Below are positions 1 through 54,510 of a stretch of DNA of 54,510 bases, one piece after another. The stretch is from positions 1-54,510 of the forward strand of contig JABJGE010000018.1 in assembly GCA_018662405.1 (NCBI GenBank). Reading direction: 5' to 3'. This DNA comes from Campylobacteraceae bacterium. GTDB taxonomy: Bacteria; Campylobacterota; Campylobacteria; Campylobacterales; Arcobacteraceae. The notes beneath the pieces are model-generated. The model ran no database searches and was not told the origin of the DNA. It worked only from the letters and a program-made list of their open reading frames with translations. The translations under genes and the position numbers were made by a program. Numbering within the stretch: position 1 is the stretch's first letter; every line of letters starts with the position of its first letter.

Positions 1-27
1 AGTATATTACAAGAAGTAACTGAGTAA
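1..27 (+). CDS. possible 3' end of an upstream gene (partial)
   Basis: Frame 1 is open from the window edge to a TAA at 25-27 and would encode only SILQEVTE. The stop lies 2 nt before the ATG at 30, the tight spacing seen between operon genes here. Nine codons are too few to identify a family, so this is inference from position only. Confidence 0.3.
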   Translation, partial: SILQEVTE

Positions 28-29
28 TT

Positions 30-494
30 ATGAAAAAGTTAATATTATTAATATCAATGGCATTATTTTTAAATGCCCAAGATGGTGTAAAAAAGTTAGT
101 ATTAGATCTAACAACTTCTAAGATTAAGAATATTGAGAGAAAAGTATTATCTGGAACTGTTAAGCATAAAAACTATTATGAAAGTAAACTTGAAGAGCTT
201 GAAGTTGCTATTGTAATTCATGGTGGTGCATATAGATATTTTATAAAAGATTTGTCAAAAACACCATATAAAGATGAAGTAAATACAATTAAAGTACAGT
301 CAGATTTATATACAAGATTAAAAGCATTAAATGAACTATATGATGTAGAGTTTTATATGTGTGCTTCTGGATTAAAAAAGTTAAATATTGATCCAAGTAA
401 TATTGTAGATTTTGTTAAGTTATCACCAACTTCTACTATTGCATTGATTGATAAACAAGATGAGGGATATGCATATATTCCAATTAGTGACTAG
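30..494 (+). CDS. periplasmic DsrE-like protein
   Basis: This 154-residue protein begins with a Sec-type signal peptide (basic MKK, hydrophobic to about residue 16). The mature part resembles DsrE/DsrF-like small sulfur-relay folds: beta-strand segments VAIVIHGGA and VEFYMCASGL, with one conserved-looking Cys in the MCASGL segment, the usual place of the reactive Cys in DsrE-like proteins. It is followed 8 nt later by a small lipoprotein and then by DsbD and a thioredoxin, which suggests a job in periplasmic thiol or sulfur chemistry. The family call is by pattern; no substrate can be given. Confidence 0.6.
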   Translation: MKKLILLISMALFLNAQDGVKKLVLDLTTSKIKNIERKVLSGTVKHKNYYESKLEELEVAIVIHGGAYRYFIKDLSKTPYKDEVNTIKVQSDLYTRLKALNELYDVEFYMCASGLKKLNIDPSNIVDFVKLSPTSTIALIDKQDEGYAYIPISD

Positions 495-502
495 GATATA
501 AT

Positions 503-787
503 ATGAAAAAAATTATTTTAAAATTATTTATAATACTACCAGTATTTATATTTACTGCATGTGCAAATATTGAAGTTGGCTTTGAAGAGGATAGCCCTTT
601 TTATTCTCCACCAACAAGTAGTAAAAAAATAGTTGCTAATACGAGTAATATTAATGAAGAGAAGAAATTAAGTGTAGAAAAAAATACTATTACACATTAT
701 GATAAATTATCAACTACAAGTATTAAAAAAACTAATAGTGAAGAGGAAAATGAAACTACATTTTATTATGAATTTGTAGAAGAATAA
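503..787 (+). CDS. small lipoprotein of unknown function
   Basis: This 94-residue protein has a type II signal peptide: basic MKK, a hydrophobic stretch, then the lipobox FTAC with the modified Cys at residue 20. The rest is polar, low in complexity (Ser, Thr, Asn, Glu, Lys) and probably disordered, with no recognised domain. It starts 8 nt after the DsrE-like gene, so the two are likely co-transcribed. A large hairpin (798-837) separates it from dsbD. The function is unknown; location at the inner or outer membrane facing the periplasm is inferred from the lipobox. Confidence 0.65.
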   Translation: MKKIILKLFIILPVFIFTACANIEVGFEEDSPFYSPPTSSKKIVANTSNINEEKKLSVEKNTITHYDKLSTTSIKKTNSEEENETTFYYEFVEE

Positions 788-797
788 GTCATAATTT

Positions 798-837
798 ATA
801 TAGCTTTAATGTATCAAACTATACAATAAAGCTATAT
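798..837. repeat. long imperfect dyad upstream of dsbD
   Basis: Arms ATATAGCTTTA (798-808) and TAAAGCTATAT (827-837) are perfectly complementary. Inside them TGTAT (810-814) pairs with ATACA (821-825), leaving one A/A mismatch and a 6-nt loop. There is no U-run, so it is not a standard intrinsic terminator. It ends 17 nt before the TTG start of dsbD and could be a protein-binding site or an mRNA stem affecting dsbD translation. Confidence 0.55.
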
Positions 838-854
838 TATATAAAGGAAATAAA

Positions 855-2573
855 TTGATTTATAAAAGATTATTAATCATATTACTATTATTAAGTTCTA
901 TGCTAAATGCTGGTAATAGTTTCTTAATGCCTGATCAGGCTTTTAAAACTAACATTGAAACTACAAAAGAAAATGTAGAATTTACGCTAACACTTGACGA
1001 ATCTATTTACATATATGATGAGCAACTTGAAATAAGTATAGCTTATGGTAAAGAGAGTACAGAAATTACTGATAAGTTAGTATTTCCAATACCAGAAATA
1101 TATCATGAAACAAACGTTCATTTTGGTACATTAACAATAAAAGTACCAAAGATATTAATCCAACAAATTACAAATAATAGTGATGCCGTTGTAGAATTTA
1201 ATTTTCAAGGATGTTCGAAAGCTGGACTTTGTTATCAGCCTATGACAAAAACTATTGAATATAAAAGTGAAAAAATCGCAGTTGCACAGCCTGCAAAAGA
1301 AAAGAAAAGTGAATCAGGAACTATTGCTGATACTCTTGCAAGTGGCGATGTTGCCCTAATTCTTATAACATTCTTTGGCTTTGGATTATTACTTGCACTT
1401 ACACCATGTGTATTTCCTATGATTCCTATTTTATCTAGTATTATTGTATCTCATAGTGGCGGTGGTAAAGATATGACAGCTAAAAGAGGATTATATTTAT
1501 CTATTATATATGTATTAGCAATGTCAGTTGCATATACAATTGCAGGTGTAATTGCAGGATTATTTGGAGCAAACTTACAAGCAGCACTTCAAAATCCAAT
1601 AGTATTAGTAATATTCTCAGGAGTATTTGTAGCTTTAGCATTTTCTATGTTTGGATATTATGAATTAAGTCTTCCTTCTACTTGGCAAACAAAAATCGAT
1701 AAGCTTACACTTAAAGAAGATGAAGAAAGTGGACATGGTGTATTAGGTGTTGCTATTATGGGATTCTTATCAGCACTTATTGTAGGTCCTTGTGTCGCAC
1801 CACCTCTTGCAGGAGCTTTAGTGTATATTGGTGGTACAGGTGATGCACTACTTGGTGGAGCTGCATTATTTGTAATGAGTATTGGTATGGGATTACCTTT
1901 ATTACTTGTAGGTGCAGGAGCTGGTAAATATATGCCAAAACCAGGTGGTTGGATGGATAATGTATCAAAGGTATTTGGTGTAGTGATGTTAGGTGTTGCT
2001 ATATGGATGCTTGAAAGAATTATACCTATTGGATTTACTTTTATTCTTTGGTCACTTTTATTCTTTGGTTCTGGATTATATTTATTTAGGCTTGGTAATT
2101 ATATTTCAAAAGTAATTGCATCTTTATTATTAATCATAGGAATAATATTTGGTATAGGTGTTGCTACAAAAGCTACTAATATATTAGATCCACTTGAAAA
2201 TGTATTTGGAGATAAGAAAACTCATTTAGAATTTAAAAGAGTTCATACAGTTAAAGAATTGGATGATATTATTTCAAATTCAACAAAACCAATTATGCTT
2301 GATTTTTATGCTGATTGGTGTATCTCTTGTAAAGAACTAGAGCATAATACATTTTCTAATAAAGAAGTTCAAAATAAATTAAAAGATTTTATTTTACTTC
2401 AAGTAGATACAACTGCTAATAGTGATGATGACAAAGCATTATTAAAAAGATTTAATTTATTTGGACCTCCAGGTATAATTTTTTGGAAAAATAAAAAAGA
2501 ATTGAAAAATATTACTATTATTGGATATAAGGATCCAAAAGAATTTTTAAATATTATAGGAAAAGAATTTTAG
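855..2573 (+). CDS. dsbD: thiol:disulfide interchange protein DsbD
   Basis: DsbD is an inner-membrane protein that carries electrons from cytoplasmic thioredoxin to periplasmic thiol proteins, including the cytochrome c maturation route. All three domains are visible in 572 residues. A signal peptide and periplasmic alpha domain carry the Cys pair C120/C126 (GCSKAGLC). A multi-pass membrane beta domain has C185 (LTPCVFP) and C313 (VGPCVAP). A C-terminal thioredoxin-like gamma domain carries C489/C492 (WCISC). The start is TTG at 855, chosen because AAGGA lies 6 nt upstream and the signal peptide begins there. The next gene, a thioredoxin, starts 1 nt after the stop, so the two should be co-expressed. 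Many c-type cytochromes later in the window fit a need for this system. Confidence 0.93.
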   Translation: MIYKRLLIILLLLSSMLNAGNSFLMPDQAFKTNIETTKENVEFTLTLDESIYIYDEQLEISIAYGKESTEITDKLVFPIPEIYHETNVHFGTLTIKVPKILIQQITNNSDAVVEFNFQGCSKAGLCYQPMTKTIEYKSEKIAVAQPAKEKKSESGTIADTLASGDVALILITFFGFGLLLALTPCVFPMIPILSSIIVSHSGGGKDMTAKRGLYLSIIYVLAMSVAYTIAGVIAGLFGANLQAALQNPIVLVIFSGVFVALAFSMFGYYELSLPSTWQTKIDKLTLKEDEESGHGVLGVAIMGFLSALIVGPCVAPPLAGALVYIGGTGDALLGGAALFVMSIGMGLPLLLVGAGAGKYMPKPGGWMDNVSKVFGVVMLGVAIWMLERIIPIGFTFILWSLLFFGSGLYLFRLGNYISKVIASLLLIIGIIFGIGVATKATNILDPLENVFGDKKTHLEFKRVHTVKELDDIISNSTKPIMLDFYADWCISCKELEHNTFSNKEVQNKLKDFILLQVDTTANSDDDKALLKRFNLFGPPGIIFWKNKKELKNITIIGYKDPKEFLNIIGKEF

Positions 2574-2574
2574 T

Positions 2575-2970
2575 ATGTTTAAATTATTTCTAGTAAGTAC
2601 ATTATTTATTTCTAGTATATATGCTGGATCTATTAATTGGTCAAAAGAAAATTTAGATGATACTATAGAAAAATTGTCAGATAAAAAACAAAAAATTGTT
2701 ATGGCATATTTTTGGCTAGAGGGATGTAATGCTTGTGAGTATATGAGTGATAGAGTATTTAATGATGATGAAGTATCTGAATATATAAATAAGAACTTTA
2801 TATCATTTAAAACAAATAAAATCCCAATGGATTATCCTGTATTTGCATATCCTACAATATATTTTATTGATGAAGATGGTAATGAATTAGGTGATCCAAT
2901 AATGGGTGCTAAGAATTTAGATGAATTTATGTTCACAATTGAAGAGATAAAAGAGAAATTCTCTAACTAA
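2575..2970 (+). CDS. periplasmic thioredoxin-fold protein
   Basis: This 131-residue protein has a signal peptide (cleavage near residue 17) and a thioredoxin fold with a redox motif C51-N-A-C54 and a cis-Pro region (YPTIYFIDEDG). The motif resembles SoxW and DUF255-type periplasmic thioredoxins more than cytoplasmic TrxA. It starts 1 nt after the dsbD stop, so DsbD is its likely reductant. The substrate is not identifiable; apocytochromes or a sulfur enzyme are both possible. Confidence 0.75.
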   Translation: MFKLFLVSTLFISSIYAGSINWSKENLDDTIEKLSDKKQKIVMAYFWLEGCNACEYMSDRVFNDDEVSEYINKNFISFKTNKIPMDYPVFAYPTIYFIDEDGNELGDPIMGAKNLDEFMFTIEEIKEKFSN

Positions 2971-2987
2971 CTCTAGCTACTACAACT

Positions 2988-3026
2988 AAAGCATTGTGAG
3001 CTTAAAATAGCTTCAATGCTTTTTTT
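2988..3026 (+). terminator. intrinsic terminator after dsbD-thioredoxin
   Basis: AAAGCATTG (2988-2996) pairs with CAATGCTTT (3014-3022), with an additional inner AGCT/AGCT pairing, and is followed by a run of T. It closes the dsbD operon. Confidence 0.85.
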
Positions 3027-3041
3027 ATTTATAAAACTTAC

Positions 3042-3071
3042 TTGACAAAGATACACTCAATTTGGTATAAT
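3042..3071 (+). promoter_or_regulatory. sigma70 promoter of hrcA-grpE-dnaK
   Basis: A perfect -35 TTGACA (3042-3047) and a perfect -10 TATAAT (3066-3071) are separated by 18 nt. Transcription should start near 3078, inside the CIRCE-like dyad, which is the usual layout for HrcA autorepression. Confidence 0.85.
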
Positions 3072-3073
3072 TT

Positions 3074-3100
3074 CTGGCAGTTTAATAATAAGAGTGCTAA
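3074..3100 (+). promoter_or_regulatory. degenerate CIRCE-like HrcA operator
   Basis: The right half GAGTGCTAA (3092-3100) matches the CIRCE consensus exactly. After the canonical 9-nt spacer (3083-3091), the left half CTGGCAGTT (3074-3082) agrees with TTAGCACTC at only 5 of 9 positions. It overlaps the predicted transcription start of hrcA, where HrcA would repress its own operon. Confidence 0.6.
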
Positions 3101-3116
3101 AAAGGAGATTTGACTT

Positions 3117-3902
3117 ATGACAAAAAAAGATTTTTTATTAGAATCAATAATCCAAGCATATATTCATTCCAGTGAACCAATAGGTTCAACTGCGTTAAAA
3201 GATATGTATAATATTACTTATTCCCCAGCTACAATTAGAGGATACTTTAAGAAGCTTGGAGATGAAGGATATTTAGCACAAGAGCATATTAGTAGTGGAA
3301 GAACACCAACTACAGATGCTCTTAAAGAGTATTGGCTTCGAAGACTAGATTTTTCAATGTCTGGTGTTGATTATCAGATGATTGAATATTTAGCTAAAGA
3401 GTTAGGTCTTACAGTATTTATTAAACAACAACTAAATGATAAATTGCAAAGAGTTTTAAATATAGAAAATCTTTATATGATTTTAGAATTTGATAAATTT
3501 TCTATTACTATAAAATATAGTGCTCCATTGCATAGGTTTTTAGATGATATGATTGGATTTGAACCAACTGCTATTATGAAAATAAGTAAAGAGGTTGGGG
3601 CAACACAATTATATGATGAGTTAGTCAAAATTACATCAAATAGTGCCAAAAATATAATAAATGTTAAACAGTTTTTAAAAATGGCAATTGAGTGTGATCT
3701 TGATGATACTATAATTAATAAGTTTTTAAATGGTGAAATATTAAATAATATATCAGATGGAATATATTTTGAAGAATTATTACCATCTGGATTTATAGGT
3801 ATTAACCATAGTACAAAAGTGATTGATACAGATATTAATATGTTTGTAATAGGTCATTTATCAAAAGATTATGAATATTTTTATAAAAGGATAGCTGCGT
3901 GA
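3117..3902 (+). CDS. hrcA: heat-shock transcriptional repressor HrcA
   Basis: HrcA represses chaperone operons by binding CIRCE and is tuned by GroEL. The 261-residue protein has an N-terminal winged helix (SSEPIGSTALKDMYNITYSPATIR region, residues about 18-41) with the family pattern of two short helices followed by LAQEHISSGRTPT. The C-terminal part is shorter than in Bacillus (about 340 residues), as is usual for Campylobacterota HrcA. A strong AAGGAG lies ahead of the ATG. Its stop overlaps the GTG start of grpE by 4 nt. A sigma70 promoter and a CIRCE-like site lie immediately upstream, so autorepression is likely. Confidence 0.92.
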   Translation: MTKKDFLLESIIQAYIHSSEPIGSTALKDMYNITYSPATIRGYFKKLGDEGYLAQEHISSGRTPTTDALKEYWLRRLDFSMSGVDYQMIEYLAKELGLTVFIKQQLNDKLQRVLNIENLYMILEFDKFSITIKYSAPLHRFLDDMIGFEPTAIMKISKEVGATQLYDELVKITSNSAKNIINVKQFLKMAIECDLDDTIINKFLNGEILNNISDGIYFEELLPSGFIGINHSTKVIDTDINMFVIGHLSKDYEYFYKRIAA

Positions 3903-4492
3903 GCGAAGAAGTAAAAAATGAAGAGATAGTTGAAGAAGTTTGTGAAACTGAAAATTGTGAAACAACAGAAGAAACTGTAGAGATTACTGAAGAAGAGAAG
4001 TTTGCTTCTCTTGATGAAGAATATAAATCAGTTATGGAAGCAAAAGTTGCTGCAGCAGAAGCTAAAGCTTTAGAAGCAGAAGATAAATTTTTAAGAACAC
4101 ATGCAGATTTTGAGAATATCAAAAAAAGATTAGAGCGAGAAAAATATCAAGCAATTGATTTTGCAAGTGAAAAGTTTGCAAAAGACTTATTAGCTCCAAT
4201 TGATGCACTTCAAATGGCATTAATTAGTGCTAATGGAGATTTTGATGCCAAGCAAGTTGTTGATAAATTAAAAGAAGGTATTGAATTAACTGTAAAGTCA
4301 TTTAATACAGCTTTTGAAAAACATAATATCGTAGAAGTTGAATATGATGAATTTAATCCAGAACACCACAATGCAGTAATGCAAGTAGATAGTGATGATG
4401 TTCAATCAGGACAAATTGTTATGGTTATGCAAAAGGGATACACATTAAAAGATAGATTACTACGAGAAGCTATGGTATCAGTAGCTAACTAG
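3899..4492 (+). CDS. grpE: nucleotide exchange factor GrpE
   Basis: GrpE drives ADP release from DnaK and acts as a thermosensor. The 197-residue protein has a long acidic N-terminus (Glu-rich to about residue 45), a helical coiled-coil region (residues about 45-90, with RTHADFENIKKRLERE typical of the family) and a C-terminal beta domain ending in QKGYTLKDRLLREAMVSVA, the family signature. The GTG start at 3899 overlaps the hrcA stop as GTGA, so translation is probably coupled. dnaK follows after 159 nt. Confidence 0.95.
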   Translation: MSEEVKNEEIVEEVCETENCETTEETVEITEEEKFASLDEEYKSVMEAKVAAAEAKALEAEDKFLRTHADFENIKKRLEREKYQAIDFASEKFAKDLLAPIDALQMALISANGDFDAKQVVDKLKEGIELTVKSFNTAFEKHNIVEVEYDEFNPEHHNAVMQVDSDDVQSGQIVMVMQKGYTLKDRLLREAMVSVAN

Positions 4493-4651
4493 CTATCTTC
4501 TAGGTGATTTAGGCGTTAAATTTCTTCTTTACCTGTAAATCCCTCTAAAATATAACTAGTTTATATTTTGGAATGTATTGTCCGGGAAGACAAAAAACTA
4601 TAATAAATTTTAAACAAAACAAATAAAAAAGTTAATAAAAAAGGAGTCACC
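4493..4651 (+). promoter_or_regulatory. grpE-dnaK spacer with possible secondary promoter
   Basis: A TTGTCC (4578-4583) and TATAAT (4599-4604) pair is separated by only 15 nt and could give dnaK an extra weak promoter. A short GATTTAGG / CCTGTAAATC pairing lies at about 4506-4552. No gene is seen here. The dnaK SD AAAGGAG is at 4640-4646. Confidence 0.35.
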
Positions 4652-6535
4652 ATGGGTGCAACAATAGGAATAGATTTAGGAACAACAAATAGTTGTGTAT
4701 CAGTATATGAAGGTGGAGAAGCGAAGATTATCGCTAATAAAGAGGGTAAAAATACTACTCCATCAATTGTAGCTTTTACAGATAAAGAAGAGATTTTAGT
4801 TGGAGAAAGTGCAAAAAGACAAGCAATTACAAATCCAGAAAAAACAATTTACTCAATTAAGAGAATTATGGGTCTTATGATGGATGAAGAGCATGCAAAA
4901 GATGCTATTTCAAAAGTTGGATATAAGATTGTAGATAGAAATGGTGCAGCTGCAGTAGAAATTGCTGGTAAAACATATACACCACAAGAGATTTCAGCAA
5001 AAATTTTAGGAAAATTAAAAGCTGATGCAGAAGCTTACCTTGGTCAAGAAGTAACTGATGCAGTTATTACAGTACCTGCTTACTTTAATGATGCTCAAAG
5101 AAAAGCAACTCAAGAAGCTGGAACAATTGCTGGTCTTAATGTATTAAGAATTATTAATGAGCCAACAGCTGCAGCACTTGCATATGGTTTAGATAAAAAA
5201 GGTGAAGAGAAAGTTATTGTTTACGATTTAGGTGGTGGTACTTTTGATGTTACTGTATTAGAAATTGGTGATGGTACATTTGAAGTACTTTCTACTGATG
5301 GTAATGCATTCCTAGGTGGAGATGACTTTGATAATACAATCATTGATTGGTTAGCTGATGACTTTAAATCTGAGTATGGAATTGATTTAAGAAATGACAA
5401 AATGGCACACCAAAGACTTAAAGATGAAGCTGAAAAAGCTAAAAAAGAATTAAGTAGTGCAAATGAAATTGAAATTAATATTCCATTTATTACTGCAGAT
5501 GCAACAGGACCAAAACACTTAGTAAAATCTTTAACTAGAGCAAAGTTTGAAGCAATGACTGAAGATTTAGTTTCTGAAACTTTAGAGCATATCAAAACTG
5601 CTATGGGTGATGCTGGATTAGATAATGATGAGATTGATGAAATTATCATGGTTGGTGGATCTACTAGAATTCCTAAAGCACAAGAAATTGTAAAAGAATA
5701 CTTTGGTAAAACATTAAATAACTCTGTAAACCCTGATGAGGTTGTTGCTGCAGGTGCTGCTATTCAAGGTGGTGTTTTAACTGGTGATGTTAAAGATGTA
5801 TTATTACTTGATGTTACTCCATTATCTTTAGGTATTGAAACTATGGGTGGTGTTATGACTAAATTAATTGAAAAAGGTACAACTATCCCAGTTAAGAAGT
5901 CTCAAGTATTCTCAACTGCAGAAGATAATCAACCTGCTGTTTCTATTAATGTTGGTCAGGGTGAAAGAGAATTCTCTAAAGATAATAAGTCTTTAGGTAA
6001 ATTTGATCTTTCTGATATTCCTGCAGCACCAAGAGGTGTACCTCAAATTGAAGTAACATTTGATATTGATGCAAATGGTGTACTTAATGTATCTGCAAAA
6101 GATAAAGGTACAGGAAAAGAAAATACTATTACAATTTCTGGTTCATCTGGTCTTTCTGATGAAGAGATTGAAAAAATGGTACAAGAAGCAGAAGCAAATA
6201 AAGAAGCTGATGAAAAGAAAAAAGAATTAGTAGAAGTTAGAAATCAAGCAGAAGCTATGCTTCATTCAACTAAAAAATCTTTAGAAGAAAATAAAGGTGT
6301 AGTAAGTGAAGATGAAGAAAAGGCTATTATTGATGCAGCAGCTGAACTTGAAGAGTTATTAAAAGATGAAAATGCTTCAAAAGAGCAAATTGATGAATCT
6401 CTTAAAAAACTTACAGAAGTTTCTCATAAATTAGCAGAAGCAATGTATAAAAAAGAGCAAGGTGGAGAGGCTGGACAAGCTGATCAAGCTAAGAAAAAAG
6501 ATGACGATGATGTTATCGATGCAGAAGTAGAGTAA
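4652..6535 (+). CDS. dnaK: molecular chaperone DnaK (Hsp70)
   Basis: DnaK is the cytoplasmic ATP-dependent Hsp70 that works with GrpE and DnaJ. The 627-residue protein has the nucleotide-binding domain with phosphate motifs [10 protein letters not shown] (residues 5-14), [12 protein letters not shown] and [10 protein letters not shown], then the substrate domain, a helical lid, and the acidic tail [11 protein letters not shown] typical of bacterial DnaK. It is full length. It sits third in the hrcA-grpE-dnaK operon with a strong SD (AAAGGAG); dnaJ is not adjacent. Confidence 0.98.
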
Positions 6536-6563
6536 AACTCTACTTCTTTAATAGGATGAAAAA

Positions 6564-6857
6564 TTGTATACAATCATATCAACATTAATCCTATTTTTTA
6601 TAGTAGTATTTTCTATACTACTATATTTTAAACTCAAAAAAGAAAATCTCACAAAGTTACATAATGGAATTTGTCCATCTTGTGATGCTACTAAAAAAGA
6701 ATTTACAAATCCTACAAACGGTATGAAAATAAAAGTTGATGTAATAATGGCAAAAGTATTACGAAGTGGTGGCTGTAGTGGTGCTAGTGAAGTGGAATAT
6801 AAATGTAAAGAATGTGGATTCAAGATGGTAAGTAGTGAATATGGTGGAAGCTGTTAA
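6564..6857 (+). CDS. small membrane protein with a zinc ribbon
   Basis: This 97-residue protein has one N-terminal transmembrane helix (residues about 3-22) and a cytoplasmic part with two Cys pairs, C37/C40 (CPSC) and C81/C84 (CKEC), spaced as in a zinc ribbon. A further Cys at 71 and the last residue Cys97 may also take part. The TTG start at 6564 is supported by AGGA 7 nt upstream; an ATG at 6556 is in another frame and closes at once. It follows dnaK by 28 nt and may be read through from it. No function is recognised. Confidence 0.6.
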   Translation: MYTIISTLILFFIVVFSILLYFKLKKENLTKLHNGICPSCDATKKEFTNPTNGMKIKVDVIMAKVLRSGGCSGASEVEYKCKECGFKMVSSEYGGSC

Positions 6858-6936
6858 ATTTTAGATATATTCTACATTAATTTAAATTATAATAATAATT
6901 TGATACAATTATATTATAAATTAAAAGGATATATTT

Positions 6937-7188
6937 ATGCAAAAACTTTTACTACTTATTATCATGATTAACACATTATTATTTTCTTCAAATACAACTG
7001 ATCAACAAACTAGAATAGAACAACAAATTAAAAAAGAGATGGAAAGAGAAAAAAAGTTTGCTAGAGAACAAACTTTTTATCAAGGTAGTGAATATGATTT
7101 AAGTGATTCAGAAGTAAATCCAGATTCACTTGAATTAGTACCTGACTTAGAGATTCAAGACTTCGATATGGATTCTGTATACGATTAA
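6937..7188 (+). CDS. small secreted acidic protein, unknown
   Basis: This 83-residue protein has a signal peptide (MQKLLLLIIMINTLLFSS), then a charged helical segment rich in Gln, Lys and Glu, and an acidic C-terminus (LELVPDLEIQDFDMDSVYD). AAAGGA lies ahead of the ATG. No family is recognised. It sits alone between the zinc-ribbon gene and the convergent hisD. Coding is supported by the clean signal peptide and SD only. Confidence 0.5.
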   Translation: MQKLLLLIIMINTLLFSSNTTDQQTRIEQQIKKEMEREKKFAREQTFYQGSEYDLSDSEVNPDSLELVPDLEIQDFDMDSVYD

Positions 7189-7209
7189 TTATATGTATAG
7201 ATTAGGGAA

Positions 7210-8502
7210 TTATTTTCCTAATCTAACTCTTACAGACTCAGCATGTGCTGTTAAACCTTCAGTATCAGCAAGCAATGCACATTCATTTCCAATTTCATTT
7301 ATAGCTTTTTGAGAAAAACTAATAATTGAAGACTTTTTCATGAAGTTTTCTACATTTAATGGACTATAAAATTTTGCAGTTCCACCTGTAGGAAGTGTAT
7401 GGTTAGGTCCTGCTATATAATCACCAATAGGTTCAGGTGTATTTTGTCCTAAGAATATTGCACCTGCATGTTTTATTTGTGCTAATAAATCAAATGGACT
7501 TGCTGTCATAACCTCAAGGTGTTCAGGTGCAATGTCATTCATAAGATCAATTGCTTCGTCCATATTCTGAGCAATAATGATACAACCTCTTTCATCTATT
7601 GATTTTTGTGCTATTTCACTTCTAGATAATTTAGCTAGATAATTATCAACTTCAATACTTGTCTCTTTAGCAATATTTTCATCAGTTGTAATTAAAATAG
7701 AACTAGCCATTTCATCATGCTCAGCTTGTGATAATAAATCTATAGCTAAATAGTTTGGCTTTGCCGTTTCATCAGCTAAAATACCAATTTCACTAGGACC
7801 TGCAATCATATCAATATTTACTTCACCAAATACAAGCTTCTTTGCAGTAGCAACGAAAATATTACCAGGACCTGTAATTACATCAACTTTTTTTAAAGTT
7901 TGTGTTCCATAAGCCATAGCAGCAATAGCACTTGCTCCTCCTACTTTCATTACTGTTTTTATACCACAAAGATGACAAGCAGCAAGTAAAAGCTCATTTG
8001 GTTCGTTATCTGGTGTTGGTGTACAAACTACAATCTCTTCAACACCTGCAACTTGTGCTGGAATAGCATTCATTAGTAAAGAACTTGGATATGCTGCTTT
8101 TCCACCAGGAATATATAGTCCTGCACGATCAACTGATGTAACTTTTTGTCCTAAAATTGTACCATTATCTTCAAAGTCAATCCATGATTTTGGAAGTTGT
8201 TTTTCATGATAAGTTTTAATTCTATCATGTGCAAGATGTAATGAATCTCTTAATTCACTATCTATATTATTATATGCAGTTTCCATATCTTTAATATCTA
8301 CAAAAAGATCACTTTCAGATAAAGGTGTCCAGTTATCAAATTTTGAAATATGAGATGATACAGCTTTATCACCATCTTCTATAATCTCATCTATGATACC
8401 ATTTACAATTGAAGATACTTTTTTAATATCTACTTTTGCTCTACCTAAAATTTCTTGAAATTCATTTTCAAAGTTTTTATCTTGTGTATTTATTATTTTC
8501 AT
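7210..8502 (-). CDS. hisD: histidinol dehydrogenase
   Basis: HisD catalyses the last two oxidation steps of histidine synthesis, from L-histidinol to L-histidine, with zinc and NAD. The 430-residue length is normal. Seen motifs are the NAD-binding region TGPGNIFVATAKKLV, the IDMIAGPSEIGILAD signature, the zinc-binding LLSQAEHDE and the C-terminal DYIAGPNHTLPTGGTA. It starts directly after the aroK stop with no gap, so the two form a two-gene operon. No other his genes are nearby, so histidine genes are scattered in this genome. Confidence 0.97.
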   Translation of the reverse strand: MKIINTQDKNFENEFQEILGRAKVDIKKVSSIVNGIIDEIIEDGDKAVSSHISKFDNWTPLSESDLFVDIKDMETAYNNIDSELRDSLHLAHDRIKTYHEKQLPKSWIDFEDNGTILGQKVTSVDRAGLYIPGGKAAYPSSLLMNAIPAQVAGVEEIVVCTPTPDNEPNELLLAACHLCGIKTVMKVGGASAIAAMAYGTQTLKKVDVITGPGNIFVATAKKLVFGEVNIDMIAGPSEIGILADETAKPNYLAIDLLSQAEHDEMASSILITTDENIAKETSIEVDNYLAKLSRSEIAQKSIDERGCIIIAQNMDEAIDLMNDIAPEHLEVMTASPFDLLAQIKHAGAIFLGQNTPEPIGDYIAGPNHTLPTGGTAKFYSPLNVENFMKKSSIISFSQKAINEIGNECALLADTEGLTAHAESVRVRLGK

Positions 8503-9015
8503 TTATTTAGCTGCCTTTAGTATTTCTTTTACAATTTTTTTTAGTGGTTTATTTTCTACATCTACAATGACATCAGCACACATCTTATAATCAATTATTC
8601 TTTGATTATATAATTGTTTTGCTGCTTTTAAATCTTGAAGAAGAGGTCTTTTTTTTAGTTTTGCTTTAGCATTTGGTGCATCATTTATTCTTTTTAAAAT
8701 ACCGTCAAAAGATGATTCTAAATAAATAACTGTACCAATATCATTTATATTTTCTTGTTTATAAAATCCACCACCTGTTGAGATGATTGTATTTGTAATA
8801 TTTGATTCACACCATTTAGCGCATTTGGCCTCTAACGCTCTAAAATAAGCTTCACCATTATCCTCAAATATTTTTTTTATTTTTTTATTTTCAATTGATT
8901 CTATGATATCATCAGTATCAATAGCAAAGTAATCACTATTTTTTACAAGAGCTCTAGCTACTGTACCTTTACCAACACCCATAAACCCAATAAGTATAAT
9001 ATTGTTATTCTTCAT
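8503..9015 (-). CDS. aroK: shikimate kinase
   Basis: AroK phosphorylates shikimate at the 3-position in chorismate synthesis. The 170-residue protein has the P-loop GFMGVGKGT (residues 10-18), the substrate-binding DTDD (33-36), the GGGFY glycine loop, and KKRPLLQD as the lid Arg region. Residue 17 is Gly where many kinases have Ser/Thr at this spot, but Thr18 follows, as in some Campylobacterota AroK. Its stop abuts the hisD start. Confidence 0.95.
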   Translation of the reverse strand: MKNNNIILIGFMGVGKGTVARALVKNSDYFAIDTDDIIESIENKKIKKIFEDNGEAYFRALEAKCAKWCESNITNTIISTGGGFYKQENINDIGTVIYLESSFDGILKRINDAPNAKAKLKKRPLLQDLKAAKQLYNQRIIDYKMCADVIVDVENKPLKKIVKEILKAAK

Positions 9016-9048
9016 AGGGGGATTATATCTAATTTTTAATTAATTAAA

Positions 9049-9060
9049 ATTCTATAGAAT
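9049..9060. promoter_or_regulatory. palindrome between divergent aroK and moxR
   Basis: ATTCTATAGAAT is a perfect 12-nt palindrome extended on both sides by AATTAAA and TTTAATT with a 2-nt bulge. It lies between two divergent promoters. A TATAAT at 9103-9108 could serve moxR. The binding protein is unknown. Confidence 0.35.
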
Positions 9061-9132
9061 AATTTAATTGGTATGTAAGTATAATTTTTAATATAATACA
9101 ATTATAATATATTAATATTGGGATAAATATAA

Positions 9133-10071
9133 ATGATAAACATAATTAAAAATGAAATAAAAAAAGTAATAGTTGGACAAGACGAGTTATGCGATAGTAT
9201 GCTAATTGCTCTTTTAAGTAATGGACATATTTTAGTAGAAGGTGTTCCTGGTATTGCTAAAACTACAGCAGTTAAGTCATTAGGACAATCTTTAGGATTA
9301 ACTTTTAAGCGTATTCAATTTACACCTGATCTATTACCAAGTGATATTACAGGAAATGAAATTCTTGATATGAAAAACAATGAATTTAAAGTTAAACATG
9401 GTCCAATATTTACAAATCTTTTACTTGCAGATGAAATTAATAGAGCAGGGGCTAAAGTTCAATCGGCATTATTAGAAGCTATGGCTGAAAATCAAGTAAC
9501 TATAGGAGAAGAAACATTTAAACTTGAAGAACCTTTTATGGTGCTAGCAACAGCAAACCCTGTAGAGCAAGATGGTACATATGAATTACCAGAAGCCTCA
9601 TTAGATAGATTTATGTTAAAAGTAGAAGTAGGATATAACAATATAGATGAAGAATTTGAAATTGTACAAAGAGTTGCAAATAAAGGATTTGAGACTATTA
9701 ATCAAGTACTAAACGTAGATGAATTAAAGAATTTAAAACAACAAGTACATGATATTCATATTGATGATGAAGTAAGTAAATATATTTTAAAAATTATATT
9801 TGCTACAAGAGAACCAGAGAATTATGATCTTGAAGAGATATCACAATATATTGAATTTGGTGCGAGTCCTAGAGGTAGTATTGATCTGTATAAAGCTTGT
9901 AAAGCTTATGCATTTATTCAAGGTAAAGACTTTGTTACACCTGCAGATGTAGCAAAGTCTGCGTATTTAGTATTAAGACATAGAATTATATTAAATTATG
10001 AAGCACAAGCAGATGATATTACAGTTGATAATATTATTAAAAAAATATTACAAAAAATACCAACACCATAA
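9133..10071 (+). CDS. MoxR-family AAA+ ATPase
   Basis: MoxR ATPases act as chaperone-like partners of VWA-domain proteins. The 312-residue protein has Walker A GVPGIAKTT (37-45), Walker B LLLADEINRA (D100/E101), sensor 1 ATANPVE and the Arg-finger region EASLDRF, which identify the MoxR clade. It starts a seven-gene operon (MoxR, DUF58, small TM protein, two VWA proteins, TPR protein, BatD) that matches the Bat (aerotolerance) locus layout. Its role in assembling or remodelling that membrane complex is inferred from family context. Confidence 0.93.
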   Translation: MINIIKNEIKKVIVGQDELCDSMLIALLSNGHILVEGVPGIAKTTAVKSLGQSLGLTFKRIQFTPDLLPSDITGNEILDMKNNEFKVKHGPIFTNLLLADEINRAGAKVQSALLEAMAENQVTIGEETFKLEEPFMVLATANPVEQDGTYELPEASLDRFMLKVEVGYNNIDEEFEIVQRVANKGFETINQVLNVDELKNLKQQVHDIHIDDEVSKYILKIIFATREPENYDLEEISQYIEFGASPRGSIDLYKACKAYAFIQGKDFVTPADVAKSAYLVLRHRIILNYEAQADDITVDNIIKKILQKIPTP

Positions 10072-10080
10072 AATTATTTA

Positions 10081-10908
10081 ATGTCAAATAAAATAAAATT
10101 AGATATTAGAACTAAAAGAAATCTCTTTTTAAATACTACTGGTGAGCATAAGTCAGTATTTAATGGTGATGGATTGGACTTTCGAGAAATTAGAGAGTAT
10201 GATACTAGTGATGATATAAGACATATTAATTGGAAAGTTACTGCTAGAAGAGGAACGGCAAGTGTAAATATATTTAATGAAGATAAGCAATTAAATATAG
10301 TGCTAGTATATTTAAATAGTGGTAGTTTGTATTTTGGAAGTATTAAAAGTAAACAAGATACAGCTATTGAAATCCTAAATTTATTAGCAAGTAGTGCTTT
10401 ACAGAAGAATGATTTAATTAGTACCACTTTCTTTTCTAAAGATGAGCAAAAATTTTTCAAAGCTACAAAAAATAAGAAAATAGTTAATCAATTAATTGAT
10501 ACAGCTTATGAATTAGATCCAATAGGAAATACAATAGATTATAAAAAGTTAGGACTTTATCTTGCTAATAAAATAAAGAAAAAATCATTAATATTTATAA
10601 TAGGTGATTTTCTTGAGATACCTGATTTTAAATTTTTATCTAAAAAGCATGAAATATATTGTGCAATAGTAAGAGATAATTTAGAAGAAGATTTAAAGTT
10701 ATCAGGTGAATATAATTTTATTAATACAAATAATAAAGAAGAGGACTTAATATATTTAGATGATGCTGCAATAGTAAAATATAATAAGTTAATGAGAGAA
10801 CATGATCAAAAATTATTCTCCCATTTTGTAAAATCAAGAATTAAATATCATAAAATATATACAAGTGATAATATATTTAAATCATTAAGTAAGTTAGTGA
10901 AGGCCTAG
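10081..10908 (+). CDS. DUF58 protein of the Bat operon
   Basis: The 275-residue protein carries the DUF58 signature DGLDFREIREYDTSDDIRHI followed by NWKVTARR near residues 30-58. The rest resembles a degenerate VWA fold (LNIVLVYLNSG, KSLIFIIGDF). DUF58 proteins are almost always encoded just after MoxR, as here with a 9-nt gap. There is no membrane segment, so it is probably cytoplasmic and may bridge MoxR to the VWA proteins. The biochemical activity of the family is not established. Confidence 0.88.
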   Translation: MSNKIKLDIRTKRNLFLNTTGEHKSVFNGDGLDFREIREYDTSDDIRHINWKVTARRGTASVNIFNEDKQLNIVLVYLNSGSLYFGSIKSKQDTAIEILNLLASSALQKNDLISTTFFSKDEQKFFKATKNKKIVNQLIDTAYELDPIGNTIDYKKLGLYLANKIKKKSLIFIIGDFLEIPDFKFLSKKHEIYCAIVRDNLEEDLKLSGEYNFINTNNKEEDLIYLDDAAIVKYNKLMREHDQKLFSHFVKSRIKYHKIYTSDNIFKSLSKLVKA

Positions 10909-10909
10909 A

Positions 10910-11281
10910 ATGGAACAATTAAAAGATATTAGAGCAATAGAAGTAATTAATATAGATTATTCACCATATATTATCACTTTAAGCGTGTTAGTTATTTTAT
11001 TCTTACTTATATTGTATTATTTTATGAAAAAAGATAAAGTTGTGACAGATGAGCAAAAGGCAATTAAATATCTAAAAAATTTAGATTTCAATAGTGAAAG
11101 TAAATTATTAGCATATGACTTTACCTTGTACGGAAAAGTATGTGTAACATCTTTGTATGAAGATGAGTTTATGGTAATTGTTAATAAGCTTGAAAAATAT
11201 AAATATAAAAAAAATATGTCAGAAAATATAGATATTGATTTAATTAATGATATGAAAGATTATATAAGGGTAAGATTGTAA
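10910..11281 (+). CDS. small membrane protein of the Bat operon (DUF4381-like position)
   Basis: The 123-residue protein has one transmembrane helix (residues about 23-42, IITLSVLVILFLLILYYF) and a charged cytoplasmic part. Bat operons often have a DUF4381 protein in this position and with this topology; the sequence match itself is weak. It starts 1 nt after DUF58 and its stop overlaps the next start (TAATG), so translation is coupled. Confidence 0.6.
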   Translation: MEQLKDIRAIEVINIDYSPYIITLSVLVILFLLILYYFMKKDKVVTDEQKAIKYLKNLDFNSESKLLAYDFTLYGKVCVTSLYEDEFMVIVNKLEKYKYKKNMSENIDIDLINDMKDYIRVRL

Positions 11282-12180
11282 TGGATATATTTAATAATAT
11301 TACATTTGAATATCCATATGCATTTGTATTTTTAATTATATATTTTATATGTATATATTTTTGTAAACAAAAAAGCCAAAGTCTATATTTTTCAAATACT
11401 AAACTATTAAAAAGTGTTACAAAAAATCAGGGATTATTAATTAAAATTTTAAGATTTCTAATTGTCTTATCTATAATAATTGCAATAGCGTCACCTATTA
11501 AAACAAATGAAGTGATAATAGATCAAAATAAAGGTTATGAAATTTCAATTATTTTAGATACAAGTGGAAGTATGCTTGAATCAAATAAGTTTAAAATTAC
11601 TAAAGAAATTTTAAGTGACTTTATTAAAAAAAGAAAAACAGATAGGTTGGCATTAAGTATTTTTGCAGATTTTGCATATGTAGCAGTACCACTTACTTAT
11701 GATAAAAAAAGCTTATTAAATCTTTTAGAACATGTAGAAGTAGGAATTGCAGGTAAAAGTCGTACCTCACTTTATGAAGCATTATTTTTAAGCTCAAATC
11801 TTTTTGAGAATAGTAAATCAAAACATAAAATAGCCATATTACTTACAGATGGTATGAATAATGTAGATACAATACCATTGGATGTGGCAATATCACGAGC
11901 AAATAAATACGGAATTAAAGTTTATACAGTTGGTATTGGGAATTCTCATGATTATAATATAAATGTATTAGATCAAATTGCTAATGAAACTGGGGCTAAA
12001 TCATTTGAGGCAAATAGTGTTGAAATGCTACAAAAGATATATGACACAATTGATAAGTTAGAGAAAAGTGATATTAAAATACAGAAATATATTAAAAAAG
12101 AATACTTCTATCAGTATCCACTTGATATAGCAATAGGTTTATTGTTTTTATTGATTTTATTAAATAGGAGATATTCATGA
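11281..12180 (+). CDS. batA: VWA-domain membrane protein (BatA-like)
   Basis: The 299-residue protein has two N-terminal transmembrane helices (about 14-28 and 54-72), a periplasmic von Willebrand A domain and a C-terminal helix (about 276-294). The metal-ion site DTSGS (residues 93-97) is intact, with the further Thr and Asp in the SRTS and LLTDG segments. BatA-like proteins are coupled to MoxR ATPases and linked to oxidative or envelope stress tolerance in some bacteria. It overlaps batB by 4 nt. Confidence 0.9.
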   Translation: MDIFNNITFEYPYAFVFLIIYFICIYFCKQKSQSLYFSNTKLLKSVTKNQGLLIKILRFLIVLSIIIAIASPIKTNEVIIDQNKGYEISIILDTSGSMLESNKFKITKEILSDFIKKRKTDRLALSIFADFAYVAVPLTYDKKSLLNLLEHVEVGIAGKSRTSLYEALFLSSNLFENSKSKHKIAILLTDGMNNVDTIPLDVAISRANKYGIKVYTVGIGNSHDYNINVLDQIANETGAKSFEANSVEMLQKIYDTIDKLEKSDIKIQKYIKKEYFYQYPLDIAIGLLFLLILLNRRYS

Positions 12181-13136
12181 TTAGTTTTGATTCTCCAAAT
12201 GCATTCTATGTTTTAGCTCTTTTAATAATAGTTTATTTCGTAACGGGTATTGTTAAAAACTATGAAAATTATTTTAGTTCGCAAATGCTTGAAAAGATAA
12301 TAGTAGGAAAAAATAGTTCTAAAATAAAGCTATGGTTATTAATATTTAGTTTTATATTTTTAATAATTGCATTAGCTCGTCCTATAATTATTGGTAAGCC
12401 TATAAAAATAGCTCAAAGTAACCTAAGTGTTGTTGTTGCTTTTGATATATCTCGGTCAATGAGTTGTGAAGATGTATATCCAAATAGGTTACAGTTTAGT
12501 CAAAATAAATTTAATCTATTTTTGGAAAATATAAAAGATACAAAAGTAGGTGTAATTGGATTCTCTAGTAGATCATTTTTAGTAGCACCAATTACAAATG
12601 ACTATAGTACATTAAAATATCTTGTTCAGAATCTCAATCAACAAACAATTAGTGTAAATGGTTCTTCTGTATATGAGGCTTTAGAAACAACAAATAATCT
12701 TCTTCAATCATCTAAACAAAAAGCATTAATTGTATTTACTGATGGTACTGATGATACAGATTTTTCAAAAAGTATAGAGTTTGCAAAAGATAATAATATT
12801 AAAGTATTTGTGTATGCTGTTGCAACTAAAAAGGGTGGAGTAATACCTTTAGGCAATGATGAGGTACAAAAAGATTCAAATGGTAATATTGTAATTACAA
12901 ATTTAAATGAAAATATAAAAGAATTAGCATTTCAAAGTGGTGGTGCATATTTAGAATTTTCTTCATCTAAAATAGATATCAAAGAGTTTATAAATACAAT
13001 TAAAAAAAGTAGTAAAAAGAAAGAAGAAAAAGATGTGACTATCACAGATAATGAGGAATTATTTTATTATCCATTATTAATTGCGTTGATCTTATTTTTA
13101 GTTTCTATTAGTGGATTTAGGAAGACAAAAAGATGA
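12177..13136 (+). CDS. batB: VWA-domain membrane protein (BatB-like)
   Basis: The 319-residue paralogue of the preceding gene has the same layout: N-terminal helices (about 8-22, 52-70), a VWA domain with MIDAS D90-I-S-R-S94, the segments NGSS and VFTDGTDD, and a C-terminal helix. Two VWA proteins in tandem is the classical BatA/BatB arrangement, and the two may pair. It overlaps both neighbours by 4 nt, so the block is translationally coupled. Confidence 0.9.
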   Translation: MISFDSPNAFYVLALLIIVYFVTGIVKNYENYFSSQMLEKIIVGKNSSKIKLWLLIFSFIFLIIALARPIIIGKPIKIAQSNLSVVVAFDISRSMSCEDVYPNRLQFSQNKFNLFLENIKDTKVGVIGFSSRSFLVAPITNDYSTLKYLVQNLNQQTISVNGSSVYEALETTNNLLQSSKQKALIVFTDGTDDTDFSKSIEFAKDNNIKVFVYAVATKKGGVIPLGNDEVQKDSNGNIVITNLNENIKELAFQSGGAYLEFSSSKIDIKEFINTIKKSSKKKEEKDVTITDNEELFYYPLLIALILFLVSISGFRKTKR

Positions 13137-13879
13137 AAAGTATAGGTTTACTCTTATTATGTATAGTTGTATTAAATGCAAATATTTTTGATGATATTAA
13201 TATATATAAAGCAAATAAATCATATGAAAATAAAATATTTGATGATGCTATACAATCATATGAGAAAATAGAAAATAAGACAGATAAAATTTATTATAAT
13301 TTAGCCAATAGTTATTATAAAGAAGAAAAATATAAAGAAGCTATAGAAAATTATAATAAGATAAATAATGATACAAATGCTATAGGCTATAAAAAGTTAC
13401 ATAATTTAGGAAATAGTTATGCAAAAGAAAATAATATTGAAAAAGCAATAGAATCTTATGAACAAGCTTTAAAAATAAGAAAAGATAAAGACACTCAATT
13501 TAATCTTGACTTACTAAAAAAGAAACAAGAAGATAAGAAAAAACAAGATCAAAAAGATAAAGATAAAAAGAAGAACGATAAACAAAAAGAAAAAAATAAA
13601 GAAGATCAAAAAAATAATCAAGACAAAAAAGATTCTAAAAAAGATGATAAGAATAAAAAAAGTCAAAAAAAGAAAGACAATAAAAAAGAGGAAAAAAAGT
13701 CAAAAAAAGAACAAGATAAAGAAAAAGATACACAACAAATGAAGAGTAATAATACTTTAACAAATAAAGAAGAAAAAAGATGGAATAAAATGTTGAAAAA
13801 TCGTAAATTAAATACGTTAATGATTCCATTAGAAAAGAAGGGTAAGAATGATGATACAGAACAAATCAATCCTTGGTAA
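13133..13879 (+). CDS. batC: TPR protein with long Lys-rich tail (BatC-like)
   Basis: The 248-residue protein has a signal peptide (to about residue 16), three TPR-like units (residues about 30-120; e.g. YNLANSYYKEEKYKEAIENY and LGNSYAKENNIEKAIESYEQ) and then about 75 residues made almost only of Lys, Asp, Glu, Gln and Asn. The tail is coded by a nearly pure purine tract on the + strand (about 13509-13740). BatC proteins normally carry TPRs, but the extreme charge of this tail is notable. Its end overlaps batD by 32 nt. Confidence 0.8.
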   Translation: MKSIGLLLLCIVVLNANIFDDINIYKANKSYENKIFDDAIQSYEKIENKTDKIYYNLANSYYKEEKYKEAIENYNKINNDTNAIGYKKLHNLGNSYAKENNIEKAIESYEQALKIRKDKDTQFNLDLLKKKQEDKKKQDQKDKDKKKNDKQKEKNKEDQKNNQDKKDSKKDDKNKKSQKKKDNKKEEKKSKKEQDKEKDTQQMKSNNTLTNKEEKRWNKMLKNRKLNTLMIPLEKKGKNDDTEQINPW

Positions 13880-15284
13880 AATTTTATTAATTTTATGTTT
13901 ACCAATATTTTTAATTGCAAATGTAAATGCGTATCTAGATAAGAAAGTTGCAACAAAAGGTGAAGTTGTAACATATACAATAAATGCAGTAGGGGAAGAT
14001 ATTAAGATACCATATCTTAAAAGTATTGGTGGAAATGATATTATATCAACATCTACATCATCTCAAGTTCGAATAATAAATTCAAAAATTACTAAACAGC
14101 AATCAACACAATATCAATTTATTGCAAATAATAAATCAATTTTAAAGTCAATAAAAATACAAATAGCGAATAAAGACTACTATACCCAAGAGTTAACTTT
14201 AGATGTAAAAGAACCTATGGCATCTAAAGATGGTGATGATTATCAGTTGAAAATAATGGTAGATAAAACAAAAGTTTATGTTGGTGAAGCTATACGATTT
14301 ACTTTAGAATTTAAATATAAAATTGGTTTAGGTGTTATTGATCTTAAACTAGATGAGTTAAAACAAAATAATTTTATAATTAAAAGATTGAAATCAATGG
14401 ATCCTATACAGAAAGGTGATTATTCAATATTAGTACAAGAATATATTATTTTTCCACAAATATCTTCAAATTTAGTTATTGATAAACAATTAATTAATGT
14501 AGCTACAAGAGACCCTAGAAGTAGATTTATTAGATGGAATAAAGTATATTCAAATTCGTTAAATATAGAAGTATTAGAATTACCAAATGGTTTAAATATT
14601 CAAGGGGAATATAAATTAGATGCTACAATAGATAAAAATACAGTAGATATAAATAAACCTATTAATTTTACTGTATCTATTAAAGGGTTTGGAAATATCA
14701 ATGATATAGAAGATATTAAATTAGATCTTAAAGATGAGCTTGTATATAGTTCGAAACCACAGTTAAAAGAGTTTATAAAAAATGGAAGATATGGTGGAGA
14801 GTTTATTCAAAAATTTTCTATTATAGGAAATAAGGATTTTATAATTCCTTCTATTAAATTTAAATATTTTGATACTAAAATAAATAAGGAAAAGGTATTG
14901 TCATCAAAAGAGTTTACTATTAAAGTAAATGCTTTAAAAAGTGACTTACCTCAAATTCAAACAAATATTAATACAAGTCTAAATAAGCCAGAAATTATTG
15001 TTAAAGAAGAAAACTATATAAAATATATGTATGGATTAATAGGTGTACTAATAGGCTTATTAATAGCATTTGTTAGTAGATTAAAAAAGAATAAGAAAAG
15101 AGTTGAAAGACCAATAGATATTCAAATAAAAAAAGCTAAAAATGATAAAGAGTTGTATGAAGTATTATTACCGTATAGTAATGATAATGAAATAAAAGAT
15201 ATTATAAATTTATTAGAGATGAATATTTATCAAAATAAGAATTTTAAGATTAATAAAAAAGAATTAATCAATATTATTAAATAA
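13848..15284 (+). CDS. batD: BatD-like oxygen-tolerance protein
   Basis: The 478-residue protein has a signal peptide (LGKILLILCLPIFLIANVNA, residues about 8-27), beta-rich Ig-like domains with the BatD entry motif NAYLDKKVATKGEVVTYTI, a single transmembrane helix near residues 390-408 and a cytoplasmic tail. Size and layout agree with BatD, the last gene of Bat operons. Two ATGs are adjacent (13848 and 13851); either gives the same signal peptide. The 32-nt overlap with the TPR gene implies coupling. A bidirectional terminator follows. Confidence 0.85.
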   Translation: MMIQNKSILGKILLILCLPIFLIANVNAYLDKKVATKGEVVTYTINAVGEDIKIPYLKSIGGNDIISTSTSSQVRIINSKITKQQSTQYQFIANNKSILKSIKIQIANKDYYTQELTLDVKEPMASKDGDDYQLKIMVDKTKVYVGEAIRFTLEFKYKIGLGVIDLKLDELKQNNFIIKRLKSMDPIQKGDYSILVQEYIIFPQISSNLVIDKQLINVATRDPRSRFIRWNKVYSNSLNIEVLELPNGLNIQGEYKLDATIDKNTVDINKPINFTVSIKGFGNINDIEDIKLDLKDELVYSSKPQLKEFIKNGRYGGEFIQKFSIIGNKDFIIPSIKFKYFDTKINKEKVLSSKEFTIKVNALKSDLPQIQTNINTSLNKPEIIVKEENYIKYMYGLIGVLIGLLIAFVSRLKKNKKRVERPIDIQIKKAKNDKELYEVLLPYSNDNEIKDIINLLEMNIYQNKNFKINKKELINIIK

Positions 15285-15285
15285 T

Positions 15286-15321
15286 AAAAAAGGGTAGATA
15301 CAAATTGCATCTACCCTTTTT
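15286..15321. terminator. bidirectional terminator between batD and rplS
   Basis: AAAAAGGGTAGAT (15287-15299) pairs with ATCTACCCTTTTT (15309-15321) around a 9-nt loop. With A and T runs on either side it can act for both converging transcripts. Confidence 0.9.
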
Positions 15322-15338
15322 AGAAAACTAAAAAAGAA

Positions 15339-15695
15339 TTATTTTCTTAATTCTTGAATCTTAGCTTTTTTACCAGTAAGTGTTCTTAAGTAATGAAGCT
15401 TAGCTCTTCTTACTTTACCACATCTTAGTACTTCAATAGACTTTAAACTATCTGAGTATAAAGGAAAAATTCTTTCAACACCAACACCGTTAGCACCGAT
15501 TTTTCTAATAGTGAATGTATTTGAAACACCTTCACCTTTTAATGCAATAACAACACCTTCAAAATTCTGAACTCTTGTTTTTGCACCTTCTTTAATCTCA
15601 ACACCTAATTTTAAAGTGTCTCCAGCTCTAAATGATGGAACTTCTTTCGTTTCAATTTGAGCTGACTCAAATGCTGATATATATTTATTTTTCAT
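15339..15695 (-). CDS. rplS: 50S ribosomal protein L19
   Basis: L19 lies at the 30S-50S interface. The 118-residue protein has the family motifs [16 protein letters not shown], the [12 protein letters not shown] loop and the C-terminal [12 protein letters not shown] chose the ATG at 15695 because AAGGAAG lies just upstream and the protein then has the standard length; the open frame continues 15 codons further upstream without an SD. It is the last gene of the minus-strand block, 89 nt after trmD. Confidence 0.96.
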
Positions 15696-15784
15696 TATTT
15701 CTTCCTTTTGGTCGGGGGTGCTTGAAATACAGTGCCCCATTTAGGAGACTCGACAAAAATGGCTAAAAGCCTATGTGGAATCTC

Positions 15785-16453
15785 TTATGGTCTATAATAC
15801 TTAGTTTTGCATATAGACATTTTGTTTTTTAAGTCGTGTATTTTACTATGATTTCCCTTTAGTAATTCTGAGGGTACATTTAAATTATTAAAATTTATAG
15901 GTTTTGTAAAAGATGGTGCTTCTAATAAGTTATTTGAATTATAACTTTCTTCATCAAGAGAGGCTCCATTTCCAAGAACATCTTCTATATTTCTAGATAT
16001 AGCATCTGCCATAATTAATGAAGGTAATTCCCCACCTGTTAGTATATATTCACCTATACTAAATACTTCATCTGCATAGGTTTCAATAACTCTTTCATCA
16101 ATACCTTCATATCTACCACTTACAAAAACAATATTTTCTTTATTGGCTAATCTAACTGCATCTTTTTGATTAAAAGGCTTAGCAGCTGCTAATGGAAAAA
16201 TAATATATGCATTAGGATTCTCTTGTTTAATTTTATCTAAACAATCAAACAGTGGTTGTGCTGTCATAAGTTGACCAGCTCCACCACCGCAAAGTGTATC
16301 ATCAACTTTTTTGTGCTTGTTTTTAGTGTAATCTCTTGGATTGAAAAAATTGATTGAAAAAATATTTTTATCCATTGCTCGTTTTAAAATTGAGTCTTGG
16401 AAATATGGTTCAATTAAATTTGGAAATAGAGTTACAAAACTAAATTTGTGCAT
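15785..16453 (-). CDS. trmD: tRNA (guanine-N1)-methyltransferase
   Basis: TrmD methylates G37 of tRNAs reading CNN and CGG codons, which keeps the reading frame. The 222-residue protein has the knotted SPOUT fold signatures: [10 protein letters not shown] at the start, [23 protein letters not shown] and [13 protein letters not shown]. The start at 16453 is preferred because AAAAGG is 5-6 nt upstream and [11 protein letters not shown] matches the family start; the open frame begins 7 codons earlier. trmD-rplS stay together, but the usual rpsP and rimM are not upstream; an AddB-like nuclease is. Confidence 0.95.
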
Positions 16454-16474
16454 AAAATACCTTTTATTTATCAT

Positions 16475-18829
16475 TTAATCCCTTTGGCATATTGTAGTGT
16501 AAGGACAATATTGACATTCTTTTAAATCATCACATTTACTAAAGTTAACACTATTAGTTGTAAGTTCAGATAGTTTTTCATCTAATAAAACTAATTTTTC
16601 ATCTAACATTTGTTCATCTAGTAGTTGACCACTATTAAGGTCATAATAGCATACCTTTAATATTTTATCACTTTGATTAGCTAGGTAATAAAATTCAAGT
16701 TGAAAGTCTTTAGCTTTTTCATAAGTTTTTAATGTATCTATTTTGAGTGATTTAGAAGTCTTGTAGTCAAGAATATCAATTGAAGCATCTTGATGTATAT
16801 CTATTCGATCAATTGAACCAGTAAGTGTTACTCCATTATGTATAATTTTAAATGTTTTCTCACATTCTAGTATTTTAATACCTTGATTAAATCTTTTGAT
16901 ATCTGTTTTAACTAATTTTTGTATTTTCTTTTTCCAAAGCTCAATATCGAATATTAAGTATGGATTATTTATTTCAAAGCTTGTAAGTTTATTGATAATA
17001 TTTTTATATAAAATCTCTTCATTTGAAAAATAATTATTTTTTTTATAAATATCTTCTAGTGTATTATGAATTATTTGTCCTAATTCAAAACCTTGTGGTT
17101 TGATACTAAAATGATGTTCTTTTATTTTTAATATATCTTGTAAGTAATATTTTCTTTTACATTCCAAAAATCTTTTAAGTGAAGTTGCTGACCATATTTT
17201 TTTTGACAAATCAATATCTAAGATAATGTCATCATCAAGAGTTTGGATTTTATTTTGAGTGTACAATATATTTTCAAATATCTTATCACAAGTAGTTTTT
17301 GTATGTTTATAATCTAAAAGTTGTATAGCAAAACGACTAATATTAGAAATATCATTTTGTACATAGCTTATATAAATATGAGAAGCTTGTTTGAATAGTT
17401 TATCATAATAATATGCTTGTAGGTTTTGTCTATTTGTAGCAGTAGGAAGAGATGCTAATTCTTTAATATGTGATGATAAAAACTTATCTTTGCTACTTCT
17501 TTTGGGAACAATATCATCATTGAAGTCACATACAATAACCCCTTTAAAATTTACTGATCTAGTTTCTAATAAACCCATAACGGTGATTTTCCCACCACGA
17601 GTATCGTCGATAGTTAGCTTGTTTAATTTTTGAATTAATATTTTGAAGAAGTCTTTTAATTCAATTTTTACATTATTATCAAAAAATACATGAGTGAGTG
17701 TAAATAAAATCTTTTGGATGGATTGTTTAACTTCATTTGTATCATTGTTGTTTTCAATAAATTCTCTTATTGTTTCTAATATATTATGTGAAATATTTTT
17801 ATTCCAGTTTTGTTCTATTTTTAAGAAAAATTCATTTTCTATTTCAACAAATTCTAATAATTTTTGATGTTGAGTTTGTCTATCATTCATAAAAGTACTA
17901 ATTGCATTAATAGTTTTATATGAAGCCGTATCTTTTATATCAAATCCAAAAGCAAAATTAAAATAATTTTCTTTATCAAATAATTTCAATTGAGAAGCAA
18001 ATGTCTCATCTGGTAATATAATTACAATATCTTCAGGATTTATTTTTTCTATCATGATTAAATCGTATATTGATTGTTTGATAAAAGCAATTTGATTTAT
18101 TCTAGATTCAAATGGAAATATTTTTGCTGGACTTTTTATTTCTTCTATTTTATTTACTTCCAAAATTTCATTTGTTGATAGATTAATAGTATATTTATTG
18201 TTTAATTGTAAATTTAAAGTGTTATTGTTAATTTGTAATATAGACTTTTCATTCAATTTATTATAATCAAATTGGACAGTTGTAGTATTATGTGATGATA
18301 TTTGATCTATTATTAAGTATTCAAATTTACTTAAATAACCTTCTAATACTATATGAATAGTATCAAATGACTGTATATATTCAGTATTAATACTATAATT
18401 ATCTGGTAAATTAAGTTTATCTACAAGATTATGTTTATTTAATATATTTATATAGTTTTGTTTTACAATTTTTAAAATTTCAATATGCTCAGTATAGTGT
18501 GCATATGTATCATATTGATCTAATGAGTCTATTTCAATATTTTCATGAGACAATTCCCCTAAAAATCTAAATATAAAATCACTTTGTCTAAAAAATTCAT
18601 GACTTTTTGTACTGATTCCAAGTTGGTTAAACTCTATAAAATCAACTGCTTCTTTAAGATATATTATTCGTAAGTTTTCATCTATATATTTTTTCTTATT
18701 TATATTAATAGAATTTTTAAATAATTCATCAATTGAAATTATTTTTGGAAGCAGGGTATTTATCTCTTGATTTATAGAAATATAGTTTCTAATTGCTCTA
18801 GATGTGGGAAAAACAAGTAGTTTATTCAA
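16475..18829 (-). CDS. addB: AddB-like PD-(D/E)XK nuclease
   Basis: This 784-residue protein resembles the AddB subunit of AddAB double-strand-break repair enzymes. The N-terminus keeps a helicase-like fold (VFPTSRAIRNYI in place of a P-loop, and IVILPDETFA), without a working Walker A. The C-terminal nuclease shows FLECKRKYYLQ, the acidic GSIDRIDIH and the catalytic ILDYKTSK. An iron-sulfur cluster is suggested by the Cys in FLECKR plus C772, C775 and C781. It would resect DNA ends with an AddA partner that is not in this window. hemH ends 1 nt upstream of its start. Confidence 0.85.
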   Translation of the reverse strand: MNKLLVFPTSRAIRNYISINQEINTLLPKIISIDELFKNSININKKKYIDENLRIIYLKEAVDFIEFNQLGISTKSHEFFRQSDFIFRFLGELSHENIEIDSLDQYDTYAHYTEHIEILKIVKQNYINILNKHNLVDKLNLPDNYSINTEYIQSFDTIHIVLEGYLSKFEYLIIDQISSHNTTTVQFDYNKLNEKSILQINNNTLNLQLNNKYTINLSTNEILEVNKIEEIKSPAKIFPFESRINQIAFIKQSIYDLIMIEKINPEDIVIILPDETFASQLKLFDKENYFNFAFGFDIKDTASYKTINAISTFMNDRQTQHQKLLEFVEIENEFFLKIEQNWNKNISHNILETIREFIENNNDTNEVKQSIQKILFTLTHVFFDNNVKIELKDFFKILIQKLNKLTIDDTRGGKITVMGLLETRSVNFKGVIVCDFNDDIVPKRSSKDKFLSSHIKELASLPTATNRQNLQAYYYDKLFKQASHIYISYVQNDISNISRFAIQLLDYKHTKTTCDKIFENILYTQNKIQTLDDDIILDIDLSKKIWSATSLKRFLECKRKYYLQDILKIKEHHFSIKPQGFELGQIIHNTLEDIYKKNNYFSNEEILYKNIINKLTSFEINNPYLIFDIELWKKKIQKLVKTDIKRFNQGIKILECEKTFKIIHNGVTLTGSIDRIDIHQDASIDILDYKTSKSLKIDTLKTYEKAKDFQLEFYYLANQSDKILKVCYYDLNSGQLLDEQMLDEKLVLLDEKLSELTTNSVNFSKCDDLKECQYCPYTTICQRD

Positions 18830-18830
18830 A

Positions 18831-19757
18831 TCATAATACCATATTTGAAATCATATCTACAACACTACCTTTATCATTTGGACAAGAACATACTTTATAT
18901 TCTTTAATACCTAATTCTTGTGCAATTTCTTTATATTCAATCGCTAATTCAAAATCAGTTTCGCTATTTTCAATCATGAATGATATTGGATATATTAAAA
19001 CATTTTTATCTTTAAACTGTTTAAGGGCATTATCCAAACTAGGTTCTAACCATTTCATTGGACCAACTTTTGATTGATACGCTAAAGAAATAGATTCAAA
19101 TTTTGCATTTTTAGATAGTAATTGTTTTTTAATTAGTTCAATATGCTCTTGAATATGGATCTGATAAGTATCTCCATTATCAATAACTTTTTGAGGTAAT
19201 CCATGTGCAGAAAAAATAAGGTTTATTGTTTCATCATTATTTTGCTGTTTTAAGATTTCATCACAAATAATATTATTTAGATCACTGTTTTTATAAAATG
19301 GTTTTAAGATTTTAATAGTAAATTTATCTTCACACATATACATGAAGTCTTCTACACTTGATTTTGTAGTGGTTGTAGAATATTGTGGATAAAGTGGTAA
19401 TAAAATAATATCTGTAATACCTTTTTTTTCTAATTCTTCTATACACTGAAATGCATTAGGTTGTGTATATCTCATTGCTGATGTTACAAAAGTATTTGGC
19501 ATATTAGTTTGTAATTTATTTATTAGGCTTTGGGTAATTTCATGTAGAGGTGATTGTCCACCTATTACTTCATAATTTTCCCAAGCTTCATCTAATCTAC
19601 TTGTAGTTATGTATGATGCTAATTTTGAACGCCAAAAATCACTTTTGAGTGTCAGGATATTTTTATCATTGAACATATTTATTAAAAATTCTTCAAGTTC
19701 ATCTTTTGATCTTGCTGCACCCATGTTTAATAGTACTAATGCTTTAGTTTGTTCCAT
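18831..19757 (-). CDS. hemH: ferrochelatase
   Basis: HemH inserts ferrous iron into protoporphyrin IX to make protohaem. The 308-residue protein has ALVLLNMGAARSKDELEEFL at the N-terminus, LLPLYPQYSTTTTKS, the metal-binding His in FSAHGLPQKVI, and YQSKVGPMKWLEPS. The length fits Campylobacterota HemH. It overlaps the upstream ABC ATPase gene by 14 nt. Haem supply suits the many c- and d1-type cytochromes encoded downstream. Confidence 0.95.
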   Translation of the reverse strand: MEQTKALVLLNMGAARSKDELEEFLINMFNDKNILTLKSDFWRSKLASYITTSRLDEAWENYEVIGGQSPLHEITQSLINKLQTNMPNTFVTSAMRYTQPNAFQCIEELEKKGITDIILLPLYPQYSTTTTKSSVEDFMYMCEDKFTIKILKPFYKNSDLNNIICDEILKQQNNDETINLIFSAHGLPQKVIDNGDTYQIHIQEHIELIKKQLLSKNAKFESISLAYQSKVGPMKWLEPSLDNALKQFKDKNVLIYPISFMIENSETDFELAIEYKEIAQELGIKEYKVCSCPNDKGSVVDMISNMVL

Positions 19758-20331
19758 TTTTGTTAAGCCTTATTATTTTATCGCTACACCAAGTAGCTAG
19801 ATTTTCATCATGTGTAATTAGCAATATAGCAAATCTATCTAAAAACTTCACTAATAGTTGCATCACTTCAAGTGCAATTACATTATCAAGTGCACTTGTT
19901 GGTTCATCTGCCAAGAGAACATCTGGTTTCATTAATAATGCTCTTAATATAGAGCATCTTTGAAGTTGTCCACCACTTAGATGATGTGGTTTTTTATTGA
20001 TTAAATATTGTTCTAAACTTAGATGTTTACATAAAAACTCTAATTCATCAATATTTTCAACTACATCTTTTATCTGATCAATTATAGTAAATGATGGATG
20101 AAATGAACTATAGGGATCTTGATATATAGAAGCTATTTTTGATACTTTAATATTTCCGTTAATTGGTTTTATATTTCCTGTGATAAGCTCAAAAAGAGTT
20201 GATTTTCCGCTACCACTTTCTCCAACAATTGATATAATTTCACCTTTTTGAAGTTCCAAATTAAACTTATTGTAAATAAGTTGATTTGTTTTATAGCCAA
20301 ATGAAAGATTATTGATTTCTAGAAGTTTCAA
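19744..20331 (-). CDS. lone ABC transporter ATP-binding protein
   Basis: The 195-residue ATPase has all core motifs: Walker A GESGSGKS (about 37-44), Q-loop IYQDPYSSFHPS, signature LSGGQLQR, Walker B VLLADEPTS and the switch His in LLITHDE. The QDPYSSFHP segment resembles the DppF/NikE peptide or nickel uptake group, but the protein is shorter than those (about 260-330 residues) and lacks the C-terminal oligopeptide-transporter extension. No permease or binding protein is nearby, so the substrate is unknown. It leads a minus-strand block with hemH. Confidence 0.8.
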   Translation of the reverse strand: MKLLEINNLSFGYKTNQLIYNKFNLELQKGEIISIVGESGSGKSTLFELITGNIKPINGNIKVSKIASIYQDPYSSFHPSFTIIDQIKDVVENIDELEFLCKHLSLEQYLINKKPHHLSGGQLQRCSILRALLMKPDVLLADEPTSALDNVIALEVMQLLVKFLDRFAILLITHDENLATWCSDKIIRLNKNGTN

Positions 20332-20366
20332 ATATACACACCTAATTTTATAAATTATTTATTATT

Positions 20367-20379
20367 TTGATTATATCAA
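20367..20379 (+). promoter_or_regulatory. 13-nt palindrome upstream of the c553-like gene
   Basis: TTGAT-TAT-ATCAA is a perfect dyad that looks like an FNR box but with a 3-nt rather than 4-nt spacer. No -10 hexamer falls at the distance seen for the six boxes further on; the nearest is TATGAT at 20398-20403. It may be a different operator or chance. Confidence 0.3.
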
Positions 20380-20435
20380 AGGATATTTAAACTTAACTAT
20401 GATAACATTTAACTAATATAAAACAAGGAGATAGT

Positions 20436-20708
20436 ATGAAAAAAATCGTATTAGGAACATTAGTATTAGGTGTAGCGGCATTTGCAGCAGTAAATTTAGG
20501 AGCATGTAAAGGTTGTCACGGTGCAAACTTTGAAAAGAAAGCATTAGGTAAATCTAAAGTAGTTGCAAATATGACTAAAGCTGAAGTAAGTGCAGCAATG
20601 GTTGGATACAAAAACGGTACTTATGGTGGAGCAATGAAAGGTCTTATGAAAGGTCAAGTTGCTAAATATTCTGAAGCTGATTTAAAATCTACAGGTCTTG
20701 GTAAATAA
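20436..20708 (+). CDS. periplasmic monohaem cytochrome c (c553-like)
   Basis: The 90-residue protein has a signal peptide, one haem motif C24-K-G-C-H28 and a Met-containing segment GGAMKGLMKG that should supply the sixth iron ligand. Size and pattern match the small class I c553-type electron carriers common in Campylobacterota. A strong SD (AAGGAG) and a strong terminator suggest a high-expression single-gene unit. A likely role is shuttling electrons from the bc1 complex to periplasmic or membrane reductases. Confidence 0.9.
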   Translation: MKKIVLGTLVLGVAAFAAVNLGACKGCHGANFEKKALGKSKVVANMTKAEVSAAMVGYKNGTYGGAMKGLMKGQVAKYSEADLKSTGLGK

Positions 20709-20732
20709 TTAGTATATTTTACTAATATTTAG

Positions 20733-20766
20733 AAAGGGTCAAGCATATTGCTTGACCCTTTTTTTA
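20733..20766 (+). terminator. intrinsic terminator after the c553-like gene
   Basis: AAAGGGTCAAGCA (20733-20745) pairs perfectly with TGCTTGACCCTTT (20749-20761) around a 3-nt loop and is followed by a T-run. Confidence 0.92.
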
Positions 20767-20807
20767 TTATTTATTTTATATAGTGATATAAATATATCAT
20801 TATATAA

Positions 20808-21773
20808 TTATAATCTTTGAGGCATTTCATCCTTAAATGCAATCTTTGAGGCATTTTCTAAAATTTCCATAGCACCTCGTTGAATACAATCATTGGCTAA
20901 TTGCTCACCTAAATGATCACATTTAGAAGTAAGAGCAGTAGCTGACACATGCATAATATTTGTACCATCAGGAAAACCAATCATTACTTCCATATCAACT
21001 ATACTACCATCATCACTAATTGTTGCATTACAAGCTACAGGAGCAGAACATCCTGCACCTATTTTACTTATAAAGTCTCTTTCTAGCATTGTACATAGAT
21101 ATGTATTTTGATCATTTAAACTCATAGCTATTTCACGAACTTTATCATTTGAAGCAACGATTTCAATTCCAAGTGCAGCTTGACCCATTGGTGGGATCAT
21201 ATTTTTTAATTTTAATTTTTTTGTAAATGGAATATCTTTTAATAGATCTAATCTATGTAGTCCAATATACGCAAGGATAATTGCATCATATTGTCCTTCA
21301 GCTAATTTTCGTAGACGAGTATTTACATTTCCTCTTAAGTCTTTAACAATTAAATCAGGTCTTTTTTTAAGAAGTTGCATTCTTCTTCTTAAACTTGTAG
21401 TTCCTACAACAGAACCTTTAGGTAAATCTTTTAATGATTTATATTTATGAGATAAAAATACATCACTTTGATCTTGTCTTTGTGTAATTGCACATAACTC
21501 TAGACCTTCAGGAATATAAGTAGGAACATCTTTTAAACTATGTACAGCCATATGTGCTTCACCATTTAGCATTGCGTCTTCAAGTTCTTTTGTAAAATGA
21601 CCTTTTCCACCAATAAGTGCTAGTGGTTTATCTAGTACTTTATCTCCATTGCTTACTATGATATTTAATTCTACTTTAGTTTCAGGGAACGATGCTTCAA
21701 TCCTTGCTTTCACATGATATGCTTGCCAAAGTGCTAAGTCACTTGCTCTTGTTGCTATTATTAATTTATCCAT
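20808..21773 (-). CDS. hemC: porphobilinogen deaminase (hydroxymethylbilane synthase)
   Basis: HemC polymerises four porphobilinogens to hydroxymethylbilane, the common precursor of haem, siroheme and haem d1. The 321-residue protein shows IIATRASDLALWQA, KDVPTYIPEGL, the Arg-rich GTTSLRRRMQL and the dipyrromethane-binding Cys in GAGCSAPVAC. The ATG overlaps the stop of the DsbA-like gene (TAATG). Haem synthesis genes are split between hemH and hemC blocks here. Confidence 0.97.
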   Translation of the reverse strand: MDKLIIATRASDLALWQAYHVKARIEASFPETKVELNIIVSNGDKVLDKPLALIGGKGHFTKELEDAMLNGEAHMAVHSLKDVPTYIPEGLELCAITQRQDQSDVFLSHKYKSLKDLPKGSVVGTTSLRRRMQLLKKRPDLIVKDLRGNVNTRLRKLAEGQYDAIILAYIGLHRLDLLKDIPFTKKLKLKNMIPPMGQAALGIEIVASNDKVREIAMSLNDQNTYLCTMLERDFISKIGAGCSAPVACNATISDDGSIVDMEVMIGFPDGTNIMHVSATALTSKCDHLGEQLANDCIQRGAMEILENASKIAFKDEMPQRL

Positions 21774-22615
21774 TATTTTATTTCCTCAAACTTTCTTCTT
21801 GATTTATCTACTTTTCCATTAATAAATATTGATGGTGTACCTTCTATTAACATATTACTTGCTAATTGTTGATCTTTTTTAATTTGTTCTGCAATTTTAT
21901 TCGATGATATTTGATTTAAAGTAATATTTGTTTTAAGTACTTTATTTACTGCATCTAAAATCTTTTGTTGATTTGTTTCATCTGCTTCAAAATTGTCTTC
22001 AAATTGTGCAGAATAAATTTTTGATACAATATTCTTAATACCTTTTTTGTGTGCTACAATCATCGCTTTTGTGATTGTATCTGAAGCCGGATGTATTCTT
22101 AACAATGGAAAGTGGTAATAATATAATGCTATATTTTTACTATTCTTATTTACATGATTTATTACTTCTGGTACATAATCTATACAAAATGGACAAAGTG
22201 GATCAGAAAATATTACAATTTTATTTTTTGCATTTTTATTTCCTGCAATAAAGTGTTCGTCATCATAATATGATTCAGGCATTTCAGGAGATAAAAAATC
22301 TTTATAGCTTTTGCCATTTTTAACATTTTTAAGCTCTTGTGATATTGCAGTACCGTTTGTAAATAGAGTATCTTTGATTTTTACATCTTTACCATTTATG
22401 TTAAGACTTAATTGTAATACATAACCAGTCCATCCTTTTAGAGGTATTTCTTGCTTTAGGTAGATACTAATATCTTGTAATTTATATCTGCTATTTGATG
22501 CAATTCTCTTTTTTTCATATTTAATAACTTTCTCATCTATAGTAGTTGCAGGTTTTGCGAATGTACTAATGCTTAATAGACTTATTATCGTCAATAATTT
22601 CAACGTCAATGACAT
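21773..22615 (-). CDS. periplasmic DsbA/DsbC-type thioredoxin-fold protein
   Basis: The 280-residue protein has a signal peptide ([16 protein letters not shown]), an N-terminal beta/helix region and a thioredoxin fold with redox motif C141-P-F-C144 in FSDPLCPFC and a cis-Pro in EGTPSIFING. The CPFC motif and long N-terminal part suggest a disulfide isomerase or oxidase rather than a reductant. The start at 22615 follows AAGGAG by 6 nt; an ATG one codon earlier is also possible, and the frame runs further upstream into fxsA. It overlaps fxsA by about 50 nt. Confidence 0.78.
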   Translation of the reverse strand: MSLTLKLLTIISLLSISTFAKPATTIDEKVIKYEKKRIASNSRYKLQDISIYLKQEIPLKGWTGYVLQLSLNINGKDVKIKDTLFTNGTAISQELKNVKNGKSYKDFLSPEMPESYYDDEHFIAGNKNAKNKIVIFSDPLCPFCIDYVPEVINHVNKNSKNIALYYYHFPLLRIHPASDTITKAMIVAHKKGIKNIVSKIYSAQFEDNFEADETNQQKILDAVNKVLKTNITLNQISSNKIAEQIKKDQQLASNMLIEGTPSIFINGKVDKSRRKFEEIK

Positions 22616-23039
22616 CATCTTCTCCTTGTTTTGTTTGTGTATTATGTGTGTATGAAGTGTATCTAAATTCACTTTGTTGAGAATTTGAATACTTAGTTTG
22701 TTTAGGTTTTTTAAACTTGAATATTTTTGTAAACACTACAGTAAATAGTGAGAATTGTAATAATAATCCAAGTATATCAGTAAAAAATCCAGGAACTATT
22801 AATAGCATAGCCCCAATTGCAGCTCCAATACTACTTTTTATAAATTCATCTTGTGTTAAATCACCACTTCTAACTGCATTTATTTTTTCCATTAATGAAA
22901 ATTTAAAATTTTGTAATAAAAATATACCTAATATTGCAGAAGTAATTAATTCTAAGAATGTCATTAATCCACCAATTTCTCCTGAAATAGTAGATGAGAT
23001 CATCACTTCAAGAAAAACATATAAAATAAAATATATCAA
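22566..23039 (-). CDS. fxsA: FxsA-family membrane protein
   Basis: The 157-residue protein has the FxsA layout: an N-terminal transmembrane helix ([15 protein letters not shown]), a second hydrophobic segment, a conserved middle with [14 protein letters not shown] and the membrane stretch [18 protein letters not shown], which is the family signature, and a charged cytoplasmic tail. In E. coli FxsA reduces exclusion of phage T7 by the F plasmid PifA protein; its normal role is unknown. Its ATG overlaps the proS stop by 4 nt. Confidence 0.85.
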
Positions 23040-24352
23040 GAAATTAACTCCTTAAGCTTAGAAACTACATCTTCTAGTTTTACATCTTGTGCTTCTAATG
23101 TTCTTCTATCAATAATTTCTACTAAGCCATCTTGTAACTTTTTACCAACAATAATTGCATAAGGGAAACCAATTAGTTTAAAATCACCCATCTTAAATCC
23201 ATAAGTATGCTTCTTTTCTTTTCTATCATCTAAGATAGAACTAATTCCAATTTGCTTTAAATCTTCATATATTTTAGTTCCAGCATTTAGTTCATTTTCT
23301 TTTTTAGCATTTGACACAATTACATCAACCATATAAGGAGTTGTAGCTTTTGTCCATATACAACCATTTTCATCATGATTTTGTTCAATAACTGAAGCTA
23401 CTAATCTACTAACTCCAATTCCAAATGTTGCCATCTCAAATGCTTTTGGTTTTCCATTTTCATCTTGGAATATTGCTTCTAAAGCCTTAGAATATTTATC
23501 TCCCAGTTGAAAAATATGCCCAACTTCAATTCCTTTTTTAAATGATAATTTTCCACCACAAGAACATTTATGTTCTACATCTTTTTCTTGTAATTGCTCA
23601 TAACTCAATTCATTTAAACTTACAACTTCTTTTTCATCTTCAAAAATAGTTTCAATATTTGCGCCATACTCACAATCTTCACATACTAAAATAGTATCTT
23701 CACCACTATTTGCTAATACATGAAATTCTTTACTACCAGTACCACCAATAGCTCCTGAGTCAGCATCAACAACTCTAAAGTCAAGACCTAATCTTGTAAA
23801 AATCTTTTTATATGTCTCTTCCATAAGATTAAATTCTCTATTCATATCCTCTTTGTTGGCATGAAATGAATATCCATCTTTCATTAAAAATTCACGACCC
23901 CTTAAAAGTCCATATCTAGGCCTTGCTTCATCTCTAAATTTTGTATTAATTTGATATAAGTTTACAGGTAGTTCTTTATAACTTTTAACTCTATTCTTTA
24001 CAAGCTCAACCATTGCTTCTTCATTTGTTGGACTTAATACAAAATCATTTTCATGTCTATCTTGTATTCTAAGCATCTCTTTACCCATAGTGTCTGCTCT
24101 TCCACTTTTATCCCACAATCCAATAGGTGTTACAAAGCTTAGTTGAACTTCATTACATCCTGCATTATCAAGTTCTTCTTTTACAATTGATCTAATTTTG
24201 TCTAGTACAATTTTACCTAGAGGTAGAAAATTATAAAGACCTGATCCTTGTTGGTTTATAAAACCTGCTCTTATTAAAAATTGATGAGATGGTAATGCTG
24301 CATCACTTGGTGTTTCTTTTGTAGTTGGTATAAAAAGTCTACTAAATTTCAT
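23036..24352 (-). CDS. proS: prolyl-tRNA synthetase lacking the INS editing domain
   Basis: ProRS charges tRNA-Pro. At 438 residues it is about 130 shorter than E. coli-type ProRS. Motif 1 ([10 protein letters not shown]), motif 2 ([21 protein letters not shown]), motif 3 ([12 protein letters not shown]) and the anticodon-binding domain are all present. The roughly 180-residue INS domain that hydrolyses Ala-tRNA-Pro between motifs 2 and 3 is replaced by about 45 residues holding four Cys (C224, C227, C263, C265) in a zinc-ribbon-like C-x2-C / C-x-C pattern. The start at 24352 ([10 protein letters not shown]) matches the family; 13 upstream codons are open but unlike ProRS. Confidence 0.93.
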
Positions 24353-24415
24353 ATTTTTTAATCCATATATTAATTTTAGATATACTATCAAAATATTCTA
24401 TTTATTTTGCTTTAG

Positions 24416-24433
24416 AGTTCTTTTCTAAGAACT
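24416..24433. repeat. hairpin in the proS-recA divergent region
   Basis: AGTTCTT (24416-24422) and AAGAACT (24427-24433) form a perfect 7-bp stem with a 4-nt loop, followed on the + strand by TTTTTATT. It looks like an intrinsic terminator but lies between two divergent starts, so an operator or attenuator is an alternative. Confidence 0.45.
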
Positions 24434-24445
24434 TTTTATTAAAAG

Positions 24446-24462
24446 TATTGCAAATTGCAATA
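24446..24462. promoter_or_regulatory. 17-nt palindrome upstream of recA
   Basis: TATTGCAA (24446-24453) and TTGCAATA (24455-24462) are perfect inverted arms around one A. The centre is about 46 nt upstream of the transcription start expected from GATAAT at 24488-24493. It is an operator candidate for recA or proS. Known Campylobacterota lack LexA, so no known regulator can be named. Confidence 0.45.
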
Positions 24463-24525
24463 TTTTTTATCTATTTAAAAAAAATAAGATAATATTCCAT
24501 AAATAAAAGATAAAAAGGACTAAAA

Positions 24526-25545
24526 ATGACAAATGAACAAGAAAATGCATTAAATTTAGCAATTAAACAAATGGATAAAGCATTTGGAAAAGGATCTTTG
24601 GTAAGACTAGGTGATAAAGAAATTGAACCTATTGAAGCAATTAGTACAGGATCTTTAGGATTAGATTTGGCACTTGGTGTTGGTGGATTACCAAAAGGTA
24701 GAGTTATAGAGATATATGGACCGGAAAGTTCTGGTAAAACAACACTTACATTACATGCAATTGCCGAATGTCAAAAAGCTGGGGGTATTTGTGCTTTTAT
24801 TGATGCTGAGCATGCACTTGATGTTGGTTATGCAAAAAATTTAGGTGTTGATACAGATAATCTACTTGTATCTCAACCTGATTATGGAGAGCAAGCATTA
24901 GAAATTTTAGAAACTGTTATTAGAAGTAGTGCAGTTGATTTAGTTGTTGTTGATTCAGTTGCAGCATTAACTCCAAAGGCTGAGATTGATGGTGATATGG
25001 ATGAACTTCAAGTAGGTCTTCAAGCTAGGTTAATGTCTAAAGCATTAAGAAAAATTACTGGAATTTTACATAAAACTAATACTACAGTAATATTTATTAA
25101 TCAAATTCGAATGAAAATTGGTATGACAGGGTATGGAAGTCCAGAAACAACAACTGGTGGAAACGCATTAAAGTTTTATAGTTCAGTTAGACTTGATATT
25201 AGAAGAATAGCTTCGTTAAAACAAGCAGAAGAAATTATAGGAAATAGAACAAAAGTTAAAGTTGTAAAAAATAAGGTTGCACCACCATTTAAAGTAGTAG
25301 AATTTGACATTATGTTTGGTCAAGGTATTTCTAAAATGGGTGAAATAATAGATTATGGTGTAAAGATGGATATTGTTGATAAAGCAGGAGCTTGGTTTAG
25401 TTACAATGATTCTAAAATTGGTCAAGGGAAAGAAAATTCAAAACAATTCTTATTAGACAATCCTGAGATTGCAGATGAGATTGAGAAAAAGATTTTACTT
25501 TCAATGGGCATAAGTAATGAAGAAGAGCAAAGCGATTCTGAATAA
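24526..25545 (+). CDS. recA: recombinase RecA
   Basis: RecA forms filaments on single-stranded DNA and carries out strand exchange. The 339-residue protein has Walker [10 protein letters not shown] (about 65-73), Walker [11 protein letters not shown], and the L2 loop region [14 protein letters not shown]. It is full length, with the usual acidic C-terminus (NEEEQSDSE). AAGGAC lies ahead of the ATG. eno follows after 51 nt, the conserved Campylobacterota order. Confidence 0.99.
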
Positions 25546-25575
25546 TAAATTAGATATAATCGGCCTATATAATAA

Positions 25576-26871
<1,296 letters not shown>

Positions 26872-26879
26872 ATAAAATT

Positions 26880-27128
26880 TTGAAACCAAAGCAATCTTTT
26901 AAAAGTAATATATCTTTTATAAAGATTGCTACTATATCAACAGTTATAGTAATACTGTTAGGTATTTACATAGGATATTTATCTACTAGTAGTAAAAATT
27001 CATATAATGTATACCTAAAACTTCAAGAACGACAAAATAACTTACAAAATAATATAGAAAATCTACAAGAACAAAATGCAAAATTACAAAAGAAATTTTT
27101 TGAATTAAAAAACTTGGAGCCAGAATGA
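26880..27128 (+). CDS. FtsB/DivIC-like septum protein
   Basis: The 82-residue protein has a short cytoplasmic start, one transmembrane helix (residues about 14-33) and a periplasmic coiled coil (LQERQNNLQNNIENLQEQNAK region), the FtsB/DivIC plan. FtsB links FtsQ and FtsL in the divisome. The TTG start at 26880 has no strong SD and probably depends on coupling to eno. Campylobacter jejuni has an equivalent small gene right after recA-eno. The division role is inferred from architecture. Confidence 0.7.
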   Translation: MKPKQSFKSNISFIKIATISTVIVILLGIYIGYLSTSSKNSYNVYLKLQERQNNLQNNIENLQEQNAKLQKKFFELKNLEPE

Positions 27129-27592
27129 ATAAAATAAAATTAATAATACCTATAGTTTTAGTTCTTTTTATGTCTACATTAATTGCTAGAGAAAATCCGT
27201 TTATACCTACACAAGCTTTTTTAGATGAAAAAGCTGCAATTATTGAGCAAAAAGAACAAGAAATAAATCCAAAAATTTTATTAGAGTATAAAGCCTATGA
27301 TTTTATTTCTATTAAAATATATGATAATCATCTTAAAATAAATACACCAAATAACAAATTATTTAGGCATTTTAAACTTTTAAATGAGAATAAAATTGTA
27401 CTAGATTTTAAGAAAAGTAATAAGTTTTTAACAAGCACAAAAGTTATTAATCAAGGAAATATATCTAAAATTATAATTGGAGATCATCCTGAGAAAGATT
27501 TTTTTAGAGTAGTGATATTGATTAATAAAGATTTATCTATATATAATCTAGAATATCAAAAATCAAATATACTTATTAACAACTTTAATTAA
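27125..27592 (+). CDS. AMIN-domain periplasmic protein
   Basis: The 155-residue protein has a signal peptide (to about residue 22) and one beta-rich AMIN-like domain (about residues 55-150; ILLEYKAYDFISIKIYDNHL, IVLDFKK). AMIN domains bind peptidoglycan in amidases and secretins. The locus equals the cgpA position of Campylobacter jejuni (recA-eno-FtsB-like-AMIN). It overlaps the FtsB-like gene by 4 nt, and its last 30 nt overlap the convergent antiporter gene. Confidence 0.75.
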   Translation: MNKIKLIIPIVLVLFMSTLIARENPFIPTQAFLDEKAAIIEQKEQEINPKILLEYKAYDFISIKIYDNHLKINTPNNKLFRHFKLLNENKIVLDFKKSNKFLTSTKVINQGNISKIIIGDHPEKDFFRVVILINKDLSIYNLEYQKSNILINNFN

Positions 27593-28702
27593 AAGCATAG
27601 ATACTAATACTTCCAAAATAGATGCTAGTATAAATGCTAAGTAATAAAACTCTGATATACTATGATTCTGGTATGCTAAAGTTGCAACTGCAATTAGTAA
27701 TGTAAGTGGCATTGAATGAGATAAACCTAATAGCATTGATACCTTAACTGTATAATCACGAGCAAATACAAGTGATGCAATAAATCTAATTGCTATCATT
27801 GCAAATGCAATTAATAATGATGTTAAGACTAAATCGTCAATTAATAAAGAAAATAGATTAAATGTTGAGCCTACCCAAATGAAAAATATAGGGACAAGCC
27901 ATCCAAATCCAAAATGTTCTAGTTTTGTTGGTAATTCTTTGTTATGATGAAAAAATGATGCAACAAATGAACCAGCAATAAAAGCACCAAGAGCAACTTC
28001 TAAGTGGAGATATAGCATAAGTGCAATCATAATAAAAAATATCATCATTGAAACTCTAATATCTTGTTCTAAGTGATCGTCTTCTGGCATAAGGAATGTT
28101 CTAATTTCTGGATACCACCATAATGCATGTATAAATAATTTATAAAGTAATATAATAGATATAAAAACGAGAAGAAGAACTCCAAGTGTTTTATATAATT
28201 CGAGTCCAATACCAAATTCAAGCATTGCACTTGTAACTGTAAGAATAATTATAGATATTATTTCACCAATTAAACCTACTGTAATTGCTATTGTAATCCA
28301 AGGTTGGGTTTTATATTCTTTTTTAAGTGCAGCAAGGAGTCCTATTGATACAAGTGGTAAAGCAATAATAAATATACGTGATAAACCAAAATATAAGGTA
28401 ATTACTATAGATAATATATATAATAAACTAACATATATTAATCCAAGTTGAAGTATTCGTCTTGGAATTTTTACAAGTTGTTTTAAATCTACTTCTAATC
28501 CTGCTAAAAACATAAGATAAAGAAATCCAAGCTCTGCAACAAGTGTAAATATATAGTTGTCCTGAACTAAACCAAATGTTATTGCTATAGAACCTAACAT
28601 CATTTCAATAGGAATAACCGGAAGTTTTAAATATCTTGATACTAAAGGTGAAATAAAAATAATAAGAGAAAGAGTAATTATTATTGAAACTTCATTTGTC
28701 AT
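27563..28702 (-). CDS. cation:proton antiporter (CPA2, KefB-like)
   Basis: The 379-residue protein has about 11-12 transmembrane helices and CPA2 features: GLEVDLKQL after helix 3 (the LFLAGLEV region), and HLEVALGAFIAGSFVAS containing the core helix. There is no C-terminal RCK (TrkA-N) domain, so it is only the membrane part, as in many Na+/H+ exchangers. The ion (Na+ or K+) cannot be decided. The 3' end overlaps the AMIN gene by 30 nt tail to tail. Confidence 0.85.
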   Translation of the reverse strand: MTNEVSIIITLSLIIFISPLVSRYLKLPVIPIEMMLGSIAITFGLVQDNYIFTLVAELGFLYLMFLAGLEVDLKQLVKIPRRILQLGLIYVSLLYILSIVITLYFGLSRIFIIALPLVSIGLLAALKKEYKTQPWITIAITVGLIGEIISIIILTVTSAMLEFGIGLELYKTLGVLLLVFISIILLYKLFIHALWWYPEIRTFLMPEDDHLEQDIRVSMMIFFIMIALMLYLHLEVALGAFIAGSFVASFFHHNKELPTKLEHFGFGWLVPIFFIWVGSTFNLFSLLIDDLVLTSLLIAFAMIAIRFIASLVFARDYTVKVSMLLGLSHSMPLTLLIAVATLAYQNHSISEFYYLAFILASILEVLVSMLLIKVVNKYI

Positions 28703-28713
28703 TACAAATATCC

Positions 28714-29580
28714 TTATTTATAGCAAGAAGATGCTATTTCATATCCTCTTTTTTCTAGTTCCTCAATATCCTTAGATGCCACTTTTCCTTCAGTAGTTAG
28801 GTAGTTTCCAACAACAATAGAATTTGCACCATAGTCAAATACTTTATATTGATCTTCATTAAAAGTTATTTCTCTTCCACCTGCTACCATAATTTTATGT
28901 GCATTTGGAACCATTTGTCTTACTATATGAATTAGTTCAAAAGCTTTTTCTTTAGTAATAGAATTCTTTACAAGTGGTAATGCTTCGTTTGGATGAAAAA
29001 AATTAATTGGTACATTCATTGGATTCAATGAAGCAATCGAATTTATCATTGATAATCTATCTTTCTCACTTTCTCCTAAACCGAATATACCACCACATAC
29101 AAGTTTAAGTCCAGCTTCATGTACATTTAGACAAGTTTGATATCTCTCATCCCAGTCATGTGTTGTACATATAGTCTTATAAAAAGCTTTTGATGTTTCT
29201 AAATTATGATTATAGTTATCAACACCTGCTTTTTTTAATTCTTTTAATTGATCAGTTGTAGCTGTACCGTTACAAGCAATAATTTTAAGACCAAGATCTA
29301 ATTTTTTAACTGCATGTGCAGCTTCACAGACAAATTCAAGTCTACTATCATTAAGACCTTTACCTGCAGTAACTAAACAATATCCAATAGCTTTATTTTC
29401 TCTTGCTTGCTTTGCTTCTTGAACAATGTCTTCAATAGATTTTCTTTTATATCTTTCTATATCTGCTTTGTATTTAACACTTTGTGTACAGAATTTACAA
29501 TCTTCTTTACATGTACCACTTTCTATATTACATATTGCACATAAAAAAATCTTTTTATTATTTATCATGTTATCTTTCAT
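28714..29580 (-). CDS. bioB: biotin synthase
   Basis: BioB is the radical SAM enzyme that adds sulfur to dethiobiotin. The 288-residue protein has the SAM cluster Cys C24, C28, C31 (CKEDCKFC), YNHNLETSKAFY with the conserved Asn-His-Asn-Leu-Glu, and GGIFGLGES. It is shorter than E. coli BioB (346), as is normal for Campylobacterota. The start could also be the ATG at codon 5; neither has a strong SD. It overlaps the phosphoesterase gene by 11 nt. Confidence 0.93.
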   Translation of the reverse strand: MKDNMINNKKIFLCAICNIESGTCKEDCKFCTQSVKYKADIERYKRKSIEDIVQEAKQARENKAIGYCLVTAGKGLNDSRLEFVCEAAHAVKKLDLGLKIIACNGTATTDQLKELKKAGVDNYNHNLETSKAFYKTICTTHDWDERYQTCLNVHEAGLKLVCGGIFGLGESEKDRLSMINSIASLNPMNVPINFFHPNEALPLVKNSITKEKAFELIHIVRQMVPNAHKIMVAGGREITFNEDQYKVFDYGANSIVVGNYLTTEGKVASKDIEELEKRGYEIASSCYK

Positions 29581-30094
29581 ACTTTGTTATTTTTGTTTGC
29601 CATTGTTTTTCATCTGGCTTTTTATAATTATACTCAATAATATATTCATTTGGCGTAATTTCTAAAAATATATTTTCTGTAAGGTTTTTATTTCTTGCAC
29701 ATATTTCACCTGGATTTAGAAATAGCGTATTATTTACATATGACACTTCGTACATGTGTGTATGTCCAGATATGACAATATTTGTATCTCCATTTAGATA
29801 AAATGGTAAGTGCATAAGCTTAAATGAAATATCTTTAATTTTAAAGTAATATGGTTCTTGATTAATTTTATACTCATTAGAATATGTAATTAAACTGTGA
29901 TCATTATTTCCAAAAACACAAACATAAGGTAAGTTAGTATTTTTTAAAATATCTAAATTTTCTTTTATTTCAAGATCACCAGCATGAATAATATATTCAA
30001 TACCTTTAGTTTGTAAATAACTTATAGCATCTTGGGTAAGTTTAGTTTTTCTATGACTATCTGATAGAATCCCAATTTTAATGTTATTTTTCAT
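29570..30094 (-). CDS. YfcE/MJ0936-type metallophosphoesterase
   Basis: The 174-residue protein carries calcineurin-like phosphoesterase motifs in order: GILSDSH (metal ligands Asp and His, residues about 8-14), HAGD, FGNNDH and SGHTHM. This small class hydrolyses phosphodiesters in the cytoplasm; the natural substrate is unknown. The start at 30094 (MKNNIKIGILSDSH) is right for the family; the open frame extends 36 codons further, but that part is a Lys-rich shadow of the topA tail. The real overlap with topA is 11 nt. Confidence 0.88.
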   Translation of the reverse strand: MKNNIKIGILSDSHRKTKLTQDAISYLQTKGIEYIIHAGDLEIKENLDILKNTNLPYVCVFGNNDHSLITYSNEYKINQEPYYFKIKDISFKLMHLPFYLNGDTNIVISGHTHMYEVSYVNNTLFLNPGEICARNKNLTENIFLEITPNEYIIEYNYKKPDEKQWQTKITKYER

Positions 30095-32495
30095 CTTCTT
30101 TTTTTGTTTTCTTTTTCTTAGTAGTTGCTTTTTTAGCAGGCGCTTTCTTTTTAGCAGCTGTAGTTTTTTTAGCAGGTGCTTTTTTTCTACCACCTCTACC
30201 AACTGGTTGATTTTTAATTATTTCATTTACTTCTTCAATACTTAGAGCTTTGATTTGATCTTCATCTAAATCTTTTGGAAGTTTAAAGTTCTTTTTCTTT
30301 TGTTTTATATAAGGTCCGTATCTTCCAATTAGAAGTTGAGTTTCATCTTCTGGAAAATCTTTTAGAAGTGCTTTTGCTTTTGCTTCTTTTAATTCTTGTA
30401 TTACTACAAGAGCACGGTCTAATTCTATTGTATATGGATCATCTTCTTTTAAGCTAAAATATTCTGATTTAATTTGTAAGTATGGTCCAAATCTTCCAAT
30501 ATTTACTTTGATATCATTTCCATCTTTATATTGTCCTAAGACTTTAGGTAGTTGAAGTAAAACAAGAGCTTCCTCTATAGTAATTCTATCAACACTCATA
30601 TTTTTAGGTATTGATGCAAATTTTGGTTTTATCTCTTTTTCATTTTCATCTACATCATCTTTATGACCTAATTGAACAAACGGCCCATATTTACCAACTG
30701 TAGCAAATATTCTTTGTTCAGTGTTTGGATGAATACCAACTTCTCTAGCTTCTGCAAATTTTGCTCTAGGAGCATTTTCAAGCTTGTCTTCAACTGCTTT
30801 ATCAAAATCACCGTAAAATTCTTGCATTACTGTTTGCCATGTGATTTTACCCTCGGCAATTTGATCAAATTCTTCTTCAATATGAGCAGTAAATCCTAAA
30901 CTTACGATATTGTCAAAATGTTCAACTAGAAAATCATTTACAACTTCACCAATAGGTGCAGGTGCAAGTTTTTTATCTTCAGTTTTAATTACATAATCTC
31001 TTGCTTGAATAGTAGAAATAGTTGGAGCATAAGTAGAAGGTCTACCAATACCTTCAGATTCTAATTTTTTAACTAGACTAGCTTCCGTATATCTAGCTGG
31101 TGGTTTTGTAAAGTTCTGTTCCGTTTCAAGATTTTCAAGATCTAAAACAGCATCTTTTTTTACTGCTGGTAAAAATTTCTCAGTATTATCTAAAGCTGCT
31201 TCTGGATCATCACTTCCTTCTGTATATGCTTTCATAAATCCAGCAAAAACAATTCTTGTTCCTTTTGCTTGAAACTCAAATTCTTTATCTTTACCAGCTT
31301 CAATTTTATATGTAGTATTTGCTACGATTGCCTGAGCCATTTGAGTAGCAATAGTTCTTTTCCAAATTAAACTATATAGTTTGTATTGAGCATGATCTAA
31401 ATAATCTCTTACATCTGATGGTTTTAGTGCTAGATTTACTGGTCTAATTGCTTCATGGGCTTCTTGAGCACCTTTTGCTTTACTTTTGTATTTTCTTGCA
31501 GTTTTTAATGAATATTCTTTTCCATATTCTGCTTCAATAACCTCTTTTGCCATTGATGTTGCAGTATTAGATAAATTTACACTATCTGTTCTCATATATG
31601 TAATTAAACCACCAGTATGACCTAATACATTTATACCACCTTCATAAAGTTGTTGTGCAACAATCATTGTTTGCTTTACACTAAATCCAGCTTTTCTACT
31701 AGCTTCTTGTTGTAATGTAGAAGTTGTAAATGGAGCAGCAGGATTTCTTTTGCTATCTTTTTCTTCAATATTATTTAATAGATATTGACCTAATTGGCAT
31801 GATTCTTTGATAGCCATAGCTTCAGATTCATTTTTTACTTTTTTTGCTTTACCATTTATTTTTGCTAATTCGGCTCTAAATTCTGGATCTTTAAAATCTA
31901 ATTTTATTTTCCAAAATTCTTCTGGATTAAAGGCCTTGATTTCTCGTTCTTTTTCTACAATAATTCTAACTGCAACACTTTGAACTCTACCTGCACTTAA
32001 ACCAAATCTAACTTTTTTCCATAATAAAGGAGATAATTTATACCCTACGGCACGATCAAGTATTCTTCTAGCTTGTTGTGCATCTACTAAATGCTGATCT
32101 ACTTCTCTTGGATTTTCTAAAGCTTCTAAAATTGCACCTTTTGTAATCTCATGGAATACAATTCTTTTAAGTGGATTTTTTTCTATTTTTAATGCGGGAA
32201 TTAGATGCCATGCAATAGCTTCTCCCTCTCTATCCTCATCGGCTGCTAGATAGATTACGGTATCTTTATTTATTTGTGCTTTTAAATCTTTAATAACTTT
32301 TGATTTATCTTTTGAGACTTGATATTTTGGTTTAAAATTATCTTCTGGATCGAATCCTAAAGTCGATTTTGGTAAATCTCTTACATGACCCATTGATGCC
32401 ATTACTGTGTAGTCAGATCCAAGAAATTTTGATATAGTTCTTGCTTTTGCAGGTGATTCGACGATAACTAAATTTTTCAATATAAAAAGCTCCAT
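30084..32495 (-). CDS. topA: DNA topoisomerase I
   Basis: TopA relaxes negative supercoils. The 803-residue protein has the Toprim domain (NLVIVESPAKARTI, and YLAADEDREGEAIAWHL), the catalytic Tyr in GLITYMRTDSVNL and the toroidal domains. The C-terminus has three Topo-C-type repeats (KYGPFVQLG, RFGPYLQIK, RYGPYIKQK) and then a Lys/Ala-rich tail of about 40 residues, with none of the CxxC zinc ribbons of E. coli TopA. The frame opens at ATG 32495, but a TTG at 32480 gives the classical start (MKNLVIVESPAK) with GGAG 9 nt upstream and may be the true one. Confidence 0.96.
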   Translation of the reverse strand: MELFILKNLVIVESPAKARTISKFLGSDYTVMASMGHVRDLPKSTLGFDPEDNFKPKYQVSKDKSKVIKDLKAQINKDTVIYLAADEDREGEAIAWHLIPALKIEKNPLKRIVFHEITKGAILEALENPREVDQHLVDAQQARRILDRAVGYKLSPLLWKKVRFGLSAGRVQSVAVRIIVEKEREIKAFNPEEFWKIKLDFKDPEFRAELAKINGKAKKVKNESEAMAIKESCQLGQYLLNNIEEKDSKRNPAAPFTTSTLQQEASRKAGFSVKQTMIVAQQLYEGGINVLGHTGGLITYMRTDSVNLSNTATSMAKEVIEAEYGKEYSLKTARKYKSKAKGAQEAHEAIRPVNLALKPSDVRDYLDHAQYKLYSLIWKRTIATQMAQAIVANTTYKIEAGKDKEFEFQAKGTRIVFAGFMKAYTEGSDDPEAALDNTEKFLPAVKKDAVLDLENLETEQNFTKPPARYTEASLVKKLESEGIGRPSTYAPTISTIQARDYVIKTEDKKLAPAPIGEVVNDFLVEHFDNIVSLGFTAHIEEEFDQIAEGKITWQTVMQEFYGDFDKAVEDKLENAPRAKFAEAREVGIHPNTEQRIFATVGKYGPFVQLGHKDDVDENEKEIKPKFASIPKNMSVDRITIEEALVLLQLPKVLGQYKDGNDIKVNIGRFGPYLQIKSEYFSLKEDDPYTIELDRALVVIQELKEAKAKALLKDFPEDETQLLIGRYGPYIKQKKKNFKLPKDLDEDQIKALSIEEVNEIIKNQPVGRGGRKKAPAKKTTAAKKKAPAKKATTKKKKTKKEDEK

Positions 32496-32553
32496 ATATT
32501 ATAATAACCGAAATAGTAGCATAAAATTTTATGATATGCTTGAAATTAGTGAA

Positions 32554-32910
32554 TTATTTATGACCTTTGTGAGATTTCTTAAAGTCAGTATTGTAAATAT
32601 ATGTTGAAATTTCTCGTAATGTATCTAAATCAATTGCTAGTTCTGGCATTAAACCATGTTTTTTAATAGATTGGTCCATTAAAGATGTGTCTTTGTTTGG
32701 ATGATGAACCCATGTAGACATATATGAAACAAATTCTTTTTTATCTGGGAAAGCTTTTATATAAGAGTCTCTTACCATAATCATTGAAGGAGCAGAAACA
32801 GTTTTCGTCTCAAAATGGCATGTAGTGCAATTACCATGAAATAAAAGTGATTGATAGTTATTTGCTAATAAAGTAATTGAATATAAAGATATAAGTAAAA
32901 GTATTTTCAT
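32554..32910 (-). CDS. periplasmic monohaem cytochrome c
   Basis: The 118-residue protein has a signal peptide and one haem motif C28-T-T-C-H32 close to the mature N-terminus. Met residues in GLMPELAID could give the sixth ligand. The C-terminal HKGHK is His-rich. It stands alone between topA and the NtrC-like gene. It looks like a small class I electron carrier; the partner is unknown. Confidence 0.82.
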   Translation of the reverse strand: MKILLLISLYSITLLANNYQSLLFHGNCTTCHFETKTVSAPSMIMVRDSYIKAFPDKKEFVSYMSTWVHHPNKDTSLMDQSIKKHGLMPELAIDLDTLREISTYIYNTDFKKSHKGHK

Positions 32911-33121
32911 AACATGATATTAATATTATCTAAATGAAAGCATGATTAAATGTGTATTTAAAATAAATTTAATATATAATTCCCCTAGTTTTTATATTCA
33001 ATAATAATATTATATTTGAATACTACAGGGCTATGCCGATGCTATAACTATTTATCTAACAAGCTAAATTTTATTTTATGACCACTAAAACAAAGGATGA
33101 ATTGAATATAATCTATACATT
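32911..33121 (+). promoter_or_regulatory. intergenic region with sigma54-like element
   Basis: No gene is seen. A GG-N10-GC arrangement (GG 33029-33030, GC 33041-33042, with GGC at -24 and TGCT at -12) is a weak candidate for a sigma54 promoter facing the NtrC-like gene. An imperfect dyad TATTCAA / TTGAATA lies at 32995-33022. A TATAAT at 33107-33112 would give an almost leaderless mRNA for the gene at 33122. Confidence 0.3.
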
Positions 33122-33859
33122 ATGGAAAAATTTATATCATCATCACCTTCAACAAAAAAAATTTTAAAAGTGGCGCAAATGTCAGCGTCGTTGCCTGTAA
33201 ATGTAATGATTATAGGACAAAGTGGAGTTGGAAAAAAATTATTAGCGAAAGAAATTGATCCAGAAGCACATAGCTTTTTTGCTAGAGATTTAGAAAAGAT
33301 ATTAATTGATAAAGCAATTAACCTTGAAGAACATTCTGTAATTATAATTTATAATATTCATACAGTATTAAATAAAAATGAATTTATAGAGAGACTAAAG
33401 GGTGTAAAAATTATTGCTACAACTTTTGATTCTATTGAAGAATACAATAGTGAATTTGCAGTAAAAATAGAGATACCATCTTTAGAACAAAGACCAGAAG
33501 ATTTAGATGAATTAATATATAAATATATAAAGGAAGCTAGCAATATATATTCTTCTTCCATTTCAAGAGATGATATTCGAATAGATTTAAGTGGTAATGG
33601 TATCACATTAAAACAGTCTATTTTTAAAAGTATATTATTAAAATCAATTTCTAAACCAGAGATGATGGATACATTAAATGACTTCTGTCAGAGAGAATTA
33701 AAAAATGGAAGCGATTATAAAAAACTACTAGAAATATTTGAAATCCCACTTTTAAAAGCTGCACGAAATGTATTTAAATCTCAATTACAGATGGCTACCC
33801 ATCTTAAAATAAATAGAATTACATTAAGAAAAAAGTTAAATAAGTATTTCGGAGAATAA
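33122..33859 (+). CDS. eroded NtrC-family (sigma54 activator-like) regulator
   Basis: The 245-residue protein begins directly with an AAA+ sigma54-activator-like domain and has no receiver domain. Walker A is kept (GQSGVGKK, residues 32-39). The Walker B position reads VIIIYNI (about 73-79) where active members have LFLDEI, and there is no GAFTGA loop, so ATP hydrolysis and sigma54 activation look lost. The C-terminus has a clear Fis-type HTH (LQMATHLKINRITLRKKLNK). It may bind DNA as a repressor or anti-activator. The next gene is an eroded NtrB-like sensor 6 nt away, followed by amt and glnK. Confidence 0.7.
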   Translation: MEKFISSSPSTKKILKVAQMSASLPVNVMIIGQSGVGKKLLAKEIDPEAHSFFARDLEKILIDKAINLEEHSVIIIYNIHTVLNKNEFIERLKGVKIIATTFDSIEEYNSEFAVKIEIPSLEQRPEDLDELIYKYIKEASNIYSSSISRDDIRIDLSGNGITLKQSIFKSILLKSISKPEMMDTLNDFCQRELKNGSDYKKLLEIFEIPLLKAARNVFKSQLQMATHLKINRITLRKKLNKYFGE

Positions 33860-33865
33860 GAAAGT

Positions 33866-34558
33866 ATGGATAATAGTTTATATGGATCATTAGTTGAACA
33901 CGATTTAAATCCTTTTATTTTATTTGATAGTGAAGGTAGATTAAAAGACTTTAATAAAGAAGCAGAGTTTTTATTAAATAATGTTCATAAAAAAGAACTT
34001 TTTGAATTAACTGTCTCAAATGCACCTAAAAATTATGGATTTAATCGTAAATTTTTATCTTTATCTTATGGTAAATCAAATTACTATGCAATATTAGTGG
34101 GATACTTAAATGATGAAGAAATTGTATTAAGACTTTATAAAGAAGTTGCATATGAAGAGCAAAATATAACAAATTCAAATACAGAACTAGTCAATATTTA
34201 TAGTCTTATAGAGTTATCAAAAAATAGTGTATTACTTCAAAGTAATTTAGAGATCAAAGAGACATATGATATTTCTATTCCAGAGATACCGATAAATATT
34301 AGTAATTTTTTAATAACCTTAAATGAATGTTTTGAACAGTATAAAAATGAAGATAAATTATACTTAAGGGTATTTATAAAAACAGGGGAATATGAATTAA
34401 TCAATAACAAAAAATATAATGTATTAGCCATTGAATTTACTTGTAATGAAAAAGAATTTCTTCTAACACCATCTTTAACTCAAAGTATTAAAAAATCAAA
34501 TATGCACATTTTTACCAGTAAAAATACTGTATCACTTGAACTAACAATGATTATATAA
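33866..34558 (+). CDS. eroded NtrB/histidine-kinase-like sensor
   Basis: The 230-residue protein has an N-terminal PAS-like domain (NPFILFDSEGRLKDFNKEAEFLL, residues about 16-40, to about 95) and a C-terminal part with the spacing of a GHKL ATPase: ITLNECFEQYKNEDKLYLRVFI sits where the N-box would be. There is no H-box His and no G-boxes, so phosphotransfer is unlikely. It is co-transcribed with the NtrC-like gene (6-nt gap) and lies upstream of amt-glnK. Its role as a nitrogen or redox sensor partner is inference. Confidence 0.5.
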   Translation: MDNSLYGSLVEHDLNPFILFDSEGRLKDFNKEAEFLLNNVHKKELFELTVSNAPKNYGFNRKFLSLSYGKSNYYAILVGYLNDEEIVLRLYKEVAYEEQNITNSNTELVNIYSLIELSKNSVLLQSNLEIKETYDISIPEIPINISNFLITLNECFEQYKNEDKLYLRVFIKTGEYELINNKKYNVLAIEFTCNEKEFLLTPSLTQSIKKSNMHIFTSKNTVSLELTMII

Positions 34559-34576
34559 TAGGTATGATTTATATAA

Positions 34577-34619
34577 TTAAATACAAAACTGTATAATATA
34601 TATACAGTTTTGTATTTAA
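34577..34619. promoter_or_regulatory. 43-nt perfect dyad upstream of amt
   Basis: Arms TTAAATACAAAACTGTATA (34577-34595) and its exact complement (34601-34619) flank a 5-nt centre. The right arm overlaps the -35 area of two overlapping -10 candidates TATAAT (34631-34636 and 34638-34643). It can act as a terminator-like stem for the upstream pair or as an operator over the amt promoter; there is no long U-run. Confidence 0.65.
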
Positions 34620-34672
34620 AATTATATATATATAATGTATAATTCTAAATATTAAAAAAATAGGAGTTATTT

Positions 34673-35848
34673 ATGACACCAGAAATCTCATATGTAATCG
34701 ATACATTTTTTGCAATATTTGCATTTGTATTAATTATCTTTATGGTTCCAGGTTTTGCTATGTTAGAAGCAGGACTAGTAAGAACAAAAAATGTTACATC
34801 AGTACTAATGATAAATACAATGATTTATGCACTTGCTTCAATGGCATTTTTACTTATAGGGTATTCAATAGCATTTGGTAGTATTGGATCAGATTCTATG
34901 AGTCAATGGGCAGCATTTTTATTTCAAATGGCATTTGTTGGTAAAGTAATTAATATTATGTCTGGTGGAGTAGGTGAAAGGGCTAAAATATTACCACTGG
35001 CATTATTTACAGTTATAATGGGTGGAATTCTTTATCCAATAGTAGTAAATGTATCTTGGGGAGCAAATATGCTTGCAGGAACAGCACTTGATTTAAATAT
35101 GTATGATTTAGCAGGTTCTACAGTAATTCATTCAACTGGTGGTTGGGCTTTATTAGCTGCTATTTTAATAATAGGTGCTAGAAAAGGCAGATATGGTAAA
35201 AATGGACAAATTAGAGTTATTCCTGCTGCTAATATTCCCTTAGTTACGCTAGGAGCTTTTCTTTTATGGATTGGTTGGTTTGGATTTAATGGTGGATCTG
35301 TTGGATCTATTGCATCAAAAGAAAATGCCAACTTAGTTGCACTTACAATTTTAAATACAAATACAGCAGGTTTAGCTGGTGCTATTATGGTGGGAATTAT
35401 GATGTATTTAAAATATAAAAAGCTTGATATTACAATGATTTTAAATGGTGCATTAGGTGGACTAGTATCTATTACAGCTGGACCTGACTTATATAATATT
35501 TATCAACCAATATTAATTGGTGCTATTGGTGGATTATTTGTAGTATTTGCAGTTCCTTTATTTGATAAATTAAAACTTGATGATCCAGTAGGTGCACTAT
35601 CTGTACACCTAGTAAATGGTGTTTGGGGTACATTAGCTGTTGGTATTTTTGTTGATTCAATTAGCTTTTTAGATCAATTAAAAGGTGTTGTAGTTGTTGC
35701 AATATTTGCATTTGTAAGTTCATATATTGTACTATTTATTATAAATAAAATAATGCCATTAAGAGCTAGTGATGATGAACAAATGGAAGGGCTTGATGTA
35801 AATGAATGTGGACTAGAAGCATACCCAGAATTTAAAAGAGCATTTTAA
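34673..35848 (+). CDS. amt: ammonium transporter (Amt family)
   Basis: Amt conducts ammonium across the inner membrane. The 391-residue protein has 11 predicted transmembrane helices and the family segments VPGFAMLEAGLVRTKN, FDLAG-like YDLAGSTVIHSTGGW (first pore His) and VHLVNGVWGT (second pore His). An SD TAGGAG precedes the ATG. glnK follows after 19 nt, the usual amt-glnK pairing in which GlnK blocks the pore. The dyad upstream and the NtrB/NtrC-like pair suggest local nitrogen control. Confidence 0.95.
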   Translation: MTPEISYVIDTFFAIFAFVLIIFMVPGFAMLEAGLVRTKNVTSVLMINTMIYALASMAFLLIGYSIAFGSIGSDSMSQWAAFLFQMAFVGKVINIMSGGVGERAKILPLALFTVIMGGILYPIVVNVSWGANMLAGTALDLNMYDLAGSTVIHSTGGWALLAAILIIGARKGRYGKNGQIRVIPAANIPLVTLGAFLLWIGWFGFNGGSVGSIASKENANLVALTILNTNTAGLAGAIMVGIMMYLKYKKLDITMILNGALGGLVSITAGPDLYNIYQPILIGAIGGLFVVFAVPLFDKLKLDDPVGALSVHLVNGVWGTLAVGIFVDSISFLDQLKGVVVVAIFAFVSSYIVLFIINKIMPLRASDDEQMEGLDVNECGLEAYPEFKRAF

Positions 35849-35858
35849 AATATATTAA

Positions 35859-36226
<368 letters not shown>

Positions 36227-36272
36227 ATGATAAGAAAGCAATTTAGTAATTAAGTATCACTAAATTATAATG

Positions 36273-36300
36273 AAAAGGCTTTATTTAAATAAAGCCTTTT
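36273..36300. terminator. bidirectional terminator between glnK and the MFS gene
   Basis: AAAAGGCTTTATTT (36273-36286) and AAATAAAGCCTTTT (36287-36300) form a perfect 28-nt palindrome with A and T runs at its ends. It includes the last codons and stop of the convergent MFS gene. Confidence 0.8.
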
Positions 36301-37537
36301 CCTCTTTATTATCTTTTAATTTAAAAGATAATAATAATGCTACACTTAATAGTATAAGAGTAAAACTATATAAAAAAGTATAGTTTGAAAAGTTTAGAAT
36401 AATACCTCCAGCAATAGAAAAAAACATTCCAAAAGAAACTATATTTGTTTGTAGTGCTGTATATACAGGTCTTTTTTCTTCTGGTGCTAAAATAAGAATT
36501 AAATTTCCAGAAGCAATTCTATTTCCATCCATTGATGCTCCTATTATAAAAAATATAAACATATACATATAAAGTGAAGAAGCAATAAATGCTAAAGCAA
36601 TAGCTAAAATAGTCATAGATATAGTTATATGTGCAGTTAACTTATTTAAACCATTTCCACTTAACTTTGCCCAAACAATATTACTGAACATTGCTCCAAT
36701 CATTTGTGCAGTGATTAAAAGTCCAATAGCAGTACCATCTAAATTTATTTTACTACCCGCATCAACAATAATAAATGGAAGTGCAAAAAGATATGAATAA
36801 GCAAAAAGAAAAGTTGATACTTGTATTTTTAGTTGTTTATCACTTTTTAGTGTGGCAAAGGCATTTTTCAAAAATAGTTTGAATGATTTTTCTTTCGTAG
36901 CTACTTTCTCTTTAATAGGTTCTGCAACTGTTCCTATAGCAAGATATCCAAACCCCATAATAAATGCAGAGGCTACAAAAAGATATCCAAAACTATAAGG
37001 AGCTGGATATATTTCTAATATATATCCAGCAGCAGCACCACTTATTAATGCTCCAAATCCTGAGAAAAACTGTCTTGCTGACATTGTTTTTCCACGAAAT
37101 TTATGTGAAAATATTTTAGCAATAATTTCTCTAAAATATATAGCACCAAATCCAGCTGAAAATGAAAATATAAATAATCCAATACCAATACACCAAAGTG
37201 TGAAAGTAGGGTGATCCTCGCCAAAAAGTAATATAGCTATACCAATACTTAGCCAAGATATAAATCTTGTTGTTAATACTCTTCTAAAGTATTTCATCAT
37301 ACGAGGATAACTTTGTGCATGGAAAGCAGCGTAAAGCTGTACTAGTATTGCTCCACCACGAAGAAGTGATGAAAATAATCCAATTAGTATTGGACCACCA
37401 CCAAAATGACTAATAATAAGTGGTAAAATTGTATGAGGTTCTGCTATTGTTGTTCCAATAGAAAGAAAAAAACCATGTAAAATATTTTTTACATGGTCAC
37501 TTTTCTTATTTGCTGGTTCTATTTTTTTTTCTTCCAT
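36281..37537 (-). CDS. MFS transporter in the precorrin-2 dehydrogenase operon
   Basis: The 418-residue protein has about 12 transmembrane helices in two halves, typical of the major facilitator superfamily, e.g. GGGPILIGLFSSLLRGG early and MIGAMFSNIVWAKLSGNG in the second half. I chose the ATG at 37537 because it overlaps the previous stop as TAATG; a TTG three codons upstream is in frame. It is the last gene of a four-gene operon led by a precorrin-2 dehydrogenase, with an FNR-type box at its promoter, so nitrate/nitrite, a tetrapyrrole or a toxic N-compound are conceivable cargos. It is not a clear NarK by sequence. Confidence 0.8.
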   Translation of the reverse strand: MEEKKIEPANKKSDHVKNILHGFFLSIGTTIAEPHTILPLIISHFGGGPILIGLFSSLLRGGAILVQLYAAFHAQSYPRMMKYFRRVLTTRFISWLSIGIAILLFGEDHPTFTLWCIGIGLFIFSFSAGFGAIYFREIIAKIFSHKFRGKTMSARQFFSGFGALISGAAAGYILEIYPAPYSFGYLFVASAFIMGFGYLAIGTVAEPIKEKVATKEKSFKLFLKNAFATLKSDKQLKIQVSTFLFAYSYLFALPFIIVDAGSKINLDGTAIGLLITAQMIGAMFSNIVWAKLSGNGLNKLTAHITISMTILAIALAFIASSLYMYMFIFFIIGASMDGNRIASGNLILILAPEEKRPVYTALQTNIVSFGMFFSIAGGIILNFSNYTFLYSFTLILLSVALLLSFKLKDNKEEKALFK

Positions 37538-38505
37538 TATTCCCAATCAAGTAGTCTTTGTTGACCTTTTAGGTTTCGTATATGAGTTACATCTTGACTC
37601 ATCTCTATTACACCTCTATATGTTCCATCTTCATCTCTTATTGCAAAGTACTGAATATGTATAAATTTACCTTTAAATTCTATCCAAAATTCAGCATCAT
37701 CTTTCCTTCCTGCTTTAAATTCTCTTAAAATCATAAGAACTTGATCAACACTTTTAGGAGGATGACAGAATTTAACTTCTCTACCAATTATACCAGCACT
37801 TCTTGGAAATACTCTATTGTCACCTCTATTATAGAATAATACAATATCATTTTCATCTACATATGTTAAATCAACTGGCATGAATTGTAGCATTAAATTT
37901 AATTGATCTTCAAGTAACCAACCTTCATTTAATTTAATTCGTCCATCTAATGAGAATGGTAATTTTCGTCTTTTTTTATCTTGTCCTGGATGAATATATT
38001 CAGGATATGACATAGGTGCTTTTTCAAACATCCAACCAATTTCATCATCACTTGCAGATATCTCTTTCCAATCATCATCATTTAACATATTCATAGCATT
38101 TGGAAGTAGTCTATGTTCCTCAACTTGCATAATATGATCTAAACTTCTAAATACAGCTTGAATATTTTGGCTAATAGCTACTATATCTTTATCTCTAATT
38201 GATTGATTGGCTAGTTTAATCTCATCTCTAATTTGATCATGAAATGCCCACATATTTTGTGATGGACTAGTCCAACCATATTTCTCTAAATATGGAAATA
38301 ATTGATTCTCTTTTCTTTGCCAATGAAGTTCAACTTTACATAGTTGTTCCCAAAATATTTTAAATGCTTCAGTAGATTCTTTAATGTTTAAATTATTTAT
38401 GTTTTCTATTAATTGTCTTGTTAATTCATTTTCTTCATAATAAACCCTACAAGGATGTCCTGCGACTAATCCTGTCTGGTGCTCATTATTTATAAATTCA
38501 CTCAT
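37537..38505 (-). CDS. haemerythrin-PAS protein (DUF438-like)
   Basis: The 322-residue protein has an N-terminal haemerythrin-like four-helix region with likely iron ligands H17 (GHPC), H61 and E66 (ELHWQRKEN), H89 (FHDQ), H124 and E129/H131 (HIMQVEEHRLLP), then a PAS domain (about residues 205-315; FYNRGDNRVFPRSAGIIGREVKFCHPP). There is no kinase, cyclase or HTH output. The iron site could bind O2 or NO. The operon places it with siroheme/haem d1 synthesis under a predicted FNR-type box, so NO sensing or scavenging, or iron repair during denitrification, is the best inference. Confidence 0.82.
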   Translation of the reverse strand: MSEFINNEHQTGLVAGHPCRVYYEENELTRQLIENINNLNIKESTEAFKIFWEQLCKVELHWQRKENQLFPYLEKYGWTSPSQNMWAFHDQIRDEIKLANQSIRDKDIVAISQNIQAVFRSLDHIMQVEEHRLLPNAMNMLNDDDWKEISASDDEIGWMFEKAPMSYPEYIHPGQDKKRRKLPFSLDGRIKLNEGWLLEDQLNLMLQFMPVDLTYVDENDIVLFYNRGDNRVFPRSAGIIGREVKFCHPPKSVDQVLMILREFKAGRKDDAEFWIEFKGKFIHIQYFAIRDEDGTYRGVIEMSQDVTHIRNLKGQQRLLDWE

Positions 38506-38506
38506 A

Positions 38507-38896
38507 TTATTTCTTTTCCTCTAGCATATAAAATTTTATTACCCATAGTTTTTCTTCTTCTGTCTCAAATTTAATTTGTGCTACTTCTTTTTTTTCATCA
38601 TTATTAATAATTAAAATCTGATCTTTGATACTAAAATGCTCTTGACCCCATCCTTGATCTAATTGATCAAGTCTAGTAAACACTTCAGTAATTGGTGGCT
38701 CCTCTTTTTCAGATGATCCTTCCATCATAATTCTAAATCCACCAACTCTTTTTTCTAAAGTATATGGACTATATTTTCTAATCTCTTGATATATTCTATC
38801 ACTCTTTTTTTCTGGTTGAGCATCTTGGAATGTCTTAAATGATAAGGCAAAAAATACTATTACAAGTCCACCTATGAACCAATTACTAATCTTCAT
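38507..38896 (-). CDS. membrane-anchored protein of unknown function
   Basis: The 129-residue protein has one N-terminal transmembrane helix (residues about 6-22) and a soluble part of about 105 residues, probably periplasmic, with alternating charged strands (RVGGFRIMMEGS, KDQILIINNDEK). No Cys or haem motif is present and no family is recognised. It lies 1 nt from the haemerythrin gene, and its start overlaps the precorrin-2 dehydrogenase stop by 1 nt, so it belongs to that operon and is probably needed under nitrogen-oxide conditions. Confidence 0.6.
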   Translation of the reverse strand: MKISNWFIGGLVIVFFALSFKTFQDAQPEKKSDRIYQEIRKYSPYTLEKRVGGFRIMMEGSSEKEEPPITEVFTRLDQLDQGWGQEHFSIKDQILIINNDEKKEVAQIKFETEEEKLWVIKFYMLEEKK

Positions 38897-39468
38897 TATT
38901 TATTACTCCATTTTGATATATAATCTTGTGCTAAATTATCTAAAAATTCCATTCTTTCTTTCCCTTTAGGCATAGTTTTTCTATACCCTTTCATAGTTTT
39001 TAAAAATTCACCTATAGAATCTGGTATTAAATCTTGAAGATACATTCTTAAATGTTTTGCCATTGCAGGTGAACTACCACTTGTAGAAACTGCTATAGTC
39101 AAATCATCCTTTTTAATATATGATGGGAAAATAAAATCACAATAATTTACACTATCAACACTGTTGCAAAGGCAATTTGGATAAGTTTTACTTTCATTAA
39201 ATATCTCTTCTTGTAATGGTATGTCATCAACTGCTACAATTACAATTCCAAAGTCTTTTATATCAGCTTTTTCATATTTTCTATTTTCATATACAAGATT
39301 ATTATCATCAATCATTTGTTTCATATAATCACTTAAATCAGGTGCAATTACCTTAATATTTTTAGTGAAATCTAATAGATGTTCCAACTTCTCACTGGCG
39401 ATATATCCACCACCTACTATTAGTATATCCATATTGTCAAGCTTTATAAAAGCTGGGAAATAAGCCAT
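38896..39468 (-). CDS. precorrin-2 dehydrogenase (CysG N-terminal type)
   Basis: The 190-residue protein matches the Met8p/CysG-N family that oxidises precorrin-2 to sirohydrochlorin with NAD and may also insert iron to give siroheme. The Rossmann motif is VGGGYIASEKL (residues about 17-27); the CNSVDSVNYCDFIFPS and TIAVSTSGSSPAMAKHLR segments are family signatures. With CobA (43736) upstream and the fused decarboxylase (39597) downstream in the pathway, it supplies siroheme for haem d1. It faces that decarboxylase across a shared FNR-type box. Confidence 0.92.
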   Translation of the reverse strand: MAYFPAFIKLDNMDILIVGGGYIASEKLEHLLDFTKNIKVIAPDLSDYMKQMIDDNNLVYENRKYEKADIKDFGIVIVAVDDIPLQEEIFNESKTYPNCLCNSVDSVNYCDFIFPSYIKKDDLTIAVSTSGSSPAMAKHLRMYLQDLIPDSIGEFLKTMKGYRKTMPKGKERMEFLDNLAQDYISKWSNK

Positions 39469-39521
39469 AGGTACTCCTTGTTTAATTGAAAAGATTCTAT
39501 CATAATATAAGTTGCTAATTA

Positions 39522-39535
39522 TTGATATAAGTTAA
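39522..39535. promoter_or_regulatory. FNR/DNR-type box A, bidirectional
   Basis: TTGAT-ATAA-GTTAA is the most degenerate of six boxes. The rightward -10 TACAAT (39558-39563) and leftward -10 TAGAAT (39494-39499) both start exactly 29.5 nt from the box centre, i.e. about -41.5 to each start site. It should activate the siroheme decarboxylase gene and the precorrin-2 dehydrogenase operon together. The GTTAA half resembles the NssR half-site known from Campylobacter. Confidence 0.7.
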
Positions 39536-39596
39536 TTTTTTAAAAGTCAAAGTTTGATACAATCTTTTTATAAAATTTAACAAATGAAAGAGAAAT

Positions 39597-40604
39597 ATGA
39601 CAAAAGATATTTTATTAAGAGCACAGAAAAATTTCCCTCTTGATCCTAAACCATTTCAAGTAATTGCAGATGAATTAGGTATGAATGAAGATGAAGTGAT
39701 GTCAATTATGCAAGATCAAAAAGATCAAAAGATAATTAGACAAACATCAGCAATTTTTGATACAAAAAGTCTAGGATATAAATCATCACTAGTAGCATTT
39801 GAAATTGATGAAGATAAAATTGATGATGCAGTTAAGATTATTAATGCACATCCTGGAGTTTCTCACAACTATGAAAGAAATCATAAGTTTAATATTTGGT
39901 TCACAATGGCTGTTTCTCCTGAAACTAAATTAGGTTTAGACAAAACTATTGAAGTATTAGCCCAGTTAACAAATGCTAATGCATTTATTATGTTACCTAC
40001 ATTAAAGCTATTTAAAATATCTGTTAAGTTAGATACTACAGGTAAAGAAGCAAAAAAAGAAAAAGTAGTTAAAAAAGAAAAAATTGAAATAGAGATGACT
40101 CCATTACATATGAATGTTATAAAACTATTACAAAATGATATTGAGATTAAATCAGAACCTTTTGAAGATATAATTAAAGAACTTAATATTTCGTATGATA
40201 AATTATTTGAAATAATAGATGAGTTACAAAAAAGTGGAATGATGAGAAGATTTGCTTCTATTCTAAATCATAGAAGAGCTGGATTTAATGCAAATGCAAT
40301 GGTTGTATGGGATGTAGATGAAGAAAATGGTGAAACAATTGGTAAAGCAGCCGCAGAGTTTTCTGCTGTTAGTCATTGTTATTTAAGACCAAAATATCCA
40401 AATTGGCAATACAATTTATTTACAATGGTTCATGGTAAAACAAAAGAAGAAACAAATGCCGTTATAGATAGTATTGCAAATGAAATTGAATCAAAGTCTC
40501 ATATGCCATTGTATTCATCAAGAGAATTTAAAAAAATTAGACTTACTTATTTTACAGATGCCCAGATGATTTGGGAAACAAAATATACAGAAGGAAAACT
40601 ATAA
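39597..40604 (+). CDS. fused siroheme decarboxylase (NirDL-NirGH type)
   Basis: Siroheme decarboxylases make 12,18-didecarboxysiroheme, a haem d1 intermediate. The 335-residue protein is two Lrp/AsnC-like modules in tandem (residues about 1-155 and 165-335), each with an HTH-like start and an AsnC ligand-type ferredoxin fold. The parallel segments are GVSHNYERNHKFNIWFTM and VSHCYLRPKYPNWQYNLFTM. Many bacteria encode four separate proteins (NirD, L, G, H) or two fusions. A Lys/Glu linker (about 145-165) joins the halves. An FNR-type box lies at -41.5, and its stop overlaps the next start (TAATG). Confidence 0.88.
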   Translation: MTKDILLRAQKNFPLDPKPFQVIADELGMNEDEVMSIMQDQKDQKIIRQTSAIFDTKSLGYKSSLVAFEIDEDKIDDAVKIINAHPGVSHNYERNHKFNIWFTMAVSPETKLGLDKTIEVLAQLTNANAFIMLPTLKLFKISVKLDTTGKEAKKEKVVKKEKIEIEMTPLHMNVIKLLQNDIEIKSEPFEDIIKELNISYDKLFEIIDELQKSGMMRRFASILNHRRAGFNANAMVVWDVDEENGETIGKAAAEFSAVSHCYLRPKYPNWQYNLFTMVHGKTKEETNAVIDSIANEIESKSHMPLYSSREFKKIRLTYFTDAQMIWETKYTEGKL

Positions 40605-41041
40605 TGATGAATTTTTTAGAATTAGAAGGTGGATATTTAGTAATTGGACTATTTGCTATGGGTGCTGCTTTATTTGTAGGAACACGACCATTTGTAGGTA
40701 ATGGACAAGCATGGAAAAAAACTGTACCATTTGTAGGTATTACAATGCTTGGGTTTATTATGGCACATTATTTTTTCACTACAAGTAGAATGGCAGACGT
40801 AAAAGATAGATTTAATAATGGTGGAGCAGTTATTTGTGAAAGTAAAGCTGTTAGAAAGGTAGCACAATCTATTATTATAGATCCAAATAAACAAGGCTGG
40901 ATGTTAGTAGGGGATGAATTCCATTCTCCAAAATATGAAAGAGGATTTCACTCTGCTAGATGTTTAGAATATATCTATCCAAGTGAAGTAAAGAAATTTA
41001 TGGATAAACATAATATTAAACAAGAAGCTCCTAGTAAATAG
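40604..41041 (+). CDS. two-TM protein coupled to siroheme decarboxylase
   Basis: The 145-residue protein has two transmembrane helices (about 9-26 and 39-57) and a soluble domain of about 85 residues with two Cys (CESKAVRKVA and SARCLEYIYP), which could form a disulfide or bind a cofactor if periplasmic. The ATG at 40604 overlaps the decarboxylase stop; the frame opens earlier at 40571, inside that gene, without need. It is not a known haem d1 enzyme. Tight coupling suggests a role in d1 transfer, export or NirS maturation, by context only. Confidence 0.65.
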   Translation: MMNFLELEGGYLVIGLFAMGAALFVGTRPFVGNGQAWKKTVPFVGITMLGFIMAHYFFTTSRMADVKDRFNNGGAVICESKAVRKVAQSIIIDPNKQGWMLVGDEFHSPKYERGFHSARCLEYIYPSEVKKFMDKHNIKQEAPSK

Positions 41042-41061
41042 GAGCAAATTATTTAGAAAAC

Positions 41062-41451
41062 TTAGTGGCTACTATGACTACTAGTTTTCTTTTTAGCTTT
41101 ACGCTTATGTATTTTTGCTTTTTTTAACTTACATCTTTCATCTGCTTTATAATGAATTGATCTATTATCTTCAAAACAAAATTTATCAAGATCTACTTTA
41201 TTTTTTCTTAAAATAATTCTCTTCTTCTTATGCTTAGAAATATAATGAATCTCATCACCTACAAATATTAGGTTCATATTACCTGATGGTACAGATGTAA
41301 TTCCTGCTGCTTTAATAGAATTATAACCTAATTTATTGGCAATACCACCTAATGTATCTCCTGACTCAACTATGTAAGTTGTAGCACTTAAACTACTTAA
41401 ACTTAATGATATAGCACCTGCTACTATTACAGCTTTATTTAAAAATTTCAC
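41062..41451 (-). CDS. periplasmic LysM-domain protein
   Basis: The 129-residue protein has a signal peptide (to about residue 23), one LysM-like domain (TYIVESGDTLGGIANKLGYN to about residue 70) and a very basic C-terminus rich in Lys, Arg, His and Ser with two Cys. LysM binds peptidoglycan glycan chains. Its promoter shares FNR-type box B with the pentahaem cytochrome gene in the opposite direction: -10 TACAAT at 41492-41497 has exactly the same geometry. A wall-binding anchor for periplasmic redox proteins is one possibility. Confidence 0.75.
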   Translation of the reverse strand: MKFLNKAVIVAGAISLSLSSLSATTYIVESGDTLGGIANKLGYNSIKAAGITSVPSGNMNLIFVGDEIHYISKHKKKRIILRKNKVDLDKFCFEDNRSIHYKADERCKLKKAKIHKRKAKKKTSSHSSH

Positions 41452-41519
41452 TCTCTCTCCTTAATGAATTATATTATTTATAGCGTAAAACATTGTATCT
41501 TTAATATAATTAATAGTCT

Positions 41520-41533
41520 TTGACCTATATCAA
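41520..41533. promoter_or_regulatory. FNR/DNR-type box B, bidirectional
   Basis: TTGAC-CTAT-ATCAA. The rightward -10 TATTAT (41556-41561) serves the first pentahaem cytochrome gene and the leftward -10 TACAAT (41492-41497) the LysM gene; both begin 29.5 nt from the box centre. Confidence 0.8.
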
Positions 41534-41589
41534 GTTAATATTTGAGTTTTTTTGATATTATCATCATTAAAATATAATAAGGAAAAATA

Positions 41590-42762
41590 ATGTTAAAAAT
41601 AATATCTACTTATCTGATTCTTCTGTTTACTATAAATGCAACAGCTAGTGTAGCAAAAAATGATACATGTAAGGGATGTCATCCTCAGATATACAAAGAA
41701 TTTATGGGGAGTGCGCATAAGAAGTCTACAATTTTTAATGATCCAATTCATAAGGTAATTTGGGATAAACATCCTGGTAAAAAGAAAGATAAATATGCTT
41801 GTGCCCAATGTCATACCCCATCAGACCCTAGAATAATGAAAGCATTAGAAGAATCTACTGCTGCTGTTCCAAAAGATGATGCTGCTCAAAATGAAGGTAT
41901 ATCATGTATTACATGTCATTCAATTAAAAGTATTGAAAGCCATCCCAAGTCTCATGATAAGATGATATTATTAAATAATGATAAAAAAAGACCTACTTTA
42001 TATGCTGCAAGTAAAGATAAAAGAGATACAAAAGTTGAATATAAAGTGGAAAAAAGTTTTATGGGTATGTTTAAAAGTACAACTGGTTCACCATATCATG
42101 ATATAGACTATTCTAATAAGAATTTTTACACAGGAAATCTTTGTATGGGTTGTCATGGACATAAAGAAAATAGTCATGGACAAAATGTATGTACAACAGA
42201 AGCAAAAGGTGCTATTGATGAAAAATCAAATTGTATAACATGTCATATGCCACAAGTAAAAGGAAGCGCAACAACAATTGCAATATCTAAGAAACATACA
42301 TCTCATGATTTTACAGGTGCTAGAAATAAACCTGAAATGTTATCCCAATATCTAAAAATTAATTTTAAACAAACTAATAAAGGGTTTGAAATCACACTTA
42401 CAAATGAAGCAACGCATAATCTATTATTGCATCCATTAAGATTAGCAAAATTAAATGTAAGAGTAAATAGTGGTACTACAACTAAAACATTAAAATCTCA
42501 AGCATTCTATAGAATTTTAGGACATGATGGTAAGCCAGCTATGCCATGGATAGCAACAGAAATATATAAAGAAAATATGCTAACAGCAGGTGAAACTAGA
42601 ACTATCAAATATGATACAATCGTGAAAAGTGGTGATATGGTTGAAGCTGAGTTTGGTTTTTATTTAGTTAATCCAAAAATGCAAAAGAAATTAAATTTAA
42701 TAGATAATAAAGAAGCTACAAAATTTAATATTTTAAAAACAGAATTCTTTCAAGTAAAGTAA
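41590..42762 (+). CDS. pentahaem cytochrome c (c554-like), copy 1
   Basis: The 390-residue protein has a signal peptide and five CxxCH motifs in order: CKGCH (27-31), CAQCH, CITCH, CMGCH and CITCH. His residues in FMGSAHKKS, DPIHKV and SHDFTGAR could be distal ligands. A beta-rich C-terminal part of about 140 residues has no haem. It resembles cytochrome c554-type multihaem carriers. A second gene at 47806-48927 has the same plan and is a paralogue. An FNR-type box at -41.5 places it in the denitrification regulon. Electron delivery to NirS or another reductase, or its own N-oxide activity, are options. Confidence 0.85.
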   Translation: MLKIISTYLILLFTINATASVAKNDTCKGCHPQIYKEFMGSAHKKSTIFNDPIHKVIWDKHPGKKKDKYACAQCHTPSDPRIMKALEESTAAVPKDDAAQNEGISCITCHSIKSIESHPKSHDKMILLNNDKKRPTLYAASKDKRDTKVEYKVEKSFMGMFKSTTGSPYHDIDYSNKNFYTGNLCMGCHGHKENSHGQNVCTTEAKGAIDEKSNCITCHMPQVKGSATTIAISKKHTSHDFTGARNKPEMLSQYLKINFKQTNKGFEITLTNEATHNLLLHPLRLAKLNVRVNSGTTTKTLKSQAFYRILGHDGKPAMPWIATEIYKENMLTAGETRTIKYDTIVKSGDMVEAEFGFYLVNPKMQKKLNLIDNKEATKFNILKTEFFQVK

Positions 42763-42774
42763 AAACTTTAAACT

Positions 42775-42810
42775 AAAAAAGCCCAAGTATTAATTTACTT
42801 GGGCTTTTTT
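42775..42810. terminator. bidirectional terminator
   Basis: AAAAAAGCCCAAGTA (42775-42789) pairs with TACTTGGGCTTTTTT (42796-42810). It separates the convergent pentahaem gene and the cobA operon. Confidence 0.93.
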
Positions 42811-42828
42811 TATGTCTAATTGTTTATT

Positions 42829-43728
42829 TTAGTTTAAAAGTTTATAACCATCTTCAATTGAATCAACTTTATTAGATACAAATAATATTAAGGCTGCGTT
42901 TAATTTTACAATCTTCATCAGTTCATCACTAGGATTATTTATTATTTCTAAAGATTCTTCTAAAGATATTCTATCCCATGATTTTGTATAGTTTATACCA
43001 AAATCTATAGGATCTAATTTATATTCAGTTGTAATTCCATTTTCTATAATCCAGTATTGACACTTACTATAGATCTCAGATGTACCTTCATTTCCTTTTA
43101 CAACAACAAGTTTTTTATATCTTGGAGCGAACATGGCTGCATACTTTTCCATAAATGGTTTATGAAATACACCTACAAATCCATACTCACTATTAGCTGG
43201 ATTGATTAATCTTTCAACTGTATTAAGACCAGTTCTTGTTCCTAGTCTTTTTCTAATTTCAGTAAGAGAATTTAATTCTTTTAATGTATCTTTTCTATCA
43301 AAAAAATGTAAATTAGATGTAGCTGTAATATTTGTTGCAATATCTTTTGCTGTTACACCTTCTTTTGCTGGTTGTAATTCATCTCCACTAACAACAATGT
43401 TTATATTAGATGATTCTAATACTTTTGCAATTAATGTAAATAAAAATGGATTATTTCTTTTCCCATCATATGGGTAGCCTAGTTCAATTGAATTTGGAAT
43501 AGTTTTTTTAACGATAAATTTATCAAAGGCATCTAATGCCCCTTGAAATTCTTCATTTGTTTCTGGTTTAAGTCTCCAGCCTAAAAGAAAAGCACTAACT
43601 TGTTCTGGATAAGCTTCTTCTTTTAGTATCATTGTCATAGCCTCACACATTTGTTCTCGTGTAAGGTCATGATTATGCCTAGGACCAGTTCCTACAGCTT
43701 TTATAAATTGATGAAAGTTATTTAACAT
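42829..43728 (-). CDS. TrpD2/YbiB-like phosphoribosyltransferase-fold protein
   Basis: The 299-residue protein belongs to the anthranilate phosphoribosyltransferase superfamily but to the YbiB/TrpD2 branch. The N-terminal helical domain reads GTGPRHNHDLTREQMCEAM, VSAFLLGWRLKPET, and the usual PRPP-binding GTGGDG is missing. TrpD2 proteins bind nucleic acids rather than making tryptophan. The start at 43728 (MLNNFHQFIKAVG) is the first ATG; the frame opens at a TTG six codons before, overlapping cobA. It is the last gene of the nirC-nirJ-nirF-cobA block, an unexpected place for it. Confidence 0.8.
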   Translation of the reverse strand: MLNNFHQFIKAVGTGPRHNHDLTREQMCEAMTMILKEEAYPEQVSAFLLGWRLKPETNEEFQGALDAFDKFIVKKTIPNSIELGYPYDGKRNNPFLFTLIAKVLESSNINIVVSGDELQPAKEGVTAKDIATNITATSNLHFFDRKDTLKELNSLTEIRKRLGTRTGLNTVERLINPANSEYGFVGVFHKPFMEKYAAMFAPRYKKLVVVKGNEGTSEIYSKCQYWIIENGITTEYKLDPIDFGINYTKSWDRISLEESLEIINNPSDELMKIVKLNAALILFVSNKVDSIEDGYKLLN

Positions 43729-43735
43729 AAATAAC

Positions 43736-44476
43736 TTACTTATCAAACCATTTTAATTGTTCACGAAGTTTTACAACTTCTCCAACTATAAATAGTGATG
43801 GAGTTGGTAAATCTTTTGCTTGTTCATAAATATTTTCAAGTGTTCCAACAACTACTTTTTGATCTTTAGTACTACCACGACTAATTACTGCAATTGGTGT
43901 TTCTTTATTTTTACCAATTTCTATTAGTTTTTTAGTGATTTTATCTAAATTATGAAGACCCATTAAAAATACTATTGTATCGTCTGTCTTATAGTTATCC
44001 CATGGTATTTGAGATTTTCCTTTAGCAGCTTCGTGTCCTGTTACTACTCTAAATGATACAGAAATACCTCTATGAGTCACTGGAATACCAGCATACTCAG
44101 GTACAGAGATTGAAGATGTTATACCAGGAATAAATTCAAATTCTACACCTCTATCATTTAAATAGATAGCTTCTTCTCCACCTCTACCAAATACAAATGA
44201 ATCTCCACCTTTTAGTCTACAAACATTTTTGTATTTACAAGCTGCTTGATAAATAACTTCATTTATTTCTTCTTGAGGAAGTGTATGATGTGAGTCTTCT
44301 TTTCCAACATAAATAAATTCACAACCATCTTTTGCAAAATCTAGAATATCTGGATTTGCTAATCTATCATAAATAACTACATCTGCCTCTTTTACTATTC
44401 TTAATGCTTTTAAAGTAAGCATTTCAATATCACCAGGACCTGCTCCAGTTAAAAAAACTCTACCAAAATTACTCAT
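43736..44476 (-). CDS. cobA: uroporphyrinogen-III C-methyltransferase (SUMT)
   Basis: CobA methylates uroporphyrinogen III twice to give precorrin-2, the entry to siroheme and haem d1. The 246-residue protein has VFLTGAGPGDIEMLTLKA, the YDRLANPDIL segment, RLKGGDSFVFGRGGEEA and GITSS, all SUMT signatures. The start at 44476 has AAGGAAG upstream; an 18-codon upstream extension is a nirF overlap. It overlaps nirF by 8 nt, so it is dedicated to the d1 operon. Confidence 0.95.
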   Translation of the reverse strand: MSNFGRVFLTGAGPGDIEMLTLKALRIVKEADVVIYDRLANPDILDFAKDGCEFIYVGKEDSHHTLPQEEINEVIYQAACKYKNVCRLKGGDSFVFGRGGEEAIYLNDRGVEFEFIPGITSSISVPEYAGIPVTHRGISVSFRVVTGHEAAKGKSQIPWDNYKTDDTIVFLMGLHNLDKITKKLIEIGKNKETPIAVISRGSTKDQKVVVGTLENIYEQAKDLPTPSLFIVGEVVKLREQLKWFDK

Positions 44477-45614
44477 ATTTTCTTCCTTTTCTTTGAAATG
44501 ATGTTGCCGGCGATTCATGTCCTGGGGCATTATATATAAATATACCTGATGGCTTGTCTATGTTTAAAACATCTCTTGCTCTATACCATTCATTTGTATC
44601 TAATACAGCTACAATATTTTCATCATTTACTGCTACATATAAATGTGGTTTAGTATTTGACCATCTTACATGCAGTACTTTACCTTTAAACTCAAATCTT
44701 TTGATGATTTTTAAAGTTTTAGTATCAATGATTTGAATTACTGGAAACTTCTTTCCGCTATATGTTACTGCTAAATGTTTTTTATCTGGACTAAGTGCAG
44801 TAAATACAGGCATACCTTCTGTTTCTATATTTTGAACAAAATTAAAATTCATATCATATACAAGAACTTTATTGTCTCCCACTGCTGGAACAAATACTTT
44901 ATCTCCACCAATAGACCAAAATCCAAAATGTGGAACTTTCAGTACCATTTTTCTTGTCTCATCTAAAAATATTTTAACTTTTTTATAAGTCATAGTATCT
45001 AAATCAACTGTACCAAAATGTTTACTTGTGAAAAATCCAACAATATATTTATTGTCTTGAATCATTGCATCAAATGGTAATTCCCCAACATCCTTAAACT
45101 CTTTATGTACTTGAAAATCTGCTTTTCCTTTACCTAAACTCATATCTTTATAGATTGAAATTGTATCATTTTCCATTTGGGCAAAGATTAGATAATTTTT
45201 ATATATTTTAATACCAACATTTTTTGAATGTGTTTTGATTTTTTTAATAGGATTTAAATCTCTATCTAAAATATCTACACTTTGGTCATCATAATTTGCA
45301 ACTGCAACATAATGTTTTCCAATTACAAATCCAATAGCACTTTTACTAGTTTTGTATTCTCCTAAAATTTTCTCAGATACTGGATCAAATTTAACTACAA
45401 ATCCATCTCTACTAATTACATATCCATCTTTGCCTTCAAATTTAACTACACCATGATTCATATTGTGCATATTCTCTATTTTTGAATATTTGATACCATT
45501 TTCAATTACTGCAAGAGACTCACTTTCTCTTTCTACTACAAAATATTTTTCATATCCTAATAGTGTCGTAGCTGTTAGTGCTAAACCTAACAATACTTTA
45601 CTTATTTTTTGCAA
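44469..45614 (-). CDS. nirF: haem d1 biosynthesis protein NirF
   Basis: NirF is a periplasmic eight-bladed propeller related to the NirS d1 domain and acts late in haem d1 synthesis. The 381-residue protein has a Sec signal peptide (GLALTATTLLG) and repeated propeller blades (DKKHLAVTYSG, VRWSNTKPHLYVAVND) and ends in PGHESPATSFQRKGRKYE. There is no CxxCH, which separates it from NirN and NirS. It lies between nirJ and cobA. Confidence 0.9.
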   Translation of the reverse strand: MQKISKVLLGLALTATTLLGYEKYFVVERESESLAVIENGIKYSKIENMHNMNHGVVKFEGKDGYVISRDGFVVKFDPVSEKILGEYKTSKSAIGFVIGKHYVAVANYDDQSVDILDRDLNPIKKIKTHSKNVGIKIYKNYLIFAQMENDTISIYKDMSLGKGKADFQVHKEFKDVGELPFDAMIQDNKYIVGFFTSKHFGTVDLDTMTYKKVKIFLDETRKMVLKVPHFGFWSIGGDKVFVPAVGDNKVLVYDMNFNFVQNIETEGMPVFTALSPDKKHLAVTYSGKKFPVIQIIDTKTLKIIKRFEFKGKVLHVRWSNTKPHLYVAVNDENIVAVLDTNEWYRARDVLNIDKPSGIFIYNAPGHESPATSFQRKGRKYE

Positions 45615-45615
45615 A

Positions 45616-46737
45616 TTAAACTCCTAGTTCTTTATTTGTTAAGTAACATGATGGGTCTTCAGCCCAAAGGTCACCATGAATTGCATATGCTCGACTTCTA
45701 CTACCACCATTACAAATATCAAGATATTTACAATTATGACATTTTCCACTAATATCTCTTGGAGATTGTCTTAGTTTAGCTACTATATCACTACTTTTAC
45801 CAGCCCATACATCTTCAAATGATGTTTCAAGGTAATTACCAATATATTCAGGGAAGAATGGATCAGGTTTCACATTTCCTTCCCAATCCATATTTCCAAG
45901 TCTATTTCCTGCACTATTTCCACCCCAAGCTTTAAGCTTAGTTGTAATGCTATCTACAAAGTCTGGATATTCTCTTTCAAATCTTTTTAATAGTAATACT
46001 GAATCCATTTCCATGTTACCAGTTACTAAATCAATATCTTTACCTTCTTTGTAATATTCAAATGCTTTGTCTATTATAAACTCTACATATTCTCGTCTTT
46101 CATCTTTAGATATATCAATTTTTAAATTATCTAAACCACGACCTGAATAGACTAAGTGTGAAATATAAAGTTTATTTGCACCAAGTTCTTCTACAAGATC
46201 AAACATATCATAGAAGCTATCTTTTGTTTCTTTTGTAAGTGTGAATCTAATACCAGCATTTCCACCAGCATTTTGTACATGTTTAATACCTTCTACTGCT
46301 TTTCTGTAAGAGTTTTTATCCCCTCTAAAGTAGTTATGAATATCTTCTGTACCATCAATACTAATACCTATATAATTAAATGTATCTACAATTTGTTGCG
46401 CATTCTTTTCATTGATATACATACCATTAGTAGATAAATAAGTCATAATACCTGCTTTTTTCATTGCAGATGCTATCTCAAAAATATCTTTTCTAATTAA
46501 TGGTTCGCCCCCACTAAAAATAACAAACTTTACACCAGCATTTACCATACTAGGAATTGTTTGTTCTACTTGTTCAAAAGTTAAGCTATCCTCATTATTT
46601 GGATCAGCCTTACTATAACAATGATGACAAAATAAATTACATCTATTTGTAAAGTTCCAAATCATAATAGAACCATTTAATAGTCTTTCTTTTTTATTTT
46701 CTAATGTTGATTTAATTAAATTTGATAATCTAAACAT
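45616..46737 (-). CDS. nirJ: haem d1 biosynthesis radical SAM protein NirJ
   Basis: NirJ is a radical SAM enzyme that removes the propionates from the A and B rings of didecarboxysiroheme. The 373-residue protein has the SAM cluster Cys C33, C37, C40 (CNLFCHHC), the GGEPL motif, and a C-terminal auxiliary-cluster region with CHNCKYLDICNGG and a later Cys (DPSCYL). The N-terminal MIWNFTNRCNLFCHHCYS is the classical NirJ start. Its ATG overlaps the nirC-like stop by 1 nt. Confidence 0.94.
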   Translation of the reverse strand: MFRLSNLIKSTLENKKERLLNGSIMIWNFTNRCNLFCHHCYSKADPNNEDSLTFEQVEQTIPSMVNAGVKFVIFSGGEPLIRKDIFEIASAMKKAGIMTYLSTNGMYINEKNAQQIVDTFNYIGISIDGTEDIHNYFRGDKNSYRKAVEGIKHVQNAGGNAGIRFTLTKETKDSFYDMFDLVEELGANKLYISHLVYSGRGLDNLKIDISKDERREYVEFIIDKAFEYYKEGKDIDLVTGNMEMDSVLLLKRFEREYPDFVDSITTKLKAWGGNSAGNRLGNMDWEGNVKPDPFFPEYIGNYLETSFEDVWAGKSSDIVAKLRQSPRDISGKCHNCKYLDICNGGSRSRAYAIHGDLWAEDPSCYLTNKELGV

Positions 46738-47057
46738 TAAATAGCTCCTTTAAATGATAATATAAATTCAGTTATAAGATCAATCTCTTTTTGTGATAAT
46801 TTATCACCAAATGCAGGCATTACAGATCGTTTATGACCTAATTGTTTATACATTGCTTTTGGACTTATTATATGTCCTTGAATTTCACCTATTGTTCGTT
46901 TATTTGCCATTTGTGCAAATGATGGTCCAAATGCTACTGATGTTTGATGATGACATCCCCAACAGTATGCTTTAAACACCTTTTCACCAGTATTAAGTTC
47001 TGGTGAAGCGTTAAGAATATTACACAATACTAATACTGATATAATTGTTTTTTTCAT
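46737..47057 (-). CDS. nirC: monohaem cytochrome c (NirC-like)
   Basis: The 106-residue protein has a signal peptide and haem motif C32-W-G-C-H36, with Met in SVMPAFGDKLS as likely sixth ligand. NirC is a small cytochrome that can donate to NirS or take part in d1 maturation; position first in a nirC-J-F-cobA operon supports that name. The promoter carries FNR-type box C with -10 TAGAAT (47086-47091). Confidence 0.85.
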   Translation of the reverse strand: MKKTIISVLVLCNILNASPELNTGEKVFKAYCWGCHHQTSVAFGPSFAQMANKRTIGEIQGHIISPKAMYKQLGHKRSVMPAFGDKLSQKEIDLITEFILSFKGAI

Positions 47058-47113
47058 ATACTCTCTCCATATATTTTCAAGTCAAATTCTAACATCTTTT
47101 TAAATGTAACATA

Positions 47114-47127
47114 TTGATTGAAATCAA
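47114..47127. promoter_or_regulatory. FNR/DNR-type box C, bidirectional, perfect consensus
   Basis: TTGAT-TGAA-ATCAA is a perfect FNR/DNR consensus. Leftward -10 TAGAAT (47086-47091) serves nirC-J-F-cobA and rightward -10 TATAAT (47150-47155) serves the Sel1 gene; each begins 29.5 nt from the centre. Confidence 0.85.
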
Positions 47128-47181
47128 CATATTTTGATATTATTTAGAATATAATCGATTAAACATATAAGGAGAGAGTAT

Positions 47182-47595
47182 ATGAAAAAACTTTTAATAT
47201 TTATAATGATCTGTACATCATTAATTGCAAATGATTATAATGATGCTATTAAATTATATAATGAAAATAATTTTAAAGATGCAGCAGTTTCTTTTGAAAA
47301 AGCAGCAAATAGTGGAAATATAGAAGCCGCATATATAATGGGATATATTTATACAGGTGGTCAAGGTGTAAAACAAAATTTAAAAGAATCTTTGTCATGG
47401 TATACTAAAGCTGCAGCATTAGGACATACAAATGCTCAGATAAATTTAGGATTTATGTATATAGGTGGTCAAGGTACAAAATTAGATTATAAAAAAGCAG
47501 CATACTGGATAGGTAAAGCTAAAGCTAGTGGAAGTTCTAAAGCAGCTTTGTTATGGGATGAATTTAAATTGTCTGATTATATGGAGAAAAACTAA
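47182..47595 (+). CDS. periplasmic Sel1-repeat protein
   Basis: The 137-residue protein has a signal peptide (to about residue 17) and three Sel1/TPR-like units (residues about 20-130), including AAYIMGYIYTGGQGVKQNL and AQINLGFMYIGGQGTKLDY. Such proteins mediate protein contacts. Box C gives it the same predicted control as the nirC operon, so it may help assemble or scaffold periplasmic nitrite-reduction proteins. It overlaps the next small membrane protein gene (TAATG). Confidence 0.8.
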   Translation: MKKLLIFIMICTSLIANDYNDAIKLYNENNFKDAAVSFEKAANSGNIEAAYIMGYIYTGGQGVKQNLKESLSWYTKAAALGHTNAQINLGFMYIGGQGTKLDYKKAAYWIGKAKASGSSKAALLWDEFKLSDYMEKN

Positions 47596-47783
47596 TGATT
47601 GAAGTAATACAAACACTTATGTACACAATTGGGATACTGTTAATAATGGTATATCCAGCAATAAGAATAGCAGATTGGTTAAGTGAAAAAATTCATATCA
47701 CTCAAGCTTTGGATGATAAGCTTACTATAATACTTACAATTTTATTATCATTAATAGTTTCTGTTCTTATTAATTACACATAA
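47595..47783 (+). CDS. small two-TM membrane protein
   Basis: The 62-residue protein has two hydrophobic helices (about 5-23 and 42-60) joined by a charged loop (IRIADWLSEKIHITQALDDKL). Its ATG overlaps the Sel1 stop, so the two are translated together. No family is recognised. Being in the box C unit, it is a candidate partner in nitrite or NO metabolism. Confidence 0.6.
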   Translation: MIEVIQTLMYTIGILLIMVYPAIRIADWLSEKIHITQALDDKLTIILTILLSLIVSVLINYT

Positions 47784-47805
47784 TATTAAAATATAATACT
47801 AGGGA

Positions 47806-48927
47806 TTATTTAATCTCTAGTATCTTACTTACACCTTTATACTCTTTTGTATATTCATCTTCTAATCCTAGTTTACTAGCTAAAGATGGTCTTACAACAT
47901 AACTAATCCAAGATGAATTAATAATATCACCTTTTTGTAATGTAGGAATATTATATTTTATTGTTTTTGTAGAATTTGCTTTTAAATTATTATTAAATTT
48001 AAATCCTTTTGCAATTGCTGGATTTGATTGTTTATTATCTTTATCTTTAAATAAAATTGTAAATGTAGCTTCTTTATCTTCCATTGGATCAGTTTTAAAG
48101 TTTGACCAAATTATTTTTCCAGAACGTTCAATAGTAGTTTTAATATATTTTAATCTCATAGGTTGCATTATAATTGAATGTCCCATTTTATTAGTTATAG
48201 TTATTTCTAACATATCACTATTTTTTGATGCTGCAATATATAGTTCTACTGCCTTTTTAACCATTGTATTAGATCGAATACCTAGAAACTCATGTGATGC
48301 ATATTGAGTTCTACCTCTTTTATTTAACTTTGTAGTACCACCTGGATTTTTTGGCATATGGCACTTAATACAATCACTAGTTTTGTTAAATTCATTATAT
48401 CCATTGCAAATAATAACCTTATTACTATTATATTTTTTACCATGGCATCCCATGCATACTTGTGAATTTTTATAAATATCATTTGATTTACTTTTGTGTT
48501 TATCACTTGTATCTGGCTTATCTAATGCAGCTAAAAATGTTGGTTTCTCTGATTTTTTATTACTGTAAAAATTTATATTCTTATGTTTTAATTCTAAAAC
48601 TTTTGTTATTTGATGGCAATAAAAACATGATACTCCATCAAGTTGTTCTGTTGATTTTGCACTAGGCTGTTCTTCTCCTGTCATCAATGCTCTTAAATTT
48701 GATGCTCCAGGAGTATGGCATAATGCACATCCATATTTATCAGGTGATACTTTAGCTTTAATTTTTTTATGAAGTTCATTTTTAAATATTGATGATTTAT
48801 GATGCATAGATGTTGTATGCTCATAATGTATCATATCATGACATTCTTTACAACTTTTGGTATCTAAATATTTTGCATTTAAAGATGTAGACACTAAAAG
48901 TAGTACTGTATATATTATAATTTTCAT
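47806..48927 (-). CDS. pentahaem cytochrome c (c554-like), copy 2
   Basis: The 373-residue protein has a signal peptide and five haem motifs, CKECH (26-30), CALCH, CFYCH, CMGCH and CIKCH, in the same order and spacing style as copy 1 at 41590. Shared features include KSxIFxxxxHK near the second haem, YGCALCHTPG against YACAQCHTPS, the CMGCHG segment, CHMP at the fifth haem and an about 140-residue haemless C-terminus. Identity looks moderate, so the copies are probably diverged in function. It lies downstream of nirS behind a terminator, and AAGGAAA precedes its ATG. Confidence 0.85.
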   Translation of the reverse strand: MKIIIYTVLLLVSTSLNAKYLDTKSCKECHDMIHYEHTTSMHHKSSIFKNELHKKIKAKVSPDKYGCALCHTPGASNLRALMTGEEQPSAKSTEQLDGVSCFYCHQITKVLELKHKNINFYSNKKSEKPTFLAALDKPDTSDKHKSKSNDIYKNSQVCMGCHGKKYNSNKVIICNGYNEFNKTSDCIKCHMPKNPGGTTKLNKRGRTQYASHEFLGIRSNTMVKKAVELYIAASKNSDMLEITITNKMGHSIIMQPMRLKYIKTTIERSGKIIWSNFKTDPMEDKEATFTILFKDKDNKQSNPAIAKGFKFNNNLKANSTKTIKYNIPTLQKGDIINSSWISYVVRPSLASKLGLEDEYTKEYKGVSKILEIK

Positions 48928-48956
48928 AATGTTTCCTTATGTTTTGATTTTAGATA

Positions 48957-48992
48957 TAAAAAAAGGCAAAAAGTATAAAACTTTTTACCTTT
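48957..48992 (-). terminator. intrinsic terminator after nirS
   Basis: Read on the minus strand, AAAGGTAAAAAGT pairs with ACTTTTTGCCTTT (plus-strand positions 48962-48974 and 48980-48992, one mismatch) and is followed by a T-run. It partly insulates the downstream pentahaem gene. A second dyad, TTCAATTGT / ACAATTGAA (49003-49011 and 49018-49026), lies just before it. Confidence 0.75.
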
Positions 48993-49039
48993 CTTACAAC
49001 TATTCAATTGTTCGCGCACAATTGAAAGTTTAGATACTA

Positions 49040-50665
49040 TTAAGCACCTGGGATAGTTTGTCTATGCTCAATTGAGTAAGTAAATGTAGGAGTAGTTAAT
49101 CCTGTAATGTACTTAACAAATTTACCAGTTTTAGCTTCGTAAACACCGATTCTTCCAGTATTCCACTCAGAAATCATAGTCCAGTTACCGTGATTTGCTG
49201 GCTCAGCATGTAAGATTCTTGGAGTTTGATCAGAATGTGGAACATCCCAAGACTCAATAACTGTACCATCAGCTTTAGTTAATGTACCTTGATCTTTACC
49301 AACAGTAATAATTCTATCAACTTCTAAGTGTTGTTTGTGCACTAAGTGAACAGTATTCCAGTTTTGAGATCCACCTAATACGTTATCAGCCCAGATCCAT
49401 GGAGTATGCTCAGAAGTACCTACAAATAGTCCTCCACCAGCAGTTGGAATATGTCTTACAACATCCCAGTTATTATCCCATACAGTTACTTGACCAACAT
49501 TCATATTTACAGTTGCATGTAACTGACCATATTCTTCGTTGTACCAAGATGAACCTTGACCTGGGTGTGGCTTAGCTTTAGCACCAGTATAAACTTTAGC
49601 AGCTAAAGTTTTAGTTTTGAAATCTACAATACCCATAACATCAGAACCTTGAGAAGCAATCATGTAGTATCTACCGATTTCTTTACCTTCATTTAGGAAT
49701 GCATCATGAAGAATGTTACCAATATTTGGAATATCACCAACTACTGGGAATCCTTCTTTAGAGTAATCTACAATATAAACATGTCCAGCATCTTTAAGTG
49801 CAAATGCAAAGTATGGTCCGTATGGAGTATCAGCAATAGATGCAACTCTTGAAGACTCAATGTTACCTTCATTGTTAATTACAGATGAAGTAGGGTAAAC
49901 TTTAAGTGGCTCTAGTGTCATAGCATCCATTAAGATTGCTCCACCTGGAGTGTAGTTACCAGCCATTAGGTATTTACCATCTGGAGAAACTGCAAGTCCT
50001 CTAGACTCAGTACCAATTCTAACTTCAGCAATTTTTTGCTGACCTTTAGAAGCTAAATCGAACATAGTTACAAGACCATCTCTAGAAACAGAGTATGCAT
50101 ATCTTGGCATTCTTTTATTAGTTACTGTTACGTGAACTGCAAATCCTGCTGGGTGTCTAGATAATAAATCACCAGTAGTACCATCTAAGAATACAACTTT
50201 AGAAGCATCTCTTTCAGTTACAAATACAATATCAGTTACTTTTTTAACATCAACTGCAGTTGGGAATTCTTTCATTAATTTCATTCTATCGTTAAGTGGT
50301 CTAAAACCTTTTTTAACGTTATCTAATGTAAGAACCATCTCTTTTTTACCAGCAAAATGTTGTAAGTAGTCAGTCATTGCTGCTGCATCATTTTTGCTAA
50401 ATTCGTGACCGATTGACTCACCTTTTTTAAATGCAGGCATAGCAGTACCAGGTCTACCATTCATAATTACTTCAGATAACTTGTACGCATTTTTGCTTTT
50501 AATTACATCAGGTCTAATATCAGAACCAACACCACCTTGGTGAGCTGGACCGTGACAACCTTGACAATCTTTTTCATATACCGATTCTGCGTCAAACGCC
50601 GCAGATGCACTTGTAACGATAGCCGCTGCTGCAACTGTACTTAGTAATAATTTTGTTAATTTCAT
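49040..50665 (-). CDS. nirS: cytochrome cd1 nitrite reductase
   Basis: NirS reduces nitrite to NO in the periplasm using haem c and haem d1. The 541-residue precursor has a Sec signal peptide (LLLSTVAAAAIVTSASA), a cytochrome c domain with C34-Q-G-C-H38, and an eight-bladed d1 propeller (VTNKRMPRYAYSVSRDGLVT, GLAVSPDGKYLMAGNY, TEHTPWIW-type blade SEHTPWIWADN). The start at 50665 has AAGGAGAG upstream; the frame opens 12 codons earlier. Box D with -10 TACAAT (50706-50711) is directly upstream. Confidence 0.97.
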   Translation of the reverse strand: MKLTKLLLSTVAAAAIVTSASAAFDAESVYEKDCQGCHGPAHQGGVGSDIRPDVIKSKNAYKLSEVIMNGRPGTAMPAFKKGESIGHEFSKNDAAAMTDYLQHFAGKKEMVLTLDNVKKGFRPLNDRMKLMKEFPTAVDVKKVTDIVFVTERDASKVVFLDGTTGDLLSRHPAGFAVHVTVTNKRMPRYAYSVSRDGLVTMFDLASKGQQKIAEVRIGTESRGLAVSPDGKYLMAGNYTPGGAILMDAMTLEPLKVYPTSSVINNEGNIESSRVASIADTPYGPYFAFALKDAGHVYIVDYSKEGFPVVGDIPNIGNILHDAFLNEGKEIGRYYMIASQGSDVMGIVDFKTKTLAAKVYTGAKAKPHPGQGSSWYNEEYGQLHATVNMNVGQVTVWDNNWDVVRHIPTAGGGLFVGTSEHTPWIWADNVLGGSQNWNTVHLVHKQHLEVDRIITVGKDQGTLTKADGTVIESWDVPHSDQTPRILHAEPANHGNWTMISEWNTGRIGVYEAKTGKFVKYITGLTTPTFTYSIEHRQTIPGA

Positions 50666-50705
50666 ATTCTCTCTCCTTAATTTGAAATATTTTAATTTCA
50701 TGATA

Positions 50706-50747
50706 ATTGTAACACGTACAACATGAAGTTTTATTGATCTAGGTCAA
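50706..50747 (-). promoter_or_regulatory. nirS promoter with FNR/DNR-type box D
   Basis: TTGAT-CTAG-GTCAA lies at 50734-50747. The minus-strand -10 TACAAT (50706-50711) begins 29.5 nt from the box centre. The start site is expected near 50699, giving a leader of about 34 nt. Confidence 0.82.
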
Positions 50748-50752
50748 TAAAA

Positions 50753-50784
50753 CAAACTAAATATAAATATTTAAATCTAGTTTG
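50753..50784 (-). terminator. probable terminator after the norCB operon
   Basis: On the minus strand CAAACTAGAT pairs with ATTTAGTTTG (plus positions 50775-50784 and 50753-50762, one G-U pair) and is followed by TTTTATT. It lies between the small CcoQ-like gene and the nirS promoter. Confidence 0.6.
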
Positions 50785-50800
50785 TTTAACGAAGTTTTTA

Positions 50801-50953
50801 TTAAGCTTCGTTTTCTAATCTTTCTTTCTCTTGCTTATAAATCCAGAACATTGGAAGTACAATTACAGTGTGAAGAAACAGTGTTAATCCTAATGGATAT
50901 TGGTTAAGAGTTCCAAAGAAACTCGGTACCAGGTCCGTGAATGGTTCAAACAT
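50801..50953 (-). CDS. 50-residue single-TM protein after norB (CcoQ-like layout)
   Basis: A short frame runs from ATG at 50953 to TAA at 50801. It encodes MFEPFTDLVPSFFGTL, a hydrophobic helix (LGLTLFLHTVIVLPMFWIY, residues about 21-39) and a charged end KQEKERLENEA. A strong SD (AAGGAG) lies upstream, and the gap to the norB stop is only 12 nt. The plan (one helix, then charged cytoplasmic tail) is that of CcoQ, the small subunit of cbb3 oxidases, which are relatives of NorB. A small NO reductase subunit or assembly factor is inferred. Confidence 0.75.
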   Translation of the reverse strand: MFEPFTDLVPSFFGTLNQYPLGLTLFLHTVIVLPMFWIYKQEKERLENEA

Positions 50954-50965
50954 AATATAATCTCC

Positions 50966-52384
50966 TTATTTTACGTGCATTGTATTTTTTCCAGTTGAAA
51001 GTAAATCTTTCACTAGGAAAACAAATCCAGCTAAAGTTACGACACCCATTACAAGTCTCCAACCTAAACCTTGAACAAACCAAAGTGCGTCTTGAGATAC
51101 AAAGAATGCTTCCCAAGTAGCTCCCATCATTGCTCTTTCAACAAGTACTTGACCATATCCAGAAACAGTAAGTGCAACAGTCATACCGAATACACCAATG
51201 TTAATTAAAGAAATAGCCCATTTACCATCAGTAGTCATTTTTAAAGTTTTAATTCCGTTTGTTCCTTGTACAGCTATGTAGAAGATACCAATAAGAATTG
51301 TAGCGTATGCTCCAAAGAATGCTAAGTGACCGTGTGCACTTGTAAACTGTGTACCATGCGTATAGATATTTACTTGTGGTAATGTGTGGAAGAATCCCCA
51401 TATACCAGCACCAAGGAAGTTTCCAAATGCATTTGTAAAGAACCAAGCTAAAGCTGGTGTATTAGCAATCGCACTACCTCTACCTTCTGCTTTAGCAATA
51501 CCTTGTTCTTTACCCCAATCGTAAGTAACGTGGATAAACATTGCAACTAATGGTAATGGTTCTAATGCAGAGAATAGTGCACCAATTTCCCACCAGTACT
51601 CAGGTGTACCGATCCAGAAGTAATGGTGACCCATACCCAGAATACCAGAACCAAATAACATAGCAACTTCAATCCATAACCACATTTCAACGATATCTCT
51701 GTTTGCACCAATGATTCTAATTAAACCAAATGCAGCAAAAACACCAACTAAAACTTCCCAAGTAGCTTCAACCCATAAATGGATTACCCACCACCACCAG
51801 AATTGGTCCATAGAGATAGAGTCAGTGAATCCCATACCACATAGGTATAGTCCAACTAGTGCAATCATATCAGCCATAAGAACAGTTACAATACCAGTTC
51901 TTTTACCTTTAATTGCTGTAGCAAATACATGTCCTAAGAATCCAACTAAAACAACAGCAATACCAATATCAGCCCATCTTGGAGCTTCGATATATTCTCT
52001 ACCCTCATTAATAAACCAAATTGTAGTTTCATCTGCAGGTCCAATTTGAACTAAGATATATACAAGAACAACAACAGTAACAGCTGCAGTTAATACAATA
52101 AATCCTAATTTAGCTAATTTAATACCAACAACTTCAATACCAGTTTCTTCAGGAAGTAACCAATATGCAGCTCCAACCATAGCATACACCATCCATACAA
52201 CTAGTGCATTAATGTGTACCATTCTAGCAACAGAGAAATCAAAGATTTCAAAAAGAAAACTTGGGTATAAGAACTGAGTTGCAGCTATAAGACCCATTAG
52301 AAGTTGTGCGCCAAATAAAACAACTGCTACTGTAAAGTACCAAGTCGCTAATTGTTGACCTTCCCATTTTAATTGATTTGCCAT
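50966..52384 (-). CDS. norB: nitric oxide reductase subunit B (cNOR)
   Basis: NorB is the catalytic subunit that joins two NO to N2O. The 472-residue protein has 12 transmembrane helices. Haem and FeB ligands are visible: MVHINALVVW, the catalytic HLWVEATWEV with the Glu found in NORs instead of Tyr, GMGHHYFWIG, and SAHGHLAFFGAY. It lacks the N-terminal extension of quinol NORs, so it needs NorC. Its ATG overlaps the norC stop (TAATG). Confidence 0.96.
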   Translation of the reverse strand: MANQLKWEGQQLATWYFTVAVVLFGAQLLMGLIAATQFLYPSFLFEIFDFSVARMVHINALVVWMVYAMVGAAYWLLPEETGIEVVGIKLAKLGFIVLTAAVTVVVLVYILVQIGPADETTIWFINEGREYIEAPRWADIGIAVVLVGFLGHVFATAIKGKRTGIVTVLMADMIALVGLYLCGMGFTDSISMDQFWWWWVIHLWVEATWEVLVGVFAAFGLIRIIGANRDIVEMWLWIEVAMLFGSGILGMGHHYFWIGTPEYWWEIGALFSALEPLPLVAMFIHVTYDWGKEQGIAKAEGRGSAIANTPALAWFFTNAFGNFLGAGIWGFFHTLPQVNIYTHGTQFTSAHGHLAFFGAYATILIGIFYIAVQGTNGIKTLKMTTDGKWAISLINIGVFGMTVALTVSGYGQVLVERAMMGATWEAFFVSQDALWFVQGLGWRLVMGVVTLAGFVFLVKDLLSTGKNTMHVK

Positions 52385-53073
52385 TATTGTGCTCCTCTTT
52401 TTTCTCTAAGTGTAAGACCACCATTTTCATCAGTACTCATTTTACCAAAGTTTCTAGGGAAACCATTAGTATCAATTGAACTCATGTGTTTTAAGAATGC
52501 AACTAAACCTTTTGCTTCATCAGCAGTGATTTTTAAATCAGGCATCATTCTTTCATGTGTTGGGTATTGAGAAGGATGTTGTAAGAATTCAGCCATAGCT
52601 TCTTCTTTTGTATCTTTTCCAGTCATCCCAAGGTAAGGTCCAGTTGGTCCCCATGCAGGATCTAACCAAGCTTTTGTTAAATCTGGAGCATAGTATGCAC
52701 CATTTCCTAATAATGTATGACAGTTCATACAGTTCTTTGCTTGTGAACCTAATTTACCTAAGTGAAGTAAAGCACGAGCTTCTTCCTCAGACCAATCATC
52801 TTTCCCAAAGAATTTTTCTTTTCCACCAATTACTGGAACTTCGTGACCTCTTTTATCACTCATTTCATAAGTAATTTTATAGTTAATAACAGTTGGTCCT
52901 GGAACTCTTTTTGCTATACCATTTTTAAGATCTTCGTCATTACCCATTGAAATTTGAGATAATGTATCGAATGTAAGCCAAATAAGTAACATTGCAGCAA
53001 AACCAGTTACCCAAGCAGCTGATCTAACCCAAAATCTATTATCTGTCCATACTGAAACAGTTCGTTTAGACAT
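52384..53073 (-). CDS. norC: nitric oxide reductase subunit C
   Basis: NorC is the membrane-anchored cytochrome c that feeds NorB. The 229-residue protein has one N-terminal helix (about 17-37) and haem motif C115-M-N-C-H119, with the family segment CHTLLGNGAYYAPDLTKAW, and Met in RMMPDLKIT as distal ligand. It is clearly longer than Pseudomonas NorC (about 146): about 65 residues lie between helix and haem (46-110) and there is a longer tail. The start at 53073 follows AAGGAGG; the frame opens 30 codons upstream in the previous gene. Confidence 0.94.
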   Translation of the reverse strand: MSKRTVSVWTDNRFWVRSAAWVTGFAAMLLIWLTFDTLSQISMGNDEDLKNGIAKRVPGPTVINYKITYEMSDKRGHEVPVIGGKEKFFGKDDWSEEEARALLHLGKLGSQAKNCMNCHTLLGNGAYYAPDLTKAWLDPAWGPTGPYLGMTGKDTKEEAMAEFLQHPSQYPTHERMMPDLKITADEAKGLVAFLKHMSSIDTNGFPRNFGKMSTDENGGLTLREKRGAQ

Positions 53074-53092
53074 ATTATGTCCTCCTTTTTTA

Positions 53093-53440
53093 TTACGATT
53101 CATATCTGTCTTCAGCTTTTTGATTAAGATAATAATATAGATGAGGTAATAATAAATAACCAAACATCGCTAATAATAAAATCTTTACAGTGAAAGGATC
53201 ACTTCCAAAAGCTTGCATTACATAATATAAACAATATGTTTGTAGGAACCAAAAAAAGTATGCCGCTGGCATATATACTTTTTTAATAAGCTCCATTTTA
53301 ACTAGCGTATAAATCGCTACGTAGAATAGACCAAATAATAAAACAGCCGAAGAAGATAAAAATATAGGTAAGAACTGGTCTACTGGTATTTGAGGGAGGT
53401 TTAAAAAAGCTCCCTCCAGTATAATTCTTTGTTCTTCCAT
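53093..53440 (-). CDS. small multi-TM protein leading the nor operon
   Basis: The 115-residue protein has three to four hydrophobic helices (about 25-45, 53-70, 82-100) and is rich in aromatic residues (AAYFFWFLQTYCLYYVM). No haem motif is present and I do not recognise the family. The start at 53440 (MEEQRIILEG) follows AAAGGAG; the frame opens 24 codons earlier. It precedes norC by 19 nt and is the first gene under box E, so an accessory or assembly role for NO reductase is likely. Confidence 0.7.
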   Translation of the reverse strand: MEEQRIILEGAFLNLPQIPVDQFLPIFLSSSAVLLFGLFYVAIYTLVKMELIKKVYMPAAYFFWFLQTYCLYYVMQAFGSDPFTVKILLLAMFGYLLLPHLYYYLNQKAEDRYES

Positions 53441-53477
53441 CTTATCTCCTTTGTATTTTTTTATGAGGCTATGTGAA

Positions 53478-53519
53478 ATAATAACAGAAGAATATGCAGA
53501 TTTTGTTGACAAAGGTCAA
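53478..53519 (-). promoter_or_regulatory. nor operon promoter with FNR/DNR-type box E
   Basis: TTGAC-AAAG-GTCAA lies at 53506-53519, and the minus-strand -10 TATTAT is at 53478-53483, beginning 29.5 nt from the box centre. It drives the small membrane protein, norC, norB and the 50-residue protein. Confidence 0.82.
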
Positions 53520-53573
53520 GTTTATTAAATACTTTTTATTTTTAAGTTTATATTTATATATCAGTAAGATTAA

Positions 53574-53590
53574 TGACATGTCAGTGACAT
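53574..53590. repeat. overlapping palindromes in the nor-nos region
   Basis: TGACATGTCA (53574-53583) is a perfect palindrome and overlaps ATGTCAGTGACAT (53578-53590), a dyad with arms ATGTCA and TGACAT. It is in the 300-nt gap between the nor and nos starts, which holds no gene, and could be a second regulator's site. Confidence 0.4.
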
Positions 53591-53626
53591 TTTAATAAGT
53601 ATAAATTATAATTATTATTAATAAAA

Positions 53627-53668
53627 TTGACATATATCAAGGGAATATATACTAATTATAGTTAGAAT
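53627..53668 (+). promoter_or_regulatory. nosZ promoter with FNR/DNR-type box F
   Basis: TTGAC-ATAT-ATCAA lies at 53627-53640 and -10 TAGAAT at 53663-53668, beginning 29.5 nt from the box centre. The start site near 53675 leaves a leader of about 65 nt containing a tandem repeat. Confidence 0.82.
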
Positions 53669-53679
53669 TATCTATTATC

Positions 53680-53699
53680 ATTGACAATTAATTGACAAT
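53680..53699 (+). repeat. tandem 9-nt repeat in the nosZ leader
   Basis: ATTGACAAT occurs twice (53680-53688 and 53691-53699) separated by TA, between the predicted start site and the nosZ SD. The repeat unit includes the TTGAC half-site of the boxes, so it might bind the same or a related regulator downstream of the start. Confidence 0.5.
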
Positions 53700-53739
53700 A
53701 TTAATGTCTTGGTATTATATAATTAAAGGAGAGTTAGTT

Positions 53740-54510
53740 ATGAAACTAGGTTTAAATAAAGTTTCTTCATTACTTTTAGGTACTACAATAGCAGCAACAG
53801 CGATGTCTGCAAATAGTGCATTACAAGAAGTTATGAAAAAACGTGGTTTGACAGAAAATGATGTAATTCGTGCTGCAAAAACTTACAACCCTACTGGTGG
53901 TAGAGATGAGTTTATTGTATTTTCTTCTGGTGGACAGTCTGGACAAATAATTGTTTATGGTGTACCGTCTATGAGAATTTTAAAATATGTTGCGGTGTTC
54001 ACACCAGAACCATGGCAAGGTTATGGTTATGATGTAGATAGTCTTAAAATTTTAAGACAAGGTAACATTAGAGGTAGAGAGATAAATTGGGGAGATACAC
54101 ATCATCCAGGTTTATCTGAAATTGATGGTAAATATGATGGTAGATGGCTAGCAATTAATGATAAAGCAAACCCTAGAGTTGCTATTATTGATTTACATGA
54201 CTTTGAAACTAAACAAATTGTAGTTAACCCAGTATTTAAATCTGAGCATGGTGGAGCATTCTTTACTCAAAATTCAGAGTATATTATTGAAGCTTGTCAG
54301 TATGCAGCGCCATTTGATAATAATTATCACCCTATTGAAGACTATAAAGAGTCATATAGAGGTGGGACAACTATGTGGAAATTCAACCATGAAAAAGGTA
54401 GAATTGTAGAAGAAGATTCATTTACTATTGAAATGCCTCCATATATGCAAGATTTAAGTGATGCTGGTAAAGGCGTATCTCATGGTTGGGCTTTTACAAA
54501 TTCATTTAAC
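53740..54510 (+). CDS. nosZ: nitrous oxide reductase NosZ, clade II (partial, runs off the window)
   Basis: NosZ reduces N2O to N2 in the periplasm with copper sites CuZ and CuA. The first 257 residues are present and open to the window end. A Sec signal peptide (VSSLLLGTTIAATAMSANS) without a twin-Arg motif marks the clade II (Sec-type) enzyme. Family segments follow: SSGGQSGQIIVYGVPSMR, FTPEPWQGYGYD, the CuZ His pair in GDTHHPGLSE, LAINDKANPRVAIIDL and the His in SEHGGAFF. AAAGGAGAG precedes the ATG. CuA and any C-terminal cytochrome domain lie outside the window. Confidence 0.95.
   Translation, partial: MKLGLNKVSSLLLGTTIAATAMSANSALQEVMKKRGLTENDVIRAAKTYNPTGGRDEFIVFSSGGQSGQIIVYGVPSMRILKYVAVFTPEPWQGYGYDVDSLKILRQGNIRGREINWGDTHHPGLSEIDGKYDGRWLAINDKANPRVAIIDLHDFETKQIVVNPVFKSEHGGAFFTQNSEYIIEACQYAAPFDNNYHPIEDYKESYRGGTTMWKFNHEKGRIVEEDSFTIEMPPYMQDLSDAGKGVSHGWAFTNSFN

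Follow-up and report, generated by a model that had tools for sequence, protein, structure and literature searches.

The window, the whole stretch of 54.5 kb analysed here, carries four genes in the order A, B, amt and glnK (Table 1). A sequence-only reading had described A and B as an eroded NtrC/NtrB-like pair that had probably been repurposed. By computation we established the anatomy, conservation, co-occurrence, operator, regulon and promoter geometry of this pair. Both genes are intact open frames of full length, as had been stated, and the same forms recur in 267 of the 398 genomes of the order. Further downstream on the minus strand (37537-38505) lies a gene for a hemerythrin-like domain joined to PAS_10, unrelated to A and B.

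Table 1 Genes and regulatory features of the A-B-amt-glnK locus, as positions in the window.
Feature	Position	Strand	Remarks
Weaker operator copy directly 5' of A	33103..33119	strandless	1 mismatch; sole 1-mismatch copy in the 54.5 kb window
A, receiver-less NtrC-like AAA+/Fis-HTH protein, predicted DNA-binding nitrogen regulator	33122..33859	+	245 aa
B, NtrB-like pseudokinase, PAS-like region and CA/GHKL, without DHp, His, N and G boxes	33866..34558	+	230 aa
Whole dyad, perfect inverted repeat, contains the operator core	34577..34619	strandless	19-bp arms, 5-nt loop
Predicted operator core TGTATA-N5-TATACA	34590..34606	strandless	17 bp; the assembly (1.31 Mb) has no other exact copy
Candidate -35 element of the amt promoter, TTAAAA	34616..34621	+	consensus scan; geometry
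Candidate -10 element, TATAAT	34638..34643	+	consensus scan; geometry; 48 nt from operator-core start, as in relatives
amt, ammonium transporter, predicted target	34673..35848	+	
glnK, PII protein, predicted target that may also give the signal	35868..36206	+	

Anatomy of the two proteins

In A, the Pfam Sigma54_activat match was limited to residues 5–46 (E 1.3e-5), and an HTH_8 match covered residues 203–242 (E 4e-4, slightly under the model cut-off). When the family profile of A was compared with E. coli NtrC by hhalign, it matched NtrC residues 138–467, corresponding to the AAA+ and HTH domains (E 2e-11, probability 97). No receiver domain was found, the alignment beginning at NtrC residue 138 and the 36 sequences examined being 244–311 aa long. 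These order-wide sequences have kept the P-loop (Gly32 and Gly37 in 36/36, Lys38 in 35/36). A GAFTGA-like motif was present in 0/36, with a gap at its place in the NtrC alignment, and a Walker B motif (hydrophobic-DE) likewise in 0/36. The Walker B place reads VIIIYNI in the A of the window; some relatives had one acid at residue 77 (D in 4/36, E in 5/36). The invariant residues over the 36 distant sequences numbered 16, and both the recognition helix and the P-loop glycines were among them. The helix, NRxTLRKK, was identical in 36/36 except at x, and two further A proteins outside this set read NRATLTxKL.

The predicted structure of A had a mean pLDDT of 93.8. In this model, residues 1–174 resembled the sigma-54 activator fold of NtrC4 (Z 15.8, rmsd 2.6, 174 residues), and residues 1–244 the fold of NtrX (Z 14.9, rmsd 6.3, 232 residues). 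VpsR was also among the predicted fold matches (Z 14.4). The HTH matched Fis structures, and is thus of the Fis type. The hhalign result and the motif counts agree with the earlier description of A as an NtrC-like protein with a P-loop and a Fis HTH, and with no receiver, Walker B or GAFTGA. Among the AAA+ matches in its own assembly, A was the sole recognisable relative of sigma-54 activators; the other Sigma54_activat matches lay in frames of 744, 860, 428 and 335 aa, which by length look like other AAA+ proteins.

For B, the predicted fold (mean pLDDT 87) suggests a PAS-like region joined directly, without an intervening DHp segment, to a histidine-kinase catalytic domain. The model resembled the NtrB catalytic domain 1r62 (Z 13.2, rmsd 3.1, 123 residues) and ThkA (Z 14.1, rmsd 2.4, 116 residues). 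The H-box, G1 and G2 were found in 0/35 members, compared with 9/9 real NtrB controls, and an N-box-like pattern in 1/35, compared again with 9/9. Pfam PAS matched four of the 35 members (best 3e-5), and the NR(II) model NF008293 weakly matched 11 (best 1.5e-4, far under the cut-off). Against the single E. coli NtrB there was a weak match, in the PAS part only. The PDB sequences matching the B profile included no kinase, the best match being unrelated (E 0.13). Plasmids searched for NtrB yielded kinases of a general kind, which did not enter the analysis. At the sequence level, B is tied to NtrB most clearly by the DPSLP segment that precedes the N box; over this segment, the B profile matched sphingomonad NtrB (i-E 8e-6). 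Sensing of a ligand by the PAS-like region is possible. The partner had been described as PAS-like and GHKL-like without the His or G-boxes, and both the counts and the predicted fold bear this out. For the two proteins alike, the catalytic motifs remained absent when sought on proper alignment, as that reading held.

Distribution and gene neighbourhood

We checked the presence of the pair across the Arcobacteraceae, and found each of the two genes in 81 of 104 genomes. Both were present in 80, A alone in one (G075), B alone in one (G041) and neither in 22. In the 398 genomes of the order, both were present in 267, A alone in six, B alone in five and neither in 120. For the order-wide counts, A was called at E < 1e-15, leaving out weak matches (87/360, E > 1e-10), and the co-occurrence and PII counts were made by hand and eye from the profile match lists. 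Ten of the 11 genomes with a single gene were at most 91% complete. In families f10 and f13, A and B were absent or weakly matched.

The idea of a locally eroded pair does not hold up, the same losses running through the whole order. A shrinking genome in which a lost NtrBC decays like a pseudogene would fit the small assembly (1.31 Mb) and its lack of RpoN. Against it stand the full-length frames, the 16 invariant residues and the same losses in 267 of 398 genomes, even where RpoN is present. Local decay is ruled out by the order-wide conservation of the reduced forms, which already contradicts the decay reading as a whole, and we give the latter next to no chance.

RpoN was not found in the 1.31 Mb assembly of the window, which is 95% complete. 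Because A is far commoner in the Arcobacteraceae (81/104) than RpoN (33/104), a link dependent on RpoN was rejected.

The two genes were kept jointly although they are often unlinked and far apart in the genomes. B follows rpoD both in many families where A, flanked by slyD and fabD, stands at the end of a tol-pal operon, and in most Arcobacteraceae, where A is found near glnD and amt-glnK. A-B operons, often beside amt or glnK, were found in several families. Of the 81 Arcobacteraceae genomes with A, 63 had glnD within 3 kb, at least 58 had amt within 10 kb, and 13 had B adjacent; among the matches listed, a single genome had none of the three nearby. The proposed link to amt-glnK is supported.

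From this co-occurrence and neighbourhood we infer that B and A work together. Alternatively, B could act elsewhere, for example on RpoD, with A working alone or itself sensing ATP or a small molecule. The position of B after rpoD in many genomes and the invariant P-loop of A would suit this, but the near-perfect joint presence and loss of the two genes, and the recurrence of A-B operons in several families, argue for a common role. We regard a separate role of B as rather unlikely. PII was found in 271 of the 278 genomes with A or B, compared with 36 of the 120 genomes without them, so that it also occurs where the pair is lacking.

The A/B-negative genomes G005, G007, G008, G009, G012, G014, G029 and G031 have kept GlnD, with E values of about 1e-20 to 1e-24. 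In most A/B-positive Arcobacteraceae GlnD scores better (E about 1e-23 to 1e-31), as if it had been altered in the negative genomes after loss of the pair.

Operator, predicted regulon and promoter geometry

The palindromes upstream of amt and of A share the 17-bp sequence TGTATA-N5-TATACA, with a 6-5-6 layout. In the discovery set, this operator was present in 10/24 amt upstream regions and in 3/386 other upstream regions. The first reading had been TTGTATA with free spacing, and was narrowed to a 5-nt spacer before scoring fresh regions, in which a match required at least 11 of the 12 core bases. In the fresh regions, some of them from genomes sharing a genus with the discovery set, the operator preceded amt in 29/32 regions of A/B-positive Arcobacteraceae. 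Where the fetched amt was not beside A, it was found in 10/12. In A/B-negative genomes it was found in 1/8 (G050, a draft in 190 contigs).

Eight genomes contained 32 exact sites, compared with seven for the reversed pattern. The assembly of the window had one exact copy, before amt, and the reversed control also gave one; at two mismatches, the window had 11 sites where 11.8 were expected by chance, i.e., no excess. The dyad upstream of amt, suggested earlier as a binding site, holds the conserved operator core and is predicted to be bound. In a consensus scan this dyad looked terminator-like, yet copies of its core also stand upstream of unlinked amt, glnA and nitrate genes, and a function as terminator alone was rejected. 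An amt copy with an internal TGA (G046:C47:232383-233339) also had an exact operator upstream, at 233597-233613.

Of the 32 exact sites, 20 were before nitrogen genes, 11 of them amt and nine others. Sites before glnA (two), nirB (one) and urtA (one) belong to genes that passed their models. Two sites were at a NarK-family carrier with an NrtA-like gene, NarK being under its cut-off, and two at divergent NrtA-like/NasA-like pairs, named by position and weak family matches. One site preceded a ureidoglycolate-lyase-like gene (under cut-off). About 11 of the 32 had no recognised nitrogen neighbour, including sites at a porin and an acetolactate synthase. The same gene classes (glnA, amt, glnK, nas, nrt, narK, urt) are reported for NtrC regulons elsewhere (PMC5343134). 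The suggestion that the pair had been repurposed is thus not supported, its predicted targets being those that NtrC reportedly controls in other bacteria. Since the same reduced forms occur order-wide and the targets are NtrC-like, it appears that the pair has retained its task and that its signalling parts have changed.

In ten genomes from other families, the exact TGTATA operator was at chance level except in G142 (3 vs 0), and the search therefore led to a second form. Outside the Arcobacteraceae, the amt upstream regions of most other families carry TGATTA-N5-TAATCA, a form that was read in amt/glnK stretches alone. The operator form went along with the residue at x of NRxTLRKK. With Asn, TGATTA was found in 13/15 genomes and TGTATA in none; with Ile, Val, Thr or Met, TGTATA was found in 22/24 genomes and TGATTA in none. 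This comparison covered 67 genomes with an amt or glnA start, including four of the eight A/B-negative ones, and the A residue was missing in 24. Two f18 genomes with NRATL had the TGTATA operator. On the A tree the operator type changed once (support 100/99), and the rows of the comparison are therefore not independent. Families f1, f6 and f18 hold both types of A, and there the operator type goes with A and not with the family. In these families amt often travels beside A; in G142 (f6) the operator-bearing amt is on another contig than A.

One member of the Arcobacteraceae, G043, carries on contig C13 (L038 / L162) a second, distant A-B pair in addition to its own; A is of the Asn type, with a TGATTA operator, in the second pair and of the Ile type in the genome's own. 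The second pair looks like a transferred cassette.

The operator might belong to another, unlinked regulator, A and B being mere companions of the nitrogen genes with a different role. The tol-pal/slyD-fabD neighbourhood of A in many families would be compatible with this, as would the half-site TTGAT, which is similar to CRP/FNR half-sites. However, FNR and CRP sites have N4 between TTGAT and ATCAA, whereas the spacing here is N9. Moreover, the operator is present with A and B and mostly absent without them, follows the clade and the recognition residue of A, lies also before A itself, and has the layout of the NtrC box. We consider ownership by another regulator quite improbable.

The distance between operator and promoter was also conserved. 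A -10 box was found at an offset of 47–50 from the operator start in 30/39 Arcobacteraceae promoters (shuffles: mean 5.2, maximum 12) and in 15/21 promoters of other families (shuffles: mean 2.3, maximum 8). The operator centre thus lies ~52 bp upstream of the inferred start site, just above the -35 element. A site just upstream of the -35 element is the place of an activator at a sigma-70 promoter, and the fixed distance of the -10 box from the operator suggests a sigma-70 activator geometry.

By eye we read a TATAAT (33107-33112) inside the weaker operator copy, ~10 nt upstream of the ATG of A. Given this distance, A may be transcribed almost leaderless, and its autoregulation through the weaker copy is possible. 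That this copy covers a TATAAT would also suit a repressor, released from these promoters under nitrogen limitation, and NtrC-type proteins can also repress. Repression, however, needs no fixed distance between operator and -10 box, and such a distance, with the operator at ~-52, was found for both operator sequences (30/39 and 15/21). The data thus point to activation by A, and we think a repressor unlikely.

Proposed mechanism and known systems

In our view, A and B are likely to represent NtrC and NtrB in this order, in a reduced, phosphotransfer-free form that runs the nitrogen-uptake genes. As a Fis-type HTH dimer, A would bind the 17-bp palindrome, in its TGTATA form in the Arcobacteraceae and its TGATTA form in most other families. 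With the housekeeping RNA polymerase, at a plain -10 box, it would switch on amt-glnK, glnA, and genes for nitrate and urea uptake, and would need no sigma-54, which is absent from its own assembly. Lacking both kinase and receiver, the pair would have to relay its signal through contact or a ligand. As a pseudokinase partner, B would learn the nitrogen status from GlnK/PII, and perhaps also from a PAS ligand, and would hold or release A through direct contact, in the manner of NifL with NifA. The ATP bound by A would be a structural ligand, not fuel. A P-loop kept without Walker B would fit ATP binding without hydrolysis, for which there is a precedent in NtrC of R. capsulatus, reported to need ATP binding and not its hydrolysis (PMC10274813).

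We put forward a more complete scenario tentatively, giving it slightly under an even chance. The nitrogen regulon of the order would rest on a former two-component pair from which all phosphotransfer parts are gone. B would read PII/GlnK, and perhaps a PAS ligand; A would use ATP as a ligand alone, and would open sigma-70 promoters from an AT-rich operator that derives from the NtrC box and has changed together with the recognition helix.

The AAA+/HTH and CA domains of NtrC and NtrB, from E. coli and the Pseudomonadota, align with A and B. Unlike these, A has no receiver, Walker-B Asp-Glu or GAFTGA, and B no DHp, His, N or G boxes; the promoters of the A/B system are sigma-70-like, and RpoN is often absent. 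The NtrC box is given as the 17-bp palindrome TGCACCAnnnTGGTGCA (PMC8743547). Both it and the operator of A are 6-5-6 palindromes with TG...CA ends, but the inner bases differ. A and B are thus a variant of NtrBC, and not a member by the usual definition.

Fis shares the HTH type of A and has no AAA+-derived P-loop domain, unlike A; in its core site, G and C are 15 bp apart, as in the operator of A. NtrC-type proteins without GAFTGA, from R. capsulatus and Caulobacter, and VpsR, are described as acting at sigma-70 promoters, and the NtrC of Rhodobacter capsulatus and Caulobacter as needing a phospho-aspartate (PMC10274813). The predicted site of A likewise stands at a set distance upstream of a sigma-70 promoter (30/39, 15/21); these proteins keep the receiver, whereas A has neither receiver nor Walker B. 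FlgS/FlgR of Campylobacter and Helicobacter are reported as an NtrB/NtrC-like flagellar pair of this order (PMC2147049), but form a true two-component system with RpoN, unlike A and B.

By analogy, the nearest precedent for control of A by B is NifL-NifA with GlnK. NifL is described as PAS plus GHKL, controlling NifA by contact, with the nitrogen signal of GlnK entering at the GHKL domain (PMC8219145). It has retained an H domain and a GHKL domain that binds ADP, whereas B is far shorter and its contact with A and GlnK is proposed. NifA, unlike A, has a GAF domain and is an activator of the sigma-54 class.

The absence of NtrB/NtrC and RpoN is noted in the paper on the A. butzleri genome (PMC2147049). 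A survey of proteobacterial regulons states that it excluded epsilonproteobacteria for want of orthologues of the regulators studied, including NtrC (PMC5343134). With NtrB/NtrC reported lacking, the control of nitrogen uptake in the free-living members had therefore been open. Our literature search, which left most subscription journals outside its scope, found no published account of a nitrogen regulator in the Campylobacterota. The present analysis names two factors and an operator for nitrogen control in the order, together with a list of genes, all testable at once. It also offers a case in which a two-component pair seems to keep its regulon after losing the kinase, the receiver and the contact to sigma-54, protein and operator having changed together.

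Two further genes accompany A. In many Arcobacteraceae it lies beside a conserved membrane-protein-like gene of 287–291 aa (L034:4951-5814, L044:5842, and relatives), often with the operator upstream. Directly 5' of A-B in two genomes of one genus, there is a gene of 349 aa (L046:5552-6601, L047:7967-9016), and in G072 an exact operator site precedes a 349-aa gene upstream of A.
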